This document shows positions 1-31,002 of a stretch of DNA of 31,002 bases, in pieces (position 1 is the first letter of the stretch; every line of letters begins with the position of its first letter). The stretch lies in IMG/VR virus record IMGVR_UViG_3300042197_003079, positions 1 to 31,002 of that record; one strand, written 5' to 3'. The notes under the pieces are model-generated. The model saw only the letters and a list, made by a program, of their open reading frames with translations, had not been told where the DNA came from and ran no database searches. The position numbers and the translations under genes were made by a program. This DNA is from a virus.

Positions 1-426
1 TTTTCTCAGTATGATAGTTGGCGAGATGGATTTTTACGTCCAACGTTAGAGACGGCTGTAACATGGCTTAAGCCTGGTGGATATTTGTTGTGGAATATTG
101 CAGACAGTGTGTTTGGTGGAGAAATGCTTCCGTTAGAAAAAGATTCGTGTGATATCTTAAAGTCACTAGGAATGGAGTATGTAGAGACACTAAAGATGTC
201 CTTAAGCCAAATGCCTGGCGGCAATCGACTGGAAGAAACTGGAGACTATGAAGACGTGGTTGAAAATACCGTGTTTGAATCTTCCACAAAACGGATACCT
301 AAGGTAAAGGGTAAGATGAAAAATTTTTGCGAGGTTGTCAAGGAGTCTGGAAAAGGTAGAATATTCCTTAAATATGAACCGATATTTTGTTTCAGAAAGC
401 CTCTAGTTAATGAGAATGGTTCTTAA
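1..426 (+). CDS. DNA methyltransferase-like protein, C-terminal part (5' end outside window)
   Basis: The frame is open from the first base to TAA at 424-426, so only the C-terminal 141 residues are present. They read as the end of a SAM-dependent DNA methylase of the N6-adenine/N4-cytosine type. A WRDGFLRPTLE segment is followed by LKPGGYLLWNIAD, the late core strand and turn common in phage DNA methylases, and then by a C-terminal part ending in a KYEPIFCF strand. The SAM-binding and catalytic (D/N-P-P-Y/F) motifs would lie upstream and cannot be checked. An internal ATG at 85 is not needed as a start because the reading frame enters from outside. A likely role is modification of phage DNA against host restriction. 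The general methyltransferase fold is fairly sure; the DNA target is inferred. Confidence 0.6.
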   Translation, partial: FSQYDSWRDGFLRPTLETAVTWLKPGGYLLWNIADSVFGGEMLPLEKDSCDILKSLGMEYVETLKMSLSQMPGGNRLEETGDYEDVVENTVFESSTKRIPKVKGKMKNFCEVVKESGKGRIFLKYEPIFCFRKPLVNENGS

Positions 427-483
427 TTGTAATAAAATTACTCTAATAACGCTAAAATGGCAATGTTATTGTGTCGATTTTTG

Positions 484-513
484 TTGCATATGGACCCCGT
501 TTCATGAGATACT
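484..513 (+). promoter_or_regulatory. weak candidate sigma70-type promoter upstream of the VWA gene
   Basis: TTGCAT (484-489), an 18-nt spacer and GATACT (508-513) lie 25 bases before the VWA/HExxH gene at 538, in a 111-base gap with no ORF. Both hexamers deviate from consensus, so this is tentative. Confidence 0.3.
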
Positions 514-537
514 TACACAGTAATTTTCGGAGATGTT

Positions 538-3057
538 ATGACAGTTCTAGAGCAAACCGCAGGCGTTGACAAGAATATGGCTCTCAATAAGAGCCAGCTT
601 GCCAAGTTGCTTGCGACGGAAAACTTGACGGTGGTTCACAATTCATCCGCGCGCACGGCGTCGTTTGATACCGAAAAGCGTATACTCACGCTTCCCGTGT
701 GGATGAATATGACGGCTGACGTTTATGATCTTCTTACAGGTCATGAGGTCGGCCATGCGCTTTATACGGACTCTAAAGAATTGACCGAGGGACTCAAGGC
801 GCTTCACTCAAAACTCTACCCAAACGATGATTTTGAGACAAGCCGTTCTGCTCGTGTCCTTCACCAAGTTGTCAACGTGGTCGAAGATCCGCGTATTGAA
901 AAGCTGACCAAGCGTCGATATCCTGGTATCAAGGCGCCGTTTAATCGCGGCTACAAGATACTGTGGGAGCAGGGACTGTTTGGTGCTGCGGACCAAAATG
1001 TTTCGCACCTGTCGCTGACGGATCGAATCAATCTTCATTTCAAGGTCGGCACTCATATCTCGGTTCCATTTTCGGCCGAGGAGCGTGTTTTCGTTACAAT
1101 GATCGAAAACGCCGAAACGATGGATGATGTTTTTGCGATTGCGGAAGCCATTGTGCTTCATGTTCGCGAAAATCCCATGCGCGAAAAGCCGCAGCGCCCG
1201 CAGCGTTCTGTTGATCGCGGTTCATTGCCCGAAATGAATGATATGCCTCCCGATCAAGCCATGGAAGACATGGACGATATGTCGGAAGATAACGATGGCG
1301 ACGAAGGCCAGGACGGTGACACTTCCGATATGGACGACATGTTGGAAGATAACGATGGCGACGAAGGCCAGGACGGCGACACTTCCGATTCCGAAGAGAC
1401 GGAAGATGAAGGCGATGAAGGCGAAAGCGCGCCTGAGGGCGAAGGCGCTGACTCCGATCCTTGCGACGAAGGCAATGATGGCGACGAGGAGTCCGATTCG
1501 GACTCGGAATCGGATGATGACGCTGACAGCGATGATGATGATGCCGATGAAGATGAGTCCGAGTCGGAAAACGACGATCCTCGCTCTGTCAATGATGCCG
1601 GCGCCGATGATCCCGTGGAAAATCATTCTGAGTATGGCGAACTGGATGGTTTGCGTGCGCTGACCGAGTCCTCGTTTGCCGAAGGTACGGCGAACCTTGC
1701 CGATACCAATACTTTTTTCATGACCGTTACGGCTCCTGTTTTTGATATGCCTGCGCGCGTTCATGATTACAAGCGGGTACTTTTGGAAAACAAAGAATGG
1801 TTTGCACAGAATAACGGCTATCTCCTTCCTCCGCTGGCCACTGAAGTGACCAAATTCAAGACTGCCGAGCGTATGAATATCTCATATATGCTCAAGGAAT
1901 TTGAATTGCGCCGCGCCGCGCGTACTCACGCTCGAACGCTTCAGTCCAAGACTGGTCGCCTTGATACCAACAAGTTGCACTCGTACAAAATCTCGGATGA
2001 TTTGTTCCGTCGCAACACGATTGTTCAACGCGGTCAGTCTCACGGTTTGTTTTTCCTTGTAGACTTTTCAGGTTCCATGGCCTGCTGTATCGAGGACCTC
2101 ATGAAGTCCTTGACCTCGCTGACCATGTTCTGTCGCTTGTCGAACATTCCGTTTGAGGTGTACACCTTCACGGACGCATATTCTCCGTACGGCCGTAGTG
2201 GATATCAACAAACCGATGACGAACGGAACGAAAAGCATGATTTAAAGTTTAATCGTGACAAAAAGGGTCTAGTGTCTCCCACGGATGCCGTCATGTCGCA
2301 TCACTTTTTCCTACGCAATGTTCTGTCCAGCCGAATGAACGCGGCAGAATATAACGAGGCATGTGTTCTTGTTCGTGCGATGGCAAAGCAGCATAGTGGC
2401 GTTGACCGCATGGGTGGCACGCCGCTGCTTCAGGCTCTCATGGTGTCTTCCGAACTCCTTGAAAAGTTTAAAAAGAACAACGGACTGGATTCGGTGTCCT
2501 TTATTACCATGTCCGACGGTATGACGGATGGTTTTGACGGCACGAAGGACCAGCTTCTCCATGTCTACGGCGGCGGCACGCGCGCTGGATATATCACGTA
2601 CACTGACAAAGTGTCCAAGAAGTCCGTTACGACATATTCCAAGCGTGCGAACTATGACGGTGCAACCCTTCTTTGTGGCTTGGTTGTCAAGTCCATTCAG
2701 GAGCGCCACAATGCAAACACCGTTGGTTACTTCATTGCCGACAAACGGAATATTTCTCTGTCCCTGCAACAGCTTGGAATTTCGGCAGGTGAGAAACTTT
2801 TCAACCTTTGTGCCAAGTTCAAGGCGGAAGATTTTATCTCCATGAAACTTCTTGGCTTCGATGAATATTTTGTCGTGTCGAAGCGCGTGTTTAATCTGGA
2901 TGGGAGTGACATGCAAAAGTTCCGTTCGTCCACTTCCGATGCTCCGACGGCTCGTAAGGTGTTTTCGGAATACAAGAAGGCGCTCGGTAAGAATGCCGTC
3001 GGCCGTTCGCTTTTGAAGTCCTTTGTGGCGCGAATTACCGCTAGGGATGCAGCGTAA
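538..3057 (+). CDS. cobT: CobT-like VWA-domain protein with N-terminal HExxH metallopeptidase-like motif
   Basis: This 839-residue protein has three visible parts. Residues about 1-230 contain HEVGH (69-73), an HExxH zinc-metallopeptidase signature, and downstream VVNVVEDPRIEK, which could supply a further ligand. Residues about 240-357 are a very acidic Asp/Glu/Ser linker that includes a 20-residue tandem duplication. The C-terminal part is a von Willebrand A domain with a MIDAS motif DFSGS (509-513) and a later TMSDG segment. Acidic linker plus VWA is the layout of CobT, the cobaltochelatase subunit partnered with the AAA+ protein CobS, and a CobS-like ATPase follows. No CobN-like chelatase is seen here, so a MoxR/VWA chaperone or protease role is at least as likely as cobalamin synthesis. 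The start ATG follows a cggag Shine-Dalgarno. Codon use is GC-richer than in the glycan genes. Confidence 0.75.
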   Translation: MTVLEQTAGVDKNMALNKSQLAKLLATENLTVVHNSSARTASFDTEKRILTLPVWMNMTADVYDLLTGHEVGHALYTDSKELTEGLKALHSKLYPNDDFETSRSARVLHQVVNVVEDPRIEKLTKRRYPGIKAPFNRGYKILWEQGLFGAADQNVSHLSLTDRINLHFKVGTHISVPFSAEERVFVTMIENAETMDDVFAIAEAIVLHVRENPMREKPQRPQRSVDRGSLPEMNDMPPDQAMEDMDDMSEDNDGDEGQDGDTSDMDDMLEDNDGDEGQDGDTSDSEETEDEGDEGESAPEGEGADSDPCDEGNDGDEESDSDSESDDDADSDDDDADEDESESENDDPRSVNDAGADDPVENHSEYGELDGLRALTESSFAEGTANLADTNTFFMTVTAPVFDMPARVHDYKRVLLENKEWFAQNNGYLLPPLATEVTKFKTAERMNISYMLKEFELRRAARTHARTLQSKTGRLDTNKLHSYKISDDLFRRNTIVQRGQSHGLFFLVDFSGSMACCIEDLMKSLTSLTMFCRLSNIPFEVYTFTDAYSPYGRSGYQQTDDERNEKHDLKFNRDKKGLVSPTDAVMSHHFFLRNVLSSRMNAAEYNEACVLVRAMAKQHSGVDRMGGTPLLQALMVSSELLEKFKKNNGLDSVSFITMSDGMTDGFDGTKDQLLHVYGGGTRAGYITYTDKVSKKSVTTYSKRANYDGATLLCGLVVKSIQERHNANTVGYFIADKRNISLSLQQLGISAGEKLFNLCAKFKAEDFISMKLLGFDEYFVVSKRVFNLDGSDMQKFRSSTSDAPTARKVFSEYKKALGKNAVGRSLLKSFVARITARDAA
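1267..1386 (+). repeat. 60-nt in-frame tandem duplication in the acidic linker
   Basis: Two adjacent 60-base units (1267-1326 and 1327-1386) are nearly identical. Each encodes a 20-residue acidic block of the form DMDDM-x-EDNDGDEGQDGDTS. The few differences include a Ser/Leu change and synonymous third-position changes, so the duplication is recent but not brand new. It lengthens the linker without a frame change. Confidence 0.9.
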
Positions 3058-3118
3058 TATTATTACCCAAATTAATCAAAAAAAGCAATAAAAAAAGTGG
3101 TTAATTTGTGGATTTTAG

Positions 3119-3148
3119 TTGACGGCAAGAGTTTTTCCGTGCTATTAT
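3119..3148 (+). promoter_or_regulatory. sigma70-type promoter for the CobS-like gene
   Basis: TTGACG (3119-3124), an 18-nt spacer and TATTAT (3143-3148) lie in the 117-base gap between the CobT-like and CobS-like genes. The ATPase can therefore be transcribed separately from its partner. Confidence 0.6.
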
Positions 3149-3192
3149 ATTGCATAATTTGATTCGGACAAATCATGATGAGGAGTGTTAAT

Positions 3193-4779
3193 TTGTCAAA
3201 GTCCCGTACCACAAATGCGGAAATGTCCGCGTTTATCCAAGCCGCCCAGTCTCTGTTTGGCGACACGGTAAATAATATTCGTCGCGAGGATATCAAGACG
3301 GTTGTCGAGTCGGTTCCTGGCATGAAATATCCCTGGTGGCTTGAAAAGAATGCCGAGTTTCGTGCTGGTCGCGGAATGTATTCACTCGCGAAGGTTCAGG
3401 CATATGGCATCGGTGGCGCCGCTACATATACATTGACGGCGCCTGCCGCACCAAAGAAGGTTGCTTCTACCATGCCCAAAATCCGCAAGGCTTCGGTCTT
3501 CAAGCCTTCAGTCCCTGCTCCTGCACCAACGGTCGAAACATCGGCCGCTCAGATGCCGGTGCTGTCCATGTCGGATTCGGATAGCATTGCATCGGAAGCC
3601 GAACGGTTTGAACACGCATCGTTGGTGCCTGCGCCGGCGCAAGGCTATGTTCCGTTTGGTCACTTTAATACGGTTCAGTCAATTATCGCGTCTGGCGTTT
3701 TCTACCCCGCATTTGTCACTGGTCTTTCTGGCAACGGCAAGACGATGATGATTGAACAGGTGTGTGCCAATCTTGGCCGCGAGTTTATTCGCGTCAACGT
3801 TACGGCAGAAACCGATGAGGATGATTTGATCGGCGGGTTTCGTTTGCAGGATGGCAAGACCGTGTGGCAGAACGGTCCGGTGATCGTCGCCATGGAGCGC
3901 GGCGCCATCCTGCTCCTTGATGAGGTCGACCTTGGTACCAACAAGCTAATGTGCCTTCAGCCCGTTCTGGAAGGCAAGCCTGTGTATCTCAAAAAGATCA
4001 ACAAGGTTGTTGCGCCGGCGCGCGGTTTTAACGTTCTTGCGACCGCAAATACAAAAGGTCAGGGTTCGTTTGATGGAAAGTTTATTGGCACTAATGTGCT
4101 GAACGAAGCCTTCCTTGAGCGTTTCCCCGTGACGTTTGAGCAAGAATATCCCGCAATCAAGACCGAGGTTCGCATTCTTGAAAGCGCCCTTTCTTTTGAT
4201 CTTGCAGAACGCGGCATTACTCTTGATCCGTTTCATGCGAGTAAAGCAGAAGAGTTTATAACCAAGTTGGTTGGCTGGGCCGATGGCATCCGCAAGCTGT
4301 ATGCCGAGGGTGGCATCACGGAGATTATTTCGACTCGCCGTCTTGTCCACATTGTCAAGGCTTTTGTAATCTTTAATTTTAATCGCCGCATGGCAATTGA
4401 ATTGTGTCTGAACCGTTTTGATACGGATACCAAGATCCAGTTTGTTGATCTTTATTCCAAGATTGACACTGAACTGGATGGTATCGCTTCCCCGCAGCCG
4501 TCTGTTTCCTCCTCAACAACCGAAGAGCGGGTGGAAACAGCTAGTTCGCCTTCAAACGAGACCATCTCGTCTGTTGCGCCAACAGCCAGCACGCAGCCCG
4601 TTCCGGCTGCGGGGAACGTGACGCCCGACACCACTTCTTACACGGAAGCGGTTACGCGCTTTGCGGATGCTATCGCTTCTCACTCCGCTTCGGCTCCGGC
4701 GACCGATTCCAAGTCTGAGGTTTTGGAAGAACTAAAGAAGCTGATTGGAGCCAATCTTGGTGCGATGACGACGCGATAA
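3193..4779 (+). CDS. cobS: CobS/MoxR-like AAA+ ATPase
   Basis: This is an AAA+ ATPase of the MoxR/CobS group. Numbered from TTG 3193 (528 residues), Walker A GLSGNGKT is at 177-184 and Walker B LLLDEVD places its Asp at about 243. They are joined by the family stretch with ETDEDDLIGG and followed by a sensor-like LATANT and an ERFPVTFE segment. The N-terminal 150 residues carry a CobS-like helical region and a Pro/Ala-rich linker; the C-terminus is a Ser/Thr/Pro-rich tail. An ATG at 3175 lies in frame, but the Shine-Dalgarno AGGAG is at 3181-3185, downstream of it, so TTG 3193 (spacing 7) is the preferred start. Such ATPases act on a VWA partner, here the preceding gene. cobS is widespread in T4-like marine phages; its substrate is unproven. 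Confidence 0.85.
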   Translation: MSKSRTTNAEMSAFIQAAQSLFGDTVNNIRREDIKTVVESVPGMKYPWWLEKNAEFRAGRGMYSLAKVQAYGIGGAATYTLTAPAAPKKVASTMPKIRKASVFKPSVPAPAPTVETSAAQMPVLSMSDSDSIASEAERFEHASLVPAPAQGYVPFGHFNTVQSIIASGVFYPAFVTGLSGNGKTMMIEQVCANLGREFIRVNVTAETDEDDLIGGFRLQDGKTVWQNGPVIVAMERGAILLLDEVDLGTNKLMCLQPVLEGKPVYLKKINKVVAPARGFNVLATANTKGQGSFDGKFIGTNVLNEAFLERFPVTFEQEYPAIKTEVRILESALSFDLAERGITLDPFHASKAEEFITKLVGWADGIRKLYAEGGITEIISTRRLVHIVKAFVIFNFNRRMAIELCLNRFDTDTKIQFVDLYSKIDTELDGIASPQPSVSSSTTEERVETASSPSNETISSVAPTASTQPVPAAGNVTPDTTSYTEAVTRFADAIASHSASAPATDSKSEVLEELKKLIGANLGAMTTR

Positions 4780-4804
4780 CGAATAAAAAAAGAATATACT
4801 GGTT

Positions 4805-4840
4805 TCTCCAGAGAAATGTGACCTTTCTCTGGAGATTTTT
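4805..4840 (+). terminator. Rho-independent terminator after the CobS-like gene
   Basis: A perfect 12-bp stem (4805-4816 with 4824-4835), a 7-nt loop and TTTTT (4836-4840) lie 25 bases after the stop codon. It closes the CobS-like transcription unit. Confidence 0.9.
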
Positions 4841-4879
4841 GTAAACTGAAGGTCATGGTATAAAAGGAGTAAATATAAT

Positions 4880-5149
4880 ATGGCAAAGACTAATGCACGT
4901 TCTCGAATGATGAACTACCTTCTTACAGGTTATGATATTACTGTAAGCCAGGCTCGTTCGCGCTTTGGTATTGAAAATGTAGCCGCTCGTATTCACGAAC
5001 TTCGTGAAGAGGGTTGGCCCATTTACACCAATGCCAAGAAGATCAATGGTCGCCAGACTTTTGTTTATCGTCTTGGTCGTTTTCCGCGCAAGGCGACCAC
5101 CGCCCGCTCTCGTCGCCAGGCTCTTGTTCGCGCCGTAACTGGTGCGTAA
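4880..5149 (+). CDS. small helix-turn-helix protein
   Basis: An 89-residue basic protein. Residues about 12-50 (LLTG..ITVSQARSRFGIENVAARIHELREEGWPI) fit the winged-helix/HTH family found as short proteins in many phages (HTH_39 type). A beta-wing-like segment with GRQTFVYRLG follows, then an Arg-rich tail (RKATTARSRRQ) that could contact nucleic acid. It has a good Shine-Dalgarno (aaaggag) and lies between terminators at 4805-4840 and 5180-5216, so it is a single-gene unit. Its basic charge and isolated transcription suggest a DNA-binding regulator; the target is unknown. Confidence 0.75.
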   Translation: MAKTNARSRMMNYLLTGYDITVSQARSRFGIENVAARIHELREEGWPIYTNAKKINGRQTFVYRLGRFPRKATTARSRRQALVRAVTGA

Positions 5150-5179
5150 AAATAATAATAAAATAGACAGAGCCTAAAC

Positions 5180-5217
5180 AGGCAGGCGCGCATAAATAAA
5201 ATGCGCCCTGCCTTTTC
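5180..5217 (+). terminator. Rho-independent terminator after the HTH gene
   Basis: A 13-bp GC-rich stem (5180-5193 with 5201-5213, one bulged C on the left arm) and a 7-nt AT loop are followed by a short T run. It lies 30 bases after the HTH stop codon. Confidence 0.85.
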
Positions 5218-5279
5218 TTGTATCAGGGCAGCTTCTATTCCCAACAAAAAATCTTATAAAATTATGGAGTGACAAAATA

Positions 5280-6074
5280 ATGGAAATTACCGTAAAAGTA
5301 GAGGACCTGAGAAAGAAAAAACTTTTCGTGGCGACACCCATGTATGGTGGCCAGTGTCATGGTCTTTATATGAAGCCATGTCTCGATCTTCAAGGACTCT
5401 GTATGCAATATGGAATTGAGGTTCGCTTTTCTTTTTTGTTTAATGAATCTCTAATTACTCGCGCGCGAAACTATTTGGCGGACGAGTTTCTTCGTTCTGG
5501 CTACACGCATCTTCTTTTTTTGGATTCCGATATTCAATTTAATCCAGAAGACATTCTTACACTTCTTGCGCTCGACAAGGATATTATTGGTGGACCATAT
5601 CCAAAAAAGTCGATCAATTGGCACAATGTTGCAGAAGCAGCACGTCGTAATCCATCGATGGAGCCAGGAGAACTGGAACATCTGACGGGACATTTTGTGT
5701 TTAATCCCGTTCCTGGTACCACACAGTTCAAGATCACAGAGCCTCTCGAAGTTTTGGAAATCGGCACTGGTTTCATGATGATTAAGCGTGAGGTATTTGA
5801 AAAGTTTGAAAAAGAATATCCGCAACTAAAGTATCGTCCCGATCACATTGGACAGGCAAACTTTGATGGATCGCGTTATATTCACGCATTCTTTGATACG
5901 GTAATTGATGCTGCATCAGAGCGATATCTGTCCGAAGATTATATGTTTTGTCAATGGGCGCGTAAAATTGGAGTGCAAATTTGGTTGTGTCCATGGATGA
6001 AAACTACTCACATTGGTACATATGGATTTGCAGGTAATATGCCTATTACAAGCCAGTACACGGGCAGACTATAA
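5280..6074 (+). CDS. GT-A fold glycosyltransferase
   Basis: A 264-residue protein with the layout of phage GT-A (family 2-like) glycosyltransferases. The N-terminal strand KLFVATPMYGG is followed by a helix with the SLITRARNYLADEFLRSGYTH pattern, then LLFLDSDIQF, whose DSD (82-84) is the DxD metal/nucleotide-sugar site. IIGGPYPKK and IGTGFMMIKREVFE are the usual acceptor-side segments, and SEDYMFCQWARK is close to the (E/D)DxxFCxxW motif of this group. It is expected to be cytosolic, since no signal peptide or membrane helix is seen. It lies 21 bases upstream of dNMP kinase in the same orientation and outside the main glycan cassette. Donor and acceptor cannot be told. Confidence 0.8.
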   Translation: MEITVKVEDLRKKKLFVATPMYGGQCHGLYMKPCLDLQGLCMQYGIEVRFSFLFNESLITRARNYLADEFLRSGYTHLLFLDSDIQFNPEDILTLLALDKDIIGGPYPKKSINWHNVAEAARRNPSMEPGELEHLTGHFVFNPVPGTTQFKITEPLEVLEIGTGFMMIKREVFEKFEKEYPQLKYRPDHIGQANFDGSRYIHAFFDTVIDAASERYLSEDYMFCQWARKIGVQIWLCPWMKTTHIGTYGFAGNMPITSQYTGRL

Positions 6075-6095
6075 AAAACACAAGAGTATTTTGTA

Positions 6096-6749
6096 ATGAA
6101 AAAAATAATGATTGGATTGTTGGGTCTAATGGGATCTGGCAAGGGAGCCGCGTCGGAATATCTTATTAAACATAAAGGTTTTTCAAAGCTGTCCTTTGCC
6201 GATCCTGTTAAAGATGCTGCCGCGGCGATCTTTGGCTGGGATCGCGATCTTCTTCAAGGAGATACACAAGAATCTCGCGAATGGAGAGAAAGACCAGACA
6301 AGTTTTGGAGTGACGTTTTTGGCGAACCTTTAACTCCTCGTCATGCTCTTCAGCAGATTGGAACTGAAGTGGGCAGAGAATACTTTCATCCAGACATTTG
6401 GTTGGAATCTCTACGAAAACGTTATGATGCTCTAGAAGGAACTTCCGTGTCAGCGGTCATTGATGACTGTCGTTTTCCAAATGAAATCGACTTTATTCAT
6501 TCAAGTAACATTGGCGGAAAATTAATTGTAATTGAGCGCGGAGATCGTCCAGATTGGTGGGATATAGCATATCAGCAAAACAATGGAATTAAGGACGGCC
6601 CTCGAATGGAAATAAAACACAAATCGATTCATTATTCTGAATGGGCATGGATATCGAAGAACACAATGGACAACGCCCACATTATTCGGAATGATGGTTC
6701 TTTAGAGGAACTACAAGAAAAACTCGATAAGATCCTCTTGACATTTTAA
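6096..6749 (+). CDS. 1: deoxynucleoside monophosphate kinase (T4 gp1-like)
   Basis: A 217-residue P-loop kinase that would phosphorylate dNMPs to dNDPs for phage DNA synthesis. GLMGSGKG (10-17) is the P-loop, with Gly where Ser/Thr usually follows the Lys, as occurs in this family. The helical lid region contains WRERPDKFW and LTPRHALQQIGTEVGREYFHPDIW, a strong signature of phage dNMP kinases. VIDDCRFPNEIDFI is the base-binding DxRFxNE motif. The promoter for the clamp gene overlaps its 3' end, and the replication genes follow immediately. Confidence 0.85.
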   Translation: MKKIMIGLLGLMGSGKGAASEYLIKHKGFSKLSFADPVKDAAAAIFGWDRDLLQGDTQESREWRERPDKFWSDVFGEPLTPRHALQQIGTEVGREYFHPDIWLESLRKRYDALEGTSVSAVIDDCRFPNEIDFIHSSNIGGKLIVIERGDRPDWWDIAYQQNNGIKDGPRMEIKHKSIHYSEWAWISKNTMDNAHIIRNDGSLEELQEKLDKILLTF

Positions 6750-6766
6750 CAAAAAACTATTATACT
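6738..6766 (+). promoter_or_regulatory. near-perfect sigma70 promoter for the clamp/replication operon
   Basis: TTGACA (6738-6743), a 17-nt spacer and TATACT (6761-6766). The -35 box lies inside the 3' end of the dNMP kinase gene. It should drive the sliding clamp gene and probably the coupled genes through RegA. Confidence 0.85.
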
Positions 6767-6805
6767 GTTGTTTCTTATACTACATGATGATGGAGAATAT
6801 GAAAA

Positions 6806-7507
6806 ATGAAGCTATCCGATACTACTCGTATCATTCTTAAGAATTTTACTGGCATCAACGAAGGTCTTGTTTTTGCACCAGGAAAAGTTCAAAAGACAAT
6901 TGATACAAACATGACGATCATGGCAACGGCAACACTTGAAGAAAGCTTTCCAGTCAAGGCGCCAATCGTTGAACTTGCCAAGTTATTGCAAAATATCGAC
7001 GCATTTGATAGTCACAACATTTCATTTCAAAAAAACAAGATTGAAATTACGGACGACTCAAAGTCGCGATACTATTCCTGTGCGTATGGATCGGAGAAAG
7101 TAATCAAGTCTCCTCCAGATAAAACTCTGCCGCTTGAAAACGCAACAAATGAAATCGAATTATCAAAAGAGCAATTTGCGTCTCTAATCAAGTTTGCGTC
7201 GATCAACAATCTTCCGTATATTTCTTTTGTTGGAGAAAAAGACGGAAATGTATATGCAATGGCATGGGATCCAACAACCGCCTCAAGTAGCGGCAGCAAC
7301 AAAACCGAGAATGACGAGTACTCCAAGTTTAAGTTGACCCTTGCAAAGGGAGACTTTGCGCAGCCATGGCGCGAATCTTTCAAGGCAGAAAGACTGCTAA
7401 AAATTCTGTCGTCTGACTATGCGATCAAGTTTGTTCCTGGACATTTTGGATTGTTTACAAGTAAACTAAACGTGGCATACACAATTGCATCGGAGAAAAA
7501 CGTATGA
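6806..7507 (+). CDS. 45: DNA polymerase sliding clamp (gp45)
   Basis: A 233-residue processivity clamp, trimeric in T4, that tethers gp43 to DNA and in T4 also activates late transcription. Length and opening pattern (LSDTTRIILKNFTGINEGL followed by VKAPIVELAKLLQNIDAF) match gp45 of T4 relatives. It starts the block 45-(small gene)-44-(insert)-62-regA and sits behind a strong promoter. ATG 6806 is preceded by a GGAG 10 bases upstream. An ATG at 6799 is in another frame and closes quickly. Its TGA overlaps the next ATG (ATGA). Confidence 0.92.
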   Translation: MKLSDTTRIILKNFTGINEGLVFAPGKVQKTIDTNMTIMATATLEESFPVKAPIVELAKLLQNIDAFDSHNISFQKNKIEITDDSKSRYYSCAYGSEKVIKSPPDKTLPLENATNEIELSKEQFASLIKFASINNLPYISFVGEKDGNVYAMAWDPTTASSSGSNKTENDEYSKFKLTLAKGDFAQPWRESFKAERLLKILSSDYAIKFVPGHFGLFTSKLNVAYTIASEKNV

Positions 7508-7794
7508 GTAATGTAGGACATAATCAGCCTCAATTTTCAATAAACTCTTTATCGCCAGAAGACAGAAAAAAGATCAAGACGGCGATTTCCGTCATGACGG
7601 ATTCCCTCACTCGAATGGATGCTGAACGCGATCTTATTAAAGCAGAAGCCGAAGCGCTCTATGCGACTCTTGGTATGCCTGCAAAAATGTCAAAGAAACT
7701 CGCGCGCACGAAGCACAAAGCATCGTTTGATAATGAGACGGAAGAGTTTCGTCTTTTTGAGGCATTGTTTGAAACCGTTGTTGTGGATCAGTAA
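7504..7794 (+). CDS. small helical protein, possible DsbA/GapR-like dsDNA-binding protein
   Basis: A 96-residue protein translationally coupled to the clamp by an ATGA overlap and ending 5 bases before gp44. It is predicted to be almost all helix: a long amphipathic helix with SLTRMDAERDLIKAEAEALYATLG, a basic hinge GMPAKMSKKLARTKHK and an acidic C-terminal helix ETEEFRLFEALFE. From memory this layout (coiled coil, Gly hinge, basic helix, acidic tail) resembles T4 DsbA and the alphaproteobacterial GapR/DUF2312 family of dsDNA-binding proteins, but I see no diagnostic residue. The location between clamp and clamp loader fits a replication or late-transcription accessory role. Function is inferred and uncertain. 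Confidence 0.5.
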   Translation: MSNVGHNQPQFSINSLSPEDRKKIKTAISVMTDSLTRMDAERDLIKAEAEALYATLGMPAKMSKKLARTKHKASFDNETEEFRLFEALFETVVVDQ

Positions 7795-7799
7795 CACAT

Positions 7800-8768
7800 A
7801 TGGCATTTATTACAGAGGTTTCCGTCTCTAACCCAGACGAGTATATCTGGTCGCAAAAATATCGACCAAACAAGATCGAAGACTGTATTATACCCAAAAG
7901 ACTAAAGGATATTTTTCAAAAGTTTGTAGATAGAAAAGAGATTCCAAATCTTCTACTTACAGGCACGCCAGGTGTTGGAAAGACAACAGTTGCGCGCGCA
8001 CTGGTAGAAGAACTTGGATGCTCGTATCTTCTCATAAACTCATCCGAAGACAGAGGCATTGATACTCTTCGCGGCAAGGTAAAGACCTTTGCATCTACCG
8101 CGTCTTTTACTGGTGGAAGAAAAGTCATCATTCTAGATGAAGCTGATTATCTGACTCCAGAAATGCAGGCAGCATTGCGTGGCGTTATTGAAGAAGTATC
8201 CTCAAACTGTACCTTCATTCTTACCTGCAATTTCAAGGCTCGCATAATAGAAGCCATTCATTCGCGTTGTCAGCATGTTGATTTTGCCATTGAGCGTGAA
8301 GAAAAACCTCAGATGGCATTTCAATTATTCAAGAGAATTGGACAAATCCTTGATCTTGAAAATGTCAAATGGGAAAAAGAGTATCTTCCAAAGATTGTCG
8401 AAAAGTATTTTCCAGACTTTCGCAAGACTCTTAATGAACTGCAAAAACTGGCAATCAATGGAGCAATTGATGCCTCCGTGCTTGTTCATCTCAAGGATAT
8501 CAAAAACCTTGAAGGTCTGGTAACGGCTCTGCGAGAAAAAGATTTTACGGAAATGCGAAAGTGGGTTGTTGATAATTCTGATGTGGACTCTCGTGTTATT
8601 TTCCGTAAAGTGTATGACAGTATGTATGACTATGTGTCAAAGTCCCACATTCCGCTTGTCGTACTTTTGCTTGCAAAGTATCAGTATCAGGCGGCATTTG
8701 TTGCGGATGCTGAAATAAATATGGTTGCGTTTTTTACCGAACTAATGTCAGATGTGGAGTTCAAGTGA
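7800..8768 (+). CDS. 44: clamp loader large subunit (gp44)
   Basis: A 322-residue AAA+ ATPase that, with gp62, opens and loads the gp45 clamp onto primed DNA. Visible motifs in order are WSQKYRPNKIEDCI (the clamp-loader N-terminal signature), Walker A GTPGVGKT (55-62), Walker B ILDEAD (111-116), a sensor-1-like TCNFKARI, and SRC (155-157), which carries the trans-acting Arg finger. The length matches T4 gp44 (319). The last codons contain the Shine-Dalgarno (GGAG) of the next gene. Confidence 0.95.
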   Translation: MAFITEVSVSNPDEYIWSQKYRPNKIEDCIIPKRLKDIFQKFVDRKEIPNLLLTGTPGVGKTTVARALVEELGCSYLLINSSEDRGIDTLRGKVKTFASTASFTGGRKVIILDEADYLTPEMQAALRGVIEEVSSNCTFILTCNFKARIIEAIHSRCQHVDFAIEREEKPQMAFQLFKRIGQILDLENVKWEKEYLPKIVEKYFPDFRKTLNELQKLAINGAIDASVLVHLKDIKNLEGLVTALREKDFTEMRKWVVDNSDVDSRVIFRKVYDSMYDYVSKSHIPLVVLLLAKYQYQAAFVADAEINMVAFFTELMSDVEFK

Positions 8769-8769
8769 T

Positions 8770-9324
8770 ATGAGTCGTAAGCTAAATTGGGAAAAGAACA
8801 ACCGCAATAAACTCGTAGCTACCGCGATAGTCTACGAACGCTTGGATGAAATTGTGGAAGACATTATCTACGAAAAAGAATTCGCAGAAATGCTTGAGAG
8901 AAAAGAAGACCTTGATGAGTTCTATCTCGGCAAAAAATATGTCGAGCCTACTGCTGAAGAGATTGAGGAAGAAAAAAATCGGATTAGAGTGGAGCGAGAA
9001 AAACGTGCGTATCGAAATTCCGGTCGCGCGGAACGCGATAAACAACACAAGAAAATAATCGAGGAACGAGAAAAGTATAATAAAAAGGTTCAGGAGAGGG
9101 CTAAAGAGGACGTTGAGTTATCCAATCGACAGCAAATAAGTAAGATACGTCAGGAACTAACCAAGGATGTACCTGTGGTCGAACTACCAAAATACAATAA
9201 AACCAAAACTATCGAAGTCGTAAAACTGCCAACACGGAATAGAAAACCTGATGCCCGATCTTTTCAAACAAATCATACCGTCCATTCTCAAGGCAAAAAC
9301 AGATGTGATACAGACAACGGATGA
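8770..9324 (+). CDS. charged coiled-coil protein of unknown function between gp44 and gp62
   Basis: A 184-residue protein very rich in Glu, Lys and Arg. It is predicted to be mostly helix/coiled coil over residues about 15-130, with a basic C-terminal tail ending in a Pro/Thr-rich part. I recognise no family. A longer ORF opens at 8752, but ATG 8770 has a GGAG at 8756-8759 and lies directly after the gp44 stop, so it is preferred. The last 74 bases overlap the start of gp62 in a different frame. In T4 itself gp44 and gp62 are adjacent, so this is an insertion into the clamp-loader operon; a replication-linked accessory role is only inferred from position. Confidence 0.65.
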   Translation: MSRKLNWEKNNRNKLVATAIVYERLDEIVEDIIYEKEFAEMLERKEDLDEFYLGKKYVEPTAEEIEEEKNRIRVEREKRAYRNSGRAERDKQHKKIIEEREKYNKKVQERAKEDVELSNRQQISKIRQELTKDVPVVELPKYNKTKTIEVVKLPTRNRKPDARSFQTNHTVHSQGKNRCDTDNG

Positions 9325-9670
9325 CGAGAAGTCTTATGTGCCGTTTGTGGTAAACAAGGCTCTATCATTTCATTCTGACTGCGTGCTGTTTGCCAATGAA
9401 ATGAACATAAACTGTCATCTTGACAAAAAACTCCAGTATCAATTTTTACTAAATACCTGTAGATCATGGAATAGACCATTTCAAAAATGGATGAAGCTTG
9501 AAAAACCTGAAGATCTAGACGCAGTAAAGTTTGCATACGGATGTTCAGATAAAAAAGCAAGAGACATTTTAGAGATTCTTTCCAACGATCAGAAAAGTGA
9601 ACTACGAAAACAAATGGACCCATATGGCGGCGGTGGACTTAGTAATAATGGAAAACAACAAAAACGTTGA
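9251..9670 (+). CDS. 62: clamp loader small subunit (gp62)
   Basis: A 139-residue homologue of T4 gp62, the non-ATPase subunit of the 44/62 clamp loader. The segments VNKALSFHSDCVLFANEMN, LQYQFLLNTCRSWNRPFQKW and YGCSDKKARDILEIL follow the gp62 pattern in which an ALSxxxD..xxxMN motif precedes a basic RxxxW segment and a C-terminal helix. It is shorter than T4 gp62 (187). It overlaps the upstream coiled-coil gene by 74 bases and the RegA start by 23 bases. Position between gp44 and regA is exactly that of T4. Confidence 0.85.
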   Translation: MPDLFKQIIPSILKAKTDVIQTTDDEKSYVPFVVNKALSFHSDCVLFANEMNINCHLDKKLQYQFLLNTCRSWNRPFQKWMKLEKPEDLDAVKFAYGCSDKKARDILEILSNDQKSELRKQMDPYGGGGLSNNGKQQKR

Positions 9671-10100
9671 TGACGATAAAAATCTGTTCCGAGGATTGGG
9701 AATAGAAATCAATCTAAAAAATCCAGACGACTTTCTAAAGGTCAGAGAAACTCTTTCTCGTATTGGCGTTGCATCTAAAAAAGACAAGATTCTTTATCAG
9801 TCTTGTCATATTTTACATAAAAAAGGTCGCTTTGCGATCATGCATTTCAAAGAACTTTTTATACTTGACGGTAAGCCTTCTAACTTTGACGAAAGCGATA
9901 TTGCTCGTCGAAATACAATTGCCGATCTACTACGTCAATGGGATCTTGTTGAAATACTAAATCCTTCTGCAATTGCGGCTCTTCGTGCTCCGCTTAATCA
10001 GATTAAAATTGTAAAGCACGGAGAAAAGGCGGCATGGAATCTTGTTGTAAAATATTCTATTGGAAAAAAGAAAAATATGTCAGCGAGTGAAGATATATAA
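9648..10100 (+). CDS. regA: translational repressor RegA
   Basis: A 150-residue RegA homologue. The match to T4 RegA is strong: IEINLKNPDDFLKVRETLSR, then KKDKILYQSCHILHKKGR, HFKELFILDG, IADLLRQWDLVEI and a final WNLVVKYSIG. In T4, RegA binds mRNAs around start codons of early genes, including gp45 and gp44, and represses their translation. This copy has about 17 extra N-terminal residues (MENNKNVDDDKNLFRGLG) compared with T4. ATG 9648 is chosen over an upstream in-frame ATG at 9597, which would overlap gp62 further; it lies within the gp62 3' end, suggesting coupling. Confidence 0.92.
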   Translation: MENNKNVDDDKNLFRGLGIEINLKNPDDFLKVRETLSRIGVASKKDKILYQSCHILHKKGRFAIMHFKELFILDGKPSNFDESDIARRNTIADLLRQWDLVEILNPSAIAALRAPLNQIKIVKHGEKAAWNLVVKYSIGKKKNMSASEDI

Positions 10101-10121
10101 CATATGGAGTAAACATACATC

Positions 10122-10754
10122 ATGACAGCAACAAAATATTATTCTTTTGGAGTATTCTCTCTTAATAATTCTCTTGCAACTCTTCCTGAATATGCAACAG
10201 AACATTCTGCGTGCTTTGATTTAACATTTTGTCCACCTTCCGATCGAAACACAACAGATTGTTATTACGCCCGCAATAATAAAGCCACAGCACATATTAT
10301 AGGAAATCAGCTTACCATTTTTGCAGGAATGAGAGTATTGGTTCCAACGGCTCTTATTTTTGACTTGCAAAGCGTTGCAGAGCCTACATTTTGGAATGAA
10401 CGCATGGGAAAGTTTGTTGCAAGTCCAACTGATAATTTTTCAATGAAAGTCTATCCTCGATCTGGACTATCATTTAAAACGGGATTAGGACTCATTAACT
10501 CAGTTGGAATTATTGATGGAGATTATACCGATCAACTAATGATTCCAATGATTAATCATTCGGAAAAAGATGTTGTACTGACGGTTGGAGATCGAATTGC
10601 GCAAGCAGAAATTCTGAACAACGGAGTGTCCGTAAGAAGTTCTTTCATCTGGCGCGCAAGCAAGCCAGAAAAGATTGGTGGAAGAACAGGAGGCTTTGGC
10701 TCAACAGGTGGATTTACAACAACTCCTATTACAACTAATGAAAAAACCTCTTGA
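10122..10754 (+). CDS. dut: dUTPase
   Basis: A 210-residue trimeric-type dUTP pyrophosphatase that converts dUTP to dUMP, keeping uracil out of DNA and feeding dTMP synthesis. All five family motifs can be seen: SACFDL (29-34), PRSGLSF (112-118), a motif 3 with GIIDGDYTDQL (129-139, catalytic Asp132 and Tyr135), GDRIAQ (156-161) and the Gly-rich C-terminal arm GGRTGGFGSTGG (187-197). It is longer than usual (about 150) because of an insertion between motifs 1 and 2 (about residues 36-105). It sits just downstream of regA, the point where the T4 gene order is broken. Confidence 0.88.
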   Translation: MTATKYYSFGVFSLNNSLATLPEYATEHSACFDLTFCPPSDRNTTDCYYARNNKATAHIIGNQLTIFAGMRVLVPTALIFDLQSVAEPTFWNERMGKFVASPTDNFSMKVYPRSGLSFKTGLGLINSVGIIDGDYTDQLMIPMINHSEKDVVLTVGDRIAQAEILNNGVSVRSSFIWRASKPEKIGGRTGGFGSTGGFTTTPITTNEKTS

Positions 10755-10780
10755 CAGAATATACTTTTATATTATATAAT
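10751..10780 (+). promoter_or_regulatory. consensus sigma70 promoter for hsp20
   Basis: Exact TTGACA (10751-10756), an 18-nt spacer and exact TATAAT (10775-10780). The -35 box overlaps the dUTPase stop. It is positioned to drive hsp20 and possibly the glycan cassette. Confidence 0.88.
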
Positions 10781-10827
10781 ATGCCCTAATAGTCTCATCA
10801 CCTCACAACATATAAAGGAGAAAGACA

Positions 10828-11307
10828 ATGGTAACAACAACACCACTTCTTTTTGCACGCGATCACTACACAAATTTGGAAAAAATGTTGAATCGTTATT
10901 GGAATACACACCTATACGATTACTTTACAACAACAGGAGATACTGGAGAAATGTCAACAGAAAACAACGAAACTAGTCACAAGTATACCTTTACTCTTCC
11001 TGGAATTTCTCCAGATAGAGTGTCGGTACGTCTGCGTTCTGATAAAGCAACGCTTGATATCTATGTAGATAACAAACTTCAGCGTACGATTGCTCCGTAT
11101 CTATGGGCAACACGCGAGAGCATTGGATATCATGGAACAAATACGACGATTACAGAAGAAAATGTAAAGGTAACGATGGAGCACGGTCTTCTAACTGTTG
11201 TCATCACACCAAAGCAAAAGTCTGCTTCTTCTGAAAGCGTTGAACTTCCAATTAACGGAAAGAAGTTCCTACAAGAAAAGACAGAAACAAGTAATGAACT
11301 CGTCTAA
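10828..11307 (+). CDS. hsp20: small heat shock protein (Hsp20/alpha-crystallin)
   Basis: A 159-residue small heat-shock chaperone. The alpha-crystallin domain spans residues about 45-135: YTFTLPGISPDRVSVRL opens it, and VKVTMEHGLLTVVITPK carries the conserved GxL turn (GLL) and terminal strand. A variable Thr/Asn-rich N-terminus and a short C-terminal tail complete the fold. Hsp20 is a common accessory gene of cyanophages and other marine T4-like phages and is thought to protect phage or host proteins during infection. It has a strong Shine-Dalgarno (aaaggag) and promoter; its 3' end overlaps the next start by 14 bases. Confidence 0.88.
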   Translation: MVTTTPLLFARDHYTNLEKMLNRYWNTHLYDYFTTTGDTGEMSTENNETSHKYTFTLPGISPDRVSVRLRSDKATLDIYVDNKLQRTIAPYLWATRESIGYHGTNTTITEENVKVTMEHGLLTVVITPKQKSASSESVELPINGKKFLQEKTETSNELV

Positions 11308-12097
11308 CGAAGTCAGACTAAAAATCATAAGAGAAAAACCGTCAGTGGTAGTGCTAACGCCTACCACTGGCGCGCCTGTTCTAGAAGACGCAATTGAGTC
11401 GGTTTTATCTCAAGACTACACGGGGAAACTTCATCATCACATTGTGATTGATGGTCAAGAAAATAATAGAGAATATTTTTTACGTCAAAGAATTTTCGAA
11501 AAACATGAAAAATTCGAATGTATCAAGCATACATATCTGTATGATAACGTTGGCAAAAACGGTTTCTATGGACATCGAATTTATGCTGCATTTCCTCATC
11601 TTTTAAATTACGATTACATTCTTTTTCTCGACCAAGACGCATCGTATGAAACAAATCATGTTTCGATGATGATCGATTCACTCATTAAAAACAATTGGTT
11701 TTTTACATATTCACTTCGAAAGATATTTGATCGAGATGGAAAATATGTGTGCGACGACAATTGCGAGAGTTTAGGAGAGTGGCCAATTGAGTTTCTAGGA
11801 CGACAAGATCAGCATTTGATCGATACGTCTTGTTTTGGCTTTGAGAGAAAGTTCTTGATAGATGTTTGCGGGCATTGGCATTCTGGATGGGGCGGAGATC
11901 GAAGATTTTTTCAGATCATGACAAAGCAATTTGGTATTAAAAACTTTGGAACAACAATGCAGCATACTGTACATTATAGACTAGGTGGAAATGAAAACTC
12001 TCCAAAAGCGGACATGTTTTTGAGAGGAAACGAAGCCATGGAAAAAAAGTACGGAAATGCATTAAACTTTCCATGGCACAACAAAGCAAAACCATAA
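11294..12097 (+). CDS. family 2-like glycosyltransferase
   Basis: A 267-residue GT-A glycosyltransferase. VVVLTPTTGAPVLEDAIESVL (from residue 18) is the standard GT2 opening strand and helix; YILFLDQDASY carries the DxD-type DQD (113-115) for nucleotide-sugar and metal; SCFGFERKFL and WGGDRRFFQ are the acceptor-side segments typical of the family. An upstream in-frame start (11198) would overlap Hsp20 by 110 bases, so ATG 11294 is preferred, overlapping it by only 14. This is the first gene of the cassette between regA and gp43. Donor and acceptor are not known. Confidence 0.8.
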   Translation: MNSSNEVRLKIIREKPSVVVLTPTTGAPVLEDAIESVLSQDYTGKLHHHIVIDGQENNREYFLRQRIFEKHEKFECIKHTYLYDNVGKNGFYGHRIYAAFPHLLNYDYILFLDQDASYETNHVSMMIDSLIKNNWFFTYSLRKIFDRDGKYVCDDNCESLGEWPIEFLGRQDQHLIDTSCFGFERKFLIDVCGHWHSGWGGDRRFFQIMTKQFGIKNFGTTMQHTVHYRLGGNENSPKADMFLRGNEAMEKKYGNALNFPWHNKAKP

Positions 12098-12111
12098 AAG
12101 GTAGTTAGATA

Positions 12112-12981
12112 ATGAAAGATTTGATTATAGGAAGCGCATCTAATTACTCATGGGATGTAGTAAAATACTGGGTAAACTCCATAAAACAAACTGGATTTGA
12201 TGGAGACATTGTTCTCGTTGGATCAAACATTGACACTGATACAATCAAGATTCTTGAAGAAAAAAATGTAAAAGTTCACAAATATGATAATAATTTTTCT
12301 TCGGCTCATCCAAATGTTGAAAGATTTTTCTTTCTTTGGCATTGTTTAGTCACGATAAAACAAAAATATCGGTTTGTACTAACAACGGATACTCGCGACG
12401 TTATTTTTCAAAAAAATCCCTCCCATTGGTTAGAAAATAATCTTACCCTTCACGATCTAGTCGCGTCCTCAGAAGGTCTTAAGTACAAAGATGAACCATG
12501 GGGAAATGATAATTATTTTAAAACATTCGGAGAATTTTTTTATTATCTTGCAAAGGATAAATTGATTTTCAACGCAGGTGTAATTGGAGGAAAACATGAT
12601 ACTATTGCCTCTTTATTATTTCTAATATTTCATATGTCAACCAACAGACAGGTTGCAAACCCAGACCAGGCCATATATAATTTGCTTATTAATAATCTTC
12701 CTTTTGAAAACAATACTTTTTTCAGTACTAATTCAGACGGATGGGCCATTCAGATGGGTACGACAAAAGAAGCAGTGCAGGCTGGATTTGGTGATATAGG
12801 GATGATATGTAAAAACGATCCTTCCAAGTTTGTCCTATATCAAATTAATTACAAAGACGATCAACCTATAATTGAAAATGATGTAATATATACAAAAGAT
12901 AAAACTCCCTTTACTATCGTTCACCAATACGATAGAATTCCATATCTTAAAAAACTAATTCACGAAAAGTATGAAGTTTAG
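12112..12981 (+). CDS. GT-A nucleotide-diphospho-sugar transferase
   Basis: A 289-residue protein without an obvious close family name. The opening LIIGSASNYSWDVVKYWVNSI resembles transferases that start with a sugar-donor-binding Rossmann strand, and FVLTTDTRDVIFQKNP contains a DxxD motif (93-96) seen in GT8/GT77-like enzymes. KLIFNAGVIGGKHDTI and NPDQAIYNLLI match the (N)AGVxxG and PDQ segments common to these families. No membrane helix is seen. It follows the GT2 gene by 14 bases and is AT-rich like the rest of the cassette. Confidence 0.7.
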   Translation: MKDLIIGSASNYSWDVVKYWVNSIKQTGFDGDIVLVGSNIDTDTIKILEEKNVKVHKYDNNFSSAHPNVERFFFLWHCLVTIKQKYRFVLTTDTRDVIFQKNPSHWLENNLTLHDLVASSEGLKYKDEPWGNDNYFKTFGEFFYYLAKDKLIFNAGVIGGKHDTIASLLFLIFHMSTNRQVANPDQAIYNLLINNLPFENNTFFSTNSDGWAIQMGTTKEAVQAGFGDIGMICKNDPSKFVLYQINYKDDQPIIENDVIYTKDKTPFTIVHQYDRIPYLKKLIHEKYEV

Positions 12982-13007
12982 ATTATTAAAAACTGGAGAA
13001 ACAAATT

Positions 13008-14237
13008 ATGATTTACAAAGAAATTACTAAATGTAGATTTAGCGGATCCGAAGAATTAATTCCTGTTCTAAATTTAGGAAATCAAGTATTAACCGGTGTA
13101 TTTCCAAAGCCAGGAGAAGAAGTAGAAGGCGGGCCGCTAGAACTAGTATTTGCAAAAGATAGTGGACTTCTTCAGCTTAAGCATACATACTTGCCTGAAA
13201 AAATGTATGGAATGAACTATGGATACCGATCAGGATTAAATCAATCCATGACTAGACATTTATCAGAAAAAGCACGAATGCTCGAAAAACTAGTGTCTCT
13301 AAAAGATACAGATGTAGTGCTAGATATTGGCAGCAATGACTCTACTTTTTTGCGGGCCTTTAGTATCGACTGTACAAAAATTGGAATTGATCCAACAGGA
13401 ATTAAATTTGCAAAATATTATCCAGATAATGTACGACTCGTGTCTTCATTTTTCTCAAAAAAAGAGTATGACGCTGTTGAAAAGCGCAAGGCAAAAATTA
13501 TAACTTCAATCGCGATGTTTTATGATTTAGAGCAAATTAAACCTTTTGTTGAAGACGTAGTATCTTGTCTAGACGATGAGGGAGTATGGCATTTTGAACA
13601 AAGCTACATGCCGTCAATGGTAAGAACCAATGCATATGACACAGTGTGTCATGAACACATTGAATATTATTCAATGATATCAATAACTAAAATTTTAAAA
13701 GAATTTGGATTAGAAATTTCTGAGGTTGTTACCAATAATGTCAATGGAGGAAGTTTTGCAGTAACTGCCGTAAAAAAGACAAATAAAACTATTGAAAGAA
13801 ATTCTTCAATTGCAAAATGGATGCTTGATAAAGAGTATAGCGAAGGATATGATACTCCTCAGCCTCTTCACAAATTCGCAAAAAAAGTTGAGTTGCATAG
13901 ACAACAGCTTAGGCAACTAATTTATGCACTAAAAAACGAAGGAAAAACCATATATGGTTATGGGGCTTCCACCAAAGGAAATGTTCTTTTGCAATACTGT
14001 GGTTTAACTAGTGACGAAATTACTTCTATCGCGGAAGTGAATGAAGATAAATTTGGTTTAGTTACTCCTGGTACTAATATTCCTATTATTTCAGAAACTG
14101 AGGCTCGAAAGCAGTGCCCCGATTATTTCTTGGTTCTTCCATGGCATTTTAGAGAGGGCATATTGTCGCGAGAAAAAGAATATATGGCGTCTGGCGGTAA
14201 GTTTATTTTTCCATGTCCAGAAATTGAGATAGTATAA
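13008..14237 (+). CDS. NDP-sugar C-methyltransferase
   Basis: A 409-residue three-part SAM-dependent methyltransferase of the TylCIII/NovU type, which adds a methyl group to a ketosugar nucleotide to make branched-chain deoxysugars. The N-terminal zinc-binding domain is recognisable by LNLGNQVLTGVF, GLLQLKH and NYGYRSG, but three of the four usual Cys ligands are absent (CRFS instead of CxxC at 9-12, AKDS instead of the second CxxC). The SAM core has VVLDIGSNDSTFL (103-115), followed by an HFEQSYMPSM segment and VCHEHIEYYS. The C-terminal domain has IYGYGASTKGNVLLQY. A 4-ketosugar made by the downstream Gmd/ColD-like enzymes is a plausible substrate; this is inferred from context. Confidence 0.82.
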   Translation: MIYKEITKCRFSGSEELIPVLNLGNQVLTGVFPKPGEEVEGGPLELVFAKDSGLLQLKHTYLPEKMYGMNYGYRSGLNQSMTRHLSEKARMLEKLVSLKDTDVVLDIGSNDSTFLRAFSIDCTKIGIDPTGIKFAKYYPDNVRLVSSFFSKKEYDAVEKRKAKIITSIAMFYDLEQIKPFVEDVVSCLDDEGVWHFEQSYMPSMVRTNAYDTVCHEHIEYYSMISITKILKEFGLEISEVVTNNVNGGSFAVTAVKKTNKTIERNSSIAKWMLDKEYSEGYDTPQPLHKFAKKVELHRQQLRQLIYALKNEGKTIYGYGASTKGNVLLQYCGLTSDEITSIAEVNEDKFGLVTPGTNIPIISETEARKQCPDYFLVLPWHFREGILSREKEYMASGGKFIFPCPEIEIV

Positions 14238-14289
14238 AAAATTTGTGTTTTGTTTTTACATTTAATGTGACAATAAAAGGAGAAGTATT

Positions 14290-15327
14290 TTGTCTAAAAA
14301 AGCACTCATAACGGGAATAACAGGACAGGACGGATCATATCTGGCAGAATTCCTTTTAGAAAAAGGATATGAGGTACATGGAACTTTAAGAAGAAACTCA
14401 AGAGAAAATTATGAAGATAATATATCTCATATAAAAACTAAGATAGTTTTACACCATGCTGATTTGGCAGATTCTTCAAATATATTTCCTCTTATAGAAA
14501 ACATAATGCCTGACGAGATATACAATCTGGCGGCACAAAGCCATGTGAAGGTTTCATTTGAACTTCCGGAGTATACAACAAATGTTAATGCCATTGGAGC
14601 CCTTAGGATATTAGAGACAATTAGAAATATTCAAGAAAAAAATCCAAAAAAGAGAATAAAATTTTATCAGGCATCAACATCAGAAATGTTTGGTGAAGTT
14701 ATGGAAATTCCTCAAACCGAAAAAACTCCTTTTTGGCCAAGATCTCCCTATGCAATTGCAAAGGTTTTTGCACACCAATCAACAATAAATTACAGGGAAG
14801 CATATGGAATATTTGCGTGTTCTGGAATCTTGTTTAATCACGAGTCGCCGCGCCGCGGAAACTCGTTCGTCACGCAAAAAATTGTAAAAGGAATTCAAGA
14901 CATAATTGATGGGAAAAAAGAGTGTCTCGAACTAGGAAATTTATCAGCGTTGAGAGATTGGGGACATGCCAAAGACTATGTTGAAGCTATGTGGCTTATG
15001 ATGCAACAGAACGAATCGGATTGTTATGTTATTTCTACTGGTAAACAGTATTCGGTCAAATATTTTGTTGAGAAAGTTTGCGCCTTTCACGGGATAGAAA
15101 TAGAGTGGGTAGGAAAAAATGAAAAAGAAACTGGTTGGTGGAAAAATAGAAAAGACAAGAAAAAAATTATCACTGTTAATAAGAATTTTTTTAGACCTGC
15201 GGAAGTTTATACTTTGCTGGGAGATAATTCGCGCGCCAGAAAAAAATTAAATTGGGAGCCAAAATATTCTTTGGACGAATTAATATTAGAAATGTGCGAA
15301 GCTGAAAAAAAACAAAAGAAATTTTAA
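14290..15327 (+). CDS. gmd: GDP-mannose 4,6-dehydratase
   Basis: A 345-residue short-chain dehydrogenase that makes GDP-4-keto-6-deoxy-D-mannose. GITGQDG (9-15) is the NADP-binding loop, followed by LRRNSREN. The active site is STSEMFG (Ser131, Glu132) and YAIAK (Tyr154, Lys158). NHESPRRGNSFVT and LRDWGHAKDYVEAMW are highly characteristic of GMD. The start is TTG 14290, with a strong Shine-Dalgarno (aaggagaa) ahead. The gene is AT-rich except for a short GC-rich patch at about 14841-14865 encoding part of the SPRRG motif. Its product is the branch point for the epimerase-reductase and ColD-like genes downstream. Confidence 0.93.
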   Translation: MSKKALITGITGQDGSYLAEFLLEKGYEVHGTLRRNSRENYEDNISHIKTKIVLHHADLADSSNIFPLIENIMPDEIYNLAAQSHVKVSFELPEYTTNVNAIGALRILETIRNIQEKNPKKRIKFYQASTSEMFGEVMEIPQTEKTPFWPRSPYAIAKVFAHQSTINYREAYGIFACSGILFNHESPRRGNSFVTQKIVKGIQDIIDGKKECLELGNLSALRDWGHAKDYVEAMWLMMQQNESDCYVISTGKQYSVKYFVEKVCAFHGIEIEWVGKNEKETGWWKNRKDKKKIITVNKNFFRPAEVYTLLGDNSRARKKLNWEPKYSLDELILEMCEAEKKQKKF

Positions 15328-15361
15328 AACTGATAATTGAGAACCAATAGAAAGTAAAGAA

Positions 15362-16096
15362 ATGAAGAGTTTAATAATATGTCCCGTTGGAAATCCAATA
15401 TCCTTTAATAAGAATTTTGATAAAAATTTTCATTGGAGACTGAAAACAAAAGAGAGAAATTACGATATTTTGCTCGTATGTTATAAATCTGCTGAAACGT
15501 TTGTACCTGAGGAAAAAACTTTCGACGATTTGCGCTACAGTTCTGGACAAAAATGGAAACTAATAAAAACCGTTTTGAATGATTTGAATTATTCAAAATA
15601 TGAATATATTGGATTTTTTGATGATGACTTAGTTACCGATATAGACAGTATTAATGAAGCACTGAAACTGGCGTCGGAAAAAAACATAAAAATTTTTCAA
15701 ATGTCAATGGCCGACGAATCAGACGTTTTTTATCCTATTCTTAGACAAAACTTAAGGCTAAAATACACGATTACAAATTTTATTGAAATAATGGGCCCGT
15801 TCATACATACATCGCTCATTCCAATATGTTTAGAGTTATGGAATAAATATGATATCGCAACAGGGTGGGGATTTGATAAAGTTTTATGTGATTTGACAAA
15901 AGAAAAAGCGGCAGTAATTCATACACATTCAATGTACCATCCAAAACGTGAAACATCTTACAATAAAACAGCAGCATTTGCAGAGATGGATGTATTGTTA
16001 TATGATGTATTTCCAAAATTTATGAAAGAAAAATATGACGAAGATTGGGTTTTTAAAGATGAACAAAAAAATATCGAATTAATTTTTTCAAAATAA
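15362..16096 (+). CDS. DUF707-like putative glycosyltransferase
   Basis: A 244-residue protein with an IICPVGNP opening and YEYIGFFDDDLVTD, containing a run of Asp (87-89) in a DxD-like setting. It continues with NIKIFQMSMADESDVFYPILRQN and a TGWGFDKV segment. This combination resembles DUF707-type proteins treated as putative glycosyltransferases. No signal or membrane segment is apparent. It lies within the cassette between gmd and another probable transferase. The family assignment is moderate and the activity is inferred. Confidence 0.6.
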   Translation: MKSLIICPVGNPISFNKNFDKNFHWRLKTKERNYDILLVCYKSAETFVPEEKTFDDLRYSSGQKWKLIKTVLNDLNYSKYEYIGFFDDDLVTDIDSINEALKLASEKNIKIFQMSMADESDVFYPILRQNLRLKYTITNFIEIMGPFIHTSLIPICLELWNKYDIATGWGFDKVLCDLTKEKAAVIHTHSMYHPKRETSYNKTAAFAEMDVLLYDVFPKFMKEKYDEDWVFKDEQKNIELIFSK

Positions 16097-16143
16097 TTGT
16101 ATTACTAAAATTGATCGATCAGACTTAAAAATGGAAATATTCA

Positions 16144-17178
16144 ATGTTTAAAATGAAACACAAAAAAATAATTATCTGGGGAGTTAAATTAAATTCTCCC
16201 AACGGACATGTACATACAAATGCTTACGTTCACTTGGGATTGTATAGAGCGGCTCAATATCTAGGACTAGAAGTATACTGGATGGATAATAGAGATAATG
16301 TTTCTCCTGATTTTTTTGATGATGCACTGATATTATCAGAACACTCAATAGCAACTTTACATCCAATTAGTAATAATCTTCCTTTACGTAAATCATCAAC
16401 TTACATCATGAATCAGCTAGGTAATAGACTTGATAAACCGACACCAGGCCCTGGTGCTAACTATTATCTAGGAAAAGTTGGAAGAATAATTGATTTTAGA
16501 TTCAGATTTGATTGGCAAAACGAACACTATGATTATAAATTTTGTTCAGAAAAATATACACCAGTGAACGAAGATCGGGTATCTTTCATAGAATTTGGTA
16601 AAGATTGCGGCCAAGAATATGATAATTATTATAGTCTTTGGGCATCTGATTTATTGCCAAATGAAATAAATTTTGAAGATAGATTTACACCATGGATAGA
16701 ACCAAAATATGCATTTTTCTCCGGAACAATCAGAAATCAAGGAGGGCCTGGAGATAATTATCATTCTTTTATGCGGTTTATAGATGCGTGTAAACAAGAA
16801 AATATTCCATTCTATTTTTATGATCTATGGCAGGCTTCTGGAATGTCTCCGCTAGATTTAAAACGAGAATCACTGAAAGCATTTCTTGCGGTAGAGATGC
16901 GAGGAAACGATCTCATTGACAATGGTTACGTTTCGTGTAGAAATTTTAAAAATATAAGTTATGGACAGCTTACAATGACCAACTCTAAGGGTGCATATGA
17001 ATTTTTTGACGGGGAAATTGCATATCACAAAGATCCATATGAATTATTTTTTGTTGCCAGTGAGATGAGAAAAAACCCAAAAACAAAAGATTTAGTATTA
17101 AATCAAATGAAAAAAGTAAAAGAAAAACACACTTTTGTTCAAAGGCTGCGAGATTTTATAAAGGTCAGTAATATTTAA
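16144..17178 (+). CDS. putative GT-B-like glycosyltransferase
   Basis: A 344-residue protein. The C-terminal part has features common in GT-B transferases: NGYVSCRNFKNISYGQLTMTN, where a small-residue segment precedes the donor-binding loop, and YEFFDGEIAYHKDPYELF, resembling the loop that closes over the nucleotide. The N-terminal half (KIIIWGVKLNSPNGHVHTNAYVHLGLYRAAQYLGLEVYW) looks like the acceptor-side Rossmann domain. I recognise no exact family. An internal ATG at 16153 is an alternative start. Confidence 0.55.
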   Translation: MFKMKHKKIIIWGVKLNSPNGHVHTNAYVHLGLYRAAQYLGLEVYWMDNRDNVSPDFFDDALILSEHSIATLHPISNNLPLRKSSTYIMNQLGNRLDKPTPGPGANYYLGKVGRIIDFRFRFDWQNEHYDYKFCSEKYTPVNEDRVSFIEFGKDCGQEYDNYYSLWASDLLPNEINFEDRFTPWIEPKYAFFSGTIRNQGGPGDNYHSFMRFIDACKQENIPFYFYDLWQASGMSPLDLKRESLKAFLAVEMRGNDLIDNGYVSCRNFKNISYGQLTMTNSKGAYEFFDGEIAYHKDPYELFFVASEMRKNPKTKDLVLNQMKKVKEKHTFVQRLRDFIKVSNI

Positions 17179-17193
17179 AAAAGGAGAATTAAC

Positions 17194-17838
17194 ATGACTA
17201 GTCACTTAGGAGGACATTTTGGCACCACAGCTATGTTGCTGCCAACTTTTGATTTTATTTTAAAAAATTTTAATATAAAGTCTGTTATCGATATTGGATG
17301 TGGACCAGGTGGAATGACAGAGTATATAAATTATAAAAATGTATATTGTATTGGAATTGATGGGGACGAATCCATCGAAAAGAAAGATTATATTATTTTT
17401 CACGATTACATTTACGGCCCTTTAAAATTAGATGAAACTTTCGATTTGGCATATTCAACAGAATTTCTAGAACATGTAGAAGAAAAATATATACCAAATT
17501 TTATAGAAACTTTTAAAAAAGCAAATTATGTTTTTTGCACGGCCGCGCCCCCTGGCCAGGGAGGATATCACCATGTAAACGAACAACCTTTAGAATATTG
17601 GATAAAAATATTTCAAGAAAATGGTTTTGTTTACCAAAAAGAACATTCTGATGAAATTAAAAAAACTTGTGGAGATAAAATAGTCGCCAGAAATTCTTTA
17701 TTTTTTCGAAATAGCCATCAATATGAAAATAATTACAATCGAAAGCCATTTCCAATCGATTATGAACCACTAAAGAAAAAAGTTAATTTTCATTACGATG
17801 GACTAGGAAAAAGTATTGTTGGCTATGATAGATGGTAA
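17194..17838 (+). CDS. class I SAM-dependent methyltransferase
   Basis: A 214-residue Methyltransf_11/23-type enzyme. SVIDIGCGPGGMTEYI has the SAM-binding DIGCGPGG (33-40); IGIDGDESIEK is motif II; FDLAYSTEFLEHVEE (83-97) carries the post-II strand and the EHVEE turn; NYVFCTAAPPGQGGYHHVNEQ is characteristic of sugar-methylating or small-substrate methyltransferases of surface-polysaccharide clusters. A strong Shine-Dalgarno (aaggag) precedes it. Its stop overlaps the glf start by 7 bases (ATGGTAA). The target, probably a sugar hydroxyl, is inferred from context. Confidence 0.75.
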   Translation: MTSHLGGHFGTTAMLLPTFDFILKNFNIKSVIDIGCGPGGMTEYINYKNVYCIGIDGDESIEKKDYIIFHDYIYGPLKLDETFDLAYSTEFLEHVEEKYIPNFIETFKKANYVFCTAAPPGQGGYHHVNEQPLEYWIKIFQENGFVYQKEHSDEIKKTCGDKIVARNSLFFRNSHQYENNYNRKPFPIDYEPLKKKVNFHYDGLGKSIVGYDRW

Positions 17839-18947
17839 AGTTTGATTATTTGATTGTTGGTGCTGGTTTTTTTGGTGCAACTTTTGCGAGATTAGCAACA
17901 GATGCTGGAAAAAAATGTCTAGTCATCGATTATAGAGATCATATTGGCGGAAATGCATACTCTAAAAAACAAGAAAATATCCATGTACATGTTTATGGTC
18001 CCCATGTTTTTCACACTAATAATGACGATATCTGGAACTTTGTAAATAGATTTTCAAAATTTAATAATTTCATATTAAGTCCAAAAGCATATTACAAGGG
18101 AAAGTTATTTTCTCTTCCTTTTAATATGAATACTTTTTATGAAATGTGGGGAACGTTAACTCCAGAAGAAGCAAAAATTAAAATCGAAACACAGAGACTA
18201 AGATTAACTTCGTCTCCAAAAAATTTGGAAGAACAGGCGCTTTTTCTGGTTGGTACCGACATATATGAAACGCTCATAAAAGGGTATACACAAAAGCAAT
18301 GGCAAAAAGACCCCAGAGAATTGCCATCAAACATAATTAAAAGACTGCCAATTAGGTTTACATATAATAATAATTATTTTAATGACAAATATCAGGGGAT
18401 CCCCGTTGATGGTTATACGAAATTATTTGAAAATATGTTATCTGGAATAGAAGTTCGCAATAGCGTGGATTATTTTAAACACAGAGTTCATTATGATTCT
18501 CTGGCAGAAAAAATAGTATACACTGGAAAAATCGATGAATTCTATGATTATAAGTATGGAGAATTAGAATATCGGTCTTTAGAATTTAAAACGGAAATTG
18601 TAGAGACTGAAAATTTTCAAGGAAATTCTGTAGTGAATTACACAGAATATCAGATTCCATACACCAGAATTATTGAACATAAACACTTTAATAACGACAT
18701 ATCCGACGTTACTATTATCACGAAAGAATATCCAAAAAAATGGAGCAAAAGTGAGATTCCTTACTACCCCATCAATGATTTAAAAAATACAGGTATCTTT
18801 GAAAAGTATCGAGCAATGTCAAAATTAAATGATAAGTATATCTTTGGCGGAAGGTTGGCTGAATATCAGTATTATGATATGCACCAGGTTATAGGCTCTG
18901 CGTTTAAAACTTTTAATACTTTGCGTATTATCGAAGAAAAAAGTTGA
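17832..18947 (+). CDS. glf: UDP-galactopyranose mutase
   Basis: A 371-residue flavoenzyme that converts UDP-galactopyranose to UDP-galactofuranose, the donor of Galf residues. The FAD-binding loop GAGFFG (Gly10, Gly12, Gly15) is followed by IDYRDHIGGNAYS (from residue 32) and HVYGPHVFHTNND (53-65), all hallmarks of the family. Later segments YTQKQW, RLPIRFTYNNNYFNDKYQGIP and the terminal FGGRLAEYQYYDMHQVIGSA also fit. Length is typical (370-390). It is translationally coupled to the upstream methyltransferase. A promoter for the next pair of genes overlaps its stop. Confidence 0.93.
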   Translation: MVKFDYLIVGAGFFGATFARLATDAGKKCLVIDYRDHIGGNAYSKKQENIHVHVYGPHVFHTNNDDIWNFVNRFSKFNNFILSPKAYYKGKLFSLPFNMNTFYEMWGTLTPEEAKIKIETQRLRLTSSPKNLEEQALFLVGTDIYETLIKGYTQKQWQKDPRELPSNIIKRLPIRFTYNNNYFNDKYQGIPVDGYTKLFENMLSGIEVRNSVDYFKHRVHYDSLAEKIVYTGKIDEFYDYKYGELEYRSLEFKTEIVETENFQGNSVVNYTEYQIPYTRIIEHKHFNNDISDVTIITKEYPKKWSKSEIPYYPINDLKNTGIFEKYRAMSKLNDKYIFGGRLAEYQYYDMHQVIGSAFKTFNTLRIIEEKS

Positions 18948-18972
18948 CAAATCTTAAAAATGATAATATAAT
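18944..18972 (+). promoter_or_regulatory. consensus sigma70 promoter for the fcl/colD-like pair; copy A of a 34-nt direct repeat
   Basis: Exact TTGACA (18944-18949), a 17-nt spacer and exact TATAAT (18967-18972), starting within the glf stop region. The block 18943-18976 is repeated at 21097-21130 with one difference. The two copies bracket precisely the two genes between them. Confidence 0.9.
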
Positions 18973-18996
18973 TCTAGGACAATAGGAAATTTATTC

Positions 18997-19944
18997 ATGG
19001 AAAAAGCATCTAAAATATTTATTGCAGGTCACGAAGGATTAGTAGGCACTGCGTTACAAAGAAAGCTGAAAGAATACGGCTATTCAAATATATTGTGCGC
19101 TTCGCGCCATCTTTTTGATCTTCGAAATCAAAAAGAAGTAAGTGATTGGTTTTATTTAAATAAGCCTGACTATGTTTTTCTAGCAGCGGCCAAAGTTGGA
19201 GGAATTGGTTTTAATAAATCATTTCCTGCGGATTTTATAAGAGATAATCTTCAAATACAAACAAATATTATTGAGTCTTCTAGAATTCATGATGTCAAAA
19301 AGTTATGCTTTTTAGGCACGGCATGTATATATCCAAAACTTGCACCGGTGCCTATTAAAGAGGAATATCTGATGACAGGGCCTCTTGAAGAAACTAATAT
19401 TGGATACTCATTAGCAAAAATTACTGGGCTGATGATGTGTAAAAAATATTATGAACAGTATAATTTTGAGTCGGTATGTATTATGCCGGATAATCTCTAT
19501 GGAATATATGATAATTTTAGGCCTTCTGAGTGTCATGTTATTCCAAGTTTCATAAATCGTTTTATTGAAGCGAAAGAAAAAAATCTTCCAGAGGTTGTTT
19601 GTTTCGGAGACGGTACCCCAACAAGAGAATTTTTGTTTTCGGATGATATGGCAGACGCATGTATTTTTCTAATGAACAATCGTCATCATGATCCTACTCA
19701 TATTAATGTTGGACCAAACCGTGAAGTTTCGATTAGAGAGTTGTCCAAAATAATCGCCAAGCTGGTCAGCTACGAAGGTAAAATCGTCTGGGACACAAGT
19801 ATGCCAAATGGTGCACCAAGACGCGCGCTGGATACAACAAAGATGGATTCGCTTGGATGGAAGGCCAAAACCTCTTTAGAGGATGGACTCAAAACAACAA
19901 TCGATTGGTTTTTAGAGAATAGGAAAACATATGAAAGAGTATAA
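18997..19944 (+). CDS. fcl: GDP-L-fucose synthase or ColC-like epimerase/reductase
   Basis: A 315-residue short-chain dehydrogenase of the GDP-fucose synthase family, which epimerises C3/C5 and reduces C4 of GDP-4-keto-6-deoxymannose. GHEGLVG (11-17) is the NADP loop; FLAAAKVGGIG and GTACIYPKLAPVPIKEEYLMTGPLE are family signatures; the catalytic pair is Tyr137 and Lys141 (YSLAK). Cys110 and His180 (SECHVIP) align with the Cys109/His179 epimerisation pair of E. coli GDP-fucose synthase. ColC of colitose synthesis belongs to the same family and would act on the 3-deoxy ketosugar, so with the ColD-like gene next door either product is possible. Its 3' end overlaps that gene by 14 bases. Confidence 0.88.
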   Translation: MEKASKIFIAGHEGLVGTALQRKLKEYGYSNILCASRHLFDLRNQKEVSDWFYLNKPDYVFLAAAKVGGIGFNKSFPADFIRDNLQIQTNIIESSRIHDVKKLCFLGTACIYPKLAPVPIKEEYLMTGPLEETNIGYSLAKITGLMMCKKYYEQYNFESVCIMPDNLYGIYDNFRPSECHVIPSFINRFIEAKEKNLPEVVCFGDGTPTREFLFSDDMADACIFLMNNRHHDPTHINVGPNREVSIRELSKIIAKLVSYEGKIVWDTSMPNGAPRRALDTTKMDSLGWKAKTSLEDGLKTTIDWFLENRKTYERV

Positions 19945-21085
19945 ATGGCCTCTTATGAAGAATACGCTGACTTTCCTTGATAGGTTAAAGTTGGCAAAGT
20001 TCATTCTTTCCTCGGACAAATTTACGCAAGGTCCGATGGTAGAAAAGTTTGAGCAAGAATGGTCGAAGTGGCTAGGTGCCAAGCATAGTCTTTTTGTGAC
20101 CTCTGGCAGTACTGCCAATTTTCTACTTCTTGCCGCCGTTAAGGAGAAATATAATTTGAAAAATGGAGATAAGGTTTTGGTACCTGCATGTACATGGGTT
20201 ACTAATATCAATCCTGTTTTTCAGTTAGGACTAGAGCCAATTTTCTGTGATATCAATCTCAAGGACTTTAGCTTTGACGTTGATAACATGAAACTCTTGT
20301 CCAAAAAGCATCCTGATATCAAGATAGTTTTTACAACTCACTTGCTTGGAATCCCCGCGCCCTTGGACGAATATAAGAAACTCTTTCCTAATGCCATTTT
20401 TATTGATGATGTATGTGAGTCTCATGGCGCGCGCACTCCTACAGGTAAAGTTGGTGCGGATAGTATTGGCGCGACTTTCAGTTTTTATTTTGGACATCAC
20501 ATGTCTACCGTTGAAGGTGGAATGATTTCAACGAATGACTTTGAACTATACGATTTAATGAGAATGAAAAGATCACATGGGCTTGCAAGAACGTCGTTGA
20601 AATTTCATGAATATGCACAAAAAAATTCTGAAATCGAAAAATCATTCTTATTCATCACCGATGGATATAATTTTAGAAACACAGAATTGGGAGCTGTATT
20701 AGGACTGTCTCAGTTGAAGAGACTCGATTCTTTTATCGAAAAGAGGAGAGAAAATTATAAAATTTTTGTTGACATATGTAATAAATCTGATAAACTTTAT
20801 CCTGTGTATAATCATGAGGGAAATAGCTCTTTTTGTTTTCCATTTATTTGTAAAACGCACGAGATTAAAACCCGATTGGTCGCATTATTTGAGGAGTATG
20901 AAATTGAGTATCGTCCAATTGTAGGGGGAAATCTTCTAAAACAACCATATTTAAAATCCCGCTATGATATTTCTGATTTACCTAATGCAGACAAAGTTCA
21001 CGATAATGGAGTGTACATTGGAAATAATCAATTTATAACCTTTGAAAATATGAAAGTAGTAGAGAAAATAGTTAAAAAATTATAA
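19931..21085 (+). CDS. DegT/DnrJ/EryC1-family enzyme with His in place of the PLP lysine, ColD-like 3-dehydratase
   Basis: A 384-residue fold-type I PLP enzyme. VTSGSTANFLL (57-66) and IDDVCESHGA (158-167; Asp160 contacts the pyridine N) are the usual cofactor sites. In SFYFGHHMSTVEGGM (184-198) the position of the Schiff-base lysine (SFxxxK...EGG) is His189. The same Lys-to-His change defines ColD (His188 in E. coli), which removes the C3 hydroxyl of GDP-4-keto-6-deoxymannose, and the related CDP-sugar dehydratase E1. The enzyme is therefore predicted to be a dehydratase, not an aminotransferase, making a 3,6-dideoxy-4-ketohexose. It overlaps the fcl-like start and shares its promoter. Codon use in the first third is less AT-rich than the neighbouring cassette genes. 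Confidence 0.88.
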   Translation: MKEYKWPLMKNTLTFLDRLKLAKFILSSDKFTQGPMVEKFEQEWSKWLGAKHSLFVTSGSTANFLLLAAVKEKYNLKNGDKVLVPACTWVTNINPVFQLGLEPIFCDINLKDFSFDVDNMKLLSKKHPDIKIVFTTHLLGIPAPLDEYKKLFPNAIFIDDVCESHGARTPTGKVGADSIGATFSFYFGHHMSTVEGGMISTNDFELYDLMRMKRSHGLARTSLKFHEYAQKNSEIEKSFLFITDGYNFRNTELGAVLGLSQLKRLDSFIEKRRENYKIFVDICNKSDKLYPVYNHEGNSSFCFPFICKTHEIKTRLVALFEEYEIEYRPIVGGNLLKQPYLKSRYDISDLPNADKVHDNGVYIGNNQFITFENMKVVEKIVKKL

Positions 21086-21097
21086 TCACAACCAATG

Positions 21098-21126
21098 TTG
21101 ACAAATCTTAAAAATGATAATATCAT
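21098..21126 (+). promoter_or_regulatory. sigma70 promoter for the gp43 leader genes; copy B of the 34-nt direct repeat
   Basis: Exact TTGACA (21098-21103), a 17-nt spacer and TATCAT (21121-21126). This block (21097-21130) matches 18943-18976 at all but one position; the difference turns TATAAT into TATCAT. It is positioned to drive the 61-residue gene, the LSm-like gene and gp43. Confidence 0.82.
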
Positions 21127-21164
21127 TCTACCTTCATGAATAATTATTGGAGACACTAATAACA

Positions 21165-21350
21165 ATGAAAATCTTGGAAACTTGCGTTAAGACACGCGCG
21201 TATGATAACAAGCTGATGGAACTTAGTCTTATTCCAGACTATGAAAATATCTACTATTATAATGACAACTACGGGCACAAGGTCAGTTTTACACCTACAA
21301 AGTGGATTATTACCAAGGTGTATGATTGGGAAGCAGTACTAGAAAACTAG
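21165..21350 (+). CDS. small protein of unknown function
   Basis: A 61-residue protein, MKILETCVKTRAYDNKL..., ending in KWIITKVYDWEAVLEN. It is rich in Tyr and Asn, mixed beta/helix by eye, with no membrane segment. A GGAGA 11 bases upstream supports ATG 21165 over a TTG at 21147. It follows promoter copy B and precedes the LSm-like gene by 13 bases. I recognise no family. Confidence 0.6.
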   Translation: MKILETCVKTRAYDNKLMELSLIPDYENIYYYNDNYGHKVSFTPTKWIITKVYDWEAVLEN

Positions 21351-21363
21351 AAAGGAAGAAAAA

Positions 21364-21744
21364 ATGGATATTGACGAAACAGAAAATGAAGAGTATACTG
21401 AGATTAAGATTGTACGTCTTATTTCAGGCGAAGAACTAATTGGAGAAGTTACAGAATATGTAAGCAATAATGTGCATAAGGTGCTTATTGAAAAGCCTGC
21501 ACTGATTGTTCTTCAGCGGCCCACAACGGCAGAAGACCGAGTTGGCATTGCGCTGTACAATTGGCTTCCATATACTACTGCCGAGAAAGAAGGTGTGGTT
21601 GTAGAAAAGAGTAATGTGGTGTTTGTCGTAACTCCAGAAGAGGGCCTTGCTCGATCATATCGTGAAAGATTTTCTCTAAAGGGTCTAGTTCTGCCAGGCG
21701 CAGGTGAGAGCGGCGTTGGCCGTAGTGGACTAATTCTTCCATAA
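21364..21744 (+). CDS. LSm/Hfq-like small protein upstream of DNA polymerase
   Basis: A 126-residue protein. Residues about 11-50 (EIKIVRLISGEELIGEVTEY...VLIEKPALIVLQ) look like an Sm1-type strand pattern (xGEELxGxV) followed by a conserved KPALIVLQ strand, as in small LSm-like proteins of T4-like phages. The C-terminus is Gly/Ser-rich and flexible. A good Shine-Dalgarno (aaggaag) precedes it, and it ends 9 bases before the gp43 start, suggesting co-expression. A possible RNA-binding role in polymerase expression is inference only. Confidence 0.6.
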   Translation: MDIDETENEEYTEIKIVRLISGEELIGEVTEYVSNNVHKVLIEKPALIVLQRPTTAEDRVGIALYNWLPYTTAEKEGVVVEKSNVVFVVTPEEGLARSYRERFSLKGLVLPGAGESGVGRSGLILP

Positions 21745-21753
21745 GGAAAAAAC

Positions 21754-24348
21754 TTGTCAAAAAAGCCATTCTATATTAATGTTGCTCGCGATGCGAGTAA
21801 AATATTAGTAACATGGTTTGATGGAGTCAAAAAGCGTAGGGAAAAAGTAGATTACTTCCCTACGCTTTTTGTTAAGGCGGCTCCATCATCTGATGATACT
21901 AATCTCACTGAGACTCCGTGGCATGATATTCGCGGACAGCGGGTGTATCCCGTGCGTCCTGGTAATATAAGTGATACGCGCGAGTTTATGAATGCTCACA
22001 AAGACATTGATAACTTTCCAATTCTAGGTCTCAACAAAGTTCAATATGAATATATCTCAGATAACTTTCCTGGAGATATCTCATCCGATTGGAATAACAA
22101 GTATATCAATATTGCGTATCTTGATATTGAGGTTAGTTCAAATGATGGGTTTCCTGAACCTGAATTAGCCGACAAAGAAGTAACCGCGATCACAGTCAAA
22201 GACAACTCTGGCATTCGTGTATACGGATGCAAAGAGTATAACGGCGCGCTTCCGTCTGACGCAAAGTATTTCAAGTGCGAAAACGAACCGCAGTTACTGA
22301 GACTTTTTCTGTCTCACTGGACAGAAAACTATCCAGACATTGTTACTGGATGGAATGTAAAAAACTTTGATATGAAGTATCTTGTCAATCGCGTGAAAAA
22401 TCTGTTTGGCGAAAACAAATCAAAAGAGTTTTCTCCATGGAAAAAGTATTATCCAACCACACGCATTGTCATGGGCCGCGAAGAAACTGGATATGAAATT
22501 GCAGGAGTCGCGACTCTTGACTACATGGAACTTTACAAGAAGTATGGACCTCCAGGACAGAAAGAATCATACTCGCTAAACTATATCTGTTATCTGGAAC
22601 TTGGAGAAAACAAACTTTCATATTCCGAATACGGAAGTCTGCAAAATCTATATGAGCAAAACTACGAAAAGTTTATTGATTATAACGTCCGAGATGTGCT
22701 GCTAGTTGAAAAGCTAGAAAAAAAGAGGGCGCTTTTGCAACTCGCGTTGATTCTTGCGTATGATTCCAAAACAAACTATGAAGACGTATTTTATCAGACT
22801 CGAATGTGGGATTCTCTTATCTATAACTTTCTTAAGGACAGAAACATTGTTCCGCCTCCAAACGTGCGCGACACAAAAGAGTCAATGTATGAAGGCGCAT
22901 ATGTAAAAGATCCACATATTGGTATGCATGAGTGGGTCGTCTCTTTTGACTACACGTCTCTGTATCCATCGCTCATGATGCAGTTTAATATTTCTCCCGA
23001 TACGATCGTTGAGCCGTCTGATTATCCCGAAGATGTCCGACAGTTTCTTTCTACTCATAGAATTACTCCAGAAACTCTTTTGGACGAAAAGTATGATCTG
23101 TCAATTCTAAAAGATCATAACATGATCCTCGCAGCAAATGGCCAGTTTTTTCGAAACGACTTTGAAGGATTTCTTCCTCAGATTTTGCGCAAGATGTTTG
23201 CGGATAGGCAGAAGTACAAGAAACTCATGATTGATGCAAAGAAAGAGGCACAGAAACTTAAGTCTGAAGGAAAAGATTATTCAGATGCCGAGCAGCGCAT
23301 TTCGCGATATGATTTGCTTCAACTATGCAAGAAGGTCTGTTTGAACAGTTGTTATGGCGCAACAGGAACTCCTTTCTTTCGATACTATGATATTCGACAA
23401 GCGGTTGCCGTCACAATGTCAGGTCAGCTGGCAATCAAGTACATGGAAAAAAAGATAAACGAGTTTTTAAACAAGACACTTAAAACGTCAGATGATTCGC
23501 CGCGCGACTATGTTCTTGCGGTCGACACCGACTCGGTATATCTTGATCTTTCGGGATTGGTAGCAAAGGTATTTGCCGACGTTGCGCCTGAGCAGAAGCA
23601 GAAAGAAATGACAGATTTTCTTGATCGAGCGTGTAACGAAATCATTCAGCCGCAAATTCGAAAGTTCAACAAGAGCCTTGCGGCATACGTTAACGCGAAA
23701 ACTGTTGATTTGGATATGAAGCGCGAGTCCATTTGTGACAAGACAATTTGGACGGCAAAAAAGAGATATATTCTGTCCGTAATTGATTCTGAAGGAGTGC
23801 GCTTTGAATCTCCGCAAATTAAAATGTCAGGCATTGAAGCGGTAAAGTCTTCAACTCCAGAAATATGTCGAAAGAAAATCAAGGAAGCAATTGGTATTAT
23901 TTTAACACAAAAAGAAAAAGATATTCATGATTTTGTGTCTGCGTTCAGAGCCGAGTTTAATACTCTACCGGTAGAAGAAATTTCATTTCCGCGCGGCGTC
24001 AATAGCATGGATAAGTATTCTGATTCATCCAACATTTACAAAGACAAGACACCGATTCATGTAAAGGGCGCCCTGTTTTATAATCACTTTCTTCAAAAAA
24101 GAAAACTTCATAAAAAGTATCCATTGATTCGAGAAGGCGACAAGATCAAGTTTACATATGTCAAACCATCTAATCCGAATCGAATTAGTGTTATTTCTTT
24201 TCCTGGAGGCGTTCTTCCAAAAGAACTAGTTGACATTTCAGAGTATATAGACTATGATATGCAATTCAGAAAGGCATTCTTGGATCCATTGGAGATTATT
24301 TTAAGCAGCATCGGATGGCACTCCGAGTATCAATCAACATTATTCTAG
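21754..24348 (+). CDS. 43: family B DNA polymerase (gp43)
   Basis: The 864-residue replicative DNA polymerase with 3'-5' exonuclease. Exo I is YLDIE (Asp124, Glu126); YNVRDVLL represents Exo III; motif A is DYTSLYPS (from 399); motif B ends in NSCYG (531-535) after the KKVCL helix; motif C is DTDS (591-594). Order and length match T4 gp43 (898). The start is TTG 21754, with aaggaa upstream. A strong 15-bp terminator-like hairpin lies at codons 26-39. In T4, gp43 follows regA directly; here 11.6 kb separate them. Confidence 0.95.
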   Translation: MSKKPFYINVARDASKILVTWFDGVKKRREKVDYFPTLFVKAAPSSDDTNLTETPWHDIRGQRVYPVRPGNISDTREFMNAHKDIDNFPILGLNKVQYEYISDNFPGDISSDWNNKYINIAYLDIEVSSNDGFPEPELADKEVTAITVKDNSGIRVYGCKEYNGALPSDAKYFKCENEPQLLRLFLSHWTENYPDIVTGWNVKNFDMKYLVNRVKNLFGENKSKEFSPWKKYYPTTRIVMGREETGYEIAGVATLDYMELYKKYGPPGQKESYSLNYICYLELGENKLSYSEYGSLQNLYEQNYEKFIDYNVRDVLLVEKLEKKRALLQLALILAYDSKTNYEDVFYQTRMWDSLIYNFLKDRNIVPPPNVRDTKESMYEGAYVKDPHIGMHEWVVSFDYTSLYPSLMMQFNISPDTIVEPSDYPEDVRQFLSTHRITPETLLDEKYDLSILKDHNMILAANGQFFRNDFEGFLPQILRKMFADRQKYKKLMIDAKKEAQKLKSEGKDYSDAEQRISRYDLLQLCKKVCLNSCYGATGTPFFRYYDIRQAVAVTMSGQLAIKYMEKKINEFLNKTLKTSDDSPRDYVLAVDTDSVYLDLSGLVAKVFADVAPEQKQKEMTDFLDRACNEIIQPQIRKFNKSLAAYVNAKTVDLDMKRESICDKTIWTAKKRYILSVIDSEGVRFESPQIKMSGIEAVKSSTPEICRKKIKEAIGIILTQKEKDIHDFVSAFRAEFNTLPVEEISFPRGVNSMDKYSDSSNIYKDKTPIHVKGALFYNHFLQKRKLHKKYPLIREGDKIKFTYVKPSNPNRISVISFPGGVLPKELVDISEYIDYDMQFRKAFLDPLEIILSSIGWHSEYQSTLF
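21829..21870 (+). other. terminator-like 15-bp hairpin inside the gp43 coding sequence
   Basis: A perfect 15-bp inverted repeat (21829-21843 with 21856-21870), a 12-nt loop, and A5/T5 ends look like an intrinsic bidirectional terminator or attenuator. An outer 7-bp stem (21820-21826 with 21881-21887) can extend it. It is within the gp43 frame and encodes residues near VKKRREKVDYFPTLFV. Confidence 0.85.
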
Positions 24349-24365
24349 ACACGGACGAATCTAAA

Positions 24366-24722
24366 ATGACAGAAAAAACTAAAAGACGATGGGGACATTA
24401 TTTCGTATTAAATGAAGGCGTCACCATATCGGAAAATTATAAGGTCAAGATGCTTTATCTTGATCCAATGAAAAGCATTTCACGGCAGTATCATAATCAT
24501 CGAGAAGAATATTGGATCATCATGCAAGGTGTATGCGAAATGAGCCTAGACTCAGATTTAATGATTCGAAAGCGCGGAGATATGATACAAATTCCAAAAC
24601 GGGCAATTCACAAAGTCACAAATGTAGGCAACGAAGATTTGATTATTTTGGAACTACAGATTGGCGAAGAAGCAAACGAAGAAGACATTGTAAGATTGGA
24701 GACAATAAATGGCGAAATCTAA
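24366..24722 (+). CDS. cupin of the mannose-6-phosphate isomerase (ManC C-terminal) type
   Basis: A 118-residue single-domain cupin. RRWGHYFVLNEG (7-18), SISRQYHNHREEYWIIMQG (37-55) with its metal-binding His/Glu residues, IPKRAIHKVTN (76-86, His82) and LIILELQIG...EEDIVRLE match the C-terminal PMI domain of bifunctional ManC/AlgA proteins. That domain isomerises mannose-6-phosphate and fructose-6-phosphate, feeding GDP-mannose synthesis. No guanylyltransferase domain is present. ATG 24366 is preferred; an in-frame ATG at 24315 lies inside gp43. It overlaps the uvsX start by 14 bases. It plausibly supplies Gmd with substrate, although a single-domain cupin could have another sugar substrate. 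Confidence 0.72.
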   Translation: MTEKTKRRWGHYFVLNEGVTISENYKVKMLYLDPMKSISRQYHNHREEYWIIMQGVCEMSLDSDLMIRKRGDMIQIPKRAIHKVTNVGNEDLIILELQIGEEANEEDIVRLETINGEI

Positions 24723-25887
24723 TAGCGGAACTACAAATAACGAGACCAAAGAAGACGATAAGTTTTTCAAGTCTCTAATCAAGGCAACGGATAATCCTTT
24801 TGCTGAAATTGCAGAACAAGGCGGAGCAAACATTACAGGATTTATTGATACAGGATCCGCCGCACTTAATGCGCTAATTTCTGGATCAATCCGCGGAGGA
24901 TATCCACGAAACAAGATTACAGGACTAGCGGGCGATCCGTCTACAGGCAAGACTTTTTTCATGCTTAGTGCTGTAAAAAGTTTTCTTGAAGACAACCCTC
25001 GCGCGCGCGCATTTCTTTTTGATTCAGAGTTTAATCTGTCAAAGGATTTGCTATCGTCACGTGGAATTGATTGCACGCGCACTGTGATCGTTCCTGTTGA
25101 AACAATTGAGCAGTTTAGAACACAAGCAATCAATATTCTTGACAAGTATCTGGAAGTACCCAAAGAAAAGCGATGGCCAATGTTCATGGCGCTTGATTCT
25201 CTGGGAATGTTGTCAACGTCAAAAGAAATGGAAGATATGTTAAGCGGTAAAGAAGCCGTAGATATGACAAAAGCACGTTTGACGAAAGGAGCGTTCCGCG
25301 CTCTTACGCTTAAGCTAGGCAAAGCAGATGTTCCAATGATTGTTACAAATCACACGTACATGACGATTGGAATGTTTGCATCCAAAAAGATGGGCGGAGG
25401 AACAGGCCTGGAATATGCCGCATCTACCATTCTTTTTCTATCCAAGAAGAAGGACAAGGATTCCTCAGGCCGCGTAAGTGGAGTAGAAATTACTGCGCTT
25501 CTCAAGAAATCACGACAAACACATGAAAATCAGGACGTAACAACATATCTGTCATATAAAGACGGTCTTGATCCGTATTACGGTCTTCTTGAAGTAGCAG
25601 TTAACTGCAAAGTCATCAAGGCTCTTCCGCGAAAAGAATATCAGTTTCCTGATGGAGAAGTTGTGTCCGAGTCAGAAGTAAACGCAAATCCATCTCAATA
25701 TTTTACTGATGATCTGCTGGATGCAATTGACACCGCGTGTCAAAAAGTGTATGCTTATAGTTCAGAACAAATAGAAATGGATGATGTGGACGAATTACTT
25801 TCTTCGAGTGATGAGAAACTGAAAAATCATAACAATAACAACAACGACAACGACAAAAAAGAGGATGAAAATAATTCCGATGTTTGA
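24709..25887 (+). CDS. uvsX: RecA-like recombinase UvsX
   Basis: A 392-residue strand-exchange protein for recombination-dependent replication and repair. GGYPRNKITGLAGDPSTGKT includes Walker A GDPSTGKT (75-82); FLFDSEFNLS is the DSE metal region; MFMALDSLGML is the Walker B strand; KKSRQTHENQ lies in the DNA-binding loop 2 area. The C-terminus is a very acidic Asn/Asp/Glu tail (from about 360), as in UvsX and RecA. GGAG precedes the ATG. It lies directly after the cupin, in the T4 order 43-...-uvsX-(40)-41. Confidence 0.93.
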   Translation: MAKSNSGTTNNETKEDDKFFKSLIKATDNPFAEIAEQGGANITGFIDTGSAALNALISGSIRGGYPRNKITGLAGDPSTGKTFFMLSAVKSFLEDNPRARAFLFDSEFNLSKDLLSSRGIDCTRTVIVPVETIEQFRTQAINILDKYLEVPKEKRWPMFMALDSLGMLSTSKEMEDMLSGKEAVDMTKARLTKGAFRALTLKLGKADVPMIVTNHTYMTIGMFASKKMGGGTGLEYAASTILFLSKKKDKDSSGRVSGVEITALLKKSRQTHENQDVTTYLSYKDGLDPYYGLLEVAVNCKVIKALPRKEYQFPDGEVVSESEVNANPSQYFTDDLLDAIDTACQKVYAYSSEQIEMDDVDELLSSSDEKLKNHNNNNNDNDKKEDENNSDV

Positions 25888-26287
25888 AAAAAATAAAAAG
25901 GGAAGAGTAGGCAGAAAAACAAAAAGCAAGGGAACGTTGTACACAGGCGCTCCAATGGATCTTGTGTTAGGTATCGATTTTGAATTGTTTGATGATCCAG
26001 ATAATAATTGGGTATGCGTAAAACTTTTAAAAGGAAAATATGAAGGAGTGCGCTACAAGTATAATTCGATTGGAGTCAAGGAAGATCCGACAAAAACAAA
26101 TGCGGATCATCTTATGATGACAATGGACTATGAAATTATTGACTACAATAATCTTTCAAAAAAAATCGAAAAGGAAGAAGAATTCAACAACACCGTGTTT
26201 AATGTTGTGTATGCCCTTATCGTGATGCAAAATGGCATAACCGATAACGCCACCGGCGCAGATGTAGAAGAAGACAGTGAAGAATAA
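25880..26287 (+). CDS. conserved hypothetical protein between uvsX and gp41
   Basis: A 135-residue protein from ATG 25880 (an earlier in-frame ATG at 25865 adds five residues but has no properly spaced Shine-Dalgarno). The N-terminus is basic (KNKKGRVGRKTKSKG), followed by DLVLGIDFELFDDPDNNWVCVKLLKGKYEGVRYKYNSIGV, a beta-rich segment, and an acidic C-terminus. It occupies the position of gp40 in T4 (uvsX-40-41), but I cannot show homology to gp40. Its TAA overlaps the gp41 ATG by one base, so it is translationally coupled to the helicase. Confidence 0.65.
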   Translation: MFEKNKKGRVGRKTKSKGTLYTGAPMDLVLGIDFELFDDPDNNWVCVKLLKGKYEGVRYKYNSIGVKEDPTKTNADHLMMTMDYEIIDYNNLSKKIEKEEEFNNTVFNVVYALIVMQNGITDNATGADVEEDSEE

Positions 26288-27696
26288 TGACTCTAGAGGA
26301 AATGGTGTTGGAGAATCTGATTGGAAACGAAGAGTTTACCCGTTCGGTTCTTCCATTCCTTAAAAAGACTTATTTTGAGGACGACACAAACAAGTTTCTG
26401 TTTCAAAAGATACAGGAGTTTGTAACAAAGTATAATGTTCTTCCTCCAAAAAATTCAATGGAACTTGAGATAAGGAACACACAGAATGTTTCTCAGACGA
26501 TGGTTGATAACTCTATCAACCGCATTGCATCTTTATATGAAAATATTAAAAATGGAAATAAAGAAGATATTAAATGGCTGAAGGACAAGACTGAAAAGTG
26601 GTGTCAGGAACGCGCGCTCTATCTTGCAATTTTTGACTCAATTCAAATCATTGATGGAAAGAAAAAGCAGCACAAGAATGCAATTCCACAATTGCTCACC
26701 GACGCTCTTGCGGTTGCATTTGATTCCGATCTTGGACATGACTACACCGAAGACTCTGACAAGAGATATGATTTTCTTCATTCCGATGTTCCAAGAATTC
26801 CTCTTGACTTGGAGATGTATAATTCAATTACCAAAAACGGCGCGGCGCGAAAGACATTAAATATCATTGGTGCAGGTGTCAATGTTGGCAAGACACTTCA
26901 TCTGTGTCATTTTACGTGTGCATATGCTCTTCAAGGTTATAAAGTGCTGTATATTTCACTTGAAATGGCTCAGGAAGAAATCTCGTCACGTTTGGATGCA
27001 AATCTGATGGATGTAGAGATTGACAAGATCTCAAACATGTCAAAAGAAGAATGGAATGAAAAGATCAATCGCATCCGCAAAAAAGCGCGAGGAAATATCA
27101 TTATCAAAGAGTATCCAACAAAGCAGGCATCAATTGTTCAGTTTCGAGCATTTCTTCGAGAACTAAAAATCAAAAAGAACTTTGTGCCAGATGTAATCTG
27201 TGTTGATTATCTTGGCATTTGTTCTGCCGCGTCTCTCAAACTTGGCGGCTCAATCAACACAAACACATATCAAGGACAGATCGCGGCCGAACTTCGGGCA
27301 CTTGCAAAAGAATACAATATCGTCATTTGGACGGCACAGCAACTAAATAGAACGGGATTTGCATCATCCGATCCAGACATGGACAACGTTGCCGACTCGT
27401 TTGATGTTCCTGGTATTGCAGATTTTTATCTTATGGTAACTCAATCGGAAGAACTTGCCAAGCTAAATCAGTATCAAGTAAAGCAAGTCAAGAGCCGATA
27501 TGGGGACAAGAATAAAAACAGAAGATTTGTCATTGGAGTAGACAAATCAAAAATGAGATTGTATGATACTTCCGCATCATCTCAAACTCTTATTGCAGGA
27601 TCTGCCTCAACACCTTCTTCTTCTACTACAATGAATAACTCTTGGGGAACAAAGAAAAACAAGAGCGATAATAAGTTTTCTCGAATAAAGGTATGA
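26287..27696 (+). CDS. 41: replicative DNA helicase (gp41, DnaB-like)
   Basis: A 469-residue hexameric 5'-3' helicase that unwinds the lagging-strand template and partners with primase. The RecA-like core begins with LNIIGAGVNVGKT (Walker A GAGVNVGKT, 195-203), continues with VLYISLEMAQEEISSRLDANLM (a DnaB motif), VICVDYLGICSAA (Walker B) and the C-terminal TAQQLNRTG and VKSRYGDKNKNRRF segments. Length matches T4 gp41 (475). It begins at TAATG, overlapping the previous stop. Confidence 0.94.
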   Translation: MTLEEMVLENLIGNEEFTRSVLPFLKKTYFEDDTNKFLFQKIQEFVTKYNVLPPKNSMELEIRNTQNVSQTMVDNSINRIASLYENIKNGNKEDIKWLKDKTEKWCQERALYLAIFDSIQIIDGKKKQHKNAIPQLLTDALAVAFDSDLGHDYTEDSDKRYDFLHSDVPRIPLDLEMYNSITKNGAARKTLNIIGAGVNVGKTLHLCHFTCAYALQGYKVLYISLEMAQEEISSRLDANLMDVEIDKISNMSKEEWNEKINRIRKKARGNIIIKEYPTKQASIVQFRAFLRELKIKKNFVPDVICVDYLGICSAASLKLGGSINTNTYQGQIAAELRALAKEYNIVIWTAQQLNRTGFASSDPDMDNVADSFDVPGIADFYLMVTQSEELAKLNQYQVKQVKSRYGDKNKNRRFVIGVDKSKMRLYDTSASSQTLIAGSASTPSSSTTMNNSWGTKKNKSDNKFSRIKV

Positions 27697-27702
27697 TAAA
27701 AA

Positions 27703-27912
27703 ATGTTTAATTCGTCACAAAAAAAATCTGAATATATAGAAAAAACACTAGTGTCTCTAAGAGAAAGAGAAAGTACCTGCTGGGACATGGCAGGAGTATT
27801 CTTTGAAAATAAGGACGCGCACGGAATTCATGATATGGGAGTTGAGATACAGGCTCTTCAACGGACAATAAGCGAGTTTGCAAAAATGAAAGAGGCTTTA
27901 GATAAGGTATAA
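27703..27912 (+). CDS. small helical protein of unknown function
   Basis: A 69-residue protein that follows gp41 by 6 bases. It is almost all helix by eye (SEYIEKTLVSLRERES...IQALQRTISEFAKMKEALDKV), with an unusual central VFFENKDAHGIHDMG. AAGG about 12 bases upstream is the only Shine-Dalgarno candidate. It ends the replication transcription unit, immediately before a terminator hairpin. I recognise no family. Confidence 0.55.
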   Translation: MFNSSQKKSEYIEKTLVSLRERESTCWDMAGVFFENKDAHGIHDMGVEIQALQRTISEFAKMKEALDKV

Positions 27913-27940
27913 AAAAAGAGGCCCTAGAAATCAGGGCCTC
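27911..27940. terminator. bidirectional terminator between gp41 unit and minus-strand micro-gene
   Basis: An 8-bp GC-rich stem (27918-27925 with 27933-27940) with a 7-nt loop is flanked on its left by seven A (27911-27917). Read on the minus strand it is a stem followed by T7, a classic terminator for the gene at 27970-28125. On the plus strand the T run is weaker (TTATTATTAT). Confidence 0.8.
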
Positions 27941-27969
27941 GGGTTATTATTATGTATTTTTTATTATTA

Positions 27970-28125
27970 TTATGCGTGTGATGTTGTTTGATCGTAATTT
28001 GTTTCCGCAATGTTTGACACATGAAGTCGATTTGCGGAACTCACCATGATGCTCATGATGAAAACAACAAGTCCAATTGCGGTAATTGTAACAAGAGTAG
28101 AAGCGATAGAAGATGCGAGTCTCAT
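27970..28125 (-). CDS. minus-strand membrane micropeptide
   Basis: A 51-residue peptide with a single membrane helix (about residues 9-29, STLVTITAIGLVVFIMSIMVSS) and a polar C-terminus. A longer in-frame start exists at 28230, but the internal ATG at 28125 has an AAAGGA Shine-Dalgarno 8 to 9 bases upstream. It has its own promoter (28165-28193) and terminator (27911-27940) on the minus strand and is the only minus-strand gene of the window. The Arg at position 2 and again at 33 suggests a defined topology. Its role is unknown; a holin-like, immunity or inner-membrane effector peptide are possibilities only. Confidence 0.75.
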   Translation of the reverse strand: MRLASSIASTLVTITAIGLVVFIMSIMVSSANRLHVSNIAETNYDQTTSHA

Positions 28126-28164
28126 AATAGAAGTCCTTTCATATTTTTCTGTTGCAGTGCACAA

Positions 28165-28193
28165 TATATAGCAAATGATGACGGTAATGTCAA
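28165..28193 (-). promoter_or_regulatory. minus-strand sigma70 promoter
   Basis: Reading leftwards, exact TTGACA (28193-28188), a 17-nt spacer and TATATA (28170-28165; an overlapping TATATT gives 19). It lies 40 bases before the minus-strand ATG. Confidence 0.75.
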
Positions 28194-28230
28194 CTTTTTT
28201 TAGAGTATGTCTCATATAAGGAAAACGCAT

Positions 28231-28383
28231 ATGTGTAAATCTGTCGCAGCATCGTCATGGATCGCGATCAATCTTGGAACAATTGCAATGCTTTGGGAGT
28301 TGGCATTTATTATTCCCTTGACAATCCGAGATTTGTCTGTTATTATGATGCAAAATAATAAAACTGATGACAACTTGGTGTAA
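28231..28383 (+). CDS. plus-strand membrane micropeptide
   Basis: A 50-residue peptide with one hydrophobic stretch (about 10-31, WIAINLGTIAMLWELAFIIPLT) and a polar C-terminus ending DDNLV. ATG 28231 is preceded by AAGG (28218-28221). It is divergent from the minus-strand peptide gene, 105 bases between starts. Its last ten bases overlap the tRNA-like element. No clear promoter of its own is visible. Function unknown. Confidence 0.6.
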   Translation: MCKSVAASSWIAINLGTIAMLWELAFIIPLTIRDLSVIMMQNNKTDDNLV

Positions 28384-28456
28384 CCGAGGCAGTCTTCTAA
28401 ACTGTTATCCGTAAATGGAGTTGAAAATGGAGGTTCGAATCCTCTCGCCTAGGCCA
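28374..28456 (+). tRNA. tRNA-like RNA, anticodon UCU (Arg), apparently lacking a D arm
   Basis: Parts of a tRNA can be drawn: acceptor 28374-28380 with 28446-28452 (6 of 7 pairs, one G-U, one T-T mismatch), T8-A9, then only six bases where the D arm should be, an anticodon arm of 5 bp and 7 nt (28389-28405) with T33, UCU and A37, a 23-nt variable region, a T arm 28429-28445 with TTCGAAT, discriminator G and an encoded CCA (28454-28456). tRNA-Arg(UCU) is the commonest phage tRNA. It could be a degraded tRNA, an unusual D-armless one or a tRNA mimic. The acceptor alternatively pairs 28384-28390 with 28447-28453. Confidence 0.4.
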
Positions 28457-28593
28457 CAAAGATAGGGGGACGGCGCAAGCGCGCGGGAGGGCCTTATAAG
28501 CCCTTAAGCACTAGATTGGTGTTCACGGCAAGGAGCATTACCTTGGTTCCCTACCAAATTTCTAACATAATAACATAAGGATTTAAAATAAAA
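28457..28593 (+). other. intergenic stretch with repeated 5-bp/7-nt hairpins
   Basis: No ORF is seen. Two hairpins have 5-bp stems and 7-nt loops like anticodon arms: 28488-28504 (loop CTTATAA) and 28529-28545 (loop AGCATTA). A weak TTGGTT-N17-CATAAT (28543-28571) and an AAGGA Shine-Dalgarno (28577-28581) precede the GT10 gene. No full second tRNA can be folded from this stretch. Confidence 0.5.
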
Positions 28594-29463
28594 ATGATAA
28601 AGAAAAAACCACTAAAAATAGGAGTAGTAGATTCTTGTTTGGAGCCTTTTTATCGAGAGGTGTTATCGGAGAGATATGATCTCACATTTGATAAGGAAAA
28701 TCCAGATTTTTTGTTTTTCGGAGATGAAAATTTTGGAACCGAAAACCTGAAGTATTCTCGCGATAAGTGCATAAAGATATTTCACACCGGTGAAAATCGA
28801 CGACCGGAAAACTACGACTGTCATTACGCACTATCTTTCGACCACAATAATTCTTCGTGGCACTACAGACTGACGGGGTGGTCGATGACGCCCTTTTTCT
28901 ACAATAAACATCCATTTTTTCATATTGCAAACGCTCATAACGTAAGACATGAAAAGACCAAATTTTGCGTTTTCATTCACAGAAACCCAAATTGTCAAGT
29001 TAGAAACGCGGTATTCAGTGAAGTGAGTAAATATAAAAAAGTGGACAGCGCAGGTACTTTATTTAATAATACAGGATTCATTGTTGGTCCAGAATACGAC
29101 GAAAAGTTAGACTTTATCAAGAACTATAAATTTGTCTTTGCGTTTGAGAATAGTTCATATCCAGGTTATTTGACCGAAAAGATTATGGACGCATTTTATG
29201 TGAATTCGGTTCCGCTTTATTGGGGTTCCCCAACAGTGGATTTGGATTTTAATGAAAATTCATTTATCAATGCGGGAAAGTTTAGAACTATTCAAGACTT
29301 GGTTAATTATATCATCGAGGTAGATAATAACGATGAACTATATGAAAAAATTATTTCCCAGCCAAAATTCAAGCACGGAGTAATTCCTTCCGCGCTGTTC
29401 TATGACAATTTTCTCAATTGGTTTGACGCAACCGTCTACAACAAAATAAACATGAGACAGTAA
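28594..29463 (+). CDS. alpha-1,3/4-fucosyltransferase family (GT10)
   Basis: A 289-residue GT10 enzyme. The C-terminal donor-binding domain shows the family signature: KFVFAFENSS (FENS at 184-187), YLTEKIMDAFYVNSVPLYWGSP and FNENSFINAGKF. The N-terminal half has DFLFFGDENFG and a segment KIFHTGENRRP resembling the GT10 acceptor domain. It uses a GDP-6-deoxysugar donor, normally GDP-L-fucose, linking it to the gmd/fcl-like/ColD-like genes about 8 kb upstream; a colitosyl donor is also conceivable. No signal or membrane anchor is seen. It lies outside the main cassette, after the tRNA-like patch. Confidence 0.88.
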   Translation: MIKKKPLKIGVVDSCLEPFYREVLSERYDLTFDKENPDFLFFGDENFGTENLKYSRDKCIKIFHTGENRRPENYDCHYALSFDHNNSSWHYRLTGWSMTPFFYNKHPFFHIANAHNVRHEKTKFCVFIHRNPNCQVRNAVFSEVSKYKKVDSAGTLFNNTGFIVGPEYDEKLDFIKNYKFVFAFENSSYPGYLTEKIMDAFYVNSVPLYWGSPTVDLDFNENSFINAGKFRTIQDLVNYIIEVDNNDELYEKIISQPKFKHGVIPSALFYDNFLNWFDATVYNKINMRQ

Positions 29464-29480
29464 GTAACTTCCTTCATATT

Positions 29481-29510
29481 TTGAACATATTTTTGTGTAA
29501 TAATTATAAT
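29481..29510 (+). promoter_or_regulatory. sigma70-type promoter for the 27-residue ORF
   Basis: TTGAAC (29481-29486), an 18-nt spacer and exact TATAAT (29505-29510), located 30 bases before the short ORF at 29541. Confidence 0.65.
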
Positions 29511-29540
29511 TGCCTAGTGTTAAAAACGGAAGGACAAAAT

Positions 29541-29624
29541 ATGGCAAAGCATAGCAGCACTTTGGTTATTTCCGATTACACCGCATATGAACTTGAAAAG
29601 AAGAGGCTTGACAACACAGCATGA
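29541..29624 (+). CDS. 27-residue micro-ORF
   Basis: ATG 29541 to TGA 29622-29624 encodes MAKHSSTLVISDYTAYELEK and seven more residues ending NTA. A GGAAGGA Shine-Dalgarno (29528-29534) and its own promoter precede it. The next promoter's -35 box lies inside its 3' end. No membrane segment. It may be a micropeptide or a leader whose translation affects the peroxiredoxin promoter. Confidence 0.5.
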   Translation: MAKHSSTLVISDYTAYELEKKRLDNTA

Positions 29625-29636
29625 TTAATGTATAGT
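29608..29636 (+). promoter_or_regulatory. near-perfect sigma70 promoter for peroxiredoxin
   Basis: Exact TTGACA (29608-29613), a 17-nt spacer and TATAGT (29631-29636). It overlaps the end of the 27-residue ORF and lies 32 bases before the peroxiredoxin ATG. Confidence 0.85.
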
Positions 29637-29668
29637 ATTGTTCTGACTTTAGACAAGAAAGGAAAAAT

Positions 29669-30289
29669 ATGAGAAAGACAATTAAAAGAAATTGGAAGTC
29701 ATTTTCTGATGATACAATCAATCTTCCAGAGATTGTTCCCAGTGTTGTTTTTAAGATGCGAGTTCGCGACGATTCAATCGGCGGACCAAATCCTTATAAG
29801 TGGCAGGATGTAACAACCTTTGATCTTTTTGCTCGTAGAAGGGTTGTTCTCTTTTCCCTTCCTGGCGCATTTACTCCAACATGTTCAGCATATCAGCTTC
29901 CAGAGTTTGAAAAGCTATATTCAGAATTCAAGGATCTTGGTATTGATGATATCTACTGCATTTCAGTAAATGATGCATTTGTCATGAATGCATGGGCCAA
30001 GCAGCTTGATATCAAGAATGTCAAGATGATTCCTGATGGTGCGGCCAAGTTTACCAATAATATGGGACTGGATGTATACAAGGACAATCTTGGCTTTGGT
30101 GTTCGTAGCTGGCGCTATGCTGCTGTTGTAACAAATGGTAAGATTGAAACTTGGTTCATTGAACCGGGAATGATTGATGATTCTGAGGAAGATCCTTATT
30201 TTGAGTCCTCTCCTCACAACGTTTTGGCATGGATAAAGGAACAGAATGCAAATGACGGCAGCAAAGATCCAAACAAGGCTCCCTTCTAA
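29669..30289 (+). CDS. peroxiredoxin (Prx5-like, AhpC/TSA fold)
   Basis: A 206-residue thiol peroxidase. RRVVLFSLPGAFTPTCSAYQLPEF carries the PxxxTxxC active site with peroxidatic Cys72; DIYCISVNDAFVMNAWAKQL and FGVRSWRYAAVVTNGKIETWF match the Prx5/AhpE-type core. The C-terminal tail after residue 185 is charged and flexible. A Cys in DDIYCISV is the other candidate redox residue. It should reduce hydroperoxides in the host cytoplasm; peroxiredoxins are known in some large marine phages. It has a strong promoter and an AAGGAA Shine-Dalgarno. Its 3' end overlaps the zinc-ribbon gene by 44 bases. Confidence 0.87.
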   Translation: MRKTIKRNWKSFSDDTINLPEIVPSVVFKMRVRDDSIGGPNPYKWQDVTTFDLFARRRVVLFSLPGAFTPTCSAYQLPEFEKLYSEFKDLGIDDIYCISVNDAFVMNAWAKQLDIKNVKMIPDGAAKFTNNMGLDVYKDNLGFGVRSWRYAAVVTNGKIETWFIEPGMIDDSEEDPYFESSPHNVLAWIKEQNANDGSKDPNKAPF

Positions 30290-30533
30290 AAATAAAAAGA
30301 ACGAACACGGCTACTGCGAAAAGTGCAATTTAGACTTTGATGCAGGAAAAATCTGGGATTACTTTTTTGAACAATATAAGTCAGAAGACGCGGCAGACAA
30401 AGCCGCGTCTCTCTATGGAGCGACTCGTGAAAAAGGATGTTTTGGAAAACAGATAGGATTATATTGTCGCGACAACGATCGGACTTTATTTTATAAATGT
30501 CCCGAATGTGGTCATATTCAGGAGAGAATATAA
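30246..30533 (+). CDS. zinc-ribbon-like small protein
   Basis: A 95-residue protein with two CxxC pairs: CEKC (24-27) and CPEC followed by GH (85-90), the layout of a zinc ribbon split by a helical insert. ATG 30246 follows AAAGGA by 5 bases; ATG 30252 is an alternative. The start lies within the peroxiredoxin gene, so the two are probably co-expressed. Its stop lies next to the late-promoter motif. Function unknown; nucleic-acid or protein binding through zinc is plausible. Confidence 0.6.
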   Translation: MQMTAAKIQTRLPSKNKKNEHGYCEKCNLDFDAGKIWDYFFEQYKSEDAADKAASLYGATREKGCFGKQIGLYCRDNDRTLFYKCPECGHIQERI

Positions 30534-30541
30534 TATAAATA
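30534..30541 (+). promoter_or_regulatory. exact T4-type late promoter motif
   Basis: TATAAATA (30534-30541) matches the T4 late promoter -10 consensus recognised by gp55-RNA polymerase with the gp45 clamp and gp33. It begins at the end of the zinc-ribbon gene and lies 106 bases before speD. I saw no other exact copy in the window. Confidence 0.6.
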
Positions 30542-30595
30542 CCGCGCCCTTTGAGTGTCGGGTGGGCACCGCATTGGTTTTAGCAACACTGGTGT

Positions 30596-30615
30596 AGTAA
30601 GTAAGTACGTAAGTA
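30596..30615 (+). repeat. short AGTA tandem repeat in the speD leader
   Basis: Five 4-base units AGTA, AGTA, AGTA, CGTA, AGTA lie between the late-promoter motif and the speD Shine-Dalgarno (AAGGAG at 30634-30639). Confidence 0.8.
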
Positions 30616-30647
30616 TCACCTGTATAACATTTAAAGGAGTTCAGCAA

Positions 30648-31002
30648 ATGACCGTCGGTCATAATAGTGTACATTTTACTCGCGGCAAACATCTTATTCT
30701 TGATTTGTGGGGATGTGATAACAGCACTCTCACAAATACCGCTCAGATTGAAGAAACAATGAAGTCGGCGGCTGTAGTAGCAGGCGCTACTGTGTTATTT
30801 TCCAACATGCATCACTTTGGTGGAGAATATGGGGTCACAGGCGTTGTGGGGCTTGCAGAAAGCCACATGTCGATTCACACGTATCCAGAACATGGGTATG
30901 CATCTCTTGACGTGTATATGTGCGGAAATTGTGATCCTCGCAACACCCTCGAAACACTTAAGGCCTACTTCAAGCCAACGGAAGTCAATGAGAGGGTATT
31001 GG
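30648..31002 (+). CDS. speD: S-adenosylmethionine decarboxylase (SpeD), N-terminal part (3' end outside window)
   Basis: The first 118 residues of class 1B SAM decarboxylase, which produces decarboxylated SAM for spermidine synthesis. VTGVVGLAESHMSIHTYPEHGYASLDVYMCG is diagnostic: cleavage at ESH (71-73) makes Ser72 the pyruvoyl cofactor, and His77 and Cys92 match the processing and catalytic residues of the family. The start ATG 30648 has a good AAGGAG Shine-Dalgarno. speD is a frequent auxiliary gene in cyanophages and other marine T4-like phages. The late-promoter motif suggests late expression. The window ends within the gene, near its normal C-terminus. Confidence 0.93.
   Translation, partial: MTVGHNSVHFTRGKHLILDLWGCDNSTLTNTAQIEETMKSAAVVAGATVLFSNMHHFGGEYGVTGVVGLAESHMSIHTYPEHGYASLDVYMCGNCDPRNTLETLKAYFKPTEVNERVL

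Follow-up and report, generated by a model that had tools for sequence, protein, structure and literature searches.

The window, that is, the whole stretch of DNA analysed here, is a 31,002-base IMG/VR virus record of a T4-like phage, with a DNA polymerase that matches cyanophage ones at 43–44% identity, and its gene at 19931–21085 encodes a protein that, by its function-defining sequence features, is a ColD-type 3-dehydratase, not a classical ColD orthologue. The protein shares its ancestry with ColD, has His in place of the catalytic Lys, lacks Fe–S cysteines, and is encoded with its neighbours in an operon that recurs among phages. Its 3-dehydratase activity can be predicted with high confidence, and a GDP-linked substrate is also likely. 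Together with the Gmd and the Fcl-like enzyme of the same cassette, it would probably supply GDP-L-colitose for surface glycans; colitose, a rare sugar that occurs in the surface coats of bacteria, is the favoured product at moderate confidence, and both the glycan target and the benefit to the phage are suggested with low confidence.

The open reading frame is uninterrupted, starts with ATG, belongs to the DegT family, and includes SFYFGHHMSTVEGGM. The first-pass annotation had placed a His at the Schiff-base lysine position, and the reading frame, the codon, the alignment to ColD mutants, and the relatives all bear this out. Thus, the catalytic Lys of DegT sugar aminotransferases is not at its position in the window protein, which has His instead. 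The codon of His189 is preceded by GGA (Gly188) and followed by CAC (His190) and, since two base changes separate CAT from AAA or AAG, a single-base error is ruled out; as the His is also kept in relatives, a sequencing error at codon 189 is discarded altogether. The alignment pairs His189 with the position altered in the ColD PDB entries 3b8x (H188N), 2r0t (H188K), and 3gr9 (S187N/H188K) and, because it falls on this position, the first His of the pair is the catalytic one. The preceding residue is Gly188 in the window protein and its phage relatives, not the Asn of the 3gr9 double mutant. Reportedly, both S187N and H188K are required in 3gr9 for the conversion of ColD into an aminotransferase.

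The first His is present in 83/83 extracted phage DegT proteins, a count that is partly circular, most of these proteins having probably been found by a pattern that includes the motif. Since His conservation is partly circular in such pattern-based scans, a scan based on fcl, which makes no use of the motif, was added as a check, and all of its colD-like neighbours retain the first His. In phage loci L284–L286 and L293, reached through fcl, the ColD-type motif reads FGHTISSIEGG, with the catalytic first His present and the second His gone. A divergent DegT relative (28% identity, motif STYVAHLVVGGVGG) adjoins an fcl-like gene in L298:368–1453 and L299:368–1453 and is possibly another lysine-less variant. 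Moreover, with pN of 0.10 and pS of 0.78 against its closest relative, the window gene is under purifying selection.

Among characterised members, the Lys-to-His change marks 3-dehydratases, and a [2Fe–2S] cluster occurs in E1 and SpnQ and is missing from ColD (PMC8987622). The four E1 [2Fe–2S] cysteines were looked for in the window protein and are absent, as in ColD. A sequence search of the PDB placed all four ColD sequences on top (219–215 bits), followed by the putative NDP-sugar 3-dehydratase 9wvy (127 bits), E1 (126 bits), and perosamine synthases (about 91 bits); identity to E. coli ColD is 36%. An AF2 model built from 45 aligned relatives (mean pLDDT 94.6) has ColD chains as its twelve best PDB matches (E 1.9e-34 to 1.6e-31, TM about 0.9), and only then an aminotransferase (2.5e-27) and E1 (2.5e-26). 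The bootstrap tree, a phylogeny that the first-pass annotation had proposed as a check, joins ColD and the phage proteins in one clade (100/99), separate from E1/RfbH (100/100) and from the Lys aminotransferases (100/99), and all His forms make up a single clade in the trees. Within the clade of ColD and the phage proteins, the window protein lies outside classical ColD (100/100), in a sister clade that unites the phage proteins with several from archaea and bacteria and also appears in a larger quick tree. Since the phage clade is the sister of classical ColD, its substrate could have shifted. Furthermore, 32 positions are conserved in the phage and ColD proteins and not in the Lys aminotransferases. 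The earlier proposal of a ColD-type 3-dehydratase rather than an aminotransferase thus has the PDB search, the His alignment, the model match, and the trees in agreement, and its warning that a generic annotation would say aminotransferase was also justified: the only Pfam match is DegT_DnrJ_EryC1, PHROG 3139 is labelled "aminotransferase", and so are the RefSeq entries of the phages S-CAM7 and ACG-2014f. One S-CAM7 GenBank record names the orthologue "putative CDP-4-keto-6-deoxy-D-glucose-3-dehydrase", and others name it aminotransferase or hypothetical protein.

Table 1. Features of the glycan cassette and associated genes in the window.
Feature	Position	Strand	Basis
GT2 glycosyltransferase; listed TTG probably upstream of true start	11198..12097	+	PF00535
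Putative glycosyltransferase	12112..12981	+	phrog_1579, weak; conserved beside cassette in gp43-linked relatives
NDP-sugar C-methyltransferase-like protein	13008..14237	+	PF08421, PF13489, PF08484
gmd, GDP-mannose 4,6-dehydratase	14290..15327	+	TIGR01472, 474.7 bits over cut-off 415; TTG start, AAAGGAG upstream
Putative glycosyltransferase-like protein	15362..16096	+	DUF707 below cut-off
Conserved cassette protein, no family match in Pfam, NCBIfam, PHROGs	16144..17178	+	
SAM methyltransferase	17194..17838	+	PF13489
UDP-galactopyranose mutase, same glycan cassette	17832..18947	+	TIGR00031, 386 bits (cut-off 304)
Fcl-like GDP-4-keto-6-deoxymannose epimerase/reductase of the GDP-L-fucose synthase lineage; proposed counterpart of ColC	18997..19944	+	PDB GFS 1bsv, 314 bits; trees
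ColD-type PLP/PMP-dependent GDP-4-keto-6-deoxymannose 3-dehydratase (predicted), 384 aa	19931..21085	+	PDB sequence matches, AF2 model, tree
His189 codon CAT, equivalent to catalytic His188 of ColD, Schiff-base lysine position	20495..20497	+	Alignment, codon reading
Stand-alone type II mannose-6-phosphate isomerase (PMI) cupin	24315..24722	+	PF01050; C-terminal part of TIGR01479
GT10 fucosyltransferase, FucT-type	28594..29463	+	PF00852 and PF18025 over cut-offs; H. pylori FucT 2nzw

The gene lies in a low-GC cassette (about 30–37%) between hsp20 and gp43, the latter followed by uvsX and gp41 (Table 1). The gmd gene named in the first-pass annotation is confirmed by its TIGR01472 score, and four genes separate it from fcl in the window, the two being adjacent in most relatives. 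The AF2 model of the conserved protein at 16144 (pLDDT 56) is too poor for classification; this protein is 54% identical to that of a gene adjoining fcl in phage locus L295. Neither manC nor manB was recognised in the window. The PMI gene, which lies between gp43 and uvsX and has homologues in 23/80 relative loci, mostly directly upstream of gmd, may possibly serve GDP-mannose supply. The GT10 enzyme, which is encoded outside the main cassette and for which about half of the relatives have a homologue near gmd, fcl, and colD, is a candidate user of GDP-L-fucose or GDP-L-colitose; no member of GT11, the colitosyltransferase family, was found in the window, where GT10 occurs instead. Both the GT10 and PMI genes, which the first-pass account did not include, would fit an L-fuco-configured GDP-sugar. 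At about 30630–31002, the start of an apparent S-adenosylmethionine decarboxylase gene (speD), identified by reading, is truncated where the record ends.

The partner enzyme encoded at 18997, whose gene shares 14 bp with the beginning of colD, had been described as fcl/ColC-like, and the first half of this description fits better. With Fcl sequences the enzyme has about 47% identity and with ColC sequences 34%; it contains all the Fcl catalytic residues (Ser/Thr107, Cys109, Tyr136, Lys140, and His179), and scores 394 bits against the NCBIfam Fcl model (NF047922), below the cut-off of 500. In two trees, it lies outside the monophyletic ColC clade (100/100), "ColC" here meaning a reductase adjoining classical ColD, in a set without a biochemically characterised ColC sequence. 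A ColC identity thus finds no support in the best trees. A clade of ColC plus the phage proteins was not rejected by an AU test (p 0.21), and the placement of the protein outside ColC and nearer to GDP-L-fucose synthase is likely. No Fcl residue diagnostic of ColD partnership was found among S108A, S178C, W202F, and K283R; they are derived in the Fcl group of the window and, because the canonical residues persist in other phage Fcl proteins linked to colD, they cannot mark that partnership.

In the proposed pathway, Gmd would convert GDP-mannose into GDP-4-keto-6-deoxy-D-mannose, with which PMP, free of a lysine anchor, would form a ketimine. His189, as the base, would take the C4′ proton of PMP, the C3 hydroxyl would leave, and hydrolysis would release GDP-4-keto-3,6-dideoxymannose, with PMP regenerated by glutamate; this ColD-type mechanism has been reviewed (PMC8987622). 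The overlapping Fcl-like enzyme could then epimerise C5 and reduce C4 to form GDP-L-colitose, since, on chemical grounds, Fcl acting on a 3-deoxy ketosugar should give L-colitose, which is 3-deoxy-L-fucose. Finally, a fucosyl-type transferase, GT10 in the window phage or GT11 in its relatives, would place colitose on the surface glycan of the infected cell. Nevertheless, the partner might make only GDP-L-fucose, because it is Fcl-like in identity and falls outside the ColC clade. The phages with fcl and no detected colD, and the presence of GT10 and not GT11 in the window, also count against the colitose pathway.

Aquatic T4-like phages repeatedly show the gmd-fcl-colD order. Confirmed relatives of the window enzyme are encoded by 392 IMG/VR stretches and by dozens of isolate records; thus, the view that a dideoxyhexose route among phage replication genes would be unusual holds for the neighbourhood, which is real, and fails for the rarity. 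Among the 80 phage loci kept for gene-order counts, many of them near-identical and the counts therefore not independent, all 80 have fcl and 78 have gmd; where the fcl match is strong (78 loci), the end of fcl and the start of colD lie no more than about 40 bp apart, and the two genes mostly overlap. A GT10 or GT11 fucosyl-type transferase occurs in 63/82 phage loci, and in 15, including S-CAM7 and ACG-2014f, a GT11 gene starts 0–45 bp past colD; L058, L060, L069, and L070 have two tandem GT11 genes straight after it. A gmd-based viral scan returned three loci only. Since some phages (L287–L290 and L292, most with gmd) have fcl and no colD detected within the 3 kb flank, colD seems to have been added to a GDP-fucose module. 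In L289:4050–5144 and L290:4050–5144, a gene for a C-methyltransferase 37% identical to that at 13008 in the window lies after fcl, in the usual colD slot and before GT10, which may mean that one sugar modification has been exchanged for another. A second enzyme of the His type, which has the Fe–S cysteines of E1 and is predicted to be a phage-encoded E1-like 3-dehydrase alongside the ColD-type one, occurs in L054:12904–14220, L073 (about 13101–14213), and L082 (about 13096–14208), and the L054 protein matches the NCBIfam RfbH equivalog model with 439 bits over the cut-off of 423. On a Woesearchaeota MAG contig (L087), an enzyme 54% identical to that of the window adjoins gmd, with no close fcl, in an apparent polysaccharide cluster that also includes a flippase gene and genes of the sialic-acid type.

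These gene neighbourhoods also bear on whether the dehydratase and the Fcl-like enzyme serve one product. It is rather unlikely, though the resemblance of the partner to true GDP-fucose synthase, the GT10 gene in the window, the gmd-fcl phages with colD undetected (two of them with GT10), and the gene set described for GDP-fucose in the available text on phage S-SCSM1 (PMC9602691) all speak for it, that Gmd and Fcl make GDP-L-fucose for GT10 or GT11 and that the product of a genuine ColD-type dehydratase is converted into a different 3,6-dideoxy sugar through another or a host reductase. However, in almost all relatives colD either overlaps fcl or directly adjoins it, which argues for a shared substrate; a second dedicated reductase recurring beside colD was not seen, and in Clostridia loci, too, classical ColD has a partner of the Fcl type. 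An action of the ColD-type dehydratase on a related GDP-4-keto sugar, for instance a heptose or a C-methylated sugar, seems improbable: ColD relatives of C. jejuni do have a role in GDP-3,6-dideoxyheptose synthesis (PMC10440746), and the cassette holds a C-methyltransferase gene whose homologue occupies the colD slot in L289 and L290, but Gmd belongs to the hexose-type TIGR01472 family and the window shows no recognisable heptose genes. The reading as a sugar aminotransferase of the usual kind, its lysine changed or miscalled, or else as a dead paralogue, has in its favour the DegT family and the generic database labels, and is very improbable given that every relative has His, that Lys is two base changes away, that pN/pS is low, that the His forms all fall in one clade, and that a second substitution besides that of the His is reportedly needed to make ColD an aminotransferase. 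An E1/RfbH-type CDP-4-keto-6-deoxyglucose 3-dehydrase, the reading of the single S-CAM7 record, would share the His-for-Lys change, and RfbH (NF011936) is the best NCBIfam match, but with no NCBIfam model reaching its cut-off (183.5 bits against 423 for RfbH), the Fe–S cysteines missing, a place in the ColD clade (100/99), and Gmd but no CDP-glucose genes in the cassette, this identity is discarded as extremely improbable, the cysteines and the family score being decisive.

The colitose pathway, if correct, would link phage infection to the remodelling of cyanobacterial surface glycans. A speculative and improbable extension is that GDP-fucose synthesis is redirected by the phage towards colitose. 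As this sugar has no 3-hydroxyl, the caps that fucosyl-type transferases would place on host surface glycans could not be extended at O3, and it would act as a chain terminator, altering receptors or blocking superinfection. The kind of enzyme is already known; the separate sister clade, the Fcl-type partner, and the phage home set this one apart, and no description of a phage 3,6-dideoxyhexose pathway was found among searchable open-licence papers. A large set of phage genes labelled aminotransferase would be corrected, and many T4-like phages from aquatic settings are predicted to produce a 3,6-dideoxyhexose donor, a type of sugar known from pathogen O-antigens. Isolates such as S-CAM7, whose host is Synechococcus, carry the gene trio, which makes this prediction directly testable.

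Among known systems, the PerA, ArnB, PseC, and WecE aminotransferases share the DegT fold and 4-keto-sugar substrates, but have Lys at the position in question and form a separate clade. E1/RfbH (DdhC) and SpnQ share His for Lys and the 3-deoxygenation chemistry predicted for the phage enzyme, but have their own [2Fe–2S] motif, missing in the latter, and a reductase. The isolate S-SCSM1, a T4-like cyanophage, resembles the window phage in having MPI, gmd, a GDP-fucose synthase, and fucosyltransferases, a set described for GDP-fucose, whereas the available text on it reports no 3-dehydratase (PMC9602691). The Synechococcus phages S-CAM7 and ACG-2014f have gmd, fcl, a ColD-type gene (enzyme 54–55% identical), and GT11, near tail-fibre genes, whereas the window cassette lies beside gp43; no description of the pathway of their cassettes was found in the searched open-licence papers. 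Classical bacterial colitose-type operons share the order gmd, reductase, ColD, in the form gmd-ColC-ColD; loci of Clostridia have gmd-ColD-Fcl. The E. coli O55 colitose operon contains the characterised GT11 colitosyltransferase WbgN, which uses both GDP-Col and GDP-Fuc (PMC11987014; PMC12723683), and GT11 likewise follows colD in S-CAM7, ACG-2014f, and other phages; the window differs from such operons in its GT10 and in the lack of a recognised manC or manB. E. coli ColD (WbdK; PDB 2gms, 3b8x, 3gr9) is the closest counterpart, being the top match in sequence and fold and sharing the His at the lysine position and the absence of Fe–S cysteines. Its motif, however, is SHHIA and that of the phage sister clade FGHHM, and whereas ColD is found in O-antigen clusters with a ColC partner, the phage enzyme is found in T4-like phages with an Fcl-like one.
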